64,000 nucleotides of DNA. Origin: Kiloniellaceae bacterium. Its GTDB lineage: Bacteria; Pseudomonadota; Alphaproteobacteria; Kiloniellales; J153. Below the pieces are notes generated by a model. That model saw nothing but the letters and a program-made list of their open reading frames with translations. It searched no databases and was not told the DNA's origin. Position numbers and translations under genes: made by a program. The stretch is taken from assembly GCA_021776055.1 (NCBI GenBank), contig JAJFGP010000144.1, positions 1-64,000 of the forward strand, written 5' to 3'. This document shows positions 1 through 64,000 of this stretch, piece after piece; the first letter of the stretch is position 1; each line of letters begins with the position of its first letter.

Positions 1-1094
1 CGAAAAATCTGGTCGTGACGGTTGAGCCAATCGCGAATATCGAAACGCGATACAGCACGCGTCCTGGCGGCGCTGGACATCTCAGCGGCACGCTCGGCGA
101 TCCGGTGCATGCCGTCGGCAATATCACGCGTCGAGGGTGTATGGGGGCGTTCCCAATCCTCGTCGCAGTCCATGGCGACACCGGCTTCGGTGCCGACTAG
201 TTCCGGGACTCCGCCTGTATTGGAATACAAAACGGGCAGCCCGCAAGCCAGGGCTTCCAGGACCGCGTTGGGGCACGGGTCCTGGTGCTTGGTCGTGACA
301 TATGCTTGCGCCGAAGCATAGAGCCCGGGGGCCTCGGTTTGGCTGTATGGCCCAACGATCTGAACACAACCGTCAAGCTTGAGGTCGTCGGTTAGCTGTT
401 GGGTTGCGTTTTGCGCGGCCGGTTCCAGACCCCCGGCAATAACGAGCTTAGCTTCAAGGCCGCGTTTGCGGGCCTCGGCGAGACCGTGCAGCGTAGATTT
501 CATTCGGTAGAACAAGTGGACACCGATTTTCCCGGTGAGTAGGAACGTGATTCCGTTCAACTGGTGATTGGTCGCCTCGGCTTGGGGACGGAATTTTTGC
601 GTGTCGACAGCATTATAAAGAACCTCTCCCGGGCCCTTCCTCACACCCAGAAAATGATGGGCGGCCCTGCGGCAAAACTCGCTTTGGTAGAAGACATGCT
701 CCGCGCAATGAAAAGACCGCGCCATGCGCCGGTTCTGCTGCTGCCAATCGCCCTCGTACCAAGCAGAATAGAACACGCCATTCTGGTTGTGAACGATGGG
801 AATGCTGCGGGTTTTCAGGAGGGTGAGCGCCATATCCGGAAGGTAGGGGGCGTTACTCAGAACATACGCGATGTTGTAGCGCCAAAGATGCTCGCGAAAT
901 TGCGCGCTCAGCCTCTGAATTTTGACCAGCGGTCCACCTCGATCGCCGGCGCGCGCGCCGCCATAAAACAGGCGCGGTGCCGTGCCACGTCCGCTGCTCG
1001 GGATCGACGCGATTGCGTGAGCTCCGAGTGCGCCCGCATAAGCTATCCGCCCCACTCGCTTTGCAAGAGGGTCATGGTGCACGTGAGATATCAT
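1..1094 (-). CDS. Glycosyltransferase (GT4-like), C-terminus truncated by window edge
   Basis: Reverse-strand translation starts MISHVHHDPLAKRVGRIAYAGALGAHAIASIPSSG after a GGAGG-like RBS and contains HQDPCPNAVLEALACGLPVLYSNTGGVPELVG, typical of GT4. Runs off position 1, so absent from the ORF track. Confidence 0.8.
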   Translation of the reverse strand, partial: MISHVHHDPLAKRVGRIAYAGALGAHAIASIPSSGRGTAPRLFYGGARAGDRGGPLVKIQRLSAQFREHLWRYNIAYVLSNAPYLPDMALTLLKTRSIPIVHNQNGVFYSAWYEGDWQQQNRRMARSFHCAEHVFYQSEFCRRAAHHFLGVRKGPGEVLYNAVDTQKFRPQAEATNHQLNGITFLLTGKIGVHLFYRMKSTLHGLAEARKRGLEAKLVIAGGLEPAAQNATQQLTDDLKLDGCVQIVGPYSQTEAPGLYASAQAYVTTKHQDPCPNAVLEALACGLPVLYSNTGGVPELVGTEAGVAMDCDEDWERPHTPSTRDIADGMHRIAERAAEMSSAARTRAVSRFDIRDWLNRHDQIF

Positions 1095-2203
1095 TTTAGG
1101 AGGGGCCGGTATACCTGCTCGTAGTGCTGGCGGGCGACATGACGCCAATCAAACCCTTGTACGACCGTCTCTCGGGCTTCGATGGCGCGTGCGGTGCGTT
1201 GCTCGGGCGTGGCGGTCAAGAGAGCTAAGGCTCGCTCGCACATACCCTCAACGTCGTTGATCTCGACAAGCCCGCCGGTGTCCATGTCCGAAAGGAGATC
1301 CTCGGCTTGGCCCACTCTCGTCGAGACAACCGGCACGTGAGTTGCCATGCTCTCCATCAGCGCCATGGGGCCACCTTCCTCGCGGGAGGTGACAAGGTAC
1401 AGGTCGAGGGCATGGTAATAGGGAACCATGTCACGGTAATCGTTCAGAAAATCGTGTCGATAGGGAATCCCATGCCGCTCTAGCCCAAGCCGGACATAGC
1501 CGCGCGCGGGTCCCGTCAGAAGAACGAATACGGGCATGCGCTCGGCTAGCTTGCGAACCGCTTCGATGAAAACGTCGGGCCCCTTGATTAACTTGGGCTC
1601 CATGCCGTCTCCCCACCCGACACCGTCTTTCTGAAACGAACCGATGCACGTATGGCCGTCCGGGATTCCAAGTTGCTTTCGTGCATTGCACCGCTGTTCC
1701 GGTGTAGGCGGCTGAAACAAGCTCGTGTCGCAGCCAATCGGAATCTTCACCAGCTTCTCCCGGGGCACTCCCCAATCGAGCAGCCGTCGTTCAACGAGGC
1801 TGGCGCCGGTCACGATTTTGCTCAATCGCGGGACACTCTCGACGAACGCATCGATGTGCCTGGCTACGTCCGGACCATCCTCCGGTTTTCCGTGGAAAAA
1901 CGACGTCACAAAACGGTTCGACTTCGCCATGTGAGAACCCCACGCAAGCCACATGTACTGGGAACCAAAATGAACAACACGGTCGAAAATGGGAGCAGGA
2001 TCTGTGGTGATAGAAGCCGTCCCCGGGTACTCTGCCTCGATACCCTCGCACACGTAGTTTCCGACCCAACGGATCGCCCAATCCGCACGCTCCACAACAA
2101 AATTAACCGGCGGGAATTTTGTATCCTGCAGACCAAAAGTGCGAAGGACGGAATAACCCTGACAGGTACCAGAACGAACGAAGTCTCGCACCAAGGCTTT
2201 CAT
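1091..2203 (-). CDS. Glycosyltransferase family 1/4
   Basis: ORF 1091..2335; start MKALVRDF gives ATGA overlap with upstream gene. C-terminal GGPMALMESMATHVPVVSTRVGQAEDLL. Confidence 0.8.
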   Translation of the reverse strand: MKALVRDFVRSGTCQGYSVLRTFGLQDTKFPPVNFVVERADWAIRWVGNYVCEGIEAEYPGTASITTDPAPIFDRVVHFGSQYMWLAWGSHMAKSNRFVTSFFHGKPEDGPDVARHIDAFVESVPRLSKIVTGASLVERRLLDWGVPREKLVKIPIGCDTSLFQPPTPEQRCNARKQLGIPDGHTCIGSFQKDGVGWGDGMEPKLIKGPDVFIEAVRKLAERMPVFVLLTGPARGYVRLGLERHGIPYRHDFLNDYRDMVPYYHALDLYLVTSREEGGPMALMESMATHVPVVSTRVGQAEDLLSDMDTGGLVEINDVEGMCERALALLTATPEQRTARAIEARETVVQGFDWRHVARQHYEQVYRPLLK

Positions 2204-3204
2204 CGGGTGGTCAGGCCATTCCCGTTTGGCATGCGTCGTTCTGCATCGATCATGGCGGCCACGACCTCGTGCATTCCTTTCTGCGATTGCCAATCCAGAA
2301 TTTCTCTGGCGCGAGACGCGTCCCCGAGACCGCATTGGATCTCTGCGGGGCGAAACAGAGTCTCATCAATATCGACATGCTCGCGCCAATCGAGATCCAA
2401 CTGGGAAAACGCCGTTGCAACGAATTCTTCTAGGGAATTGGCCTGGCCGGTGGCAATGACCAGATCTTCCGGTTGGTCCAATTGCATCATCCGCCACATG
2501 GCGTCGACGTATTCGGGAGCCCAGCCCCAGTCCCGGCGAATCGAGAGGTTCCCGAGCGTCAGGCGCTCATTGTTTCCCGCTGCGATACGGGTCGCGGCGG
2601 CGACGATCTTGCGCGTTACGAAGCGCGCGGGACGCAGCGGGGACTCGTGATTGAAAAGAATTCCAGAGCAGGCGAAAGTTCCATAGGCCTGCCGATATAG
2701 CGAAACCAGCCAACGCGTCGCGGCCTTGGCCACAGCATAGGGGCTGCGCGGCTCGAACGCTGTATCCTCGTTCGCGGCAATGCCATTCGTGTCGCCGAAA
2801 CATTCGCCAGAGCAGGCATTGTACAATCGCATATTGCCGCCGATTGTACGCAGTGCCTCCAAGACGTTGAGTGTGCCCTGAGTAATGCTTTCCATCGTCT
2901 CTGCCGGCTGCTCGAAAGACAGACCGACGGAGCTTTGTCCGCTGAAATTATAAATCTCGTTTGGCTGTGCCCGTTCTATGGTTCTCAGGATGTTCCGGAA
3001 ATCAACCATCGCCGTAGACGAGACGGAAACTTGGTCCCGGATGCCCAGTTTCTTCAGGTTTGCGAAGCTCACCATCTCGGCATCCCGAGAAGTCCCATGG
3101 ACCTCATAGTTTTTCTGGAGCAGGAGGGCGGAAAGATAAGCGCCATCTTGACCGGAGATGCCGAATATGAGGGCCCGTTTTTTGTCGTTAGCCACGTGGC
3201 CCAC
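2200..3204 (-). CDS. gmd: GDP-mannose 4,6-dehydratase-like NAD-dependent epimerase/dehydratase
   Basis: ALIFGISGQDGAYLSALLLQKNYEVHGTSRD...NEIYNFSGQSSVGLSFEQPAET...SPYAVAK; Gmd-type motifs. Confidence 0.85.
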   Translation of the reverse strand: MGHVANDKKRALIFGISGQDGAYLSALLLQKNYEVHGTSRDAEMVSFANLKKLGIRDQVSVSSTAMVDFRNILRTIERAQPNEIYNFSGQSSVGLSFEQPAETMESITQGTLNVLEALRTIGGNMRLYNACSGECFGDTNGIAANEDTAFEPRSPYAVAKAATRWLVSLYRQAYGTFACSGILFNHESPLRPARFVTRKIVAAATRIAAGNNERLTLGNLSIRRDWGWAPEYVDAMWRMMQLDQPEDLVIATGQANSLEEFVATAFSQLDLDWREHVDIDETLFRPAEIQCGLGDASRAREILDWQSQKGMHEVVAAMIDAERRMPNGNGLTTR

Positions 3205-4039
3205 CCTCCGTCTGGCTTACTATGGCGTATCCTGAAGGCATAAACGGCAACAGGCAATCCATTCGTAAGGCACCATACAACAGGGCTGCATAGAGCGCTG
3301 GAAATTTCTTGCGTAAGGATATGCGCAGCAAGATTTCGGGAACAGTTATGAAGGTGAAGTGAGTTAGAAAGCAGATTGCCCCACCAAGCTTGTAAACCTG
3401 GGTGTTAGGGCCGGTAAACCGTGCGGCGATCGCGCCCCGGCCATATTGCCGGTAACCATGCCAGAGATATAGGAACAAAGCCCAAGTGGAGGGAACCAAA
3501 TGGACCTGCAATCCATGCTGCGCGAGAAGAGCCTGCAAGCGTGCGATCAGCTTGCCGTCGTCTGGGATGTGTTCGAGGGCAGAGTTGGAAATAATGAGGT
3601 CGAAACCGGACTCCAGATCGAGCTCGTGGGCATCACCTTTGACGAAATCGACCGTGAAGGCGCCGCCTTGCCACTTGGCGCTATCAAAGCGGTCCTGTAC
3701 GTCCACACCCGTGTAATGCCCACCGTATCCAGCTTTGGCTAAGAGGTCCGACATCCGGCCGCTGCCGCAGCCGATGTCGAGGACCCGGAGATGCCGTGGC
3801 GTGGTGAGTTTGGGTAGCTCATGGATGATAAATGCTTCCCCAAGAATCCGCGCCGGAGAGGTCCCACGGATATCATGATCCGTTAGAATTTGGTGCGGAA
3901 GCGCCCACTGCCGCATGGAAACGGGAGCCGCGAAGCCGCCAATATTGCGCAGCATATTTCGCATGACATAGCGAATGCGCCGAAAAGCGGACATCGGGGC
4001 ATCGCCGTTGATCTCCACGGTACCGACGAAGTATGTCAT
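3188..4039 (-). CDS. Class I SAM-dependent methyltransferase
   Basis: LRVLDIGCGSGRMSDLLAKAGYGGHYTGVD...LIISNSALEHI. Confidence 0.8.
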   Translation of the reverse strand: MTYFVGTVEINGDAPMSAFRRIRYVMRNMLRNIGGFAAPVSMRQWALPHQILTDHDIRGTSPARILGEAFIIHELPKLTTPRHLRVLDIGCGSGRMSDLLAKAGYGGHYTGVDVQDRFDSAKWQGGAFTVDFVKGDAHELDLESGFDLIISNSALEHIPDDGKLIARLQALLAQHGLQVHLVPSTWALFLYLWHGYRQYGRGAIAARFTGPNTQVYKLGGAICFLTHFTFITVPEILLRISLRKKFPALYAALLYGALRMDCLLPFMPSGYAIVSQTEGGPRG

Positions 4040-4089
4040 GGCTGATTATCATTGGGTCGCATGCCAGGGAAATCTCTCAGCACACTCGA

Positions 4090-4893
4090 TCAGCCATGCT
4101 TAACGGGCTTGCGGGCGACGGCCATGATCATATGGCTGAAGATCATGCCAGGCAGAAAAGGGGCCAGCAGGGCGCTGAGTGCCTGGGTCGCAATCCATTT
4201 GTACGATAAGCCGAATTCATGGTGTAGACACCGCAGGACACCTTGGCGTTTGTGAATTGGCTTGATGTCTAAGACCTGGAACCCGCCAAACCGCAAGCAA
4301 TCCCGAAGCTCCCCACGAGTCAGTCGCCACTGATAGAATCGCACCGATTGATGATTTGGTTCCGTTTCGCGCTTCGTATCGAAAGCCTTAATCAGGGATT
4401 GACGAAGGTTGTCGTAGGGCACGGTGATGAAAAGATAGCCGCCCGGCTTTAGAATGCGAAAGGCCTCGGCGATACAGCGATCCAGGCCTTCCTCGAAATG
4501 CTCGAAGGTGCCCCAAGAAAAATATCCGTCGAAGCTCTCGGCGGGCAGAGCCGTGTCGCGGATGTCGCCAACGGCGAAATCTGAATCCGGGAACAATGAC
4601 TTTAGCTTTGCTACGGTGTCACGGCTGATGTCGAGACCATGGGTGGGTAACTCGTTGCGACTCAAGTAGAGGGTCCAATCCCCTAAGCCACAGCCCCCGT
4701 CCAGGAGGCGCGCGCCTTTGGGAAGTTGGTCCAAATAAGGTCGCATGATTCGAAACTCGGGCTTCCTCGGAATCCGGTCCACGGCGCCCTTGGGACCACC
4801 TTCCTGCTCCCAAACCCGAGTCCAATACGCCTCGACGAACGCGGTTTCATCCGCGCCGTCAGATACAGTATCGACCGTGAAATCTTTTCGCAT
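4090..4893 (-). CDS. Class I SAM-dependent methyltransferase
   Basis: ARLLDGGCGLGDWTLYLSRN...DGYFSWGTFEHFEEGLDRCIAEAFRILKPGGYLFITVP. Confidence 0.85.
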   Translation of the reverse strand: MRKDFTVDTVSDGADETAFVEAYWTRVWEQEGGPKGAVDRIPRKPEFRIMRPYLDQLPKGARLLDGGCGLGDWTLYLSRNELPTHGLDISRDTVAKLKSLFPDSDFAVGDIRDTALPAESFDGYFSWGTFEHFEEGLDRCIAEAFRILKPGGYLFITVPYDNLRQSLIKAFDTKRETEPNHQSVRFYQWRLTRGELRDCLRFGGFQVLDIKPIHKRQGVLRCLHHEFGLSYKWIATQALSALLAPFLPGMIFSHMIMAVARKPVKHG

Positions 4894-4949
4894 TTAAACA
4901 GTCTCGGTGTTCTTGCAAGTCTTATTTGAGAGACTCGAAATCCTGTCTA

Positions 4950-5975
4950 TCAAAATGGAATCTGGTTGCGGGTAAACAGCCAGGGCGAGCGAAATACTTT
5001 CCGTTGTTTGGCATAGTCATCGCGGCGGGAAAAGAGAGTTTCGACAAGTTTGAGCCAGTCGGCCGTCATGTGCTCGGCCGTATGTGGATAGGCGCCCATC
5101 CGCCCAGCCAACTCACCGTAGTCCCGTATCAGCTGATTCAGCGCCGTTTCGAACGTTTCCGAACTAAACGCAATGCCAAAACCGGAACAATACTCGGGCA
5201 GACAGCCGCTTTCGCGGTAGAAAAGGGGCAAGCCGCATAGGGCACCTTCATTCTGGTGGTTCCCACCCGGCTCATTTATGGACGCCGTAATATAGGCGTG
5301 ATGGCTGCGCAGTTCGTCAGCCAAAGCCTCTCCGTTCAAAGGCGCGACGTGACGGGCGTGGCGAAACCGGAAGCCTTTTGGAAGATTGCCGACATAGGTA
5401 AAGCGGATGCGTTCTTTCCAGGCATCATCGGCCAGCATGGCGTCGAGACGCGTATAGATATCGAAACCCTTCATCCAGTTTCCGCCCCAATGATGCGTGA
5501 CCAGTTTCAGGGGCTCTTTGCCATTCCATGGCTTAAACCCCCGGGCATTGAATATTTCTGCATCTGCGCCGTTCAAAATAACGCTGCTCTCGGCGGGCGG
5601 CGTTACCTGCCAGGCTGACAATTCGCGCAACCAGGAACCGACAAAGACGGTGTGGTCGGCACAATAGTTAGCGCGCGTGAGGAGCTTATTCATATGCCGC
5701 GTTCTCTTTCGTTCGTCGCACTCGTTGACGCGGTGGATGACGATGGCCTTGGGATTGCGGAATGTGAGGTAACGAAGGATACCTCCGGCACCGAAACTGA
5801 AGAGAGATAGACGGGAACGGGGATCCATGAGGAGAATGATGTCGATATCCGCATCCGCCAGGTCGAACACGACGCGATGACCAGCTTGCACCAGGGCCTC
5901 CGACAAGGCGGACACGAAGCGGTTGCCACCACCCCACGGACCCGGCTGAAGCCGGTAGCCGATGGCGACCTTCAC
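4950..5975 (-). CDS. Glycosyltransferase
   Basis: GT-B-like: TVFVGSWLRELSAW...VILNGADAEIFN...VTHHWGGNWMKGFDIY...NEPGGNHQNEGALCGLPLFYRESGCLPEY. Confidence 0.7.
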   Translation of the reverse strand: MKVAIGYRLQPGPWGGGNRFVSALSEALVQAGHRVVFDLADADIDIILLMDPRSRLSLFSFGAGGILRYLTFRNPKAIVIHRVNECDERKRTRHMNKLLTRANYCADHTVFVGSWLRELSAWQVTPPAESSVILNGADAEIFNARGFKPWNGKEPLKLVTHHWGGNWMKGFDIYTRLDAMLADDAWKERIRFTYVGNLPKGFRFRHARHVAPLNGEALADELRSHHAYITASINEPGGNHQNEGALCGLPLFYRESGCLPEYCSGFGIAFSSETFETALNQLIRDYGELAGRMGAYPHTAEHMTADWLKLVETLFSRRDDYAKQRKVFRSPWLFTRNQIPF

Positions 5976-6895
5976 GAGTCGTCACTTTTACAGATGCGGC
6001 GCAAATCGTCGCTGAGACGGCGGGAACCGTCTTGGTTGAGATGATCGACGTTGCCGAAATAGTCGTCCTCGTAAGTGTCCCAAAGGTCGACATAGGCGAT
6101 CCCCACTTTCTCGGCGAGCGCACCGTAAGCGGCACGGATTTGACCGAAAATGGGAAATTGCCCGGCGGCATCGCGATAGGCGGAGCTGACCGGAAAAGTG
6201 ACCAGACAAAGAGTGACCCCCGCGTCCCGTGTCCGTTCCAGCGTACCGCGCAACTGCTTCATGTCGGCGGTGGCGGCAAAACCAGGTGCCGGGATGTGAA
6301 GCTGGGTGCGAATTGCCGCCTGACGCCGCCGAGTGTCCGCCGCTATCTCGAGCAGCCTAGGTATGGCCGCTGGTTCGCTGAGCGTTGTCTTCTCAGGTCC
6401 GACGAACAGGCGGGCAGGATCGCGCAACATGGCATTCCAATAATCGAACAGATAGCGCCGAAAATGGGGACGCAGCATTTGTAGGCTACGGGGTTCTGCG
6501 TCGAGAAAATCTTCGAGCAAATCCGACTGGTTCAAACTCAACCGATAGAAGGAGAAATGCTGGGGGCCAAGCTGCAGCAACACGTAACGGGCGCGTCCCG
6601 ACGCGACATACGCGTCAAGTTTGCCCAGGGTGGTTTTCAGACTTTCACCCGCAGCGGCGAAGTTGGTAAATCCCGAGTCTTCCAGAATGCCCGAGACAGC
6701 GCGGGAATCGCCGAAGGCTGCGGCCATATCATCGCCGCTGTGGAAGGCGCGCTTGAGGACATCGTAGCTGTTGCCTGGCGCCACATGGAAGCGGATCAAT
6801 AGCTCGCTGCCAATGACGAATCCCAGAGTGGATAGGCTGAACAGCGCCATGAAGGTGACGGCAAAGGCCTTAAAATTCGAAATAGATGAACTCAC
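5972..6895 (-). CDS. SGNH/AlgX-like exported protein, probable partner of the MBOAT acyltransferase
   Basis: N-terminal TM segment, AAAFGDSRAVSGIL motif, C-terminal YVDLWDTYEDDYFGNVDHLNQDG; overlaps the MBOAT gene. Confidence 0.55.
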   Translation of the reverse strand: MSSSISNFKAFAVTFMALFSLSTLGFVIGSELLIRFHVAPGNSYDVLKRAFHSGDDMAAAFGDSRAVSGILEDSGFTNFAAAGESLKTTLGKLDAYVASGRARYVLLQLGPQHFSFYRLSLNQSDLLEDFLDAEPRSLQMLRPHFRRYLFDYWNAMLRDPARLFVGPEKTTLSEPAAIPRLLEIAADTRRRQAAIRTQLHIPAPGFAATADMKQLRGTLERTRDAGVTLCLVTFPVSSAYRDAAGQFPIFGQIRAAYGALAEKVGIAYVDLWDTYEDDYFGNVDHLNQDGSRRLSDDLRRICKSDDS

Positions 6896-8408
6896 CGGAC
6901 GGGCCTTGCAGCAGAGATAGGGTCAGGTAGCTGGCGAGGGCGGCGATCATCAGGCCGCTTGCCAGGGACGGCCGCCAACGGATCAGCGAGCGGGTGGGCT
7001 GGGCGTCGAGGGCGGGCTCGAATTTGCCCATGATTTCCTGGGTGTTGGGCAGCAGCCATACGAAGCCGAGCAGGCTCGCCAGGATGACCAACTGCCAGCC
7101 GCCCCCATAGACGGGCAGTGCGCCGAAGGTGACCCCGAGGCCGGAGAGCCACGGCGTCAATCCACCCGTGACATCAGCGTAATGGATGGGCAGCACCACG
7201 CCGTTGAGACCGGCCAGGCCGCGCAGCATGGTCAGGCTGGCCGGAAAGCTGTCGGCGCGGAAAAATACCCAGGCCACGGTGACCGCCGTAAAGGTCAGCA
7301 GCCTGCCGGTCCAGCGGCCAACGGCGGTGGAGTCGCCGGAATCGCCTCGCCAGGCCCGCCAGCCATGGTTGACGGCGAGAAACACGCCATGCAGTCCGCC
7401 CCAGGCAACGAAGGTCCAGTTCGCCCCATGCCACAGCCCGCCGAGCAGCATGACGACCATCAGATTGAGGTAGCGCCGCGCCGACCCGAATCGGTTGCCG
7501 CCGAGCGGGAAGTAGAGATAGTCGCGCAGGAATCGCGTCAGGGTCATATGCCAGCCGCGCCAGAAGTCGATGATGCTGGTCGCCTTGTATGGCGAGGCGA
7601 AGTTGAGCGGCAGGATGATGCCGAACATGCGGGCGAGGCCGATGGCCATGTCAGTATAGCCGGAGAAATCGAAATAGATTTCAAAACTGAAGCCGAGCAC
7701 GCCGACCCAGGCGTCGATGAAGCTGACATCGATGCCGCGGGCGACGGCGCCGAAACTCTGGTCCGCCCAATAGCCGGCGCGGTCGGCGAGAACCAGCTTC
7801 TTGAACAGCCCGATGGTGGCGATGGTGAAGCCGATGGCGAGATTGCGCCACACCACATCGATCTGGTGGCGCTTGAGAAATTGGGGAATCATCTCGCGAT
7901 GATGAACGATAGGCCCGGCGATGAGTTGGGGAAAAAAACTGACGAACAGGCAATAGGTGGCGAGACTCGGCTCTTCAACCTTGCCCTGATAGGCGTCGAC
8001 CAGATAGGCGATCTGCTGAAAGGTAAAAAAGGAGATCGCCAGGGGCAGCAAGATATTCACTGACGCAAACGTGCCGCCGGTCAGGGCGGCTATGTTGCTG
8101 ATGGCGAATCCGGCGTATTTGAAAACCCCCAACAGAGCCAGATTCATAGCGACCCCGAAGGTCAGAAGTGTCTTGCTGCCACCCGCCGCGTGATGGCGCG
8201 TAAGCGCGCGACCGATCAGATAGTTGAACAGGATCGACCCGACGATCAACGGCACATAGAGGGGTTCCCACCAGCCATAGAAAAACAGCGAGCAGACCAC
8301 CAGGAACTTCACCGCCGGCATCTCGAAGCGGCGATGGCGAAGCGCGTAGTAACCGACCAAAACGAAAGGCAGGAACAGCAGCAGGAACTCGGGTGAGTTA
8401 AACAGCAT
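6870..8408 (-). CDS. MBOAT family O-acyltransferase (AlgI-like)
   Basis: MLFNSPEFLLLFLPFVLVGYYALRHRR...FFPQLIAGPIVHHREMIPQF...IDFWRGWHMTLTRFLRDYLYFPLGGNR...LGGLWHGANWTFVAWGGLHG. Confidence 0.92.
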   Translation of the reverse strand: MLFNSPEFLLLFLPFVLVGYYALRHRRFEMPAVKFLVVCSLFFYGWWEPLYVPLIVGSILFNYLIGRALTRHHAAGGSKTLLTFGVAMNLALLGVFKYAGFAISNIAALTGGTFASVNILLPLAISFFTFQQIAYLVDAYQGKVEEPSLATYCLFVSFFPQLIAGPIVHHREMIPQFLKRHQIDVVWRNLAIGFTIATIGLFKKLVLADRAGYWADQSFGAVARGIDVSFIDAWVGVLGFSFEIYFDFSGYTDMAIGLARMFGIILPLNFASPYKATSIIDFWRGWHMTLTRFLRDYLYFPLGGNRFGSARRYLNLMVVMLLGGLWHGANWTFVAWGGLHGVFLAVNHGWRAWRGDSGDSTAVGRWTGRLLTFTAVTVAWVFFRADSFPASLTMLRGLAGLNGVVLPIHYADVTGGLTPWLSGLGVTFGALPVYGGGWQLVILASLLGFVWLLPNTQEIMGKFEPALDAQPTRSLIRWRPSLASGLMIAALASYLTLSLLQGPSGEFIYFEF

Positions 8409-9498
8409 TTGCTTGGTTCTCAAAGCAAAGCGCCTGCACGGCCCGCGCCATGGCGTCGACGTTGAGATGGTCCTCCACAATTCGACGCGCGGCCTGGCCG
8501 ATGGCCCGCGTAACGTCGGGGCTGTCGAGCAAATCCCGGGCCGATTGGCCGAGCGCCTCGGCGTCACCCGGCTTAACCAGGATGCAGTTCTCACCATGGC
8601 GCATGAGCCCGCGATCCCACAACCCGGCGATGTCCGACAACACCACCGCCTTGCCGCAAGCCATGGCCTGAAGACAGGCGCTCTGGCCCGAGGGCTGCAT
8701 GGTATCGCGGACGGGGACCACTACGAAGTGGCTGCCCCTGACCATGTCTCGAAGCACCCCATCACTGAGCACCTGTGCTCGCCAGTCGCCCGCAACCACC
8801 TTGACGTTGGCGGGCAGCGGCGCGGGGATGGCAAGTCGCGTGACGATCCGCAACTCCGGGAAATTCGGCCGCCAGGCACGGATCAGCGTGTCGTAATCAC
8901 GGTGCGAATCGTTGCCGACACTGAGCACATAGTCGCCCTGCTCGTTCCCATCGCCTGGCGCCCAGAATCGATGATCGACGCCAAACGGCACATAGTACAC
9001 CTCAATCTCGGGGAACAGGGCCGCGAGATGCTCGCGCTCCGCGCGCGAAATGACGGCAAGGGTCACATGGCGCAGGATGCGCCCATAAACCCAGCGCACC
9101 AGCGGCGGCGGCGCGACCCCAACCAGCCCCATGGCGATGAAGATCACGCGTGGTCTCCACAGGCCGAAGCGTTTGAGCAAGGCAAGGGCGATGCCGAAGG
9201 CATTCGTGGTGACAAAGACCGCGTCGTATCTTTCCAGAAGTGCCCGCGCGTCGCGCCGGGCCAGTCGGTAGGTTGCCCACAAGGGAAGGCCCAGGACGGT
9301 CCAGGCCAGATGATTGACGGCGCGCCACAGCCGAGAGGGGCTTTCGTTCAGACCAAAATCATCGTCTTGCCACAGATCAACATCGAGGCCGGAATCGCGC
9401 AGTTGCGGATAGCCAAAAAAGAATTCCGTCGGCCCGCCCGCGGCGTCATTCTCAAGCCGTTCCCTGCGGCCGGATTTGAATAGGTAAGCAAATGCCAT
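8398..9498 (-). CDS. Glycosyltransferase family 4
   Basis: VLSVGNDSHRDYDTLIRAW...QPSGQSACLQAMACGKAVVLSDIAGLWDRGL. Confidence 0.8.
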   Translation of the reverse strand: MAFAYLFKSGRRERLENDAAGGPTEFFFGYPQLRDSGLDVDLWQDDDFGLNESPSRLWRAVNHLAWTVLGLPLWATYRLARRDARALLERYDAVFVTTNAFGIALALLKRFGLWRPRVIFIAMGLVGVAPPPLVRWVYGRILRHVTLAVISRAEREHLAALFPEIEVYYVPFGVDHRFWAPGDGNEQGDYVLSVGNDSHRDYDTLIRAWRPNFPELRIVTRLAIPAPLPANVKVVAGDWRAQVLSDGVLRDMVRGSHFVVVPVRDTMQPSGQSACLQAMACGKAVVLSDIAGLWDRGLMRHGENCILVKPGDAEALGQSARDLLDSPDVTRAIGQAARRIVEDHLNVDAMARAVQALCFENQANAV

Positions 9499-9524
9499 GG
9501 CCGGCTATACGGGTGTCCGGCCGT

Positions 9525-10928
9525 TCAAACAGCGGCCTGTAACGATGCGCGCGCGTCTTGGATTGGCGGCGCGACGCTCTCTACGAATTCGCACAGCCGT
9601 TCCGAATACGGCCGGTTAAATGGCTCAACGAAAAAACAACTGGCTTCCTGTAGGCGTTTGCAAAACGAATCGTCTCCCACAAGCGACATAAGTTCGCCAA
9701 GAGTGGAGATCAATTCGTCTCTGCCGTTGGCCTTCAGGAATTCCGGTATCTGGTACATGTCCTCGAAATGAATGAGAGACACCGCCCGCTGGAAGTGATT
9801 AGCGGACCGTTCTTCCGTTGGCAGGAAGCAGGCGACCGGCTTGCCGTGCAGGGCACCCTCGACGATGATCGTCGACAGCGGGGAAACCAGCGCGTCCACG
9901 GAACAAAGCAGGTCGTGCATCCGCTCATAAGACGGCAGAGTTTTTCCCTTGTGGCCTGCCTTCACCGCTTCGAGGTAGCCGCGCATGCTGTTCTCCATGC
10001 AGACATGGCGCCATGGATGATCAAGCAGACGCTCTCCCCCCATGCCACCTCCACCCCATGGGTGGGGGCGATAAATAACCGCCATCTTCGGGAGACGGCC
10101 AGCGTCGATGGCGTCTTCGATCGCCCGCAGGTGGCTGAACTCATCGCTCTCCTTGCTCGAGCCGGCATAAAGAAGAACCGGAAGAGCGGGGTCGATGTTG
10201 TGTTCGCGACAGAATTCTGTTCGGGAAATGGTGGCCGGACGGCGAAACAGATCGAACTGCGCGGCGCCGAACTTGATCGCCCGCTCCGGGCTGATGCCAA
10301 CGTATTCGACGGCATGTTGCTTGGTCTGCTCGCCCCACACCAGCAACCAGTCCGGAACCCCGACCATGGCCCGCTTTGTGCTCGGATTATCCCATGAATT
10401 CATGATTGTGACGAATGGGATGGCACGTTTGGATGCCGCTTCTATAAGGTCGTTGATATAGACACCCTCGAGCACGCACGGATGGATGATCGCATCGGGC
10501 AGGTACTTATCGAGCAACGCGTCCAGATCGTGATATGGCCGATCGGCGAGTTTGCGTTCAAGGAAACGCCGGACCAGCGCAAATATGCCGGGTAGACTGG
10601 CCACTTTGTACAGTGCTGCAGCTTTGGTGCCGATGGCACCAATATAAATCTCGCGGATGATTTTCCACTGCCGACCGGGCCGCCATCTGAGCTGGTCGAT
10701 CTGGAAAAGCGGTTTCCATAGGCGTTGGCGGCCCTGGTGGACCGTGAGGTGGGTATAGTCCGCGCCGCAGAGATCCAGTTGGTCGACCTCGACATCGCCC
10801 ATCCTCTTGTATCCGGGCTCGGGGAACACAAACGTCACATCGTGCTTCTTGATGAGGTCGGCGAATACCCGGCTATGGACGAAATGGCGGATAACGACGT
10901 CCACCTCGATGAAAATCAGGACTTTCAG
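9525..10928 (-). CDS. Surface carbohydrate / CDP-glycerol-glycerophosphotransferase-like protein
   Basis: LKVLIFIEVDVVIRHFVHSRVFADLIKKHDVTFVFPEPGYKRM...PVLLYAGSSKESDE...DALVSPLSTIIVEGALHGKPVACFLP. Start uncertain (no ATG; possible CTG at 10928). Confidence 0.6.
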   Translation of the reverse strand: MKVLIFIEVDVVIRHFVHSRVFADLIKKHDVTFVFPEPGYKRMGDVEVDQLDLCGADYTHLTVHQGRQRLWKPLFQIDQLRWRPGRQWKIIREIYIGAIGTKAAALYKVASLPGIFALVRRFLERKLADRPYHDLDALLDKYLPDAIIHPCVLEGVYINDLIEAASKRAIPFVTIMNSWDNPSTKRAMVGVPDWLLVWGEQTKQHAVEYVGISPERAIKFGAAQFDLFRRPATISRTEFCREHNIDPALPVLLYAGSSKESDEFSHLRAIEDAIDAGRLPKMAVIYRPHPWGGGGMGGERLLDHPWRHVCMENSMRGYLEAVKAGHKGKTLPSYERMHDLLCSVDALVSPLSTIIVEGALHGKPVACFLPTEERSANHFQRAVSLIHFEDMYQIPEFLKANGRDELISTLGELMSLVGDDSFCKRLQEASCFFVEPFNRPYSERLCEFVESVAPPIQDARASLQAAV

Positions 10929-11653
10929 CCGCCGTCCCCGCCCTGCACGCGGCGCTGGCGCGTGAGGATGAATTCGACCAGGCTCAGATCCCATTCGGTA
11001 TCGATGCTGACGAAATTTCCCTCCAGAACAAGCGCTCCCGTGCGCCGCCCTTTGATCGTTTTCTGTTCGAGAATGCATTCGCGGGTCATGGCATAGCAAA
11101 TGCCGTTGCGGTGATACACCGGTGTCAATTGTTGGCGCGCTATGATAGCCGCCCCCGCCGGGTCATAGTAGTCGACCTTGCCATCAGCTACGGTCAATTG
11201 CTTGAGTGGGTGTCCCTTCGAGTCGGTTTCGGACACGCTCCATACGGCGTCCCAGTTTTCGTTTATGAGCATTTCGATGCATGCCGTCACGTGTTCGGCT
11301 TGGCGCAAAGGTGAGGTGGGTTGCAACAGGACGATGGCGTCGTAGGTAACGCCGTCGATGCGCTCGATCTCGATCAGCGCGTGGGTCAGCACGTCGATAT
11401 CACTGATGCGATCGCCGGATATTGCCGGTGGCCGGCGGAACGGCGCAGCAAGTCCAGACTCTTCGGCGACACGCGCGATTTCCTCGTGGTCGGTCGAAAC
11501 CACGGCCCGGTCGATTATGGCGATGTCACGCGCTAAATGCCCGACCCGCGCCACCATCGGCACCCCGCCGACGAGCCGCAGGTTTTTCAAGAGGACGCCT
11601 TTGCTGCCACCACGCGCCGGCACCACGGCGAGAACACGCCTGCTTCCGATCAC
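10925..11653 (-). CDS. Acylneuraminate (CMP-ulosonate) cytidylyltransferase family
   Basis: RRVLAVVPARGGSKGVLLKNLRLVGGVPMVA...DAIVLLQPTSPLRQAEHV...RNGICYAMTR. Confidence 0.85.
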   Translation of the reverse strand: MIGSRRVLAVVPARGGSKGVLLKNLRLVGGVPMVARVGHLARDIAIIDRAVVSTDHEEIARVAEESGLAAPFRRPPAISGDRISDIDVLTHALIEIERIDGVTYDAIVLLQPTSPLRQAEHVTACIEMLINENWDAVWSVSETDSKGHPLKQLTVADGKVDYYDPAGAAIIARQQLTPVYHRNGICYAMTRECILEQKTIKGRRTGALVLEGNFVSIDTEWDLSLVEFILTRQRRVQGGDGG

Positions 11654-12330
11654 GTGCCGCCCTTACCTTTCACGGTCTCTTGCATCTTTCCTTCATAACG
11701 CGTCGAAAGCCCCTCGATCATGGCGGGAAGTTGCGACAAATCTGTTAGGGTTGGCACGTGGCAAGTCATTCCGACAGGGTTAGCAAAAACCCCTACAAAG
11801 GGACAGCCGGTCTGTTCGGCCGCCGCATGGTCGTCGGCGCCGTCGCCGACAACAACGAGCTCCCGAGGCGATACACCCAGCAGGGTCAGAATACGCCGCA
11901 AGTTCTCGGCCTTGGTCGCTGGGCCGCCGAAGACCCCGGCCAGCAACCGGCTGAGTCTGCGCGCCTGGACAATTGGCTGAAGGTCCGCTTCGGGCGTTGC
12001 GGAGTTGATGAACAGCTGGCACTGCTGCGCAGACAGCGCTTCCATCGCCGCCACGGCGCCCGGCATATCCGGGCAAGCGTCGATAAGGGTCCTGCACCGA
12101 TTGCTGTACTGCCGAGCCAGATTTTCGTCCGACCCGGAAGCAAGGCCGGCCATCCTGGCGAATCGCTCGAACACGGCATGACGGTCGCCGCAGTCGGGAG
12201 CGGAGAGTATCCGTTCCATGATGTCCCGACCGTCCGGTATGGCGTCGACGGCGGCGAAAAAGCTGTCTCGTTTGATGTGGTTTGAGTCAACCAAGGTGCC
12301 ATCGAAGTCAAACACGACGCAGCGGATCAT
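11650..12330 (-). CDS. HAD-superfamily hydrolase
   Basis: MIRCVVFDFDGTLVDSNHIKRD...TKAENLRRILTLLGVSPRELVVVGDGADDHAAAEQTG. Confidence 0.85.
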   Translation of the reverse strand: MIRCVVFDFDGTLVDSNHIKRDSFFAAVDAIPDGRDIMERILSAPDCGDRHAVFERFARMAGLASGSDENLARQYSNRCRTLIDACPDMPGAVAAMEALSAQQCQLFINSATPEADLQPIVQARRLSRLLAGVFGGPATKAENLRRILTLLGVSPRELVVVGDGADDHAAAEQTGCPFVGVFANPVGMTCHVPTLTDLSQLPAMIEGLSTRYEGKMQETVKGKGGT

Positions 12331-12614
12331 TGGGACAAACCGGAGACAACGGCGATAACCGCATCGCTCAGCCCTGCAGCTTCCAGGCTCTGTCTATAGC
12401 CGGCATCGACCGAGGTAAAGACCCATGCGTACTCCGCGTTGCCGCTGGGCATTTCACACTGTAGCCAATTGAGATGGTTTCCCAGGCCGTACCGCTGGTG
12501 CGCCATCATGGCTTCGATCTTGAGACTGTGCGAACAGAGCAAACGCTCCAGCGAGGCTTTCGAATAGTAGTAGGGGTGCTGCTTCTGAAAGCAGTGGTTG
12601 GTATACGTCGACAC
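12327..12614 (-). pseudogene. C-terminal fragment of a probable SAM methyltransferase
   Basis: HPYYYSKASLERLLCSHSLKIEAMMAHQRYGLGNHLNWLQC resembles the C-terminal part of class I methyltransferases; no SAM-binding motif; only 95 aa; ATGA overlap with HAD gene; upstream frame hits TAA near 12640. Confidence 0.6.
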
Positions 12615-12641
12615 CTTACTTCGGGACGATATTCTACTAGA

Positions 12642-14234
12642 TTAGCGCTTAAAAATTTCGATATAATTCTTGTTTTTAGGGGCTCCGTTAAACCACCGAT
12701 TCGGTAATAGGTCAGGCGAGGTTCCCGATACACAGCCTGTGACGATTCGAAATGTATTGACCGACGTGAGTTCGGGATGAAGCTCTTTCCGGCAATCCAG
12801 GCCGGGTGGAATTCGCCAAGCGTTCAATATACTGAAGCTTTGCTCCCACGTATTATCAGCCCGCCAATCTTGCCATTCCACGCCAATTTTAGGGCCGTGG
12901 TCCGACTGCAAAACAATGATGGCATCGGAATCACGATCAAGGATCGTATCAATCAGTTCCAGAGTTCCGATATTTGCGCATTCCACTTGTTCAATATAGC
13001 CCTTGTATAAATCTTCGTTGGTCTTTTGTTGTGCTGGATTGATGGGCTCACATGTTCGAGTAAATCGGTGTGGGGTGTGCGGAATCAGCATGTGAATATG
13101 TGCAAACACCGGTTTTTGCGTTTTCAGGCCCGCAAGAAAATCGCGGACGTCCCATAATTCATAATATTTTGGGATTAGACTAAAATCACCAAAGAACAGA
13201 ACATCTATAAGACTGTAAAATGGTGTAAGTCTAATTAGGTTACTTTCCAGTTCGCCAAAAATAATATTACTACGCGAAAAACAGTAATCAGGAGAGCCTG
13301 ACGCGCAATCGGCGCCATGATATCGCATCAGTGCAGTATAATAACCGGCCTTTTGAAAAAATTCGAAAACCCGCCCTCCACCATTATATATTACCCTGGC
13401 TTTCTCATTGTCCTGCGGGGCAGACACGCCCTGAAACATATAACTCATGTCCAATACACTGGGAATAGACGCGGCAGTAACCCAGTAGTTGGACATGGCC
13501 TTATCGGCTACATAGAAACCGCGATCTGCAAGCTGTTGAAGAAAAATACTATTATCGAAACCGTATATCTTTTGGAGAACATCCGCGCGGCCATATTCAT
13601 CGAGAATTATGTGATAGACACCGGGTAATCCCCCGCTGTTCTTGACTGAAATGGCCTCAATTTGCTCGGCAGTATTTTTCTCTGCGGCCATGAGATCTTG
13701 CACTTGATAAGTTAAATACCGGGCTGTCGGGACAACAATCAAGACGACCCCTAAAACAAAAACCAAATTTTGAAACAGGGGCGCTCTGGACAGATACCAC
13801 GCGAGTAAAAACATGATGACGGCAAACGCTGCCCAGCTTTTCAAGTAGTAACCCTGCCAAAGTTCATGGGCGAGTGAATAGGTTATGGAGTAGGAAAAGA
13901 AACTAATAATGCTAACGGCAACAATAGCCCCGGCACGATTCCAACTTAGGGTTTTGCCAAAAACTATCCGGAATATAAGAAATCCGAGAATTGCTGCGAG
14001 CAACGTTACGACGCCATACAAGCCGAGCCGCAGCAGCGAGTAATTTTCATCTCGATTAATGTCGAGAAAATTCAGAAATGGCCAGATGGCCGGAAACGAA
14101 ATCGTAGCAATTGCCTTGGCGCGCTCGACCCATGTGGCGGTTGTTTTAGTTTGCATGTCGTTGATACGAACATCCTCTCTCAAATTGTGCAGAGAAAACC
14201 CGATCCGGTCATCATGACGCACTGAATCCGGCAA
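12642..14234 (-). CDS. Membrane-anchored sulfatase/phosphoethanolamine-transferase-like hydrolase
   Basis: Several TM helices, then GVYHIILDEYGRADVLQKIYGFDN...FAHIHMLIPHTPH...DAIIVLQSDHGPK; markedly AT-rich. Confidence 0.75.
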   Translation of the reverse strand: MPDSVRHDDRIGFSLHNLREDVRINDMQTKTTATWVERAKAIATISFPAIWPFLNFLDINRDENYSLLRLGLYGVVTLLAAILGFLIFRIVFGKTLSWNRAGAIVAVSIISFFSYSITYSLAHELWQGYYLKSWAAFAVIMFLLAWYLSRAPLFQNLVFVLGVVLIVVPTARYLTYQVQDLMAAEKNTAEQIEAISVKNSGGLPGVYHIILDEYGRADVLQKIYGFDNSIFLQQLADRGFYVADKAMSNYWVTAASIPSVLDMSYMFQGVSAPQDNEKARVIYNGGGRVFEFFQKAGYYTALMRYHGADCASGSPDYCFSRSNIIFGELESNLIRLTPFYSLIDVLFFGDFSLIPKYYELWDVRDFLAGLKTQKPVFAHIHMLIPHTPHRFTRTCEPINPAQQKTNEDLYKGYIEQVECANIGTLELIDTILDRDSDAIIVLQSDHGPKIGVEWQDWRADNTWEQSFSILNAWRIPPGLDCRKELHPELTSVNTFRIVTGCVSGTSPDLLPNRWFNGAPKNKNYIEIFKR

Positions 14235-14322
14235 GACCGAACCCCACTCATCCGGACCGCAACTAACTTTAACCGGGGATTCTTATTTGATGCAGAATTG
14301 TCGAGTGCAGATAGGTATACCG

Positions 14323-15771
14323 TCAGGCCTTCTTCTGACGGATCAGGCACAGACGCCGTCTGCCACCACCAATCTCGGTCACTTTTTCAATATCAAAGTT
14401 CTGTTCAAGCGCATACTTGAAGTGATCCCATGTGTAGTGATCAAACACATCCCGACGGTTTTGCAGCAGCGTTGCAACCATGGGATCGCTTTTGTCTACC
14501 CACTCGACAACGCCGCCATCCGCCAAGACGGATAGCGCTTCAACAAAGTTCTCAAGCGGTATATTCCCGCTGATGGCAATATGATGGACGAGCGCCAACG
14601 CCAGAAAGGCATCGCCCCGAATGCGATCGAACAGAGGCATGCGCTCCTGCATCATCCAGCCAATACCCGGCGACGGGTTCAGCATATTGGCAATGATGGG
14701 AAAGATGTTTTCGATATTGTCGCGGCGGCCCTGGCGGTACAGTCGATCGATGCAAGCTGCATCGAAATCGAGCGAGACAACACTGTTTGCACTCTCCGAC
14801 GCTATTCGACTGTAGACGCCAGTATTGCACCCAATATCGATGACGCGTCCGGGATTATGGGTTTCCAGCATGGATCGTACGAAGGCCATTTTTTCGGCCT
14901 CTTCATCCGCATCGTAGGAGTGGGAGTCTGTGTAATCGATCCAGGTAGAGTCGGTGGTGTTGGGGGTCACTTTGTTAAGAATTTTTCGTAACCCTCTGAC
15001 ATTGGAAAGAATGAGCTCTTTGCCAAAGTGGCTTTCGTGATAGCTGCGCTTGGCGTTGAATTCGCTTTTCCTGAATGAACGCTGGAGCATGGCCTGCAGC
15101 TTTACGTGTTTGAGAACGCCTGTCTTGTAGATATCGCTAAAAGAGAAAAGCCCATCCGCTACTTCGATGCTCATTCCGTTCAGGCTTCCACGCAGAAAAT
15201 CGTGGACGTCAATTTTTTTATGGGCACTCAGCAGCAAGGGAAACAGGAACTCTCGACAAAACTGTGCATAGCCCTCCCAGGGCGCGCCTTTTTCATAACT
15301 ATCGATAGACAAGACATCGATGAGAACGGGTCGTCCTTTATAGAGGGCAATATTGTAGGGTGTAGCGTCTTTCAGGATACAGTCGAAGGCGAGGCAGCGT
15401 TCAATGATCTCCAGGGTGACCAATGCGGCATCCCGCAACAAAGAAAAGGGCCATTCATAGCAATAGCTCATCACCGCAATGCGGTCATGTTGCAGAATGG
15501 TTGAGCTGGCGCCCTCTATATCGATCCCCTCATCCATAACCGAAACCAGCCGGGTGGGAACCATCAGGCCTGCTTCGACAAGGGATGCTAGATGGCCCAG
15601 TTCATCGAGGCGCTGCATGCGCTCTGCCGCCGGTCCGGAAAGGCTGCGACAAACGGTGTCGCCGAGATAGAATATTCGCCCGTCTGGATCTTTGAATGAT
15701 CCCGGTTCAAACTGGATGGAATCGGACAGGTTGGAATGTTCGCTTTCAGTTAGTATTTGTTTGGTTCTCAT
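14323..15771 (-). CDS. NoeA-like methyltransferase with N-terminal kinase-like region
   Basis: Start MRTKQILTESEHSN. VMSYCYEWPFSLLRDAALVTLEIIERCLAFDCILKDATPYNIALYKGRPVLIDVLS; SAM motif GRVIDIGCNTGVYSRIAS. Confidence 0.75.
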   Translation of the reverse strand: MRTKQILTESEHSNLSDSIQFEPGSFKDPDGRIFYLGDTVCRSLSGPAAERMQRLDELGHLASLVEAGLMVPTRLVSVMDEGIDIEGASSTILQHDRIAVMSYCYEWPFSLLRDAALVTLEIIERCLAFDCILKDATPYNIALYKGRPVLIDVLSIDSYEKGAPWEGYAQFCREFLFPLLLSAHKKIDVHDFLRGSLNGMSIEVADGLFSFSDIYKTGVLKHVKLQAMLQRSFRKSEFNAKRSYHESHFGKELILSNVRGLRKILNKVTPNTTDSTWIDYTDSHSYDADEEAEKMAFVRSMLETHNPGRVIDIGCNTGVYSRIASESANSVVSLDFDAACIDRLYRQGRRDNIENIFPIIANMLNPSPGIGWMMQERMPLFDRIRGDAFLALALVHHIAISGNIPLENFVEALSVLADGGVVEWVDKSDPMVATLLQNRRDVFDHYTWDHFKYALEQNFDIEKVTEIGGGRRRLCLIRQKKA

Positions 15772-16087
15772 CTTTATCGCCCTGGGCCTGGGTCCGGCGG
15801 CCAAACAGACCAGCAATGAGCGATTTGATTTTCGCAAAATACAGCTTGCCAACCACCAGCGCACCAGCAACCCCGCCAAGCAGCAACTGTAGCATCATGG
15901 CGCCTGTGCCAGGGTCGAGATAGGCATGGGCCGGTTTGATTGACATAAACAAAATCAAACATGCGAAAACGGAGATGCCGCGGACACACTGTATAAAACA
16001 GCGGAATTTGCCGGCCAGACCCATAAAACAAATACTTCCCAAATAACCTTGAGTCCCATGGCGATCATACCCAAATTGCACCGTCAT
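15746..16087 (-). CDS. Small membrane protein with YLDPGTG motif
   Basis: AHAYLDPGTGAMMLQLLLGGVAGALVVGKLYFAKIKSLIAGLFGR; overlaps the NoeA-like gene. Exact start uncertain. Confidence 0.6.
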   Translation of the reverse strand: MTVQFGYDRHGTQGYLGSICFMGLAGKFRCFIQCVRGISVFACLILFMSIKPAHAYLDPGTGAMMLQLLLGGVAGALVVGKLYFAKIKSLIAGLFGRRTQAQGDKDENQTNTN

Positions 16088-16279
16088 TCAAATAGTTCCA
16101 CCTACGCAGTCGTCTGAATCTAGATTCTGGTATTTCGGCTGTGGTCGGAAGCCCATTCGGCCAATTTTGCCGTCATCCAGACACACCCCTCCCGTCGTTT
16201 CTACCTTGCCGCGGCGTAGCAGCCTGAATTCCTCGTCACAGAACGGAGCCGGCAGGGCGGAAAGATCGAGTCCGGTCAT
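16088..16279 (-). pseudogene. N-terminal fragment of an operon gene truncated after about 50 codons
   Basis: MTGLDLSALPAPFCDEEFRLLRRGKVETTGGVCLDDGKIGRMGFRPQPKYQNL; start overlaps neuB-cupin stop (ATGA), as in the rest of the operon; ends in low-GC DNA. Confidence 0.45.
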
Positions 16280-17829
16280 GCCGCCGGCTTGCCCATCATG
16301 TCCGGTAACTGAAAGCGTCCCCAATGGTCGACTATGGTCTTGCGCTCCTCCCGGTCTAGCTTTTTGATCGCCGGGTCGCGATAGACCGAATCGTCGTTGA
16401 AATGCGTGGTGGAGACTTCCTCGAACACGCAGCCGGTCTCGCTCCAGAAGCGATGCCAAACGCCCGGCATAACAAGCTGGGTGTCGCCGGGCTTCAGGAC
16501 CTTATGGCGGCCATCGAGTTCGGTGTGCAGCTCGCCCCACAAAATCTGAAAGGTCTCTTCCTTGCGTTTGTGGTAGTGGGAAGGGTGAGCCTGGTCCGGC
16601 AATTGAACCAGTATCTTTTTGCAGTACTCCCGGTTGATGCAATTGATGATCACGGTGCCTGTTTCCCGAAAATGACGAATACCATGGTGATGGGAGTATT
16701 CGACTGCAAACTCGCTGCTAAGCGGGATTCGGGCCAGATTTAGGAGCGCCTTGACTTCATGAACCGCATGCTTGAGCACCTGGACGTCCGGCGTTTGCGG
16801 AATTTCCACGGCCTCCATCATGACCGCGCCGTCGGCCGGAATATCGACAAGCGCCGGGATGCCGGTCTTCCATTGCCCACTCGACAACTGCCCCGCCGTG
16901 AACGGCATGGCGAAGTAAACGTGGCCGCGTGTGATGACAGTGCCTTTCTCGATGGGCTCGCGAGCAAAAACACCGCGCTGGAGACCGGCGATGGCATCGC
17001 GCTCTTCCGGTGCTGGCGGCAGCCGGTCGTATGACCCACACAGGACATGCGCCTTCTGCCACGCGCCTATCCACGCGTCGATTTGTTCGGGGGTGGAGGA
17101 ATAGGCGTTGAGCGTGATCTTGTCCGTCGTCAGGCCGATGTGCCGCTCGAACATTTGTGCGCCTTTGGCAGCGGCAATCATCACCGGGCTGGTATCGGCC
17201 GGGTCCTCATGGGTGGACCATCCTATGACGCAGTCTGGATAGCGTTCTCGGAACGCCGTTACGTTGCTGAGATTGCATTGCCTGTCCGGGGTCGGATAGA
17301 TCGAGACACAATGCATAATCGCATGGTCGACCCCACGGTGATCGAAAAAGCTTTTCAGATCATCGATCTGGTGTAGTTCCAGTCCGCCCGTTGAGAAGAT
17401 GACCGGCTTGCCCGTGGCGGCGATCGCTTCGAGTAGAGGCCAATCAGTGGCCGAGCAACTGGCCACTTTGAGGACGTCAAAGCCCATGTCGACGATGACA
17501 TCCACGGAGTCTTCGTCGAATGGTGTACAGATCGCGATAAGCCCCTGCAAACGGACTTCGTCCAACAAAATCTGAAATGCGGCGCGGTCGAGCTGTGTGC
17601 CGAGGAATCGGGGAATGTGTTTGTTGGTGCTGCCAACCTTGTGGTTCGGGTGAACGAAGCTGTCCAGCTGGCGGAATTGAAATTTGATGGCGCCACGCAC
17701 CTGCCGCGCCTTCAGGATGACGGCGTGCTGTCTGATGATATTCAATCCGTGTTCGACATCGCCTTGGTGATTGTTCGCCAGGTCGAGGACGATCAAGTCC
17801 TCGAAGTCGAAGTTGTTCTCAATAATCAT
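16276..17829 (-). CDS. NeuB-family ulosonate synthase fused to C-terminal cupin/isomerase-like domain
   Basis: FEDLIVLDLANNHQGDVEHGLNIIRQHA...KFQFRQLDSFVHP...GWSTHEDP...FERHIGL; C-terminal cupin HPSHYHKRKEETFQILWGELHTELDGRHKVLKPGDTQLVMPGVWHRFWSETGCVFEEVS. Confidence 0.85.
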   Translation of the reverse strand: MIIENNFDFEDLIVLDLANNHQGDVEHGLNIIRQHAVILKARQVRGAIKFQFRQLDSFVHPNHKVGSTNKHIPRFLGTQLDRAAFQILLDEVRLQGLIAICTPFDEDSVDVIVDMGFDVLKVASCSATDWPLLEAIAATGKPVIFSTGGLELHQIDDLKSFFDHRGVDHAIMHCVSIYPTPDRQCNLSNVTAFRERYPDCVIGWSTHEDPADTSPVMIAAAKGAQMFERHIGLTTDKITLNAYSSTPEQIDAWIGAWQKAHVLCGSYDRLPPAPEERDAIAGLQRGVFAREPIEKGTVITRGHVYFAMPFTAGQLSSGQWKTGIPALVDIPADGAVMMEAVEIPQTPDVQVLKHAVHEVKALLNLARIPLSSEFAVEYSHHHGIRHFRETGTVIINCINREYCKKILVQLPDQAHPSHYHKRKEETFQILWGELHTELDGRHKVLKPGDTQLVMPGVWHRFWSETGCVFEEVSTTHFNDDSVYRDPAIKKLDREERKTIVDHWGRFQLPDMMGKPAA

Positions 17830-17844
17830 GGTCTCAGATCACCT

Positions 17845-18774
17845 TCAGTCTCGATTTTCGTGCCCCGCGCCGGGACTCAGCGTCATAAATAGCGTGTCCG
17901 AACGGCCCGATGCTTCCAGATAGGACTTCCAGAAACCGTCGGCCAAGCTGTCGATACCGGCAAGCATCGCATCGCCTTTGGGGCGCCGGTCGCGGAGCCA
18001 CAGCAGGGCGTTGGCCATGCCGTAGCGGTGCAGGTGGCGGGTCTCGTCCACCGCGAAGCCGGCCTGGGCCGCACAGCGCGCCAGCGACGTGGCATCGAAG
18101 TACCAGCGGTGCGCGACCCGGTAAAAGAACGCGGGAAAGGCGTCGGGCAACAGATCCAGCAGGACGTCGGCGCGGTTGGGCGTGCTGATCACCACGCGAC
18201 CGTCGGGCTTCATCAGCGCGCGTATGCCGACGAGGAACGCGCGTGGATCGCGCACATGCTCGATGACCTGAAGGCTGACCGCGACGTCGGCGATGGGCCC
18301 GAGCGTGTCTGCCGCGTCAGCCGCATAGGCATAGGTCTCGTAGCCGCGCGCCGCGAGCGAGGTCTGGAAATGGCGGGCCGGCTCGATGGCGATTGTGCGT
18401 CCCGCGACCCCGCGGACGTGATCGAGGAAGCTGCCGCCACTAGCTCCCACGTCGGCCACCAAGAGGTCACGGAGCCGGTGCGGGTGAATGGCATTCAGGG
18501 CATGGAGCTGTAGATGATCGTGGCCGGCGAAGTGGGCGGTGAGGTCGGTTCCCTGTTCGAGATGTTCCCGGTATGCATCGCTTTCGTAATCATCCTCGGC
18601 CAGGCAGTGAAACTCGTCCAGCCGGTGCGCGCCGCAGCCGGCGCAGGCGGCCACCGTGGCGTCGTCGCGGTGATTGCCAAAGGCGCCATCGCGCACGGCT
18701 CCCTCGTAGACGGCGCTCCAATCGCGCGTGCCGCAGATTTCGCAGGCGTCGAACCTATCGAGCGCGGTGCTCAT
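17845..18774 (-). CDS. SAM-dependent methyltransferase with N-terminal CxxC zinc-ribbon-like motif
   Basis: FDACEICGTRDWSAVYEG...VAACAGCGAHRL; DLLVADVGASGGSFLDHV; ADVAVSLQVIEHVRDP. Confidence 0.8.
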   Translation of the reverse strand: MSTALDRFDACEICGTRDWSAVYEGAVRDGAFGNHRDDATVAACAGCGAHRLDEFHCLAEDDYESDAYREHLEQGTDLTAHFAGHDHLQLHALNAIHPHRLRDLLVADVGASGGSFLDHVRGVAGRTIAIEPARHFQTSLAARGYETYAYAADAADTLGPIADVAVSLQVIEHVRDPRAFLVGIRALMKPDGRVVISTPNRADVLLDLLPDAFPAFFYRVAHRWYFDATSLARCAAQAGFAVDETRHLHRYGMANALLWLRDRRPKGDAMLAGIDSLADGFWKSYLEASGRSDTLFMTLSPGAGHENRD

Positions 18775-19862
18775 GCGACGAGCGCGGCCAGGGTGTAGCC
18801 CTTGGCATAGTCGATGTGCACGGCGCGCTTCTCGCGTGCTGAACGGTGGGCAGCGGCGACCACCAGCATGGTATCGAGACCCCGCTCGAGCGTTATCGGC
18901 GAGCGCTGCGGCTCGCTCGCCAGGGCGGCGACCACATGCCGCAGTTCAAGGATGAAATCGTCCGGTCGGGTTTTTTGGATCATATGCTCCCACGTTGGTC
19001 CCGATGGATCGCCCTTAATCACTGCATCGCAGCCGGGTTGGTAGCCGCAATGCCACTCAACAAAGCCGTCGGCTCCCTGGATCCGACCCCATTTCCGCGG
19101 CGGATTGGTGACCACGTCCTGGACGACGCGGCCGCTGAGGCCCGATTCGGTGGTGAGATTGAGGAGACAAAGCCGGTCGTATGCCACCGAGTCGTCCTCG
19201 ACATAATCAAGTGCTGCCGAAACTTCGACCACCCGGCCGGCGCCGACCAGATTGGCAAAATGTTGCCACAGATTGAGTGCGTGCGAATGTTCACCGCTGG
19301 CCCCCCCACCTCTGGCCGAATGGCCGAGATAGCTGTCGCCGGGCCCTGCCAGCCAGGGGTGCGCGGCAAAGATTCCGCCCCAATGTTCGCGGAATTCGAC
19401 ATCGATGGTCACGACCTGTCCCACAACGCCGGCGCGGAGAATTTCCGCGATGTGTTCGCTTGCCTGTCCGACGACGTGATCATAGCCACAGAATACCGGC
19501 ACGCCGCGCTCAGCCGATAGCTCGAAGAGTTCCTGGGCGTGGTCCAGGTGCGGCGGGCAAAGTGGTTTTTCGACGAGGACCGCCCGCGGCGCCTCGCGAA
19601 TCGCCTCGAGGGCGAGGTCTATGTGCGACTCCGGCGGTGTGCCGATGACGATCAGGTCGTAATTTCCTTGCGGCGCAGAGCCTACATCGAACAGCTTAAT
19701 GGCGTCGTCCCAGGCGCCATATCGCCCTGGATAGATTTCCTCTTTCGCGCGGCGTAGCGCAGCGGCGTCCACATCACAAAGATCAACGCTCCAACCCAGG
19801 CGTCGGGCGGCATGGGACAAATGGTTGCCGATTGAGCCGGCACCGAAGACTTTGACTCTCAT
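18771..19862 (-). CDS. Gfo/Idh/MocA-family oxidoreductase
   Basis: Start MRVKVFGAGSIGNHLSHAARRLGW; AVLVEKPLCPPHLDHAQELFELSAERGVPVFCGYDH. Confidence 0.85.
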   Translation of the reverse strand: MRVKVFGAGSIGNHLSHAARRLGWSVDLCDVDAAALRRAKEEIYPGRYGAWDDAIKLFDVGSAPQGNYDLIVIGTPPESHIDLALEAIREAPRAVLVEKPLCPPHLDHAQELFELSAERGVPVFCGYDHVVGQASEHIAEILRAGVVGQVVTIDVEFREHWGGIFAAHPWLAGPGDSYLGHSARGGGASGEHSHALNLWQHFANLVGAGRVVEVSAALDYVEDDSVAYDRLCLLNLTTESGLSGRVVQDVVTNPPRKWGRIQGADGFVEWHCGYQPGCDAVIKGDPSGPTWEHMIQKTRPDDFILELRHVVAALASEPQRSPITLERGLDTMLVVAAAHRSAREKRAVHIDYAKGYTLAALVA

Positions 19863-19875
19863 GACATGCCGCCAA

Positions 19876-21759
19876 TCATTTGGCCACCAACGCATCGACA
19901 GGGATGACCGACGGCGCTCCACTGGTCATGTCGCGGAACAACGGACAGGTCTCCAACAGCTCATCATAACGCCCTTCGTCGATCACGCGCCCCCCGTCGA
20001 GAACGAAGATCTTATCGCAGTCGATAATTGTCGACATGCGATGGGCGATGAGAATTACCGTCAACTCGCCCGCGAGCCCCTCGATCGTGTTGCGGATGTC
20101 TCGTTCGGTCATGTTGTCCAATGCACTCGTCGCTTCATCGAATATCAAAAGCCTGATGTCTTGATAGAGCGCCCGGGCAATCGCGACCCTCTGGCGCTGA
20201 CCGCCGGATAGACGCACAGCGGATTCGCCGATTCTCGTGTCGAGTCCGTCGGGAAGATCGGCGACCAGTTCGGCGAGTTTCGTGAGCTTGATGACCCGCG
20301 TCAGACGCTTCTCATCGACTGACGCCCGATCCAGGCCAAAAGCGATATTTTCACGCAAAGTAGCGTCCAGCATGAAGGGCAATTGGGAAACATATCCAAT
20401 CCTGCCGCGCCATTGGTGGAGTTGCGCGCGACTCAGCCGTGCGCCGTCGATAGAAATTTCGCCCTGTTGCGGCTCTAGTAGACCCGAAAGGATGTCGATC
20501 AGCGTGCTCTTGCCCGCACCGGACGGCCCCGCCAACCCATAAACCTTACCGAACTCGAACCGAACGTCGACACCGTGGAGCGCCGATTGTTTTCCGGTTT
20601 TGTATGTGTAGCCGAGCCCGGTCGTCGAGATTTCCTGCCAGTCCGCGAACCGGTCGACGCCCGTCGATGGGTCAGTAGCGATCGATGGAACCGCCTCGCT
20701 ACTTTCCGTCTCGGCGATCAGATGGCGCATCTCTTCGATCATCGGCAAGACGTTGAGGATTGTACTGAGGTTCGAAATTACAGTACTCAAGATAGGCATC
20801 AAGCGCATCGCCGCGACCACATAAAGGGCAAGAAGCGTCGCCAGTTCGCCGGGCGCCACGCCGCTCGATAACGCGATAACGATGAGCCCAATCATGGCAC
20901 CGTAGCCGATGGTCTCAACGCTCATGCGTGGCAACTGCTGCCATTGCCTGAGACGGTTATCGGCGGCGACCACATGCCTGACCGTGTCACCATATTTGTT
21001 GAGGAAGAACGCTTCTGAACCCGTCATCTTGATGTCCTTGAGTCCAGCAATCGCGTGGGTGCCAAGGATCGAGACTTGGAAATGCCCTAAGCGCTTGATC
21101 TCGGCGTAACGCAGGATAGTAGGCTGGATACCGCGAACCAAAGCCCAGCCAAGGGCGATGCCGAGCACTGAGATCACAGCCCCGGCGCGTGGACTCGCAT
21201 AGATCAGAACACCCATGGTCATGACGCTGAAGATCAGATCGTTGCCAAGCATCAATATGGACCGCAGAAAGGCCCGCGCCCATCCCGCAACATGATTGAG
21301 AACGATAAGGCGCAGGGTCTGGGAGTTGTGTTGAAGCGTCCAGGCATAAGGCGCATTCAGCACGCGTTCCAAAAGTTCCTGGCCTTGCCGCGCCTCGCAG
21401 TCTCCGCAGAACCTATTCTGTACGCCCAGGGTGAACCAGCTGAACAGGTTCTTGAACAGCACCAGGACCAACAGAAGGATCCCGGTGAGAACGAGAAGTT
21501 CGGTCGGTGAGCCAATTCCAAAGAAATCGATCGCCTCTTTGAATTTGGGATGGCCGAGGACACGGTCGGGATCCACCGCCGTCAGAACGAACGGGACAAT
21601 TGCCGTCAGCGCTACCGTCTTGATCAAACCGTCCATTATGATCATCACCCAAACCCAGGTGACGCGACGGCGTTCGGACTTCGCCAGCACCGCCCATCCC
21701 TTCGAGATACCCCGAAGCAAAGACGGTATTTCGATTTTGCCGACGAATTCGATACTCAT
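19876..21759 (-). CDS. ABC transporter, fused permease/ATPase (MsbA/PglK-type)
   Basis: Walker A GLAGPSGAGKSTLIDILSG; signature RLSGGQRQRVAIARALYQD; Walker B LLIFDEATSALD. Confidence 0.92.
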   Translation of the reverse strand: MSIEFVGKIEIPSLLRGISKGWAVLAKSERRRVTWVWVMIIMDGLIKTVALTAIVPFVLTAVDPDRVLGHPKFKEAIDFFGIGSPTELLVLTGILLLVLVLFKNLFSWFTLGVQNRFCGDCEARQGQELLERVLNAPYAWTLQHNSQTLRLIVLNHVAGWARAFLRSILMLGNDLIFSVMTMGVLIYASPRAGAVISVLGIALGWALVRGIQPTILRYAEIKRLGHFQVSILGTHAIAGLKDIKMTGSEAFFLNKYGDTVRHVVAADNRLRQWQQLPRMSVETIGYGAMIGLIVIALSSGVAPGELATLLALYVVAAMRLMPILSTVISNLSTILNVLPMIEEMRHLIAETESSEAVPSIATDPSTGVDRFADWQEISTTGLGYTYKTGKQSALHGVDVRFEFGKVYGLAGPSGAGKSTLIDILSGLLEPQQGEISIDGARLSRAQLHQWRGRIGYVSQLPFMLDATLRENIAFGLDRASVDEKRLTRVIKLTKLAELVADLPDGLDTRIGESAVRLSGGQRQRVAIARALYQDIRLLIFDEATSALDNMTERDIRNTIEGLAGELTVILIAHRMSTIIDCDKIFVLDGGRVIDEGRYDELLETCPLFRDMTSGAPSVIPVDALVAK

Positions 21760-21795
21760 GGCTTTACGTACGTCATATCGGGCTGCATGGGCCGG

Positions 21796-23766
21796 TCAAT
21801 ATCCCCACATATGCTGTAGTGAGACGGCCTGATCGCGCCAAACGACAATCAGATTGGCATTCAAATCGGCGTCATAGGACTGCACCAGGAGAGTGCCGAA
21901 TGTGTCGTCGAGATGCGCGCTCTGCTCGGCAAATGCTTCGTCCAACCAGACCATCTGATGGCAGAAGGGGCCCAACGTCCCGTCCGCAACGATCTCGACA
22001 CCGGTCGGGTTCAGCAAGCGCAATCGATAGTCGGCGGCGTTGGCGTAATCGCGCGCGCCGCTGCCGTTGACCAGCAAAACCGCAGGCCGAACTTTCGCGC
22101 CGGCGGGGACACTGGAAAATACGTTCGTTCGACCGGCAAGCATACGATCCTGGGAAAGCCAGTGAGGAAACTCATTCACCTGAATACCAAGGTTGCGCCA
22201 GCAGCTTTGGAATTCGGTGACGTCGAAATCATGGGTGCTACGATGGCGGGCGACCAGATTGCCCGACGGACCACGGCCCCTCGGGTCGAGGTCCATGGCA
22301 ACCCAATCCGGCGCAACCACGATCAGCCCAACGCGATCGCGCATCACAGGGTCCAATTCGCCGAGAACGTCTCGCGCCATTGCCGGCCCGACATCGGTCT
22401 TTTCGAATTTGAACGCGGTTACCAGGGCGCCCTCATGATCGAACGCGGTGATCGAGAAGCATCCGAGCCTCGGCACATTGGCGTCGAACTCGAAGCCGAA
22501 TTCGACCGGATCATCGGCGCCGCTGACGGGGACCGCGTGCGGGTGCAGCATAACACCCGCGTCGGATAGGCCGGTGATCAAGGGCAGCGCCGCTTCGACG
22601 CCGTTCAAGCGGTCCGGTGTTACGCGCAATGGGGCGCGTGCGCTGTGATTGGACGCGATATTTCGGTGATCGCCTCGCGGGCCCGGTACGGCGTCGTCGA
22701 GCGAGAACCAGAACGAGGCACCGTAACCTTTGTATTTGCAGCCGACGTAATCATCGACACCGGAATCGACACCGTCGTTGCGAAAGTCTAACTGCTCGAT
22801 ACGCCGGTCGCGCGAGCGTGTCCGTGAAGAGATTACCTGGCCATCGATACACTCAAGGACGGCGCCCTCTTCGGTGGCATCCAGATCATAGTTCGGCAGG
22901 GTAATCACGAGATTGCCTTTGTTCAGGATCGCGCGGCTGACCTTGAATTCGTTGTCGCTGGCGGGCCCGCGAAAATCATGGCCGCCATGCAGGCTGGTAG
23001 CGGAGTCAGCCCACAGCAGATGGCCGGTGCCGCGCCAGCGGTAATGGCGGCCCCTGGTCAGCACCGGATGAGCGACGAACTGCGAGATACAGGCCGGCCC
23101 CTGGCGATTAGGCAACCATTCGTTCAGATTGACTTTCAGCCCCCGCCGCGGGGGGAGAAGTAGCCATTCGATCTTCGATGTTACTTGATCGAAGACCTCT
23201 ATCTTGACCTGGAGCGGATCCTTCAACCCGAAGAAGTCTTCGAAATGATTGAAGATATAGACGTCCGCATCGCTGCATTCCGCCGGGACGGGCAGGGTGC
23301 CCGCGCAAAATTCAAAGCCGTCAGCCGCCCAGAAAGTGGGCCTGTAACAATCGTGCGCATGCATCAACCGCAATACGTGGCGGTAATCCGGGCCGACGCC
23401 GGGCCCGCCGACGACGACACAGTCAAAATCGCTGAGGGCGATCCGATTTATATTTTCAGCGCCCTGCGCGTGATCGGCATAATTGCTCGACGCCCAGAGG
23501 CAATCCGCGGCCCGTACGCCACTTACGATTGCCTCATAAAACGCTGCGTCCCCATAGACCAGAATACGGTTGTATCCCGCACCGTCCTTGACCGCCTTGA
23601 CGACGTCCGCGACAGTTTTCGATACGCCGTTCGGCGCCTTGCGCATACGGCCCGACATTGGCGGAATGGGAGACTCGCGATCATGCAGTCGATACCGTAG
23701 CACATGCGCGAGCATCGCTGGATCTCGACGCAGTAGACTCACGGCATTACGGATTTTTCTGATCAT
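21796..23766 (-). CDS. Large conserved-looking protein of unknown function (656 aa)
   Basis: Long ORF between ABC transporter and TIGR04372-type GT; N-terminal KDGAGYNRILVYGDAAFYEAIVSG...DFDCVVVGGPGVGPDYRHVLRLMHAHDCYRP. No family recognised. Confidence 0.75.
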   Translation of the reverse strand: MIRKIRNAVSLLRRDPAMLAHVLRYRLHDRESPIPPMSGRMRKAPNGVSKTVADVVKAVKDGAGYNRILVYGDAAFYEAIVSGVRAADCLWASSNYADHAQGAENINRIALSDFDCVVVGGPGVGPDYRHVLRLMHAHDCYRPTFWAADGFEFCAGTLPVPAECSDADVYIFNHFEDFFGLKDPLQVKIEVFDQVTSKIEWLLLPPRRGLKVNLNEWLPNRQGPACISQFVAHPVLTRGRHYRWRGTGHLLWADSATSLHGGHDFRGPASDNEFKVSRAILNKGNLVITLPNYDLDATEEGAVLECIDGQVISSRTRSRDRRIEQLDFRNDGVDSGVDDYVGCKYKGYGASFWFSLDDAVPGPRGDHRNIASNHSARAPLRVTPDRLNGVEAALPLITGLSDAGVMLHPHAVPVSGADDPVEFGFEFDANVPRLGCFSITAFDHEGALVTAFKFEKTDVGPAMARDVLGELDPVMRDRVGLIVVAPDWVAMDLDPRGRGPSGNLVARHRSTHDFDVTEFQSCWRNLGIQVNEFPHWLSQDRMLAGRTNVFSSVPAGAKVRPAVLLVNGSGARDYANAADYRLRLLNPTGVEIVADGTLGPFCHQMVWLDEAFAEQSAHLDDTFGTLLVQSYDADLNANLIVVWRDQAVSLQHMWGY

Positions 23767-23819
23767 TGATTCTCCTCCATGGCCCGCATCGGTTTAACCA
23801 GCTCAGCCCGTGATCCCGT

Positions 23820-26120
23820 CTAGCCAAGGAGGTCGCCGTGGTCGCGGAGAAAACCAGCCGCCATGCGCGACGGCATCTGGAACATGGGAAGGCTCGCATC
23901 CACGTGCGTCATCAGTTTTTCCTGACGCGCCCGGTCCTCGGCGGTTTCGGTCCAGGTGCCGTCTAGGCGCCGGCGCATTTCGTCGGCCGCGTCAGCGAGT
24001 TCCTGAGGCGTGTTATCAATCACCGAGAGCCCACGCTCTTCGAAAAACGTATCCTGGTACATCGCCCGCCAGTGTGTCTGGCGTGACATCTCGATCATTT
24101 CGGCGAAGGTGAGAATGCCCTTCGGCCCCACCAGGAGCTTCGGCAGATAGAGTCCATTCGCCTGCGGCGGCAAGTTCTCCCACGGCCACGGGAGCGTGTT
24201 TACGTAGACGGTGGGCCTGTTGAAGATGTAGCCCATATAAACGACTCCGCTACCGGCTCCCATGCAGAAGTGGCAGTGCGCCATCAGGTAGATATCGGCG
24301 AAAGATGCATCCGCGCCGAGTGTCTTACGATGTCGGCCGCCAAAGTCGACGAGGTTAGGTAAGGATTCTTCTAGGTCACCGTCAACCTCGGCGCCCATGC
24401 GCAGGCCAATCAGTCCGTCAGCCGCCAATCGCTCTAGCGTGGCCGAATAGTCAGAAAAAGCTGCGTTGCGAAATTTCTGATAGAGAGAAGACTCCATCTT
24501 TACAGAGTGTTGCCTGGCCGCTTCCTGGTCACCGCTCATATGGCGGTATTTGGCCGCATAAAGAGCGGTGTTGTGTTTGAGGGGAAAGGAACTATCTCGT
24601 GCATAAAGACAAACATAACGCCCTCGTTCCAACCCAAGTCGCTTGAGAATCCTTAGGCCACGGGCGTGTTCCTCCTCAGAGAAAGTGATCTGCGGCGGCG
24701 TATCATTCCAGACCGTTGTATGTAGCAGTTTATCCTTGAATCCCGCCCACAATAGGACTTTCCTACCGAATGCACGCCTGCTCACAAGATCAACTTGACG
24801 CAGATGACGAATGACCGCATCTGGTACGCGGACAACAGTCAATATCTCGAGATGCTTTTCCAGCAAATAGTCATTAGGCACATAGCTTCCACGCAGATAG
24901 ACGCTTCGCATGCCGCCGGGCTCGGTGGTGCGTAGGTGGTGCTCGATATCGAATGCCTGATGGCCGAACTGGTCGGCATAGATACCTATATTTAATCCGG
25001 CAGCGCGCAGCACCAATAGGAGCATATGGGCCGGCGCTGTTCTCACTAGGTTCAACCAGGTTCGAATATTACGGCCAAGGCCGAGCTTTTTGGCAGTGAT
25101 CGCTTGCGGAGCATGACTCGGTGATGCGGCCGTCCCGTTAAGCAACGCCTCGACCCGAGCGCACAGGGCTTCGGCCACCTCTAGTTGGGTCGCGGCAACG
25201 GACCGCCGCACAGCGCCGGACTCAAGTCGGTCGCGGCGGAACGGGTTGAGGACGATGAGTGCCCAGCGCAGCCCGTAGAGGGGCAGAAAACGGCGCAAGC
25301 GCTCGGCGAAGGTGCCATCCTCGGGAACCATACGACCGACCGCATCGACCATACGGCTTGCCATCTTAGGCGGTAGCTGCGTTGCCGGATGGAGCAGGAT
25401 ATCGCCCACTAGTTTCGCGGGGTCGTCCCAGCCCGTGTAGTCAAAATCGACAAAGGCGATCGCGCCATCGGGCGCGCGGATCGCGTTGTGAAGCCCAAAG
25501 TCCGCTGGGATCAGACGGCGGTTGTGCGGTGCCAACTCGGTCTCGAAATCCGGCGCACTGGCGGCGACGAGCGCGCGATCGAGGAGTGGTTGAAACCGCG
25601 ACCCAAGAAACGAGCTGAGCGCGGCGTCTTCGATAAAGCCACCAAGACGTCTATGGATTTGTTCGGCTATGGCGGCACCCGAGAGACAGGCCTCCGACGC
25701 AAGCGGGAAGTTGCGCGCGCCCGTGTGGTCCGACGAGGCGAGCACCGCCGCGATGAACGCGAGCGCTCGATCAAGTACTAAGTCGTCCCAGCGTTCGGGG
25801 CGCTCGCCCTCGATCCATTCCATCAACAACAGGTTCTCATCCTCGTCGACGGCGATTGGCGCGGGTATATCAGCGATGCCGCAAGCCTGGAAGTGGTTGA
25901 GCGCCCGCCACTCGACGGTGGCCCGTGGACGATCATCCCCGGGCCTCGCAGGATAGCGCTTGAGTGCGTAGCGCACGTTCCCTGCTTCGATCCGATAGAT
26001 CGTGCTGTTCGCGCCCGCGCCCGTGGCACGAATGGCGTCCACAGGTGCGCTCAGCATGGCGGCAGCCCGCTCGCGCAGCACGTCGGTCGCCTCGTCCCGG
26101 ATCATGGCAGTGTCTGTCAT
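23820..26120 (-). CDS. APH/choline-kinase-like phosphotransferase fused to TIGR04372-like glycosyltransferase
   Basis: N-term ATGAGANSTIYRIEAGNVRYALKRYPA...LLLMEWIEGE...LIPADFGLHNAIRAPDGAIAFVDFDYTGWDDP; C-term RYVCLYARDSSF...LVDFGGRHRKTLGADASFADIYLMAHCHFCMGAGSGVVYMGYIFNRPTVYVNTLPW. Confidence 0.8.
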   Translation of the reverse strand: MTDTAMIRDEATDVLRERAAAMLSAPVDAIRATGAGANSTIYRIEAGNVRYALKRYPARPGDDRPRATVEWRALNHFQACGIADIPAPIAVDEDENLLLMEWIEGERPERWDDLVLDRALAFIAAVLASSDHTGARNFPLASEACLSGAAIAEQIHRRLGGFIEDAALSSFLGSRFQPLLDRALVAASAPDFETELAPHNRRLIPADFGLHNAIRAPDGAIAFVDFDYTGWDDPAKLVGDILLHPATQLPPKMASRMVDAVGRMVPEDGTFAERLRRFLPLYGLRWALIVLNPFRRDRLESGAVRRSVAATQLEVAEALCARVEALLNGTAASPSHAPQAITAKKLGLGRNIRTWLNLVRTAPAHMLLLVLRAAGLNIGIYADQFGHQAFDIEHHLRTTEPGGMRSVYLRGSYVPNDYLLEKHLEILTVVRVPDAVIRHLRQVDLVSRRAFGRKVLLWAGFKDKLLHTTVWNDTPPQITFSEEEHARGLRILKRLGLERGRYVCLYARDSSFPLKHNTALYAAKYRHMSGDQEAARQHSVKMESSLYQKFRNAAFSDYSATLERLAADGLIGLRMGAEVDGDLEESLPNLVDFGGRHRKTLGADASFADIYLMAHCHFCMGAGSGVVYMGYIFNRPTVYVNTLPWPWENLPPQANGLYLPKLLVGPKGILTFAEMIEMSRQTHWRAMYQDTFFEERGLSVIDNTPQELADAADEMRRRLDGTWTETAEDRARQEKLMTHVDASLPMFQMPSRMAAGFLRDHGDLLG

Positions 26121-26779
26121 TCGAAAAAGATGAACCCGTAGTCGCCGCTGTAGCCCCAGCCGTCGTAGAGCCAGACCCATTCCTCCACGTCAAAGAAGCT
26201 GGCGCAGGTGAGCTGCCAGTAGAGCAGGTTCACCTTCTCGCGCTCATTGCGCCAGGATTCGACGCAGATCCATTTGGCGCCCCTGCCCACGCGCTCGACC
26301 TCGCGGACCGCCCGCTCGAGATCAAAGATGCGAAGGTTGTGAAACGTGTTCAAGCTGATCACCAAATCGAAGCTGCTGTCGGGCCAGGGTAGGTCGGTCG
26401 CGTTGCCCTTTGTGAGGTGCGGCCGCACCTCCTCCTTGGCATGCTCAATGCCGTAGTCGGAAATGTCGATACCGGCGATTTCGAGACCGGGGACAACGCG
26501 GGTCAGCTCATAGAGTAAAAACGCCTTGCCGCAGCCCACATCAAGCACGCGCTGGCCCGCTTCGAGATCGTAGTGGCGGGCGATGTCCTCGGCAATTGGC
26601 CGCCAACGCCCATCGTATGTGTAGCCGCCGTAGCCGTACTGCCTGTCGCCGTCCCAGTAGTCATGGTCCCACTGCTTGGCTACTTCGGCGCAGTCAGCTT
26701 TGTCGTGATCAACGACGCGTTGAATATAATCGCGCTTCGATTGCTTCTGATACCTCTCAAGAAAATCTATGCGAGCCAT
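26117..26779 (-). CDS. Class I SAM-dependent methyltransferase
   Basis: LEAGQRVLDVGCGKAFLLYELTRVVPGLEIAGIDISDYGIEHA...FDLVISLNTFHNL. Confidence 0.88.
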   Translation of the reverse strand: MARIDFLERYQKQSKRDYIQRVVDHDKADCAEVAKQWDHDYWDGDRQYGYGGYTYDGRWRPIAEDIARHYDLEAGQRVLDVGCGKAFLLYELTRVVPGLEIAGIDISDYGIEHAKEEVRPHLTKGNATDLPWPDSSFDLVISLNTFHNLRIFDLERAVREVERVGRGAKWICVESWRNEREKVNLLYWQLTCASFFDVEEWVWLYDGWGYSGDYGFIFFE

Positions 26780-26783
26780 GGCG

Positions 26784-27221
26784 TTAGCCTTCGCATTCCG
26801 TTCGCAAAGCCGCGGTAGGGATCGCGTCAAACGCCAGATGGCGCACCCGCCACACGTCCTCGATGCTCACCAGGTCGTCTTCCGATTGAATCGTGAGATT
26901 CTCGACGGCGCCATGCAAGCTCGCGCCGGCAGCGAGGATGCGCAGGCAAATGTCGCGTCTGCGCTTGGCCCGCTCGGGCAGCATAAACAGCGAATAAAGT
27001 ACCACGCCGTCAAGGTTCGGCGCCTCGCGTATCACGTCCTCGAGCATCATGTAGCAGGCCGGCATTGCGTATTCCGTGGCGCTTAGCAAAAACGCGTGCC
27101 CGTGCTTTTGGCAGTAATCGCGGATCACGAGATTCTGTACATGCTGGGGCACCCGAGCACCGTCGTAGGGCCGCGAACCGATGTAGCCCCGGTGACCGTA
27201 GCGGGTTGGGCCGCTACTCAT
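26784..27221 (-). CDS. Sporadic carbohydrate cluster protein, LIC12192-like (copy A)
   Basis: MSSGPTRYGHRGYIGSRPYDGARVPQHVQNLVIRDYCQKHGHAFLLSATEYAMPACYMMLEDVIREAPNLDGVVLYSLFMLPER...HGAVENLTIQSEDDL matches my recollection of this family. Confidence 0.75.
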   Translation of the reverse strand: MSSGPTRYGHRGYIGSRPYDGARVPQHVQNLVIRDYCQKHGHAFLLSATEYAMPACYMMLEDVIREAPNLDGVVLYSLFMLPERAKRRRDICLRILAAGASLHGAVENLTIQSEDDLVSIEDVWRVRHLAFDAIPTAALRTECEG

Positions 27222-28041
27222 CGAAACCCCTAGGAAGTCGATAATCGCTGCCCATGCGGGTCGCTGGGCGTAGGGTAATGGGCTCGAAGAACTCGCCGAT
27301 CTTCTTGTCCGCATAGGGGCTTAACAGGCTCTTGAAGCGGCAGTTCAGGCTCCACCGTGTCGTCGCTTCCTCATTCACCCGGTTACCGTGCATCAAGGTC
27401 TGGCTGAACAGCAGTACCGAGCCGTAAGGCACGTCGAGGAACACGATCTGATCGCGTATCGTCTCGAAGAACTGCTCGACGCTGCCCGATTGATGGGCAT
27501 GCATTCCAGCCTGAATATCGCGGTCCCGCGCAAGCGGCGCGATGAACATGCTCTTCGTCTTCATAGCATCGACAAGTGGCGTCCAGAGCACCAGTTCAAA
27601 CGGCGAATCGCCATCCCAAACATCGGCGTGGAGCGGCAACAGCGAGCTCGTATCGCCGGGCAGTTGGACGCTGAGCCCCATGCCTCGCTGCATGGCGAGT
27701 TCGTTGCCGCAAAGTGCGCCGATGGCGCCGCGTGCCAGAGAAAAATAGGCCGGCCGGAGCCACGGCTCGCCCAGGAGCGAGCGGATCACCGCGAGCCTTA
27801 AGTCGTTCAACCCGGCTACGTCCGTGGTCTCGTGGACGGTGTCGAGGAAGGTGGTCGCATCGTCGTCGAGATCGAGGCCGAGATGAGCTGCGGCCGCAGA
27901 CGCCGCCGCGCGCTGAATACGCGTAAGGGCTGCCGCGTCCTCAGCCGGCAGGATGACGTAGCCATCGCGGAGGAAACGCTCGGCGAGCGCGGTCTCGTCC
28001 GCCGAAAAGAATGCGGTTTCGGTGGCCATGTTCTGAGTCAT
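27214..28041 (-). CDS. Sporadic carbohydrate cluster 2OG-Fe(II) oxygenase-like protein (copy A)
   Basis: HxD motif in LPLHADVWDGDSPFELVLWTPLVD and distal His in LLFSQTLMHGNRVNEEATTRWSLNCRFKSLLSP. Confidence 0.75.
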   Translation of the reverse strand: MTQNMATETAFFSADETALAERFLRDGYVILPAEDAAALTRIQRAAASAAAAHLGLDLDDDATTFLDTVHETTDVAGLNDLRLAVIRSLLGEPWLRPAYFSLARGAIGALCGNELAMQRGMGLSVQLPGDTSSLLPLHADVWDGDSPFELVLWTPLVDAMKTKSMFIAPLARDRDIQAGMHAHQSGSVEQFFETIRDQIVFLDVPYGSVLLFSQTLMHGNRVNEEATTRWSLNCRFKSLLSPYADKKIGEFFEPITLRPATRMGSDYRLPRGFDE

Positions 28042-28991
28042 TTCAGGTTGTCGACTATGCTGCGTGCGATCTGCGCCGGCTGTAGGCCGTAGATTTCGAG
28101 CAGATCGTCCTGTACCCCATAGTTCACGGCGAAACGGTCGGGAATACCGAGGCGGCGAATCGCCGGCATGGGCGTCAGCGGGTTCTCGACAAGAACGTCT
28201 GTAACGGCGCTGCCCAGGCCACCCACAATCGTGTGCTCCTCGGCGATGACGACAAGTCGAGCACGCGCGGCCATACGCAAGATCGCCTCATGGTCGAGCG
28301 GCTTAACCGTGTGCACGTGAAGCACCTCGCATGCGATACCGTCGGCCTCTAGCATGTCGGCGGCGGCGAGCGCTCGGTTGGTCATCACGCCGGTGGCGAC
28401 GATCAACACGCCGTCCGATGCGCCAGTCTCGCGCATGGGGATGGCTTTGCCGATTTCGAAGCCGCGGGCGGCGTCGCTAACGATGGGATCGCCGCCCTTG
28501 GCGAGACGCATGTATATGGGGTGCGGCCAATCGAGGCTCGCTTCCATCAGGCGCACCATTTCGTCCGCATCGGCTACCGCAGTTACGGTCATGTTCGGCA
28601 GGGCGCGCATGATCGCCATGTCCTCGATAGCGAGATGGGTTGGGCCGAGGGGCGCGTAGACCAGCCCGCCGCCATTGCCGATGAGACGCACCGGCAGGTT
28701 GTGCAAGCAGAGGTCGAGTGCCACCTGCTCGTAACAGCGGCGCGTTATAAAGGTCGCGATGGTGTTGACGAAAGGCATGTAACCGTCCATGGCCATGCCG
28801 GCGGCCATGCCGATCACGTTGGCCTCCATCACGCCTTCCATGTAGTGGCGATCAGGCATTTCAGCCTTCATATCGTCAAGCAGTCCAGGACTGAGATCCG
28901 AGCCGATGAAGACGATGCGCGGGTCGCGCTTCGCCAAGGCGTAGACCATGTTGACGCAGGTTTTACGCATCGCGCCCTCCGATTGCGGCAT
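28038..28991 (-). CDS. Transketolase, C-terminal (Pyr) subunit
   Basis: MRKTCVNMVYALAKRDPRIVFIGSDLSPG...GVMEANVIGMAAGMAMDGYMPFVNTIATFITRRCYEQV. Confidence 0.9.
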   Translation of the reverse strand: MPQSEGAMRKTCVNMVYALAKRDPRIVFIGSDLSPGLLDDMKAEMPDRHYMEGVMEANVIGMAAGMAMDGYMPFVNTIATFITRRCYEQVALDLCLHNLPVRLIGNGGGLVYAPLGPTHLAIEDMAIMRALPNMTVTAVADADEMVRLMEASLDWPHPIYMRLAKGGDPIVSDAARGFEIGKAIPMRETGASDGVLIVATGVMTNRALAAADMLEADGIACEVLHVHTVKPLDHEAILRMAARARLVVIAEEHTIVGGLGSAVTDVLVENPLTPMPAIRRLGIPDRFAVNYGVQDDLLEIYGLQPAQIARSIVDNLK

Positions 28992-29805
28992 AGAGCTCCG
29001 CGATCACGTCATCGCTGAGACGCGACTTGTGGTGCCAAGCGGCGTCGCTCTCGGCGAATGAGACACCCTTGCCCTTTATCGTATGGGCGATCACAGCGGA
29101 CGGCTTCGCGCCGTCGAACGGCAGGTTCTTAAAGCAGGTTCTGAGCGCATCCACGTCATGGCCATCGACTTCGCGGACCTGGAAACCGAAGCTCGTCCAC
29201 TTGTCGGCGAGCGGCTCCAAGTCTTGAATTTCGCGGGTCGTGCCCGCCGACTGAAGCTTGTTGTAATCCACCACCACGGTGAGATTCGCAAGTTTGTGCT
29301 TGCCGGTAGCAAGCGCCGCCTCCCAGACCGAGCCTTCATTGATCTCGCCGTCGCCGGTGATCACGAACACCTTTGAGCTGCGCTTCTGCATGCGCGCCGC
29401 GAGCGCCATACCGGCGCCGATAGAAAGGCCGTGGCCGAGCGCTCCCGTGGACGCCTCGATGCCCGGAGCCTTGCCGCGCTCCGGGTGGCCTCCAAGGATA
29501 GCGTCAACGTGACAGAAGCGGTCGAGTTCGGCCGGCGGGAAGAAGCCCTTGTCGGCGAGTAACGCATAAAGGGCGATGCAGCCGTGGCCCTTGCTCAGGA
29601 TGCAGCGATCCCGCTCCGGCCAGTCCGGACGTGCCGGATCGAACCGTAGGACATCGTCGTAGAGCACACGGAGTATTTCGATCAGCGACAGCGAGGACCC
29701 GATGTGACCCCGCTTGCCGCCATCAAGGGCGCGAACCACCAGCCGTCGCAGTTCAAGTGAACGTTCGTCCAGGGGTGGTGTGCTGGATGCTACTTCAGAC
29801 ACCAC
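28963..29805 (-). CDS. Transketolase, N-terminal (ThDP-binding) subunit
   Basis: RDRCILSKGHGCIALYALLADKGFF...GHGLSIGAGMALAARMQ...VFVITGDGEINEGSVWEAALATGKHKLANLTVVVDYNKLQSAG. Confidence 0.92.
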   Translation of the reverse strand: MVSEVASSTPPLDERSLELRRLVVRALDGGKRGHIGSSLSLIEILRVLYDDVLRFDPARPDWPERDRCILSKGHGCIALYALLADKGFFPPAELDRFCHVDAILGGHPERGKAPGIEASTGALGHGLSIGAGMALAARMQKRSSKVFVITGDGEINEGSVWEAALATGKHKLANLTVVVDYNKLQSAGTTREIQDLEPLADKWTSFGFQVREVDGHDVDALRTCFKNLPFDGAKPSAVIAHTIKGKGVSFAESDAAWHHKSRLSDDVIAELYAAIGGRDA

Positions 29806-29945
29806 TGGCCTCGGTTATCGCATCCCAGGTGGCGAACGGCTCCAGGCCGTCGTGCAGGGCATGGTGATCCGGCGCCGACCCCCGAAAACGCGGTGTCATA
29901 ATCGATCAGCGTGTTGTCGAGGTCGATATCGATCCGAATAGCCAT
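29795..29945 (-). pseudogene. Remnant of a HAD-family hydrolase gene
   Basis: Reverse-strand MAIRIDIDLDNTLIDYDTAFSGVGAGSP (HAD motif I), then in another frame LHDGLEPFATWDAITEASGV*; about 150 nt only. Confidence 0.6.
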
Positions 29946-29948
29946 CAC

Positions 29949-31130
29949 CTAATCCTGATCCCGGGTGAACGACATGAAGACCGTTTCGCGGGCGAACAGC
30001 CGGCCGAAGCGAGAACAGGCGCTAACCGCAGCTCCGTCAATGGACGGGCGCGCCCAGAGATCGCCGATCTCGAGGAACGCCGCTTCGATCTCGGGATCGA
30101 GTGCCGCGAATGCCGCGCCGAAGCCGAGGGCGATACGACCGATCTCGGCGTGAACGTCGGGCTCAATGTTGCCATCATCCCGCCACGCCTTCTCGAACGC
30201 TTGCGCGTTCGAAAGTAGCGCGTTGCCGAGCGCTTTCAGAGGCTGGTTGTGGGCGGGGGTGCGGGGCGGGAAGGTGCGTCGGTGGTCGATGAAGTTGTGA
30301 ATATTCGCGTCGAACGCCTCAACGAAGCTCCGGTTGAAGCCACGGTTGCGGCCTTCCAGTTCCTTGAACCAGCGCCAATCGGTGCGGAATGCGGGCGTGG
30401 AGGCCATGAACTCCATGGTTTCGCCCACATCCTCAATAACGCTCTCGGGCGTCATGGTGATATTCAGGAAATGGGGGTTGAGCATGTTGTCCTGAACCCA
30501 GTCACCGTGGCTGCGGTTCATGCCGGCGATCGTCGCGAGCTGCGGGCCGAAGACCTCGACAAGCTGCTCAGTCTGGCTCTCGAAATCCGCATCGCGATCA
30601 AGTATGCGAAGCGAAAGCAACTTGCGGAAGATGGTGGGCGCGAGGGCGACCGGAGGCACCATGGTGAGCACAAGAACACCACCCGGCGCGACAAGGCCTG
30701 CAAGCTTGGCGATCAGCGCGCGTTCGTGGGCAAGCCCACCCAGCCAGTTCTCGCAGATTACGATGTCGTAACCCTGGATTGCCGCGAAGTCCTGAAAGCG
30801 CATCTCGTGAAGAGTCGGGGCCGTGTGCGGCAGATCGAGCGCCCCATAGAGCGCGCGGATATCGGCAATACCAACCGGGTTGGGCTCCACCAGATCGTAA
30901 GTTGCCGGCATGGAGGTCGCGATGTAGAGACTGTTGCGGCCTGAGCCAGGCGCAATTTCAAGCACACGACTGCTCTTGAACGCCACGGCGGGCAGGCCGA
31001 GCGCGCGATAGAGCGAATCCCGGATGCGCAGGTGCGCGCCTAACTCGCTGCTGTTGTAGCGCACGGGCGAGATGCCCTTGTCCAGATAGTAGGCCAGATG
31101 GCCGTCCATACCTGCACTCGCACGGGTCAT
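29949..31130 (-). CDS. SAM-dependent methyltransferase
   Basis: SSRVLEIAPGSGRNSLYIATSMPATYDLVEPNPVGIADIRALY...DIVICENWLGGL. Confidence 0.75.
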   Translation of the reverse strand: MTRASAGMDGHLAYYLDKGISPVRYNSSELGAHLRIRDSLYRALGLPAVAFKSSRVLEIAPGSGRNSLYIATSMPATYDLVEPNPVGIADIRALYGALDLPHTAPTLHEMRFQDFAAIQGYDIVICENWLGGLAHERALIAKLAGLVAPGGVLVLTMVPPVALAPTIFRKLLSLRILDRDADFESQTEQLVEVFGPQLATIAGMNRSHGDWVQDNMLNPHFLNITMTPESVIEDVGETMEFMASTPAFRTDWRWFKELEGRNRGFNRSFVEAFDANIHNFIDHRRTFPPRTPAHNQPLKALGNALLSNAQAFEKAWRDDGNIEPDVHAEIGRIALGFGAAFAALDPEIEAAFLEIGDLWARPSIDGAAVSACSRFGRLFARETVFMSFTRDQD

Positions 31131-31897
31131 CGCGCCCCCCCGTCCAGCGGCAGGATTGCCCCGGCCCCGAATGTATTATACTCGGAAGCGAGGAACCGGA
31201 TGAATGGCACCACATCGTCGGGCGACCCTAAGCGTCCCAGCGACATGGAATTCTCCAGATACGCGCTTACGTTCTCGGGGTTATCCGTCTGGGCGCGGTG
31301 CCAGGCGTTGCCGTCGGCGGCGACGGCACCCAGCATCACAGCGCAGACGACGATGCCATCGGCGGCGAGTTCGCGGCCAAGCGTCGTGACATAGGCGTTG
31401 AGCGCCGCCTTGGCCGCATTGTAGGCAGGCGCGCCCTCGCAGGTTACGGCGACACGCGACGACAGCATGATGATGCGTCCCCAGCCGCTTGCCTTCATGG
31501 CCGGTACGGCGGCGTTGTTCACGGCGATTGTGCTTCCCACGTTCAAACGCCAGACCCGCTCCCAATCGTTGGGTGGCGCCATGGCGTCGCGCAACCCCAG
31601 ACTGCCGCCGGCACAGTGAACCATCACATCGAAAGCGCCACCCTCGGCGAGCAACCCATCGACCGTAGCCGTGGCATGCACCGTATCCGTAAGATCGGCA
31701 GTGCCCCACGCGTGACCCGCGTCCACCCCACCCATCTCATCGACCAGTGATTTAAGGCGGTCTTCGCGACGCGCAACGACAGCGACCCGCGCACCGCCTT
31801 GGGCGAAGGCGATTGCCGCTGCTCGTCCAATGCCTTGGCTTGCGCCGGTAACCAGCACGCGCCGGCCTGTGTGATCGATGGTTAATGGCAAGCTCAT
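31127..31897 (-). CDS. Short-chain dehydrogenase/reductase
   Basis: RRVLVTGASQGIGRAAAIAFAQGGARVAVVARR...SSRVAVTCEGAPAYNAAKAALNAYVTTLGREL. Confidence 0.9.
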   Translation of the reverse strand: MSLPLTIDHTGRRVLVTGASQGIGRAAAIAFAQGGARVAVVARREDRLKSLVDEMGGVDAGHAWGTADLTDTVHATATVDGLLAEGGAFDVMVHCAGGSLGLRDAMAPPNDWERVWRLNVGSTIAVNNAAVPAMKASGWGRIIMLSSRVAVTCEGAPAYNAAKAALNAYVTTLGRELAADGIVVCAVMLGAVAADGNAWHRAQTDNPENVSAYLENSMSLGRLGSPDDVVPFIRFLASEYNTFGAGAILPLDGGAR

Positions 31898-32319
31898 GCG
31901 TCAGCCGTCATATATTGTCGGTAGAGAGGATTTTCATCTGTATTGCCCTCATGTATCTGAAATGCGTAGAGGGTCGGGAAGCAATCTTCCAATTCGACAC
32001 GGGAACCGATCGACAGGTTCTCGCAGGCAAAGTGGATCTCGTACCCCATGTCGAGAATTTCACCCATGAAGGCAACATCGATCTTGTCGCCGTAGGCGAA
32101 CTGTTGCAAGCGAAGGAAGATTAGGCCGTCCATGGCCGGACTCAAAGCGAGCCGGGCGCGGAGCGTATACTGCTCGTACATGAAGGCCGGATCCTCGGCG
32201 ACGTAGAACGACACCGTGCCGCCGAGCCTCGCCGCCATCTCACCGATCACCACATGCTGCAGGCGGCTCGGCATGGTTGCCGCGGACATCATGTCGAGGC
32301 TGGAGTAAAAAATTTTCAT
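31894..32319 (-). CDS. LIC12192-like small protein (divergent copy B)
   Basis: MPSRLQHVVIGEMAARLGGTVSFYVAEDPAFMYEQYTLRARLALSPAMDGLIFLRLQQFAYGDK...MGEILDMGYEIHFACENLSIGSRVEL aligns colinearly with copy A. Confidence 0.6.
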   Translation of the reverse strand: MKIFYSSLDMMSAATMPSRLQHVVIGEMAARLGGTVSFYVAEDPAFMYEQYTLRARLALSPAMDGLIFLRLQQFAYGDKIDVAFMGEILDMGYEIHFACENLSIGSRVELEDCFPTLYAFQIHEGNTDENPLYRQYMTADA

Positions 32320-32326
32320 GGTCGCG

Positions 32327-33115
32327 TTACCGATCATCCATTGCCGTTTCGCGCTCGCTCTTGATGGCGAGATCGGCGAGCGGCGAAAGACGCAGGATGC
32401 GGAAGAAGTCCGGCAATCGCTTCGCTCCTTGGGGAGAGAACAGGTTCTTATAGCGGATATTAAGCGACCAGCGCGTCTCCACCTCTTCGTTCACCGGGAT
32501 TACGTGCATCAATCCAGTCCAGAAGAAGCAGGCTGTGCCGAAGGAAGCCTCGATGCGATGGCCGACTCGCTTCGCCTTCTCGTAGACCTTGTCGGCGCCG
32601 TCCTTGCCAGCGACGCGAAGGTCGGCGATCACCTCATTCGTACCCTTGCGATCGAGAAGAGATATCCCCTTGGTGCCGTAGCAATCCACCAGCGGAATCC
32701 ACAGCACCACCTCGAAGGGCGAGTTCGGTGGCGCGTCCCGGTGGATCGGCGAGACGTCGATATCGCCCGGCTGCTGAATGACGATGTTGCACGACTTCTG
32801 CACGGCAACGTCCGGCCCGACGAGTCGCAGCAGGCTGTCCTGAAACGCATCAAAGATGACCTCGCCGGCATCAAGGCGTTCGTTAAAACCTCGGATCATC
32901 GCCATGCGAAAGTCGTTTAGTTCGGCGCCCGACATTTCACGCTTGTGGAATTCGTTCATGAAGGCGGCCGCATCATCGCCGGCGTCGCACAGATTGCCCG
33001 CCTCCTCGAACAATGTTCGGCGGATCAGCTCGAGCTTGTCGAGCGCGTCGGCATGGGCGATGGCGAAGCCCGTTTCCCTGAATTCGTTTAGGAATGTGTT
33101 TTTCAACTCATGCAC
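32327..33115 (-). CDS. 2OG-Fe(II) oxygenase-like protein (copy B)
   Basis: HxD in DVSPIHRDAPPNSPFEVVLWIPLVD; FFWTGLMHVIPVNEEVETRWSLNIRYKNLFSP; paralogous to 27214..28041. Confidence 0.75.
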   Translation of the reverse strand: MHELKNTFLNEFRETGFAIAHADALDKLELIRRTLFEEAGNLCDAGDDAAAFMNEFHKREMSGAELNDFRMAMIRGFNERLDAGEVIFDAFQDSLLRLVGPDVAVQKSCNIVIQQPGDIDVSPIHRDAPPNSPFEVVLWIPLVDCYGTKGISLLDRKGTNEVIADLRVAGKDGADKVYEKAKRVGHRIEASFGTACFFWTGLMHVIPVNEEVETRWSLNIRYKNLFSPQGAKRLPDFFRILRLSPLADLAIKSERETAMDDR

Positions 33116-34367
33116 TCAACTCAGCAAGGGTCGGAAGCGGCACGACGATTCGCCCGCCCGCCCGCAGGTAAGCCTGTTGTCTTGCAACGATGGGCTCGGC
33201 GTAGCGCCAGGCGAGCAGGATCACCAGGCCCGGGTTTGCCGCCCCAAGATCGTCGCCGTGGCGCACCGGCAACGTATAGCCCGGCCCCTCGAACCTGTCC
33301 TTGAACGGGTTGTCGTCGAACAGCGCGTCGAGCTTGTCCTGGAGTTCGAGTTGATGGATCAACGCGATGCAGCCGACAGAGGTTCCGTAAGCTGCCACCG
33401 TTCCGCCGCTGGCACGAGTCTCGGCGATCAGCTTGTGCAATTCGGCCCGCGTCTCGGCGGCACGTGCCGCGAAGGCTCCGTGGCGGTCCGGGTCGTAGAG
33501 GCGTGATTGTTCTTCGAGATCGATCAACACAGCCACCTCGGGAGCCTCCGGCCGCGCGCTGTCGTCGCGTTGCATCCAGAAGCGGATGGAGCCCCCCTTC
33601 ATGGGGATGCGCTCAGCGTCGAAGACGGCGAGGCCGTGACGGCGAAAGGCAGTGGCCACCGGCTTCACCGAGAAACAAGTAATGTGTTCGTGATAGAGGA
33701 CATCGAGCAGGAACTTATCGAGCACGTCGAGCGCATACTGGGTCTCGAACACAAAGGCGCCATCGTCCGCGAGCAAAACCCGCACACCTCGCAGTACGTC
33801 GCCGAGATCGTCGATATTGGCCATGGCGTTGTTGGCGAGCACGACGCGCGCCGGGCCGTGCTCCGCTTTGATCTCGTGGGCGATGGCCTCGGTGAAGAAG
33901 TCGCTTCGTGTCGGAATACCCCGCGCCGTCGCCTCAGCCGCAATGGCGTTCGCCGGATCTATCCCCTGGACGCGCATGCCGGCCTTACGAAAAAAGCCGA
34001 GCAGCGTGCCGTCGTTGCTGCCAAACTCGACCACAAGGTCATTGGACTTCAACCCAAGACGCGCGATCACAGATTCGTTCAAGCTCTTGAAGTGTTCGGC
34101 AAGGCCGAGTGAGCCTGCGGTTCGATAAAGATAATTGCCATAGACCAGCGCCGGATCCACAACGTTCAGCATCTGGATCAACCCGCAGGCCCGACAAAGG
34201 TAATTATCGAGCGGTGCGGTGATGCAGGTCAGCGGTTCGCTGTCACGGCCTTTCACAGTGCCGACGTTGGGCGAGACGATGGGGACCTGAGGCATGGGCA
34301 TGCTACACACCAGGTCGGTCGAGGTGCAGGCGCGGCAGGTCTTGCGGTTATGCACGAGCGCACCCAT
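33108..34367 (-). CDS. Sugar C-methyltransferase-like, with Zn-binding N-terminal region
   Basis: Start MGALVHNRKTCRACTSTDL; CRACGLIQMLNVV; DLVVEFGSNDGTLLGFFRKAGMRVQGIDPA; LLDVLYHEHITCFSVKPV. Confidence 0.88.
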   Translation of the reverse strand: MGALVHNRKTCRACTSTDLVCSMPMPQVPIVSPNVGTVKGRDSEPLTCITAPLDNYLCRACGLIQMLNVVDPALVYGNYLYRTAGSLGLAEHFKSLNESVIARLGLKSNDLVVEFGSNDGTLLGFFRKAGMRVQGIDPANAIAAEATARGIPTRSDFFTEAIAHEIKAEHGPARVVLANNAMANIDDLGDVLRGVRVLLADDGAFVFETQYALDVLDKFLLDVLYHEHITCFSVKPVATAFRRHGLAVFDAERIPMKGGSIRFWMQRDDSARPEAPEVAVLIDLEEQSRLYDPDRHGAFAARAAETRAELHKLIAETRASGGTVAAYGTSVGCIALIHQLELQDKLDALFDDNPFKDRFEGPGYTLPVRHGDDLGAANPGLVILLAWRYAEPIVARQQAYLRAGGRIVVPLPTLAELSA

Positions 34368-34368
34368 C

Positions 34369-35421
34369 TCAGGCCGCCACCCGCTGCCAGATGGCTTCGC
34401 ATAGCGCGAGGTCACGGCGCCCGGTCTCGCCGTCGGTGGCGGGGGTTGCCTCGCCGAGCAGGCAGTCGACGAAGCCTTTGGCCTGGCGGGCGAACGACCA
34501 ACCCTGACCGACTTCAATATGCTGTGCCGGGTGGCCGTCGGTCTCGGTTTCGATGACCATGCGCGTGACAGCTTCCCTGTCCATGGGTGACGGCACGGCG
34601 ATAGCGAGGCGGCCGTTCTCGAACAGGAACTCGGCGCCCTCGATCCAACGCCCGGTGTCGGCCTTCGCAACGATGAGTGAAACCGGGATGTCGCCTGAGC
34701 GGAGCGACACGCGCAGGCCCCCTTGGTGAGGCAACAGCCCGGCGTCGGCGACTGTGAGATCGTGACCGAGGAAATAACTCATCAAGTTCACGTCGTGGGA
34801 GCCGTGGTTCATGAACCAGGCGTAGGCGTCTCGGTGCGGTTCCGCGATCCATTCAGGCCAAAGCGGCCAAGTCTCGAAGCGGACTTCGCGGCTCTCAGCC
34901 GGGCGCACATGGCGGGGCGGCGGGTGAGCGTAGTTGCGAGAATAGTCATAGAAATTGGCGAACAACAGCGGGCCGAGAGCTTGCGTCTCCAGTAGCGATC
35001 CGAATGCTTGTCGTGCAGCCTCGATACCCGGATCGTAGCGTTTCATATAGCCAACCGCGTAGATTAGGTCGCGCGCCCGCCCCGCGCCGACAAGGCGTTC
35101 GGCTTGTTCGACGGTGTGCGCCATGGGTTTTTCCGTCATTACATGCTTGCCGGCTTCAAGCGCGGCGAGAGTGATGGGCCCGGTCGCCGAGCGGGGCATG
35201 CTGATAACCACCGCGTCGATCGCGGAGTCCTTGAGCAGCGCGTCATGGTCGGCGACGATTGCCGCATTGCCCACGGCGCCGGTGAGCGCTGCGACGAGCG
35301 ACGGTCGGAATTCAGCAACGGCGGCGACGCGACAACGGGAATCGGACAAGTAGAACGGCAGATGCGCGATCTGCGCGATCATGCCGCCGCCGATTATGCC
35401 GATTACGGGGATTTCATTCAT
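34369..35421 (-). CDS. Gfo/Idh/MocA-family oxidoreductase
   Basis: VIGIIGGGMIAQIAHLPFYLSDSRCRVAAVAEFRP...MTEKPMAHTVEQAERL. Confidence 0.9.
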   Translation of the reverse strand: MNEIPVIGIIGGGMIAQIAHLPFYLSDSRCRVAAVAEFRPSLVAALTGAVGNAAIVADHDALLKDSAIDAVVISMPRSATGPITLAALEAGKHVMTEKPMAHTVEQAERLVGAGRARDLIYAVGYMKRYDPGIEAARQAFGSLLETQALGPLLFANFYDYSRNYAHPPPRHVRPAESREVRFETWPLWPEWIAEPHRDAYAWFMNHGSHDVNLMSYFLGHDLTVADAGLLPHQGGLRVSLRSGDIPVSLIVAKADTGRWIEGAEFLFENGRLAIAVPSPMDREAVTRMVIETETDGHPAQHIEVGQGWSFARQAKGFVDCLLGEATPATDGETGRRDLALCEAIWQRVAA

Positions 35422-35457
35422 GAGTAATTGACAGGGAAGAGGCCCGTCCAGTTGCGG

Positions 35458-36492
35458 TCAACCGAGGCCACGCTCCTGCATAGTGCGGATGTTGAAGTAG
35501 CTGGGGTCGTCCATGGTGTTTTTAAGGCGTCCGTCCTTGAAGGCGGCAAGCAAATCCCTAACCGCATCCTCGATGGTCCCTTCCGCCTCGAAGCCGAGTC
35601 GCGCATGGAGCTTTTCGGACGAGACCTTGTAGGACCGCTCATCATCGGTGGGCACGACCTCGAATTCGATGTCGCCGCCATAAACGTTGTCGCGCTCGAC
35701 CACCCGCTTCACGGTCTCGGCGATCTCCATCACCGACGCGTTGTGGTAGCCGGCATTGAATACCTCGCCGTCGATCATCTCTTCGGGCAGGGCGAGTACG
35801 GTCTCGTAAAGCCGCGCCATGTCGTCTATGTGAATGTTGGGACGCAGTTGGTTGCCACCGAACACTTTAATTTTTTTGTTGATGATCGCGTGGTTGGTGA
35901 GGATGTTCACAATCACGTCGAGGCGCTGGCGCGAGCTGTAACCGCATACTGTCGCCGGGCGTATGGTCAGTGTCACGAAGCCGGGCTCGCGCTCCTCATC
36001 GAGGATAACCTCGCACATCGCCTTGAAGCGCGAATAGTCGGTGAGCGGTTCAAGGGGCAGGTCCTCGGTGACCTCAAGATCGTCCTTGATGCCGTAAACG
36101 CTCGACGACGAGGCATAGACGAATCTCTTGACGCCGGCCCGCTTGGCGGCTTGTACCAGGGGGCGGAAGGCGTCGTAATTGATGGACTTGCCGAGGGCCG
36201 GGTCGAGCTCGAACGACGGATCGTTGGACATGCAGGCGAGATGAACGACCGAATCGCATCCCGCAAGCGCCTTCTCCACCGCCGCCGGGTGGCGCAAGTC
36301 GCCTCGGACCTGGATAAGGCGCGGATGATCAGCGACAGCATCGAGCACGTCATGGCCGAACAGATAGAGGTCGAGCACAGTCACGGTGTAACCGCCATCA
36401 AGCAGACGCGGAACCAGAGCACAGCCCACGTAACCCGCGCCGCCGGTAATCAGGACATGGCCGGGTGCGCCTTGGGCTTCAATCGTTGTCAT
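35458..36492 (-). CDS. NAD-dependent epimerase/dehydratase (SDR)
   Basis: HVLITGGAGYVGCALVPRLLDGGYTVTVLDLYLFG...FVYASSSSVYGIKDD. Confidence 0.9.
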   Translation of the reverse strand: MTTIEAQGAPGHVLITGGAGYVGCALVPRLLDGGYTVTVLDLYLFGHDVLDAVADHPRLIQVRGDLRHPAAVEKALAGCDSVVHLACMSNDPSFELDPALGKSINYDAFRPLVQAAKRAGVKRFVYASSSSVYGIKDDLEVTEDLPLEPLTDYSRFKAMCEVILDEEREPGFVTLTIRPATVCGYSSRQRLDVIVNILTNHAIINKKIKVFGGNQLRPNIHIDDMARLYETVLALPEEMIDGEVFNAGYHNASVMEIAETVKRVVERDNVYGGDIEFEVVPTDDERSYKVSSEKLHARLGFEAEGTIEDAVRDLLAAFKDGRLKNTMDDPSYFNIRTMQERGLG

Positions 36493-36758
36493 TGTTCGGC
36501 TGTCCATCCAATATACATATCGAGGGCACCATGCAGAATGGCGAGGTGGCCGACCTCGACGAAACCGCACTCGTGACTTGAAATTTGTACATTCAGATCA
36601 CCGGGGACACAGAGCGGATTGCTGTCTTCGAGGTCCAAAAGCTTGTAGATCGTGCTGTCGTTGGCGTTGGCCGCTCGCGCGGTCGCCGTCAGGCCGTTGA
36701 GGGTTTGCATGTAGGCGGAGAATTTATCAAAAACGCTCAATGCGTTTCGGGAATTCAC
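36489..36758 (-). CDS. Small protein of unknown function (89 aa)
   Basis: Overlaps both neighbours in operon style; MNSRNALSVFDKFSAYMQTLNGLTATARAANANDSTIYKLLDLEDS; no family recognised. Confidence 0.5.
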   Translation of the reverse strand: MNSRNALSVFDKFSAYMQTLNGLTATARAANANDSTIYKLLDLEDSNPLCVPGDLNVQISSHECGFVEVGHLAILHGALDMYIGWTAEQ

Positions 36759-38827
36759 GTTACTTTTTCCACGTGGCGGAAAAAGAGCTTCAGGTTGCTG
36801 CGTTGGATCAATCGCCCAACGCCGCCCGGATGGTGGCGGTAGACATTGATCGAATTACGGATGTGCTTACGCTGTTCGCTGGTGTGGAAGAACCTGAGCC
36901 GAGTGTCTTCGGCAATATTGGCTCCTGTCTCGATGGCATCGACGCCGTCACCGATGCCCTTGGAGAAGTCGTAGCGGAATTCCGCCTCACGGGTGTCGAC
37001 GTGCTCGTGTACGTCCGCCTTAAGAAAGGTCACGTAACGAGCAAGTTCGCCAAGGTAGTCGGAAACTGAGCCGCTATGCTTGCCGCGCTCGGCGAGTACG
37101 GCGAAAGCCCCTGTCATAAGCGCCCTGGTCAAATCCTCAAACTCCAGATACATGAGCGCGCGGTGGCCGAGCAACTCGTTATTTGCGACCTTACCGTCTA
37201 AAATACCTTGAAAATGAGCCGTATCAGAAACGGCGGCCTGGGCCTCCTCGTGGGAATCAAACAGGTCTTCCTCGGTCTCGCGCTTGAAGCTTGCAATGAT
37301 CTCCGTAAGACGCGGAGTGAACACCTCGGGGTGGGCGTGGATGTATTCAAGGATATCGAACGCGGGAACGCCGAGGTGACGGAGCGCGGTGAACACTTCC
37401 TCATAAAGGCCGTTGTTGATAAATGCCTCGACCAACAGGTTCATGATGCGGCACGAGACGTAATCTTCGAATGGCATATCCTTACTGCCGACGATGATCT
37501 CTTCGATCTCGCCTGCGCGGATCACATCATTGCTGAACCGGTACTCGCCGACACACCCCGGAATGATCCGGTAGCGGGTGAGGAGGCCGAAACGTTCGCG
37601 CGTCTCCTGCGAGGCCATGTCGGTGCCGAGCAGCAGCATGGCTTGAAACATGCGTATCGTACTGACGCCGTTCTCGATGCACGAGCGAAGCGAGTTGAAA
37701 TGTTTTTCGCGAGTGTCGCCCGGCAGGCAGAGTATGATCTCGGAAGCCGACATCCCGTACTCTTGGCTGTTCACGAATCCAACGAATTGCCGGTAGGCCT
37801 CCGTCGAAATATTCGAGCGTTTGATGTTCGCGAGGACCTCCGCGTCGGTGGATTGCACTGACGAGCCGAGAATCCATGAGCCGCCGAGGATTTTTGCCGT
37901 GTTGATAATCCGATCAGGCTTGTTTTTGCCCGCAGACGCCTTGACGACGAGCGGCCAGCGACGTTCCGCCTGGAGCTTGGCGATATACTCCGCCGTCTGC
38001 GTATCCTGCTTGTACATGCCGAAGTTGAGGTCGGTGATGATCAGCTCGTCCACGTCTTTTACCATATCGGCGATGTAGGTTAACTCGGCGTCGGTTCGAT
38101 CCGTCTTGAAGCGAACCACGCGGTTTTTCGACGCCAACCCGTCGGCGCAGAAGGCACAGCTGAAGGGACAGCCGCGCGTTGTCTCTATCATCGGGATCAG
38201 TGGCGTCTCGAAGAATTCATCGAGCATGCCGCTGAGATAAGGTGAAGGAATCTCGTTCACGTCGAGGATGCGCGCAACCTTGCCGATGATCATTTTTTCG
38301 CCCAGCAGATAGCAACCGTTTGGGATTATGTGACGTGCTTCCTTAAGTGCGTTGACGTCGAAATTACATTCCTCGAGGCGGCTGAGAATGTCCACGAAGC
38401 CGATCTCGCCCTCGTTCTGGATATAGAAGTCGATGGCCGGGCGCTTCTCAAGGAATGCCTGCTGCTCATCCGCCAGCACCGGGAAATTGGGGCCACCAAA
38501 CACAATAGCGATCCCAGGAAACCGTTCCTTGACCCAGCAGGCGACGCTGTAGCTCAGCTCGAAGTTCCAGGAATATCCGGAAAAGCCGATTACCCGTGGC
38601 TGCTCGATCTCAATCGCGGCCGATAGCTTGTCCGGAAACTTGAACAGATCAACGTCGAAGCGGTCACCAAGTTTTGCCTGGGCGTAACTCGCAACGAACG
38701 ACCCGCCGAGCGGAAACGTCAGCGCAGAAATGCCCAACGCCGTATGGGTCAGGTCGCAGACGAAGATCTTATGCACAGCCGGATACCTCGTATTGGCGGA
38801 TTCGGCGATCCATAGAAATTGTACCAT
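36755..38827 (-). CDS. Cobalamin-binding-domain radical SAM protein
   Basis: PRVIGFSGYSWNFELSYSVACWVKERFPGIAIVFGGPNFP; TTRGCPFSCAFCADG (CxxxCxxC). Start may be the GTG at 38776. Confidence 0.88.
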   Translation of the reverse strand: MVQFLWIAESANTRYPAVHKIFVCDLTHTALGISALTFPLGGSFVASYAQAKLGDRFDVDLFKFPDKLSAAIEIEQPRVIGFSGYSWNFELSYSVACWVKERFPGIAIVFGGPNFPVLADEQQAFLEKRPAIDFYIQNEGEIGFVDILSRLEECNFDVNALKEARHIIPNGCYLLGEKMIIGKVARILDVNEIPSPYLSGMLDEFFETPLIPMIETTRGCPFSCAFCADGLASKNRVVRFKTDRTDAELTYIADMVKDVDELIITDLNFGMYKQDTQTAEYIAKLQAERRWPLVVKASAGKNKPDRIINTAKILGGSWILGSSVQSTDAEVLANIKRSNISTEAYRQFVGFVNSQEYGMSASEIILCLPGDTREKHFNSLRSCIENGVSTIRMFQAMLLLGTDMASQETRERFGLLTRYRIIPGCVGEYRFSNDVIRAGEIEEIIVGSKDMPFEDYVSCRIMNLLVEAFINNGLYEEVFTALRHLGVPAFDILEYIHAHPEVFTPRLTEIIASFKRETEEDLFDSHEEAQAAVSDTAHFQGILDGKVANNELLGHRALMYLEFEDLTRALMTGAFAVLAERGKHSGSVSDYLGELARYVTFLKADVHEHVDTREAEFRYDFSKGIGDGVDAIETGANIAEDTRLRFFHTSEQRKHIRNSINVYRHHPGGVGRLIQRSNLKLFFRHVEKVT

Positions 38828-38863
38828 GCAAATGCCACCGGATCGCCTTTTGTGTAGAGTTCA

Positions 38864-40441
38864 TCATTTAAGAAGAGTCTGGATATAGCGCTGCAATTCG
38901 AGCTTGGTGAGCGCGCGACGATGGCCGACGATGGCCGTCTTGAGGCCACCCGCCACGTTTCCGAGGAATGCCGCGTCGACGCATTCGCCACCCGCGGCCA
39001 TGACGGCGGCGGCGGCAACAAAGAACGCGTCCCCCGCGCCTACCGTGTCGATTACGTTCGATGCGAATGCCGGGATGTGGGTCACTCTTTCGCCGTTGCT
39101 CGCATAACAACCGTACTTGCCGTGGGTGATAATTATGTTGGGCGCATGGACTAGCGCCTGCAGTTTGCCGTCCGCGATAACCGCCGGGTCGGCGTGTTTC
39201 TCCTGCACAGCGAGGCGCGCCTCCATGGTGTCGATGCAGAGAAAGTCGGCACGCATGTATTTGTTGACCAGATTGTAGCCGATGTTGCCCGCGTTCGACT
39301 GGGCATTGACGGCGAGGAACTTGGCGTTCTCCGTCAGGACCTGGATTGACGAGCCCTGGATGGCGCCGTGACCGAAATCGCACACGATGACCGCATCCAC
39401 CTCGGCCATGCGCGCACGAAGAAGTTTTTGAAATTTCGTAGTTCCTTCAGCCGACAGTGGCTGGTCATTCATGTGGTAGACCTCGAAGAGCTTTTGTACG
39501 TGGGTCGGTTCGACGAAGCGGGTCTTCTGGACCGTAGGCGATTCGGGGCTCTCGAAGAAATAGGGCGTGATGCTCTTGTCGAGATTCTCGCGCGCAAACG
39601 TCTCGTAGTTCTCGCCCAGATTCGACGAACCAACAGTGGTCACCAGCTCGACATTGGGACAAAGCGCCGCGAGATGGTTTGCCGCAGCGATGACACCACC
39701 TGCGAACAACTCCTCTCCGCGCTGATGGGTCGCGATGATGTTTTCCTTGGCGGATTTGCCGAGGGCGTCCACATAGATGTAGCGGTCAATGATGGTTTCA
39801 CCAACGATCAGCAATCGCAACTTGGCGATGCGGGAAAACAGATCGTCGAGACGTTCGGCGAGTCCGTCCCGCCCAACACCCTCAAGATAGTCGCGCGCAT
39901 CCCCATCATCGACGGAGAAGAACCGATTCAACAGGTTCGACGAACTGAACGTAACGTCATGCGTGAACACCAGCACACCACCATGGCGTTCCACCGCTTC
40001 TTTTTCGACGACGATCTTACCTGTAATATCCTTCTCGAAGTCGTCATATTCGCCTCCCTTAATGTAGGCGGCGGGCTTGACCGCGTCGATTGCCACGGTG
40101 GCGCTTGGCTCGTGGACAATGGCGACGTAGTCGACGAGATCAAGTGCTGCCAGCATTTCGGCGCGGAGTTCCTCGCCGAATGCCGGTCGATCAGGGCCTT
40201 TATTCACATACTCGTCGCAGGTGACCGTGACGACCAGCACATCGCCCTGCTGCCTGGCGGCCTCAAGGTGTCGCAGGTGGCCGACGTGCAACAGGTCGAA
40301 GACGCCGTGACACAGCGCGACGCGCTGGCCTTCAGCTTGGAGCTTCCGGCAGACCGTGCTGAGTTCCGCAAGCGGCAAGACCTTTCGACGCGTGCTACTC
40401 TTGCCTTCTGCGCTCGATGTAGGGTGTGTGCGTATGTTCAT
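38864..40441 (-). CDS. HldE/RfaE-like bifunctional enzyme: N-terminal nucleotidyltransferase, C-terminal PfkB kinase
   Basis: N-term VALCHGVFDLLHVGHLRHLEAARQQGDVLVVTVTCDEYVNKGPDRPAF; C-term LLIVGETIIDRYIY...NVIDTVGAGDAFFVAAAAVM. Confidence 0.88.
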   Translation of the reverse strand: MNIRTHPTSSAEGKSSTRRKVLPLAELSTVCRKLQAEGQRVALCHGVFDLLHVGHLRHLEAARQQGDVLVVTVTCDEYVNKGPDRPAFGEELRAEMLAALDLVDYVAIVHEPSATVAIDAVKPAAYIKGGEYDDFEKDITGKIVVEKEAVERHGGVLVFTHDVTFSSSNLLNRFFSVDDGDARDYLEGVGRDGLAERLDDLFSRIAKLRLLIVGETIIDRYIYVDALGKSAKENIIATHQRGEELFAGGVIAAANHLAALCPNVELVTTVGSSNLGENYETFARENLDKSITPYFFESPESPTVQKTRFVEPTHVQKLFEVYHMNDQPLSAEGTTKFQKLLRARMAEVDAVIVCDFGHGAIQGSSIQVLTENAKFLAVNAQSNAGNIGYNLVNKYMRADFLCIDTMEARLAVQEKHADPAVIADGKLQALVHAPNIIITHGKYGCYASNGERVTHIPAFASNVIDTVGAGDAFFVAAAAVMAAGGECVDAAFLGNVAGGLKTAIVGHRRALTKLELQRYIQTLLK

Positions 40442-41442
40442 GATTTTGAATCGCCAAGGTATTCAAACCAGCTTTTTGTGGCCACCTCGATGCTTTCGGG
40501 TGTCCAAACCGGGGCCGTGCGCCAATGCTCTATATTCTCTAGCATGATCCGGACCCCATCGGCGAACGGCACTTTTGCGCGCCAATTCAAATCACGCTCG
40601 ATAGCTACCGTATCGGCGAAAGTGCAGTCCGGCTCGCCCGGCCGCTTCGGAATATGCACCGTCTGTTTTGCGCCGAGCAAGCGGACCAGTTCGTTCACGC
40701 TGTAAGTGCCACCTGATCCGACATTGTAGACGCGGCCTGCGAAGGGTGCGGCTGCGGCCGCCAGGAACGCTTCGATTATGTCTGTCACATAGGTGAAATC
40801 CCGGGTCTGCTCGCCGTCGCCGACGATGGTGAGTGGCTCACCGGCGAGGGCCTGGGCGAGAAACACGCCGAACACGGCGCCGTAGGTGCCGCCGGTCCGC
40901 GCGCGCGGACCGAAGACGTTAAACATGCGGAGCGACAGCACCGAGAGTCCGTAGATCTGACCCCAGTGCAGCACCAACTGCTCGCCGAGGTTCTTGGTAA
41001 GCGCGTATGGGTACTGCGGTTTGATGTCGGCGGTCTCCGCAGTCGGATAGCTGTCCGGGATGCCGTAGCATGTCGATGACGCCGCGTAGAGGAAACGCTC
41101 AACGCCCGCGCGGCGCGCCTCTTCGAGCATGTTAAATGTGCCGTCCACGTTGGCGCGGAAATAGGCCTCGGGTCGCTCGATGGACGGCACGATGTCGGCT
41201 AACGCCGCAAAATGAAAGACCCGTCCCACACCGTCGAGAGTGCCGGCGACCGCCGCCTTATCGGCGATGTCCACCTCGATAAATTCAAAACGCGGGTTGC
41301 CCTCCGCTTGCGCCAGGTTGCGCCGATTGCCGTTGCTCAGGTTGTCGATCACGCGAACCTTGCCGCCGTTCTCGCTTAGAAGACGGTCCACCATATGACT
41401 GCCGATGAACCCGGCGCCACCGGTTACCACGTCGATCTTCAT
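40438..41442 (-). CDS. NAD-dependent epimerase/dehydratase (SDR)
   Basis: MKIDVVTGGAGFIGSHMVDRLLSENGGKVRVIDNLSNG...FLYAASSTCYGIPD. Confidence 0.9.
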   Translation of the reverse strand: MKIDVVTGGAGFIGSHMVDRLLSENGGKVRVIDNLSNGNRRNLAQAEGNPRFEFIEVDIADKAAVAGTLDGVGRVFHFAALADIVPSIERPEAYFRANVDGTFNMLEEARRAGVERFLYAASSTCYGIPDSYPTAETADIKPQYPYALTKNLGEQLVLHWGQIYGLSVLSLRMFNVFGPRARTGGTYGAVFGVFLAQALAGEPLTIVGDGEQTRDFTYVTDIIEAFLAAAAAPFAGRVYNVGSGGTYSVNELVRLLGAKQTVHIPKRPGEPDCTFADTVAIERDLNWRAKVPFADGVRIMLENIEHWRTAPVWTPESIEVATKSWFEYLGDSKS

Positions 41443-41475
41443 CGCTCGTCCTTTGCCTCGGATAACGGATGCGTC

Positions 41476-41504
41476 TTGATAAGCCAAGGATCAACGCCTA
41501 TAGA
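41476..41504 (+). promoter_or_regulatory. Sigma70-like promoter for wbuC-like gene
   Basis: TTGATA (41476-41481), 17-nt spacer, TATAGA (41499-41504); start codon ATG at 41514. Confidence 0.55.
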
Positions 41505-41513
41505 AGAGAAACC

Positions 41514-42035
41514 ATGCAAATCAGCGGAATGGAGCTTGAGGAGACAGATCCCGGCGTGTTCTACACGTCGAGCGAATTTGTCACGGCCGACGACCAAATG
41601 GTTGCATTCCTGAAACGAGCGGCGAACACATCGCCCACCCAGCGGGCGCGTCTCTGCGCCCATCCGTCGCCGGCAGCTGAACAGCATGACATGCTCGTCG
41701 TCACCGCCCGCGACAGCTATGTCGCGCCCCACCGTCATCTTACGAAAAGCGAAACCTTTCTGGTGATCGAAGGCCAGGCGGACGCCCTGCTGTTCGACGA
41801 CGACGGCACACTCGCCTCGATCGTCGCCATGGGTCCGGCCCAAACCGGGCGCAGCTTTTTCTATCGCATGCCGCGCGGGCGTTTCCATGCCTTGCGTGTG
41901 CTTAGCGATCACATCGTATTCCTTGAGAGCGCCAAGGGCCCCTACGACCCGGATACATCCGAACATGCGCCCTGGGCGCCGGGGCCAACCGAGACCGACG
42001 CCGGACTACGTTACATATCCGCGTGTCTGGCATAG
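41514..42035 (+). CDS. wbuC: WbuC-family cupin fold metalloprotein
   Basis: SYVAPHRHLTKSETFLVIEGQADALLFDDDGTL...FFYRMPRGRFHALRVLSDHIVFLESAKGPYDPDTSEHAPWAP. Confidence 0.85.
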   Translation: MQISGMELEETDPGVFYTSSEFVTADDQMVAFLKRAANTSPTQRARLCAHPSPAAEQHDMLVVTARDSYVAPHRHLTKSETFLVIEGQADALLFDDDGTLASIVAMGPAQTGRSFFYRMPRGRFHALRVLSDHIVFLESAKGPYDPDTSEHAPWAPGPTETDAGLRYISACLA

Positions 42036-42063
42036 AGGTATTAAAAGTAGTTCGAGGAACTCC

Positions 42064-43137
42064 ATGGCTACACCCGATAGGCGCTACAGCAATCTCAAAC
42101 CCTTCCTCTTTCCCGACCAGATAGCGGCGCTTCGCCAACGGCGCTTGGCGGCGCCCGCTCATATTCGCATCAAGCCGACCAATCGGTGCAATCACGACTG
42201 CTGGTATTGCGCCTATCGCCGTGACAGCTTGCAGCTTGGCGACGACATGGACCTGGCGGACAGTATCCCGACCGACAAAATGTTCGAAATCATCGACGAT
42301 ATCATCGCCATGGGGGTCAAGGCCGTGACCTTTTCGGGTGGCGGCGAGCCGACCCTTTACAAGCGCCTTCCCGAATGCGTTGAGCGGCTGGCCATGGGCG
42401 GTGTGCGGGTCGCGACTTTGACCAACGGGTCGAACCTGAAAGGTCGCGTGGCGGAAGCCTTCGCCCGTTTCGGGACATGGGTGCGCGTGTCGCTCGATGC
42501 CTGGAACGACGACAGCTACGCCCTGGCGCGCGGGATCAAATCCGGGACCTTCACAAAGCTCATGGATAACCTGAAGGCCTTTTCGGCTTCCGGCACAGGT
42601 TGCGAGCTGGGCGTCAGCTTTATCGTCGGCGTGGAAAATCACGCGCATATCCATGAGGCATGCCGCGCCCTGAAGGACGCCGGGGTACGGCATGTCAAGA
42701 TTTCGGCGGTGGTGGTTTCCAACGACGTCGGTGAAAACAACGCATACCACGATCCGATACGAATGCGCGTCGAGGAGGAGATCGAGCGCACTTCCAGGCT
42801 GTGCGACGGGAATTTCAGCGTCATCAATCACTACCACGCCATGGCAGAGTCTTTCGCCAAGCCGTATCACTTCTGTCCGTCGCTCCAGTTCCTGACGGTG
42901 ATCGGCGCCGACAGCAAGGTTTATGCGTGCCAGGACAAAGCCTATACGAACAGCGGTTTTCTCGGAGATATCGCCCGGCAATCATTCAGAACTTTCTGGT
43001 TCTCTGAGGAAAACATGAAGCGAATTTACGCCTTCGATCCCGCGATATCCTGCCCGCATCATTGTGTCAGCCATGGCAAGAACCTGGTGCTTTCGGAGTT
43101 CGTAGGCCTGGATTCCGAGCACGCCATGTTCGTCTGA
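42064..43137 (+). CDS. Radical SAM protein with C-terminal SPASM-like Cys region
   Basis: IRIKPTNRCNHDCWYCAYRRD (CxxxCxxC); AVTFSGGGEPTLY; C-terminal CQDKAY...CPHHCVSHGKN. Confidence 0.88.
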   Translation: MATPDRRYSNLKPFLFPDQIAALRQRRLAAPAHIRIKPTNRCNHDCWYCAYRRDSLQLGDDMDLADSIPTDKMFEIIDDIIAMGVKAVTFSGGGEPTLYKRLPECVERLAMGGVRVATLTNGSNLKGRVAEAFARFGTWVRVSLDAWNDDSYALARGIKSGTFTKLMDNLKAFSASGTGCELGVSFIVGVENHAHIHEACRALKDAGVRHVKISAVVVSNDVGENNAYHDPIRMRVEEEIERTSRLCDGNFSVINHYHAMAESFAKPYHFCPSLQFLTVIGADSKVYACQDKAYTNSGFLGDIARQSFRTFWFSEENMKRIYAFDPAISCPHHCVSHGKNLVLSEFVGLDSEHAMFV

Positions 43138-43154
43138 GCAACGCCAACGACGGA

Positions 43155-44225
43155 TCATAAAAAATCACTATGGCTGCTTGGTTGGTCTATGGTCTCAAGC
43201 AATTCATTGTGCCCCGACATCATGCAGGGATACGGACAGTCGCGATAATCAATGTCTTGATAGACGTCGCGGCGGCGCTGAGAGTCCCATATCTCGGCAA
43301 AGGACTGCTTGGTCAGATCACCCAGCATGTATTTTTCCCGATCCTTGGTATGACAGCATAGATACATTTTGCCGCTCGCCGCGATTTGCGTCGTGAAGTG
43401 ATGAACATGACACCGCGAATAATTCACCGAAGCGGTCTTGTCCCCTACCCAGACCGTGCGGGCGTCGGGGTAGGAAACTTTAAACCTGTCGGTTTCGAGA
43501 TCCTTGCACCGATCTAGCGACCGCATGACCTTGGGCAGATCATCGTGGGCAAACGGCAGATCGCCGTTCCAGGCGAAATACGGCCGGAACCGAATATAGT
43601 CGGCGCCCATGCCGTAGGCCGTCTCAGCGGCACCGTAGATGCCTGAAATCGTGTGTGACCCGATCAGGTAGCTGGTGCCGATCGTCAGTGGCGACTGTCT
43701 TTCATGCCGCAGATCGACGAGTTGGCGCGCGTTATCCAGCACGCGTTCGAAGGCCTTGCCGCCCATGCCGTGGGTTTGGCGGTATAGAGCCGGGCCGTCC
43801 GCGTCCAGGCTGATGCGCACCCAGTGACAGCAATCGACCATGGCTTCCATCATGTCGGGGCGCATGAGAAATCCATTTGTGAACAGCCCGACTTTCATGC
43901 CAAACCCATGGATCAGGCGAAGAACCTCCGCGGCATGGGGATGGCACGAAGCATCACCCCCGCCGCCAAGGCTGACCGCCTTCACACCGGCCTCAGAAAG
44001 CTGGCGGAAAATTCTTTCCAGACTATCCAGGCCAATCGTCGTCTTGTCCGCAAAATCCGCGCCGTTGCACTGCGGACATCTATGATTGCAGATGTTAGTC
44101 ACATCAATGCCGACGCTGATCGGTGCCGTCCGCCCTTCGGCCTTCCACTGATGCAGCCGATCGGGATGGGCCAGGAGCTTATGCGTGCTGAATGGATCTG
44201 CCTGGATGTTCTGTCGCTGCCCCAT
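43155..44225 (-). CDS. Radical SAM protein with C-terminal SPASM-like Cys region
   Basis: VGIDVTNICNHRCPQCNGADF (CxxxCxxC); KAVSLGGGGDASCHPHA; C-terminal CCHTKDREKYMLGDL...DCPYPCMMSGHNELL. Confidence 0.85.
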   Translation of the reverse strand: MGQRQNIQADPFSTHKLLAHPDRLHQWKAEGRTAPISVGIDVTNICNHRCPQCNGADFADKTTIGLDSLERIFRQLSEAGVKAVSLGGGGDASCHPHAAEVLRLIHGFGMKVGLFTNGFLMRPDMMEAMVDCCHWVRISLDADGPALYRQTHGMGGKAFERVLDNARQLVDLRHERQSPLTIGTSYLIGSHTISGIYGAAETAYGMGADYIRFRPYFAWNGDLPFAHDDLPKVMRSLDRCKDLETDRFKVSYPDARTVWVGDKTASVNYSRCHVHHFTTQIAASGKMYLCCHTKDREKYMLGDLTKQSFAEIWDSQRRRDVYQDIDYRDCPYPCMMSGHNELLETIDQPSSHSDFL

Positions 44226-45451
44226 TACTTGATATGACTCCAAATGGACCGCGGACTATCAACGAGCGCCGAGAAAAATGCGCCGCCGCCATCGGTAAAG
44301 CCTGAATGCTTGTCGATGATCTTGTCTTCACTGCTAGGAGAAAAGGCAAACAGGCAAATAGGTTGCCGCATTGGGTCAAGCGCTGCGGCCGACAAAATCG
44401 GAAGGCCGCTTCCGGCCATGAATAGCCCCTGCTTTTGTGGCGTATCATCGATCACCAGATCGCAAAGATCGGCGAGGCCGTGAAAATTAATAAACCCACA
44501 AGCGTGGTGTCCAGCCCCATATAGTGCAAACCCTTGGTTGGGACCGAGACGGTCATTTAGGTGCTGTTTGATAGAATGCGTGCGGTGGGCAAAACCGGCG
44601 GCGAACGCTCGTGCGTTGTCTACGAGGGCATCCGTGCCGGTCGCTTCGATCGTGGGTTCCACGCCAGGTTCCTTGCGTCCTATCAGCACCAGCACGTCTT
44701 CGAACGGATGCGCATAACGGCGCAGCTCCACCAGCTTGCAGCCTGCCCGCGCAAGCAGCATGGGGGCGGTTTCCTCGGTCAAATATAGCGTGTGTTCCTC
44801 CCAGATCATCGCGTAATCGTGGCGTTCCATGTTGGCCGCGCAATCGGGAACCTCGATCATCAGATGGCCGCCGTCCGCGAGCAGATCGGACAGGGCGCTC
44901 AAAAACTGAGGCGGCGAAGCGCAGTGCTCCGCGATGTGACGTGCGATGAGGACGTTGACCCGCCCGCCACGGTCCGCAACGTGGCGGGCGCGGTTGCAAT
45001 CAAGCCGCGCCTGCACCGTCTCCACGTTGGCCGCAGGGTTCTCCGCGCCGAGGTCAGTCCGAGGATCAATGCGCCAACTGACCTGCGCACCGGCACCCCG
45101 CAGGCGCTCGAGGGTGCTGTCGTCCTTCGGTGACACGCCACCCACCATGAGTTCGTTGGGGAGCTCGGGAAGCGCCATGATGCGTGTCACGACCTCGTCG
45201 AGGTGGGCCTCAGGCTCGCGAAAACTGAACCAGGGGTATGGCGGTACCAGCGCCTCGTCTGGAAACGGTGCTGTGAGCTGAGAGAGACCGCAAGACGTGC
45301 AGCAGCCCCAGACCAGCGGGAAGCGCATATCCAAATCGTCGGACGAGCCCCTGAAATGATTAGCCACAGGCTGATGCCCCAAATCCAGCAAAATCTCGAC
45401 GGTAGCGGCAGCGCAGAGCTTGCAGGTCCGAGCCGATGTGGCACGCGTCAT
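44225..45451 (-). CDS. Sugar C-methyltransferase-like protein, Zn-binding N-terminus
   Basis: RTCKLCAAATVEILLDLGHQPVANHF...WGCCTSCGLSQL; YAMIWEEHTLYLTEETAPMLL. Confidence 0.8.
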   Translation of the reverse strand: MTRATSARTCKLCAAATVEILLDLGHQPVANHFRGSSDDLDMRFPLVWGCCTSCGLSQLTAPFPDEALVPPYPWFSFREPEAHLDEVVTRIMALPELPNELMVGGVSPKDDSTLERLRGAGAQVSWRIDPRTDLGAENPAANVETVQARLDCNRARHVADRGGRVNVLIARHIAEHCASPPQFLSALSDLLADGGHLMIEVPDCAANMERHDYAMIWEEHTLYLTEETAPMLLARAGCKLVELRRYAHPFEDVLVLIGRKEPGVEPTIEATGTDALVDNARAFAAGFAHRTHSIKQHLNDRLGPNQGFALYGAGHHACGFINFHGLADLCDLVIDDTPQKQGLFMAGSGLPILSAAALDPMRQPICLFAFSPSSEDKIIDKHSGFTDGGGAFFSALVDSPRSIWSHIK

Positions 45452-46485
45452 TGATTGGGCCATCGCCGCAGCATCCAACCGACCTGATAAAGGCGCTGGG
45501 GCACGGGAACGCCCAGGCGCTGTCTCGTGATCACATAGACATGGCGGATGCCGACGACGATTTTGTGGATGAGCCCATGCGCCCGTTGGGTCAGGCGGGG
45601 CTTGGGCGCGAGCTCAACGATGTCTTCGATCAGGCTCAATCGCGCCTCGGTCGTCAGGATGCCGCGCTCGGCGGCGTCATCAGCCAGGCGGATTGCATAG
45701 TCATAGAAGCGATAAATCACATAGATCAGCATGAGCTTCAGCACCTGCTCCACGGTATCCGGAACGCCGTCGCCGAAATCGCGGATATAGAGTGCATCCC
45801 CTGCAAGCAGCTTGGCGCTCAGGTCCGGCCCGGCCGCATCCATATTCAGATATTTTCGCAGGTAGTGATCCTTGTCATCGTCCTTCATCAGATAAGCGCG
45901 ATGGGTTCTCAAATCGAAGAGCTTGAACCCCTTGGCGCTCATAAACGCGTCGATATCGCGAAACAAGGGCTGACCCAGATACAGTTCTTCGAATTCAACC
46001 TCGGTCTCCACGCAAAGAAGCGATTGCCAATGTTCGTCGTCTAGGGATTTCAGGATGTCGAGTTCGCTGCCCTGGGTGTCCATTTTGATCAACTCAGGTA
46101 GCGGACGGTCAAACTTCCGAATGAAATCCGAGAACGAGTAGAACTGAAGATTGAGTATTTCTTTTACAGTCCAGTAGCGGCTCCTGGTGAATTGCGACAA
46201 AATCACGTCGTTTGGCGGATAGAGCGAAGATCCCGATGGCTGATTGGTCAAATAGAACGGCTGCGTACCCGTCACCGCTGCAAGGCCGATAGGAAACCAC
46301 GTGGTGTTCCCCATTTCTCGATAGCCCCGATCATCGGCGTCCTCATCCGGCTCGAAAGCATCAATTGCCAAATAAGGTGTGAACGGGCGTAAGTGTTCGG
46401 GCGCTCCGGCGCGCGCACCGAGGTCGACGCATTGCAGCTTCATCTGCGCGAATTGGCGGGCGATGGTGAATTCGTTTGATTTCAT
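45448..46485 (-). CDS. FkbM-family methyltransferase
   Basis: MKLQCVDLGARAGAPEHLRPF...LIKMDTQGSELDILKSLDDEHWQSLLCVETEVEFEELYLGQPLFRDIDAFMSAKGFKLFDL. Confidence 0.85.
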   Translation of the reverse strand: MKSNEFTIARQFAQMKLQCVDLGARAGAPEHLRPFTPYLAIDAFEPDEDADDRGYREMGNTTWFPIGLAAVTGTQPFYLTNQPSGSSLYPPNDVILSQFTRSRYWTVKEILNLQFYSFSDFIRKFDRPLPELIKMDTQGSELDILKSLDDEHWQSLLCVETEVEFEELYLGQPLFRDIDAFMSAKGFKLFDLRTHRAYLMKDDDKDHYLRKYLNMDAAGPDLSAKLLAGDALYIRDFGDGVPDTVEQVLKLMLIYVIYRFYDYAIRLADDAAERGILTTEARLSLIEDIVELAPKPRLTQRAHGLIHKIVVGIRHVYVITRQRLGVPVPQRLYQVGWMLRRWPNQ

Positions 46486-48206
46486 TGCAGAGCACGGCTC
46501 ATGTGGTTATCTGCGCTGGCGTTGAGATACAGGGGTAGGGCCTCCCGCCATTCCTCCTTGGTCTGGCTCAGCGCGTCGAGGGTCGGGATGAAGTTCTCAA
46601 TACAATCCCTGGCCACGAGCCTGTCCGGCGGAGTCCGTTCAATGCCACTCGGCTTGTCGTATGGGAAAGGCCACTGCATGGCATAGTGCAGGAGGAAGTG
46701 GAAGAGTTTCGCGTCTTGTACGCGGTGCGCCGTTGGTATGAAGTCGGTGCAATCGCCGCCGAACCTCGCAAGGAGAGCTAGATAATCGTCGGCGTCGCGC
46801 GGATCGACCGTAAAGCCCTTCCCCGCGTAGTACACCGAAGACCCAACCAGCACCGGCTTTCCGAGCATCGCCATCTCAAGCCCCACCGTCGTCGAGAACA
46901 CCACCCCGCAATCGGCTGCGCCGATCAAGTCATAGGTGTTAACCGATTGCTCGGCGGGAATGAGCACGACGTCCGAGAGATCGATACCCGCGTCACGGAC
47001 GAGTCGTTCCGTCGTTTCATCACCGCCCCATCGTGCTTCATCGGGATGAGCGCGCAACACGATCCGCTTATTCGAATGTTTCAGCAGGTGACGGATGGTG
47101 TCGACGAGCCAGGCGCGCATGCTCGGGAATACGGTGAGGAGAGCGTCGTATCCGGCATCGAACGGCACATTCGTGCAGACGAGAATCAAAGGCTCGTCCG
47201 GCCCGACGCCGATCTCTTGGCGAACCGCAGCCACCCCTTGAGACCGCGCCTGTTGGGGGCGCGTGACCCAGGCATCGATCGAGCCCGAGCGCCTCTTGTT
47301 AACGGCCTGCAAAGCCTTGTCTGTCGCCCGCTCAAGAAAGTCCTCGTCGTCCATGCCAAGCTCGCCACGGGCGCTCCACACGGCGGCAATATCATCGAAG
47401 TTCCGAATATGCCCGCCATGGTTTAGAAGCCTAATGTTGCGAAACGAGAACTTGTCAAAGCAGTTAACCGGCAAGCCATAGGCCTTGGCGGCCTTGAGAA
47501 CATGGGTGCCCGAGAACGTCGAACCGTTCGGAATGATGCATAAATCGATCGTCCGCGCTTCCCGATCAAAATAGAAGCGCGCTGCTTTTGCCGCCAAGCG
47601 GCCGAATTCGCGGTAATGCTCGAGATTTGCCACGCATTCAGGATCTTCCAGATCGAGATTCTCCCGGCACATCGCCATGATTGTGTCGTATCGAGCCCGC
47701 TGCTCGATATAGGCCTCGTCGATAATGGTTGATTCGCAGGGCCCGTCGGTGAGGTCGACGCAGCGAATGCGGCCCCTGCTCAGTTCGCCGACGCGGAGAA
47801 GCGCGGCAGCGAGGTAGCCTTTCGCCGATGGATGGTCAATCCGTGGTTCTTTGATGGGACTTTGCAACATCGGCAAATAGCCGATTGTCACCCTATGCCC
47901 GCGCCAGGCCAGAAGCGTGGCGAGGACGACATCCATGCAGAAGCGGCCACGATAGGCGCTGAACAGAAAGATATGCTTGCTCTTGGGTAGAGGTGTTCGC
48001 GACCCTATTTGCAGCGTCTTCATCCACTTGAAAACGAAGACATGCAGGTTCCACTTGTCATTCGGCTGAAACCGCAACACCAACGGCGCGAACAGCAATA
48101 TCACGCGGCGCGCCACAGGCCCTGGATGGCGATGCGCATAGATCCGATCCGGAATCCGTTGCAGCCGGTGCAGAATAGCGTTGCGTATACGGCGCATCAG
48201 TCCCAT
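46482..48206 (-). CDS. Surface carbohydrate / capsule polysaccharide biosynthesis-like protein
   Basis: Start MGLMRRIRNAILHRLQRIPDRIYAHR; LILVCTNVPFDAGYDALLTVFPSM...RIVLRAHPDEARWGG...DLIGAADCGVVFSTTVGLEMAMLGKPVLVGSSVYYAGKGF. Confidence 0.65.
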   Translation of the reverse strand: MGLMRRIRNAILHRLQRIPDRIYAHRHPGPVARRVILLFAPLVLRFQPNDKWNLHVFVFKWMKTLQIGSRTPLPKSKHIFLFSAYRGRFCMDVVLATLLAWRGHRVTIGYLPMLQSPIKEPRIDHPSAKGYLAAALLRVGELSRGRIRCVDLTDGPCESTIIDEAYIEQRARYDTIMAMCRENLDLEDPECVANLEHYREFGRLAAKAARFYFDREARTIDLCIIPNGSTFSGTHVLKAAKAYGLPVNCFDKFSFRNIRLLNHGGHIRNFDDIAAVWSARGELGMDDEDFLERATDKALQAVNKRRSGSIDAWVTRPQQARSQGVAAVRQEIGVGPDEPLILVCTNVPFDAGYDALLTVFPSMRAWLVDTIRHLLKHSNKRIVLRAHPDEARWGGDETTERLVRDAGIDLSDVVLIPAEQSVNTYDLIGAADCGVVFSTTVGLEMAMLGKPVLVGSSVYYAGKGFTVDPRDADDYLALLARFGGDCTDFIPTAHRVQDAKLFHFLLHYAMQWPFPYDKPSGIERTPPDRLVARDCIENFIPTLDALSQTKEEWREALPLYLNASADNHMSRALQ

Positions 48207-48207
48207 G

Positions 48208-49698
48208 TCATGCACTCGCTCGTTCGGCATCGGCTTGGGCAAGGACATGCGCCATCTTTATATCCACCGAATAGCTGCGTGATCCCGAAGCTAACCAGCT
48301 CGCCACCGAGGTCACTTCCCGATTGTAGGCGTCCCATTTGCCTTCCGTAATCTGGCGGATCACAAACCGCGGTACTTCAGGACCCGTCGAATCGCAGACG
48401 AGATGCATGAGTCCCGCATCTTCGGGGTGGGGCGCCATGGCGAGATAAGCGAACGCGGCCGCCTCGTCCTGCTTCTCCTGTGGTGGCTTCGCAAGAAGCG
48501 CGGCGTTGCGGAGAAGCCGCACATAGTCTTCGCGATCCGCCGCCTCGTGGGTAAGCCGCCAATCTGAGTAATAGCTGCGGTCGGCGGCAATGACCGGCGT
48601 GCCATTCGCCACCGCTTCGATGCCTATTGTGCCGTACACAGTGACCGCAACGTCGGCGCCCGCAAGGCTGGTCGCCGAGTCTGTTTTTTCGGGAAGGATG
48701 CGGACATGGTCCGGCAAATCGCCGGCCGCGTCCGCCAAGTGAAACCCACCGTACCAACTCTCAAGCGGATGCGGCTTGAGGAACCAGATGACATCCTCGA
48801 CACCGCGAATGGTCTCGATGGTGAGCGTGATCCAGTCTTTGAAGTCGGAAAAATTCGCGAGGTCCTGATTATGCGGAAAGTCGCACCATGCATGGGCGCA
48901 GACCAGAGCAATTGGTCGGTCGTTATCGACGCCCAACACCCGACGGGCGCGCGTTCGGTCAAGTTCGCGGCAATTCGGATTGAAGGCGCGGCTGCCGTTT
49001 ATATCAGTCGTGTTTCCTTCAATCCGCTCGGCGAGATACGCGCGGCCACGCGCTTTGATGTTGTCACGCAGGCTAGGTGACAGCGCGTGGAAGGCCGCAT
49101 ATTCGAGTTTCTCCTTCCTGTCGGCATAGTCGTCCGGACTGCGGAACCGCAGAATTCGGAGGGATTCGTAATAGGCGGTTAGGTGATAGGTCGGCACGCC
49201 ACGGCTGAGCGCCATCCAGAATCCGGTGCCGTACTCGTTCTTCCACGGGTGACTGAAGAGTACGTGGGCGAGTTTGTTTCCATCGAAGAACCGCTCGTAG
49301 ACGGCGAGGTCTCGGAGGGCTTCGCTTAGATGGCGCTCCCACACATCCGAGGCGAGCGACGGTTGCGGGTGGCACGCCTCCTTGAGTGCGGTGTCGTAGA
49401 ATATGTGAGCCGGCATCCCGTGCGGCAGGTCGAGCGCGAGCACGTCGCTGTGCGAGCGGACACCGCTTAGTAGACGACGCGCCTGGGGCTGGAAGGTCTC
49501 GGCTTTCGGCCCGGACTCTTCGAGGATCAGAAAGTCGCGCACGCCGAGCGCCTCGAGCGAGCGACGGGCGGCCCGCTCGCGGCTGTTGCGGATCACGCCG
49601 ACCAGGCGGAAGGCCTCTTTGCGCGAGACGGCGTCGAGGAACAATCGGAGCCGGAAGTAGTGGTTCGGCGAATTGTACATGCCGTCGACGAGCACCAC
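48208..49698 (-). CDS. Capsule polysaccharide biosynthesis-like protein
   Basis: DVIWFLKPHPLESWYGGF...ADVAVTVYGTIGIEAVANGTPVIAADRSYYSDWRLTHEA. Frame stays open upstream (ARHRYLQPSHWWRYPQRLRARREYLRLREESNRAL), so the real start is probably upstream (to about 49860), with no clear start codon seen. Confidence 0.65.
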   Translation of the reverse strand: MVLVDGMYNSPNHYFRLRLFLDAVSRKEAFRLVGVIRNSRERAARRSLEALGVRDFLILEESGPKAETFQPQARRLLSGVRSHSDVLALDLPHGMPAHIFYDTALKEACHPQPSLASDVWERHLSEALRDLAVYERFFDGNKLAHVLFSHPWKNEYGTGFWMALSRGVPTYHLTAYYESLRILRFRSPDDYADRKEKLEYAAFHALSPSLRDNIKARGRAYLAERIEGNTTDINGSRAFNPNCRELDRTRARRVLGVDNDRPIALVCAHAWCDFPHNQDLANFSDFKDWITLTIETIRGVEDVIWFLKPHPLESWYGGFHLADAAGDLPDHVRILPEKTDSATSLAGADVAVTVYGTIGIEAVANGTPVIAADRSYYSDWRLTHEAADREDYVRLLRNAALLAKPPQEKQDEAAAFAYLAMAPHPEDAGLMHLVCDSTGPEVPRFVIRQITEGKWDAYNREVTSVASWLASGSRSYSVDIKMAHVLAQADAERASA

Positions 49699-49847
49699 GC
49701 GCTCTGCCGTCGGATCGCTCAGCGGCCCGAGCGAGGCCAGCGCACGGTTCGACTCCTCGCGCAGCCGGAGATACTCGCGCCGCGCCCGAAGACGTTGAGG
49801 ATAGCGCCACCAATGGGATGGTTGCAGGTAACGGTGGCGGGCGATAA

Positions 49848-50927
49848 CTACAACACTCCGTTCTTGGTGTCGGAAAACGCACTCACATGATGGCTTGCGA
49901 GCGGCGTACCGCGCTTGAGGTCCGCCGTCGCCCGCTCGCCGAGCACGCGGCGCAGCAGCTTGGGCGCGAGCCCGTATCCTGGCCGGATCGAACGGACATT
50001 GTCCTTGGTGAAGACGTCGCCCGCCGAGATGTCGGCGACCACGTAGAGTGACCGTCTGAGGACGGTATTCGGTTTCTCGCTCGCCGGACTCTCTCCAGGC
50101 ACCGGGTGCATCGCTGCGTGAGCCGCGCGAACATCACGCACGAGCGCGGCAAGCTCGTCGGGTTCCAACGAAAACGCGGCGTCCGGTCCGCCGTCAGCGC
50201 GGTCGAGGGTTACATGTTTCTCGATCGCAACAGCGCCGAGGGCCGCGGCGGCAACCGCGACCGCGTTCCCCAGGGTATGGTCGGAGAGTCCGACGAGAGC
50301 CCCGTGAGACGCGCGAAGTCGAGCCATGCGAGGCAAATTGGCTTCTTCAGCCTGCGTCGGGTAACCACTCACACAATGGAGCAGTATTAAACCCGGTGCG
50401 CCAGCGCGGCCAACGGCTTCAACCGCATCACTCACGTCCCCGTCCGACGCCATGCCGGTCGAAACGATCAAGGGTTTTCCCGTCGCCGCCGCATATTCGA
50501 TCAGGGGGATGTCGACGATCTCGAACGAGGCAATCTTGTAAGCTGGCGCATTCAGGCTCTCAAGCAGGTCGACGGCAGTCGGATCGAACGGCGACGAGAA
50601 CGGAATTATGCCGATTTGCCGCGCATGCTCGAACAAGGCCGGATGCCAATCCCACGGCGTATGCGCCTCGCGGTAGAGGTCGTGGAGAGACCGGCCGTCC
50701 CACAGCCCGCCCTCGATTACGAAACCGGGCCCATGATGGTCGATTGTGATGGTATCGGCCGTGTAGGTCTGGAACTTCACCGCGTCGGCGCCTGCCTGCT
50801 TGGCCGCATCGATCAGGCGGAAGGCGCGCTCGATCTCGCCGTTGTGGTTACCCGATATTTCGGCGATGACGAACGGCGGTTCAGAGTCACAGATGGATCG
50901 TCCCGCGATTGAGATTGTCGTCGTCAT
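49848..50927 (-). CDS. pseI: Pseudaminic acid synthase
   Basis: MTTTISIAGRSICDSEPPFVIAEISGNHNGEIERAFRLIDAAKQAGADAVKFQTYTADTITI...GLSDHTLGNAVAVAAAALGAVAIEKHVTLDRADGGPDAAFSLEPDE. Confidence 0.95.
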   Translation of the reverse strand: MTTTISIAGRSICDSEPPFVIAEISGNHNGEIERAFRLIDAAKQAGADAVKFQTYTADTITIDHHGPGFVIEGGLWDGRSLHDLYREAHTPWDWHPALFEHARQIGIIPFSSPFDPTAVDLLESLNAPAYKIASFEIVDIPLIEYAAATGKPLIVSTGMASDGDVSDAVEAVGRAGAPGLILLHCVSGYPTQAEEANLPRMARLRASHGALVGLSDHTLGNAVAVAAAALGAVAIEKHVTLDRADGGPDAAFSLEPDELAALVRDVRAAHAAMHPVPGESPASEKPNTVLRRSLYVVADISAGDVFTKDNVRSIRPGYGLAPKLLRRVLGERATADLKRGTPLASHHVSAFSDTKNGVL

Positions 50928-50928
50928 G

Positions 50929-52368
50929 TCAACCGCTGCTCGAACCTTGCCGAAAATAGTCTTCACCCGCGGGCCGGTAGCCGGCTGCCTGGAATAGGGC
51001 GAGCGACGCGGCATTCTCCGGCTTTACGTAGGCGATGATATCGCCGCCCGGCACCAAGTCGCGGGCTAGTCCAAGAGCAGCCTGCGCGACGCCCGTACGC
51101 CGTTCTTCGGGGGCGGTGACGATGGAAACTTCGCGGCTCTCCAAGACGCGATCCAGCCGCACAAACCCACATGGCTGTTCGCCATGTTCGACCATGGTGA
51201 ACAGGCAATCGTCGTCCTCAAGCTTGGCCTCAAGCCACGCGACATGTTCGTCCCAGGCGGGCGGTTCTGGGTTGCGGGCGTACCGTCGCGTCTCCGGGTT
51301 GCGTTGCCAGGAAAACAGAATTTCTGCATCGCTGGCTTCGGTAGCCCTCAGTCTCACCGGCGCACCGTCCCGTGCCACACGAGGCGGCACCACCGCTGCC
51401 GCCGCCCGGAAAGCGCCGCGTCCGTCGCAGAGCTCGGCTGCTCGCCGGCTCATGGCGCTCAAGGCGTGCTCGTCCTGCGCGATGGTTGAGATAGCCTCGG
51501 CGAGTACATCTACACTTAGCATCTCCACCGAACCCACATATCGAGCGGCGCCGTCGCGTTCGAGCGCGGCGGCGTTGTCACGCTGATTTTCGGCGACCGT
51601 GACAACCAGAGATGGCAGGCCGATCACGCAGCGCTCCCAGGTGCTACCCCCTGCGGCCCCGATGGCAAGGTCGGCGGCGATCATTCGCTCGGCCATGGCC
51701 GCGCCATCCAGGTCAACGTGAACGGTGATATATCCAGCGGGATGCGTTCCTGCCATTTCCTTCAGGCGGGTGAGGTTGGATGCCGCAGCGCCGAGCACCA
51801 CATCGATTCGCGCTTGCGGCAACGCGTGCATCACAGCGGCCACAGCGAGCGAGGCGAGATCGTGAGGATCGGTCTGGCCTGGCGCGATGAGCACCCGGTC
51901 AACCGAAAGCCGGGTTCGGGCACGCCGCCGCGCAAGTCGGAACTCCGGACGTAGGAGGGCATGATTCGGGCCGAGAAGGAGACGACAGCCATCTGGAACC
52001 TTGCCGGCATATTCGTCGACTGTCCGGCCCGGCGTGGGGTCGAGCAGCACATCACAATCATGGTGCCTGTCCGCCAGGTCGTCCATTGCCATCAAGACAA
52101 GCGCCTTGCCGCGAAGCGCGCGCTCGGCCTCGGCATCTCTCGCGTAGTCGTCGACGACGACGAGCGTCGCGCCAAAGTCATCACTATTAGTCAGGAATTC
52201 TTCTTCCAGGAATGGCACCGTCGCAGGCGCCTGAGGGTTGACCTGGAACCCCGGCCGCCAGCCGAGCACGGCGAGCTGACGGGCGAGCGCATGACAACGC
52301 ACGACATGACCGCCACCAATCTCCGGTGAGGCCTGACAGACGAACAAGACGCATGGCTCACCGCTCAT
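50929..52368 (-). CDS. pseG: Fused PseG UDP-sugar hydrolase + PseH GNAT acetyltransferase
   Basis: N-term GGGHVVRCHALARQLAVLGW...AAGGSTWERCVIGLPSLVVTVAENQRDNA; C-term GNAT VRLRATEASDAEILFSWQRNPETRRYARNPEPPAWDEHVAWLEAKLED. Confidence 0.9.
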   Translation of the reverse strand: MSGEPCVLFVCQASPEIGGGHVVRCHALARQLAVLGWRPGFQVNPQAPATVPFLEEEFLTNSDDFGATLVVVDDYARDAEAERALRGKALVLMAMDDLADRHHDCDVLLDPTPGRTVDEYAGKVPDGCRLLLGPNHALLRPEFRLARRRARTRLSVDRVLIAPGQTDPHDLASLAVAAVMHALPQARIDVVLGAAASNLTRLKEMAGTHPAGYITVHVDLDGAAMAERMIAADLAIGAAGGSTWERCVIGLPSLVVTVAENQRDNAAALERDGAARYVGSVEMLSVDVLAEAISTIAQDEHALSAMSRRAAELCDGRGAFRAAAAVVPPRVARDGAPVRLRATEASDAEILFSWQRNPETRRYARNPEPPAWDEHVAWLEAKLEDDDCLFTMVEHGEQPCGFVRLDRVLESREVSIVTAPEERRTGVAQAALGLARDLVPGGDIIAYVKPENAASLALFQAAGYRPAGEDYFRQGSSSG

Positions 52369-53006
52369 GAGTTCTTTCGGAAGACCCACCAAGTGAGGTT
52401 GTCGAGCCCCGTCGCGCGCTTCCAAAAAAAGCCGTAATCGACCAACGATAAAGTGGGGAAGCTGTTCATCCAGAGCTCGCCGAAGTCGCGTTTGAACAGA
52501 AGGCCGTCCTGATTGCGATACCGAACCTCTTCCGGCGTATCTGAGAAATACTCAATGCAGGCGATGTACTTGTTCGAGACGCGATAAATTTCCGTGCAGG
52601 CCGCGCCCAAATCTGCCGGCGAGATGTGAATCAACACCCCGCTCGTAAACACCATGTCAGCGGCACCATCGGGCAAATCAATCGACTGGGCGACGCCATC
52701 GTAGATATCATCCGCCGCCAGCACATCATCGGCAATGAGGCGCTTTCGCGCTGACTCATTGGGTTCAATCGCCATCAAACGAGCGTCCGTGAGATCGCCC
52801 AGCGCACGCAGATTGAGGCCAATATTAGCACCGACCTCAAATATGCTGGTCGGTGGATCGCCGCTCAGAGGGGCGAGGATTTCGCGCCACATGCCGCGCC
52901 GTGTTTCCATGATCTCCGGCACCGGCGCATTCCGTTCGACGTAGGCATCGCCGAAGTCACCCTGCCATGCATCGAGTTGTTGTGACGGGATATCTTTCTT
53001 ACCCAT
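52365..53006 (-). CDS. Pseudaminic-acid-biosynthesis-associated methylase
   Basis: MGKKDIPSQQLDAWQGDFGDAYVERNAPVPEIMETRRGMWREIL...SIFEVGANIGLNLRAL; within pse operon. Confidence 0.85.
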   Translation of the reverse strand: MGKKDIPSQQLDAWQGDFGDAYVERNAPVPEIMETRRGMWREILAPLSGDPPTSIFEVGANIGLNLRALGDLTDARLMAIEPNESARKRLIADDVLAADDIYDGVAQSIDLPDGAADMVFTSGVLIHISPADLGAACTEIYRVSNKYIACIEYFSDTPEEVRYRNQDGLLFKRDFGELWMNSFPTLSLVDYGFFWKRATGLDNLTWWVFRKNS

Positions 53007-53757
53007 GAGCTTGGCCGTGCAATTGAGAGGCTGTACAGCCGCGCGCGCGATCGATGTGCGCCGCATTCATAGCCGTGATCTCGGGATGTCGTTCGAGTAC
53101 CGCTAAAACGTCGCCGTACCCAGGAAGCTCGCCCGGTAGATGAGCGGACAACGCCGTGAGAAATTCGAAATCCTCGGGGTAGTCCAACGTCCAGCGCATG
53201 CCCTCGACACCGTGACCAGGTCCGGCGAAATTAGCGTGCCGGATATCGTCTCGCGTGCGCAGCCAAGGGGTTACGTGTTCTCGCTCGTGGGAAGTCCGCG
53301 CTTCCCGCGAGGCACGATTGAGGGCCCCGATGGTAAACGCCTCGCAGTCCAGGCCATGGGGCCAGCTCGGCGGCATGTTGTTGCAGGCGTAGTCGGCGTC
53401 TTCCTTTGTCCGCAACGCGAGAACCTTCGAGCAAATCTCTGGATCGATCAACGGGCAGTCGCTGGTCACCCGCATGACAACCTTGGCACGGACAACCTCG
53501 GCCGCTTGGCGATAGCGATCAAGCACATCACGTTCCGAGCCACGGACGACGACGGTCCCACAGCGCTCTGCTTCCTCGGCCACCGGATCGGAATCGCCGG
53601 TATCAGGGATCGCGCAGCACACGACATCTGCGTTGCTTATGGCGTTGCACCGCTCCAAAACGTGCGACAGTACGGTGCGACCGGCCAAGTTCAGAAGGAC
53701 CTTGCCGGGCAACCGGGTCGATCCCATGCGGGCCTGCACGATGACCGCCGTTGTCAT
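52999..53757 (-). CDS. pseF: CMP-pseudaminic acid cytidylyltransferase
   Basis: TTAVIVQARMGSTRLPGKVLLNLAGRTVLSHVLERC...VMRVTSDCPLIDPEI. Confidence 0.9.
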   Translation of the reverse strand: MTTAVIVQARMGSTRLPGKVLLNLAGRTVLSHVLERCNAISNADVVCCAIPDTGDSDPVAEEAERCGTVVVRGSERDVLDRYRQAAEVVRAKVVMRVTSDCPLIDPEICSKVLALRTKEDADYACNNMPPSWPHGLDCEAFTIGALNRASREARTSHEREHVTPWLRTRDDIRHANFAGPGHGVEGMRWTLDYPEDFEFLTALSAHLPGELPGYGDVLAVLERHPEITAMNAAHIDRARGCTASQLHGQAHG

Positions 53758-54974
53758 CGCGCCCCCTTGATCGCACGGCCAAGGCTCTCCACCACCCGAT
53801 CAACATCGTCGTCCGCCATGGCCGGAAACAGCGGCAGAGACAGGCAACGGGCGTAGTATTTGTCGGCGCCGGGCAACAAAATCTCGCCGTAACGCTGCTT
53901 GTAATATGGCTGATGGTGAACCGGGATGTAATGTACCTGGGTTCCGATGCCGCGTTCGCGCAAATCACTCATCAATGCCGCTCGATCCATACCGGCAGCT
54001 TTGAAATCGATCAGGACCACGTACAAATGCCAGCCGCTTTCACTATCGACCATGCGCGGGATCGGCCGCACCACCGGCGCGAGCGGCGCCAAGGCTTTAT
54101 CGTAGAGCGCGGCGAGTTCGCGACGGCGGGCGAGGAAGCGATCGAGTTTGCCGAGTTGGCTGAGGCCCAGAGCACAATTGATATCGCTGGCCCGGTAATT
54201 GAAGCCCGGCTCGCCCATCTCGTAATACCAGGGGTTAACCGTTCCGCGATCGTCGAAGCCGAGCGCCTTGTTCTCAAGCCGCACCGGATCGCGCTCCATA
54301 CCGTGATTCCTAAACCGCTTTAAGCGCTCATAGAGGTCTTGGTGGTTCGTCGTCACCACGCCCCCTTCGCCCATTGCCACAAGCTTCACCGGATGGAGCG
54401 AAAACACGGCCATGTCGCTATGCCGACAGGCGCCAACCGGGACATCGCGATCGTCACCAAAGCGCGCCACCGCGCCGATCGCGTGGCAGGCGTCCTCGAT
54501 CACCGCAAGCCCGTGGTCGCGGGCAACCTCGGCGACCATGGCCATATCAACCGATTGGCCGTTCATATGGACAGGAACGACAGCCTTCGCCTTACCGCCG
54601 GCCCGCGTGAGGGCGGCTGCCAGGCTGGGCTCATCGAGCAGACCGGTGTCGGCGTCAACGTCGGCGAACGCCACCTCCGCACCGACATACCGCACCGCAT
54701 TGGCGGTGGCGAGAAAGGTCATGCTGGGGACGATGACGACATCGCCTTCACCGAGGCCGCGCGCAAGCATGGCGAGATGCAGCCCGGCCGTACCGCTTGA
54801 GCAAGCCACGGCGAAGCGTGCGCCGGCGCGTGCCGCAAAGGCCTCTTCGAACGCGGCAACCTTAGGACCGGTGGTCAGCCAGTCGCCGCGCAGCACTTCG
54901 GCGACCGCGGTGATGTCTTCATCATCGATACACTGTCGGCCGTAAGGCAGAACCGGCACGGTGGCGGCGTTCAA
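53754..54974 (-). CDS. pseC: UDP-4-amino-4,6-dideoxy-sugar aminotransferase
   Basis: VPVLPYGRQCIDDEDITAVAEVLRGDWLTTGPKVAAFEEAFAARAGARFAVACSSGTAGLHLAMLA; likely TTG start overlapping pseB stop. Confidence 0.92.
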   Translation of the reverse strand: MNAATVPVLPYGRQCIDDEDITAVAEVLRGDWLTTGPKVAAFEEAFAARAGARFAVACSSGTAGLHLAMLARGLGEGDVVIVPSMTFLATANAVRYVGAEVAFADVDADTGLLDEPSLAAALTRAGGKAKAVVPVHMNGQSVDMAMVAEVARDHGLAVIEDACHAIGAVARFGDDRDVPVGACRHSDMAVFSLHPVKLVAMGEGGVVTTNHQDLYERLKRFRNHGMERDPVRLENKALGFDDRGTVNPWYYEMGEPGFNYRASDINCALGLSQLGKLDRFLARRRELAALYDKALAPLAPVVRPIPRMVDSESGWHLYVVLIDFKAAGMDRAALMSDLRERGIGTQVHYIPVHHQPYYKQRYGEILLPGADKYYARCLSLPLFPAMADDDVDRVVESLGRAIKGAR

Positions 54975-56026
54975 TTCTCGACCTCGCGCATCATGGCCTC
55001 CATACCTTCGGCATCGAGCCATTCGTCGTTGGTGTCGCTGGCATACTGAAAGTCTTCCGCCACCGGCGCCGCGCCGTTGGCCGTGTAGTTTCCGCCGTCC
55101 CAGAAGGCGTGCGCAGGTTCGATCACATAGCGATCTTCGAGGGCAAGCGTGTTGCGCGCGTCGTCAATGGTGATCATCACCTCGTGGAGTTTTTCACCGG
55201 GACGAATGCCGATCACTTCGGTCGGTAGGCCGGGGCCAATCGCTTGGGCTATATCGGTGATGTGCGTTGACGGGATCTTGGGTACGAAGATTTCGCCGCC
55301 TTGCATCATGGCGAGTGACGAGAGCACAAAATTGACGCCCTGGGGAAGCCCGATCCAAAAACGTGTCATGCGAAGATCGGTGATCGGCAGGCTCTTAGCG
55401 CCTTCGGCAACCATCTCTCGAAACAGCGGTACCACACTGCCGCGCGAACCGAACACGTTGCCATAGCGCACCACCGAGAAGCGCGGCCCGCCGCGGCCGC
55501 TCAGATTGTTCGCGGCAACGAAGATCTTGTCGGAGGCTAGCTTGCTTGCGCCGTAGAGATTGATCGGGCTCGCCGCCTTGTCGGTCGACAGGGCGACCAC
55601 CTTATCGATATTGCAGCGAATCGCTGCCTTGACCACGTTCTCGGCGCCCATAACGTTGGTGTGGATGCATTCGAACGGGTTGTACTCAGCGGTCGGGACA
55701 TGCTTGAGCGCGGCGGCATGCACCACGTAGTCGACATCGCGCATAGCAAGTTCGAGTCGGTCCATATCACGCACATCGCCGATGAAATAACGCATGCATG
55801 GGTGCGCCTTGATGCTGAACTGGCGCTCCATCTCATATTGCTTCTGCTCGTCACGCGAGAATACGATGAGGCGCCGCGGCGCGTAGCGCGCCAGCACTGC
55901 CTTGACTAGCGCGCGGCCGAATGAGCCGGTGCCGCCGGTGATCAACAAATCCTTGCCATCGAGGTCGACGGTGGGTGAATCGAAGGGGCGCAGGGGGGCT
56001 GGCATCATCTCAGTTAGTCCGCGCAC
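54971..56026 (-). CDS. pseB: UDP-GlcNAc 4,6-dehydratase (inverting)
   Basis: LLITGGTGSFGRALVKAVLARYAPRRLIVFSRDEQKQYEMERQFS...YVVHAAALKHVPTAEYNPFECIHTNVMGAENVV. Confidence 0.95.
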   Translation of the reverse strand: MRGLTEMMPAPLRPFDSPTVDLDGKDLLITGGTGSFGRALVKAVLARYAPRRLIVFSRDEQKQYEMERQFSIKAHPCMRYFIGDVRDMDRLELAMRDVDYVVHAAALKHVPTAEYNPFECIHTNVMGAENVVKAAIRCNIDKVVALSTDKAASPINLYGASKLASDKIFVAANNLSGRGGPRFSVVRYGNVFGSRGSVVPLFREMVAEGAKSLPITDLRMTRFWIGLPQGVNFVLSSLAMMQGGEIFVPKIPSTHITDIAQAIGPGLPTEVIGIRPGEKLHEVMITIDDARNTLALEDRYVIEPAHAFWDGGNYTANGAAPVAEDFQYASDTNDEWLDAEGMEAMMREVEN

Positions 56027-56063
56027 CGATATCCGGCGAATACATCTTGTTCAGTGGTTTCTC

Positions 56064-56075
56064 CACGCTACCGCA
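56064..56075 (-). promoter_or_regulatory. ops-like (RfaH recruitment) element in pseB leader
   Basis: Minus strand reads TGCGGTAGCGTG; 11/12 identical to E. coli ops GGCGGTAGCGTG. Confidence 0.55.
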
Positions 56076-56097
56076 GTCCGGGTGAAAACACCCAGAC
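56076..56097 (-). other. Hairpin abutting the ops-like element
   Basis: Plus strand GTCcGGGTG-AAAA-CACCCaGAC; 8 bp plus one mismatch, 4-nt loop. Confidence 0.45.
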
Positions 56098-56180
56098 CGC
56101 TAAATGTATCTGACCACGTCGCCGCCGCGTCTAGTTTCAGGCGGCCTCGACGGCGTGTATGGGAGCGACATACCGGCGTT

Positions 56181-56843
56181 TTATGCGTCGGCCTTGCCCG
56201 GCCTTCTCGTCAAGCGCAGCACTTTGGGAGCCAGGATGCGGTCATCGGGCAAATATTTGCGCAACGCCTCATAGGTCGCCTGGGGGGTTTTGATGTCGGT
56301 GAGCAGCACGGCGTCGAAATCCCGCGCGCGCTCTAGGGTCGTGGCCACCGGTAATCCGGCCGCTCTCGCTCCGTTATAGCCCTGCTCGATTACCAAGGTC
56401 AGTTCGACCGGCTGCTCAATGGCCGCCAGAGTGGCTATTTCGGCTAGATCTCCGGCGCCGGCCAAGGCCAGTCGCCGCCAGCCCCGGGTATGACTGTAAG
56501 CGAGGCAGTCGGCGCATTGGGCGCGGGCATTGCGGAAGAAGCCGAGGGACGAAGTGAGATATTCGCCGACCAGCCGGCTCTTCTCGGAGAAACCCGCCGG
56601 CGTCAGGAAATAGGCGTAGCGCTTGGCCGGAACCGCTTGTGCCTTGACCCAGCCCTTGCGGACGCAGCGCTTGAAATAAGCGTTGGCCAGCCCCACAGCG
56701 ATGCCGAGACGCAACGCCAGCGAACGCTGGGTCACCGATTGGTCGCCCTCGATTGAACTGAGAAGCCGCAAGCAGAATTCGCTCTCTAGCGCCTCTTTCG
56801 AAACCCGCATTGCCGATGGCGAGCCTTCCATCATGCAGCCCAT
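56181..56843 (-). CDS. EPS-associated winged-HTH regulator with C-terminal Rossmann-like sensor domain (copy A)
   Basis: wHTH DQSVTQRSLALRLGIAVGLANAYFKRCVRKGWVKAQAVPAKRYAYFLTPAGFSEKSRLVGEYL; C-term RRLALAGAGDLAEIATLAAIEQPVELTLVIEQGYNGARAAGLPVATT. Alternative ATG starts at 56834 and 56831. Confidence 0.85.
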   Translation of the reverse strand: MGCMMEGSPSAMRVSKEALESEFCLRLLSSIEGDQSVTQRSLALRLGIAVGLANAYFKRCVRKGWVKAQAVPAKRYAYFLTPAGFSEKSRLVGEYLTSSLGFFRNARAQCADCLAYSHTRGWRRLALAGAGDLAEIATLAAIEQPVELTLVIEQGYNGARAAGLPVATTLERARDFDAVLLTDIKTPQATYEALRKYLPDDRILAPKVLRLTRRPGKADA

Positions 56844-56852
56844 GGATTGACA

Positions 56853-56888
56853 TTCATGGCGTGAACATTACAGCGTTCATGCCATGAA
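56853..56888. promoter_or_regulatory. Two 13-bp palindromic putative operators
   Basis: TTCATGGCGTGAA (56853-56865) and TTCATGCCATGAA (56876-56888). Confidence 0.6.
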
Positions 56889-56894
56889 TGTCAA
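56867..56894 (-). promoter_or_regulatory. Sigma70-like promoter for regulator A
   Basis: Minus strand TTGACA (56894-56889), 16-nt spacer, TGTAAT (56872-56867). Confidence 0.55.
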
Positions 56895-56905
56895 TCCATG
56901 GGCTG

Positions 56906-57085
56906 GGTGTAGCTGGACAAAGATCGCCGGGCACTCCCGGCAGAACTCATCGATCACGGTGAGGATCCGGAATGCATTCCCGTCATGGGTGAGATCGGCA
57001 ACTAAATCGTAGCTCCAGGCATGCCCGTGATGTTGTGGACGGAGTCGCATGCACGGCCCGTCGTTCAGCCAGCTTTGCGAGAAAC
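56906..57085 (-). mobile_element. IS3-family (IS407-like) transposase OrfB remnant
   Basis: Reverse-strand FSQSWLNDGPCMRLRPQHHGHAWSYDLVADLTHDGNAFRILTVIDEFCRECPAIFVQLHPA; DDE rve-core region only, no complete ORF. Confidence 0.8.
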
Positions 57086-57091
57086 CGCAGG

Positions 57092-57982
57092 TTAGGTGGA
57101 GGCTGATTCGGAGCCTTTCGTTAGAGACGTCAAGACGCCGTTCTCGTCGACGTATCCCAGGCGGGTGAGTTCCTTGCCGCAGGCCTGTTTCAGATTTTCC
57201 ACCTGCTCCGCGCTCAGCACACCCTGCCAGACCCCGATCCGCCCCTCGCGAAAGAACGGCACTTTTCCATGAGGATCGCCTTCCGCGAACCCGTGCGCTT
57301 TTTCTTGGCCGGCAAGGGTGTCGAAATCGGTTGCTTGAATCGAGTCGGCCAGCCGGGCCTCATCGATCCGCGCGTTCAAGAACGTCAGAACCTGAGCGAA
57401 GGTAGCCATTGGCGAGCGCACCATGTCCTCGTAGCGAAGAACGAGCGGGGACAATCCGGCAGCATCGATCCAGCTCGCCTGAAAGCGCTGCCAGCTTGTG
57501 GGAAATTGATCGACATAGGTCTCGTCGGCCGGCACATAGTAGGTATCGGTCGCCAGGGCCTGAACAGCGCGCTCGATGGGCATTCCGGTGTGATGCCCGA
57601 AAGAGACCGCAACATCGAAGGGATTCCGGACGACGAGTATCGCCCCGGCAGTGGCGTCCGGGGTGATGAGCGGGACGCCCGCGACGTGAATACAGGCATT
57701 GTGGGTCTTGACGAAGGTGACACCCTGGGCATTTTGTTGTGCTACCTGCCGGTGCACTAAAGGCCGGACTTGCGCCATGGATTGCTGCGATTGGTCGTCC
57801 TGATCCATGCCCGCCCGCCGGTATCGGTCGACACCGCTATCCCCGATCCCGAACGAAATGGCTTGGTTTAATTCGAGTGGTCGGCCAAGCGGACGGTTCG
57901 CAGCAAAGTAGTTGGCCAGAAACAGCCGCAACCAGGTGTTGCCGGACTTCGGATAGGACGCCAGCCAAACAATTCCGCTCAT
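57092..57982 (-). CDS. Sulfotransferase (PAPS-dependent)
   Basis: MSGIVWLASYPKSGNTWLRLFLANYF (PAPS-binding PKSGNTW) and AILVVRNPFDVAVSFGHH; likely start MSGIVW within ORF 57092..58186. Confidence 0.85.
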   Translation of the reverse strand: MSGIVWLASYPKSGNTWLRLFLANYFAANRPLGRPLELNQAISFGIGDSGVDRYRRAGMDQDDQSQQSMAQVRPLVHRQVAQQNAQGVTFVKTHNACIHVAGVPLITPDATAGAILVVRNPFDVAVSFGHHTGMPIERAVQALATDTYYVPADETYVDQFPTSWQRFQASWIDAAGLSPLVLRYEDMVRSPMATFAQVLTFLNARIDEARLADSIQATDFDTLAGQEKAHGFAEGDPHGKVPFFREGRIGVWQGVLSAEQVENLKQACGKELTRLGYVDENGVLTSLTKGSESAST

Positions 57983-58229
57983 CTGAGACGACGGCCCTCT
58001 CAATACCCGGCACGTTGCGATCCAGCCTGTGTGGCGCTCCTGGGTCTTTCTACATACCCCGGGCAGGGGAGGGCTAGCCCGATTTTGGCGGCCAGTCCGC
58101 CCGCGGTGGGCGATATGACGACTTGCCAGGGCCTGGAAGGCGCCGGGTCCGCAGGGCGAAGAGTCATCCATGGCGATGTAATTCATTGATATTTAATAGA
58201 AAAATTGCTCATGCTGACAGAATCAATCA

Positions 58230-58289
58230 TTCACATCGTGAATTTCATGCATTGACGATCATCGCCGCAAATGGTATTCATATCATGAA
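58230..58289. promoter_or_regulatory. Two 13-bp palindromic putative operators upstream of regulator B
   Basis: TTCACATCGTGAA (58230-58242) and TTCATATCATGAA (58277-58289), each followed by TTTCA; match the motif at 56853/56876. A possible TTGACG -35 (58252-58257) lies between them. Confidence 0.6.
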
Positions 58290-58298
58290 TTTCACAAC

Positions 58299-58961
58299 TT
58301 GAATGAACCAGAATCCATGACCGGAAAGCCGAAAGAGCACGCGGAACTGGACTTTTTGGCCGCTATCGAGTGCGGCGAAGTCGTCACGCAGATGACACTG
58401 CGGCAACGGATCGGTGTGTCCGTCGGGATGGTCAATGCCCTGGTAAAGAGGGCGGTTGGCAAAGGCTATGCAAAAGTGGGTCAGGCGCCGTATAAGCGCT
58501 TTGCCTACTACCTTACGCCGCAGGGGTTTGCTGAGAAGAGCCGGCTGGTCACGGAATATCTGGAAACGTCGCTCGATTTCTTTCGTACCGCTCGTAACGA
58601 ATACGCCGAGACCTTTGTTCGGGCCAAACGCATTGGACTAAAAAGGATTGTCCTGGCGGGCCGCGGTGAGCTTACAGAGATTGCCGTGCTGGCCGCGTTG
58701 GGCGAAGGCGTCTCGATTTATGCCATCCTAGATCCCGAGGCGAACGGGGCCGAGCAGCATGGTGTCAAGGTCATCAGAGACCTGTCTGAGGCGGCGGCGA
58801 TCGATGCCGTGATCATCACCGAGAGCAGATCGCCGCAGGCTACCTACGAGCAGATATGCGCGGCTTTTGACGCCTCGAGAGTATTCGCCCCGCCGTTGCT
58901 CCGCATCACGCCGAACCGGCGAGAACTGCTTGCGCGCGCCCGGCAGGAGGGGAAATCCTGA
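58299..58961 (+). CDS. EPS-associated winged-HTH regulator with C-terminal Rossmann-like domain (copy B)
   Basis: GEVVTQMTLRQRIGVSVGMVNALVKRAVGKGYAKVGQAPYKRFAYYLTPQGFAEKSRLVTEYLETSLDFFRTARNEYAETF; paralogous to copy A. TTG start at 58299 or ATG at 58317. Confidence 0.88.
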   Translation: MNEPESMTGKPKEHAELDFLAAIECGEVVTQMTLRQRIGVSVGMVNALVKRAVGKGYAKVGQAPYKRFAYYLTPQGFAEKSRLVTEYLETSLDFFRTARNEYAETFVRAKRIGLKRIVLAGRGELTEIAVLAALGEGVSIYAILDPEANGAEQHGVKVIRDLSEAAAIDAVIITESRSPQATYEQICAAFDASRVFAPPLLRITPNRRELLARARQEGKS

Positions 58962-59458
58962 TGCGCTGGTACGTTGTGTGTTGCCAGACCCGGCAGGAAG
59001 CCCGCGCCGATCTCAATCTTCGCCGCCAGGGGTTTGAATCTTGGTTGCCTCGCTTGCGGCAAACGCGGCGGCATGCGCGGCGCATCGACAACGTGTTGGT
59101 TCCCCTGTTTCCCGGCTATTTGTTTGTGAGCCTGGATTTGGATCAGCAGCCTTGGCGCTCAATCAACGGCACATTTGGGGTGCGCCGCCTTCTCTGCGAG
59201 AACGAGCGGCCGGCACCTCTCGTGCAAGGGTTTATCGATACCTTGCGGGAGACCGTGGATGAAGACGGTTTGGTCGCCGTACCGAAGGACGACTTCAAGT
59301 GCGGCGATCAAGTGCGTCTGATCGCGGGCCCGTTCGCCGATATGGTTGGCACGCTCGCGCGCCTAACCGACAAGGACCGGGTCGCGGTGCTGTTGAATGT
59401 GCTGGGGCGTGAAGTGCAAGCGTTGGTTTCACGCCGGGTGTTGGTGTCGGCCGGCTGA
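58961..59458 (+). CDS. RfaH-like NusG paralog (transcription antitermination)
   Basis: MRWYVVCCQTRQEARADLNLRRQGFESWLPRL...PLFPGYLFVSLDLDQQPWRSINGTFGVRRLL...VAVLLNVLGREVQALV; resembles RfaH (PLFPNYLFV, TINATRGV, LLLNLINKEI). Confidence 0.92.
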   Translation: MRWYVVCCQTRQEARADLNLRRQGFESWLPRLRQTRRHARRIDNVLVPLFPGYLFVSLDLDQQPWRSINGTFGVRRLLCENERPAPLVQGFIDTLRETVDEDGLVAVPKDDFKCGDQVRLIAGPFADMVGTLARLTDKDRVAVLLNVLGREVQALVSRRVLVSAG

Positions 59459-59507
59459 GCTAGGGCTGGTCCGCACCTCTCTTTAACGGATTTATGGCGT
59501 TAGGTCG

Positions 59508-61421
59508 ATGTGTGGCATCGCGGGACTATTCGCGATCGACGGGAGTCTCGACGATGACGCGCTGGCTCGCGTTGGCGGTGCCATGGCCGATGCGATCGCG
59601 CATCGCGGGCCGGATGGGCAGGGGGTGTGGACCGATGATGGTCTCGTTCTGGCACAGCGTCGGCTTGCCGTTATCGATCTGACACCGACGGGTGCGCAGC
59701 CGATGCTCTCGGCGGACGGGCGCTGGGCGATTACCTACAACGGTGAGCTCTACAACACGGAAGATACCCGGCAGCAGCTTGCGTCACGCGGCATAAATTG
59801 GCGCGGCACGTCGGATACCGAGGTTTTGCTTGAAGCCGTGACGGCGTGGGGCTTGGAGCGGGCGCTCGCGGCTATCAACGGCATGTTCGCCATGGCCCTT
59901 TGGGACCGGCGCGAGCGGCGGCTCCACTTCGTTCGTGACCGGCTTGGTATCAAGCCGCTCTATATCGGCCGGCAGGGCGGTCGAATCGCGTTTGCGTCGG
60001 AATTGAAGGCCTTAGCTGTTCTGCCCGGCTTTCTTGGCGAGATGGATGAAAGCGCGTTGGCCGGCTTCCTTCGTTTCGGCTATGTCCCGGCGCCACGGTC
60101 GATCTGGAGCAATGTCACGAAAGTTCAACCTGGTGAATGGATCTCCGTTGGCGCCGACGGGCAGATGGATAAGCGGTTCTATTGGTCCGCGGCCGAGATT
60201 GCGCGCAATGGTCTCGACAATCCATTCACTGGTGACGACACGGCCGCCGTGGATGCTCTTGAAAACCTTCTCACGGACGCGGTTGGGCGGCAGATGGTCT
60301 CGGACGTGCCGCTTGGTGCGTTTCTGTCGGGTGGTATCGATTCCTCGACTGTTGCCGCGCTCATGTGCCGGGCGGAACGTGGACCCGTGCGCACCTTTAC
60401 AATCGGTTTCGCCGAGCGAGGGTACGATGAAGCAACGCACGCGGCGCGTGTCGCCGCACACCTGGGCACGGACCATACGGAGTTGACCGTCACGGCGGCG
60501 GATGCGCTTGCTCTCGTGCCGCGCCTCGCCGACATATACGACGAGCCGTTTGCCGATAGCTCGCAAATCCCGACTCATCTCGTCTCACTGCTTACCCGTC
60601 GCCACGTTACCGTAGCCCTATCGGGTGACGGCGGCGACGAGCTTTTTGGCGGTTACAACCGGTACTTGTTTTCCGCGCGCTGGGGCCGCCTACTCGCATG
60701 TGTGCCGCGGGGCGCTCGTGCCGGCTTGGCCGCGGCCCTTCGGCGCCTACCAGCGGACTCGCTTCATGGTTTGCTAAGTCGTCTACCGGGACTACCGCCA
60801 CTCGCAGCGGATAAACTCCTGAAAGTTGCGGAGATTCTGCCTCTCGATTCCGACGGGATCTACCGCCGTTTGGTCAGCCAAATCGGCGATATCGCACCAC
60901 TTATCCCCGATGTTCTAGAGCCGCGCTGGCAGTTTGACGATGATCCTCTCGCCGGTCGCGGCGATACGGTAGACCGCATGCAAAGTCTTGATACGACGAC
61001 CTATCTGCCTGACGACATCCTGACAAAAGTGGACCGCGCCTCCATGGCGCCGGCGCTTGAAGTGCGCGTGCCCTTGCTCGATCATCGTGTTGTCGAATTT
61101 GCCTGGCAGCTTTCGCGCGGGATGAAAATCCGAGGCGGCACGGGAAAGTGGGCGCTTCGCCAGGTGCTGGCGCGCCATGTGCCGCGCGACCTAGTGGAGC
61201 GGCCAAAACAGGGTTTTGGCGTGCCGCTGGCCAGTTGGTTGCGCGGACCATTGCGCGACTGGGCAGAGGACTTGCTTGATCCCTCGCGACTGGGTGCGCC
61301 GCTTGCGCCTAGCCCGGTGCGTCGCATGTGGACCGAGCACCTTAGCGGTCGCCGCAATTTTGCCTACGGCCTGTGGAATATTCTGATGTACGAGGCTTGG
61401 CGCCGACGCTGGGTGGTGTGA
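59508..61421 (+). CDS. asnB: Glutamine-hydrolysing asparagine synthase-type amidotransferase
   Basis: MCGIAGLFAIDGS...ITYNGELYN...VPLGAFLSGGIDSSTVAALM...LSGDGGDELFGGYNRY. Confidence 0.95.
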   Translation: MCGIAGLFAIDGSLDDDALARVGGAMADAIAHRGPDGQGVWTDDGLVLAQRRLAVIDLTPTGAQPMLSADGRWAITYNGELYNTEDTRQQLASRGINWRGTSDTEVLLEAVTAWGLERALAAINGMFAMALWDRRERRLHFVRDRLGIKPLYIGRQGGRIAFASELKALAVLPGFLGEMDESALAGFLRFGYVPAPRSIWSNVTKVQPGEWISVGADGQMDKRFYWSAAEIARNGLDNPFTGDDTAAVDALENLLTDAVGRQMVSDVPLGAFLSGGIDSSTVAALMCRAERGPVRTFTIGFAERGYDEATHAARVAAHLGTDHTELTVTAADALALVPRLADIYDEPFADSSQIPTHLVSLLTRRHVTVALSGDGGDELFGGYNRYLFSARWGRLLACVPRGARAGLAAALRRLPADSLHGLLSRLPGLPPLAADKLLKVAEILPLDSDGIYRRLVSQIGDIAPLIPDVLEPRWQFDDDPLAGRGDTVDRMQSLDTTTYLPDDILTKVDRASMAPALEVRVPLLDHRVVEFAWQLSRGMKIRGGTGKWALRQVLARHVPRDLVERPKQGFGVPLASWLRGPLRDWAEDLLDPSRLGAPLAPSPVRRMWTEHLSGRRNFAYGLWNILMYEAWRRRWVV

Positions 61422-61568
61422 ATTGATTTAGGTTGCGAGATGGCTTTAATCGCGGACAATAGTGCCCCCTATGCCGATGAGGGTTTGCGGAGGTCGAAGA
61501 AGACCTCGCAGATACGGCTGAAAGGCCCACATTGGGCATCGGAATTCCACTGAGTTAACTAACCGATT

Positions 61569-63815
61569 TTGCGTTTGAACATTCTCAAAATTCACTTAGG
61601 GCGGGCAGGCAGAGTTGTTGTTTCTGCTGCGTTACTGCTTGCGGTTGCGGCCTATCTCTTTCGCACGGGCGTTGTAGAGGTCCCGGCTGGTCTGGGATTC
61701 TCACATGTCCTTATTGCCGTCGTCTTTCTGTTTGCCAATGCGCTTCTAGCCGGCTGGAGACTCTCTGTCTTGGCTCGCCTTGAGGGGCACCCCTTGGCCT
61801 TGCGTACAGCACTTGAAGCCAATGCGGCGGGAGCTGCGTTGTCGCAGGTCATGATTAATTTTCTCGGCCAGGCGGCCGGTCGAGTCGCGATCATGCGCCG
61901 GGCAAACATACCTGCCGATGTAACGATTACGATCAGCGTTATCGAGCGACTGACGGCCACCGCTGTTTTAACAAGCGCGGCCGTCGTTGCGGCGTTTTTT
62001 TTGTTCGGAAAGATCAGCTTCGGGCAAGGGGCGGAGATAGATTATCTTTTGGAGGCCGGGTTTGGCCTCACCGTATCGACGCTGTTTGCCGGCGTATTTG
62101 TTTATCGCGGCCTGCTGCTCGACGTCGCGCGCCAGCTAGATTTTGGGAAGATAGGTGCCGGCTTCCTCGCCATCGCCGGAATATCTCTCGTCGTGCATGG
62201 GGCGATGCTCTCGGCCTATCTGACGCTTGCCTGGGCATTCGCCGAAGATGCCGCGCTTATCGATTTGGTGACGGCGTGTTTGATTGTCATGTTCGCGGCA
62301 AGCCTGCCGATCAGTTTTGGCGGATGGGGCGTGCGAGAACTTTCCGCCGCGGCGGTTCTGCCCTTTGTCGGTTTGACAGTCACCCAGGGTGTGTTTGTCG
62401 CTCTACTCGTCGGTGTAGGCTCGCTTATCGTCCAGCTTCCTATCTGGCTTGCTGTCTCAAACCGTGCCCAGAAAGACTCTGTGGCGGCACCTGTCCCCGA
62501 GGATAGGAGCAGAACAGTGGGGCAAACCGGCCACGCGTATTCTTCGTGGCTTGGCCTATTTGTGCCGGTGTTGGCGTCGATCGCCATTTTTTTCAATGTG
62601 CATTTGCCGACAACCGGTGGGGATTTGAATATCAATCTTGCCGATCCTTTGGCAATCGTCGGTGGGGCGCTATCGGTCGCATATTGGCTTGAACGTGGTG
62701 CGCTGCCACGCTGGCGTGTCCCCGCGCTCAACACGCTTACGGTGCTTGCCCTGGCGGTTTTGGTTTTGGCGGCCATCATTGGTTTCGTGGATTTTGGCTT
62801 TTCAGTCTGGGCGTTTCGGAACCGGCTGGGCGGTTGGCTTCTTCTTCTGGCGTATGCCGCGACAGGCGCGCTGATGGTGCTCAATCTTGGCGATGACGGC
62901 CGAAGAATGCTGTTGAAGGGGTTTGTTGTGGGGCTGACAGCCATTGCCGTTCTTGCGGTCGGCCAACTAACCTACGGTCTGCTGGGCTTGACATTTTTCG
63001 GTGAGGCCACACCCCGCAACTTGGAAGGATTTTCCCAGAACACCAACGCCTTCACATTTCTACTTGCCGGTGGCATATGTGCGATCATCGCTCTTCTAAG
63101 GGCGGAAGACTCTCGATCGAAGCAGCGAATTTGGGTGCTTGCCGCGGCCGTACTTGGCACGGCGCTCGTTCTGACTGGCTCTCGAGCCGGTTGGGGTACA
63201 TTAGCTCTCGTTTGTCTGGCCGCGCTGTTGATCGACCGACATTTGATCAAGCCGGTATTGAAGGCGGTTACGGCGGGGGCTGCGCTGGTTCTGCTCGTGG
63301 CATATATGCCAACTATCGACTTCGCGGGTGGCGAGACCGCGGGTAGCAAGACAGGGATCACCACAAATGTATTTGAGCTGCAGAACAACCCTGATTCCAA
63401 CACAGTCGCGGACACGGAACGTTGGGTATCGATCAATGGCGGCCTGCGCCTGTGGCAGGAGAATCCTATTTTTGGCGCTGGGCTAGGCGCGTACTTCGAA
63501 GAAACAAAACAGGCAGGCAAGCCGCTTGTCACACATAACACGCTGGTTTGGCTGCTTGCGGAAACCGGGTTGTTTGGTTTTCTCGCGTTCTTTGCGGCCG
63601 GTTTAACGATTCTATGGGCAATGATGCGCCGCCTTCGTGATCCCACGGATGTGGGGGCGACCACAATTTTTCTGTTTCTGCTTGCGTTTGCCTCGATGTC
63701 GATGGTCCACGAACTGTTATATCAGCGTGTACTTTGGTTCGTGCTCGGTGTTTGCCTCGCAAGTGTTCCCGCTCGACGAATTGAGCCGCCTTCGGACAAG
63801 GTGGAGATACATTAG
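61569..63815 (+). CDS. UPF0104/LPG-synthase-TM-like flippase domain fused to O-antigen ligase/Wzy-like domain
   Basis: TTG start. N-term SLPISFGGWGVRELSAAAVLPFVG; C-term FSQNTNAFTFLLAGG...TGSRAGWGTLALV...LWQENPIFGAGLGAYFEETKQAGKPLVTHNTLVWLLAETGLFGFLAFF. Confidence 0.8.
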   Translation: MRLNILKIHLGRAGRVVVSAALLLAVAAYLFRTGVVEVPAGLGFSHVLIAVVFLFANALLAGWRLSVLARLEGHPLALRTALEANAAGAALSQVMINFLGQAAGRVAIMRRANIPADVTITISVIERLTATAVLTSAAVVAAFFLFGKISFGQGAEIDYLLEAGFGLTVSTLFAGVFVYRGLLLDVARQLDFGKIGAGFLAIAGISLVVHGAMLSAYLTLAWAFAEDAALIDLVTACLIVMFAASLPISFGGWGVRELSAAAVLPFVGLTVTQGVFVALLVGVGSLIVQLPIWLAVSNRAQKDSVAAPVPEDRSRTVGQTGHAYSSWLGLFVPVLASIAIFFNVHLPTTGGDLNINLADPLAIVGGALSVAYWLERGALPRWRVPALNTLTVLALAVLVLAAIIGFVDFGFSVWAFRNRLGGWLLLLAYAATGALMVLNLGDDGRRMLLKGFVVGLTAIAVLAVGQLTYGLLGLTFFGEATPRNLEGFSQNTNAFTFLLAGGICAIIALLRAEDSRSKQRIWVLAAAVLGTALVLTGSRAGWGTLALVCLAALLIDRHLIKPVLKAVTAGAALVLLVAYMPTIDFAGGETAGSKTGITTNVFELQNNPDSNTVADTERWVSINGGLRLWQENPIFGAGLGAYFEETKQAGKPLVTHNTLVWLLAETGLFGFLAFFAAGLTILWAMMRRLRDPTDVGATTIFLFLLAFASMSMVHELLYQRVLWFVLGVCLASVPARRIEPPSDKVEIH

Positions 63816-63842
63816 GTACCATGCAAATCGAGTAGGAGAGTT

Positions 63843-64000
63843 GTGCAAGATTCTAACGTAGCCAGCGCCGAGATCGTCGATTTCTGGTTCGCTGCCGGGA
63901 TGGAGAAGCGATGGTTTGTGCGTGACCCGGCTTTCGATGCCGAAGTTCGCACGCGGCTGGCCGAATGGTATGAGCGCGCGGCAACAGGTGACTTGGATGA
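63843..64000 (+). CDS. DUF924-family protein (partial)
   Basis: GTG start; SAEIVDFWFAAGMEKRWFVRDPAFDAEVRTRLAEWYERAATGDLD; runs off the window. Confidence 0.7.
   Translation, partial: MQDSNVASAEIVDFWFAAGMEKRWFVRDPAFDAEVRTRLAEWYERAATGDLD

Follow-up and report, generated by a model that had tools for sequence, protein, structure and literature searches.

Two paralogous regulator genes, each adjoining a set of glycan genes, lie close together in the window (the whole 64,000-nucleotide stretch analysed here, from a Kiloniellaceae bacterium), and similar 13-bp palindromes precede both. The question raised by this locus is whether these palindromes are operators, which protein would bind them, and whether they connect the two neighbouring operons. 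A first-pass annotation had listed four palindromes fitting TTCAY-NN-C-RTGAA, two upstream of each regulator gene, and proposed auto- and cross-regulation of a minus-strand pse operon and a plus-strand NusG/asnB operon.

Two paralogous regulators and a rare palindrome

Copy A is encoded on the minus strand (56181..56843; candidate start codons at 56843, 56833, 56830 or 56807) and copy B on the plus strand (58299..58961; likely start ATG 58317). The two proteins, which are the only regulators of this kind found in the genome, share 43% identity over 208 aligned positions. Each combines a predicted winged helix-turn-helix (wHTH) part with about 100 amino acids of a Rossmann-like domain at the C-terminus. 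Copy A adjoins a pseudaminic acid (pse) gene cluster on the same strand (49848..56026), in which PseB (54971-56026), PseC (53754-55022), a Pse methylase (52365-53066), PseG (50929-52425) and PseI (49848-51014) all exceed the cut-off of an NCBIfam model, and a PseF-like product (52999-53757) is recognised by weaker similarity only. Copy B is followed on the plus strand by genes for an RfaH/NusG-like protein (58961..59458), an asparagine-synthase-type amidotransferase (59508..61421; TIGR01536 over cut-off) and an O-antigen ligase/polymerase-like membrane protein (61569..63815; PF04932 and PF03706 over cut-off).

Judged by its profile scores, the regulator family is related to the curated MarR_EPS family (TIGR04176) but lies outside it. 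The homology lies in the N-terminal wHTH parts, where copy A scores 53.8 bits and copy B 43.8 bits against a cut-off of 88 bits that neither reaches, and the Rossmann-like domain extends beyond it as an additional feature. Both copies share with MarR_EPS a position beside exopolysaccharide or glycan genes. Copy A also passes the Pfam HTH_24 cut-off (31.8 versus 21.9 bits), copy B taken alone passes no Pfam HTH cut-off, and both stay below the Pfam MarR_2 cut-off of 27 (18.4 for A, 17.4 for B). The conserved wHTH positions are kept in both proteins, and in the PDB the wHTH part comes closest in sequence, weakly, to MarR proteins (E 0.02). An AlphaFold model built from four sequences is confident only from about residue 90, where it forms a C-terminal alpha/beta domain (block means 63-94), and poor over the wHTH part (pLDDT about 40-46); a Foldseek search with it returned no PDB match with E under 0.001. 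Profile comparison gave a weak match to the N-terminal domain of a PglD/NeuD-like acetyltransferase (probability 36.5), which is taken as a lead only.

The four 13-mers are indeed present at 56853, 56876, 58230 and 58277, and the window holds six strand-matches to the palindrome, compared with 0.03 expected from shuffles. A genome scan, which the first-pass annotation had suggested as a check, was carried out with TTCAYNNNRTGAA, in which the fixed C is relaxed, and returned seven places in the 3.72-Mb genome; four of them are the sites described here, all inside 1.4 kb. Among the ORFs found near the other three (C3:26052, C95:16030 and C181:279), none is a glycan gene, and these sites resemble background. 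The central C of the annotated motif did not hold up, as positions 6-8 are free across the regulator family, in which the operator core is (G)TTCA-N5-TGAA(C). A chance origin of the palindromes is ruled out by the shuffles, by their genome-wide rarity and by their conservation upstream of homologues. No description of this operator was found in the open literature, which covers few subscription papers, nor did a literature search find experimental work on an operator of MarR_EPS or of the present family.

Operator conservation and promoter architecture

The set of homologues was drawn from the order to which Kiloniella belongs, from the class and, via TIGR04176, from the phylum; a scan of genome contigs with a single protein had yielded two Kiloniella laminariae loci only. 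Across 135 upstream regions, an exact site occurs in 71 and a site with at most one mismatch in 107, compared with 0.4 and 5.9 in dinucleotide shuffles. Among the full-length homologues, 66 of 102 have an exact upstream site, and about a tenth have no recognisable one. Absence of the motif upstream of orthologous regulators had been named in advance as a result that would speak against the operator reading; the opposite was found, with at most one mismatch in 92 of these 102 regions, while other windows of the same loci contain an exact site in 0.2% and a site with at most one mismatch in 2.3% of cases. Half-sites are retained even in distant family members: GTTCA-N5-TGAAC lies upstream in 15 of 33 shorter or more distant matches. 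Many members or near members of MarR_EPS share this upstream site with the present family.

Nine others of these 33 matches, from very long open frames, have GTTCA-N4-TGAAC upstream, one base shorter than the family site. Such frames, of about 700 amino acids and with MarR_EPS-like domains, occur at L113-L122 and probably encode fused proteins.

In 44 loci, two sites lie 22-24 bp apart and form a promoter cassette like that of copy A: a TTGACG/A box precedes operator 1, which takes up the spacer, and a -10-like TA separates it from operator 2, which covers the start. TTGACN adjoins operator 1 in 36 of the 44 pairs. The TA between the operators keeps a fixed distance from operator 1, being invariant at 22-bp spacing, present in 20 of 24 loci at 23 bp and less clear at 24 bp. 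At copy A, the predicted minus-strand TTGACA-N16-TGTAAT promoter was recovered, and the order on that strand is the -35 box TTGACA (56894-56889), operator 1 TTCATGGCATGAA filling the -35/-10 spacer (56876..56888), the -10-like TGTAAT (56872-56867), operator 2 TTCACGCCATGAA directly 3' of the -10 and over the expected start (56853..56865), and then the regulator gene. By comparison across the loci, the conserved operator thus overlaps the regulator's own promoter, as autoregulation would require, and the upstream conservation across homologues lends good support to the proposal of a shared operator with autoregulation.

An operator in the spacer and another over the start are the geometry expected of a repressor. 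E. coli MarR and other autorepressors of its family likewise are wHTH proteins whose palindromic operators overlap their own promoter, an overlap that is predicted here; the present regulators differ from them in having a Rossmann-like domain at the C-terminus and (G)TTCA-N5-TGAA(C) as their site, and copy A in its MarR_2 score below the cut-off. Were the regulator to activate from these operators, or to serve as an anti-silencer, the first copy B site would be well placed: it lies directly upstream of the -35 box, a position that activators often use, and three loci (L044, L046 and L055) carry additional sites at about -215. Such a role is nonetheless improbable: in the paired sites of the 44 loci, one lies between the -35 and the -10 and the next beyond the -10, a geometry of occlusion, and the -35 is close to consensus.

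A second feature of the copy A promoter, absent from the first-pass annotation, is a 31-bp inverted repeat (56836..56905; 97% identity, 8-nt loop) that encloses both operators. The repeat is real, and through it the second site nearly duplicates the first, which would suit the idea that the pair arose incidentally with the repeat, or with a mobile element, and has no regulatory role. This idea is barely credible: the nearest homologues have the pair and the promoter without the outer repeat, and the pair is conserved across the class. Because the outer 17 bp are missing in these homologues, the repeat probably arose recently, by inverted (templated) copying at a quasi-palindrome, and the operator pair that it surrounds would be older. 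Upstream of copy A, the window also contains a minus-strand open frame (56901-57110) whose peptide is reminiscent of an IS3-type transposase remnant; a Pfam search with it gave no match.

Copy B has a different layout. Each of its two strong palindromes, TTCACATCGTGAA (operator 1, 58230..58242) and TTCATATCATGAA (operator 2, 58277..58289), is followed exactly 14 bp on by a degenerate partner that had previously been missed, namely TTCATGCATTGAC (operator 1', 58244..58256, two mismatches to the palindrome) and TTCACAACTTGAA (operator 2', 58291..58303, one mismatch). The annotated plus-strand TTGACG box was confirmed at 58252-58257 and is followed, after N17, by a -10-like TATTCA (58275..58280). 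Operator 1 lies upstream of this -35 box, operator 1' overlaps it, and operator 2 overlaps the -10-like box. The 0/14/47/61 array recurs at the nearest homologue (L045, 81% identical), which has TTGACC-N17-TATTCA and a counterpart of operator 2'. The earlier interpretation of the 23- and 47-bp spacings as one versus two intervals had to be abandoned, since copy B carries an array of four sites (58230, 58244, 58277 and 58291) and the two layouts have no common period. Outside the copy-B clade, the tandem 14-bp arrangement occurs in a single long-branch row of the comparison only. The L045 genome (G156) belongs to another family of the class, yet its regulator is closer to copy B than is any homologue found within the family to which the window belongs, a likeness for which horizontal transfer is a possible explanation.

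Taken across Alphaproteobacteria, the palindromes would constitute a switch site before a whole family of polysaccharide regulators, each of which apparently controls its own operon.

Predicted targets in trans and the candidate binding protein

A site before a gene is no proof that the product of that gene binds there, and another DNA-binding protein, for example a global regulator, could be responsible. The association between site and regulator was examined with a search blind to the regulator gene, in which a flanked pair pattern (TTCAN5TGAAC-N6-11-GTTCAN5TGAA) was sought in 387 genomes of the class. The pattern occurs in 36 genomes and in none of the reversed control. Regulator matches are present in 96 of the 387 Alphaproteobacterial genomes sampled, and all 36 genomes with a flanked pair are among them (hypergeometric 4e-25, with related genomes treated as independent). 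With a stricter Y/R pattern, 23 genomes matched, 21 of which carry the regulator. Paired matches in two regulator-free genomes (G226 and G307) proved to be AT-rich repeats that lack the C/G inner flanks; they disappeared under the flanked pattern. This co-occurrence, the mere seven motif places in the genome studied here, too few for a global regulator, and the retention of half-sites by distant family members make binding by a protein other than the adjacent regulators very improbable.

Several operator pairs lie away from the regulator gene. They precede pse operons in three genomes (L126/G265, L127/G395 and L185/G208, the last with a PglD/NeuD-like gene first) and a sulfotransferase-asnB operon in a fourth (L125/G339). 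Both G265 and G339 have one regulator each, so a single protein probably serves two promoters there, and regulation of pse and asnB operons in trans, as first suggested for the present locus, finds support in these related genomes. Operator pairs were also observed before genes for CPA2-type cation/proton antiporters in two genera (L123:4248-4292 in G442 and L124:4008-4050 in G431), and a further pair was found in G092 (L184).

It is a separate matter whether copy A also binds the copy B operators, and copy B those of copy A, so that the two operons would form one cross-regulated pair. The 13-bp core common to both sets of sites, the conserved wHTH positions kept in both proteins, and the probable service of two promoters by one regulator in G265 and G339 are consistent with such exchange. 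On the other hand, the two copies fall into different clades, their layouts differ (a 23-bp pair at A versus a 14-bp tandem at B), the inner flanks read GTTCA..TGAAC at A and ATTCA..TGAAT at B, and paralogues often diverge in specificity. Mutual binding in the present genome is accordingly regarded as a possibility at somewhat less than even chances, and the preferred reading assigns each regulator to its own promoter.

A possible elongation layer and the proposed switch

Another connection between the two operons was suggested by an element that the first-pass annotation had not included. Between copy A and pseB lies an ops-like element, TGCGGTAGCGTG (56064..56075, minus strand). The word KGCGGTAGCGTG occurs once in the whole genome, at this position, and is its sole exact ops-like element. 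The sole RfaH-like gene of the genome, whose product matches only itself in a genome-wide comparison, sits in the copy-B operon. Its product scores 113.6 bits with TIGR01955, under the 144.5-bit RfaH cut-off, and passes the Pfam NusG model (PF02357). By virtue of these two unique components, the RfaH-like protein of the copy-B operon may be tied to the pse operon through the ops-like element, a link that differs from the cross-binding proposed earlier.

Comparison with related loci provides context for this link. A same-strand RfaH/NusG-like gene lies beside the regulator in 88 of the scanned loci. An ops-like 11-mer was found on the regulator's strand in 19 cases and on the other strand in none, with 1.4 expected, mostly 50-85 nt beyond the end of the RfaH-like gene. 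Seen in only 19 of 102 loci, the element is not a constant part of the module. The enrichment is seen only with the 11-base word over a longer region; the short ops word GGTAGC is not enriched upstream of the regulators (11 versus 7.5). In the copy-B operon, the stretches 58200-59510, 61400-61600 and 63800-64000 contain no ops with three or fewer mismatches, unlike the nearest homologue L045. In one clade (L147, L159 and L162), the exact ops-type GGCGGTAGCGT is located in the leader 5' of the regulator gene and not after the RfaH-like gene. The system resembles RfaH/ops in that a specialised NusG paralogue lies beside glycan genes and an ops-like GGCGGTAGCGT lies on the coding strand close to the start of a glycan operon; the protein differs from RfaH in its score below the cut-off and in having a wHTH regulator of its own encoded in cis.

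The reading we consider likely is that these wHTH-Rossmann regulators autorepress through core-promoter palindromes, that a ligand releases them, and that RfaH/ops supplies a second layer. Each regulator, presumably dimeric, would bind (G)TTCA-N5-TGAA(C) within its own core promoter. The two copy A sites, 23 bp apart, would fill the spacer between -35 and -10 and cover the start point, and at copy B the tandem palindromes 14 bp apart would cover the -35 and -10 boxes; in both cases the bound regulator would exclude RNA polymerase and thereby repress. A ligand of the Rossmann-like domain would free the regulator and turn on the downstream glycan operon. At the level of elongation, the RfaH-like protein from the copy-B operon would be recruited at ops. 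Because this element sits between copy A and the pse genes, pse expression would depend on relief of promoter repression as well as on a copy-B operon product.

The order of a wHTH part and a Rossmann-type domain is also that of Rex, an NADH-sensing wHTH-Rossmann repressor. The Rex site, TTGTGAA-N4-TTCACAA, has its half-sites in a different order from TTCAC-N3-GTGAA here, and no sequence link between Rex and the present regulators was found. A more far-reaching version takes up the faint resemblance of the C-terminal domain to the N-terminal domain of a PglD/NeuD-like acetyltransferase and would combine a repressor that senses a nucleotide-sugar intermediate and acts at paired operators with elongation control by a co-encoded RfaH-like protein and ops into a class-wide two-layer switch, in which the copy-B operon would here license the pse operon; this version is tentative and, on balance, rather unlikely.

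Collectively, the analysis assigns a predicted DNA target, the layout of a promoter and a list of targets to a polysaccharide regulator family that is large and apparently unstudied, so that experiments can directly address how surface-glycan operons are controlled in these bacteria. Sites at which RfaH-like proteins would act outside Gammaproteobacteria are predicted as well.
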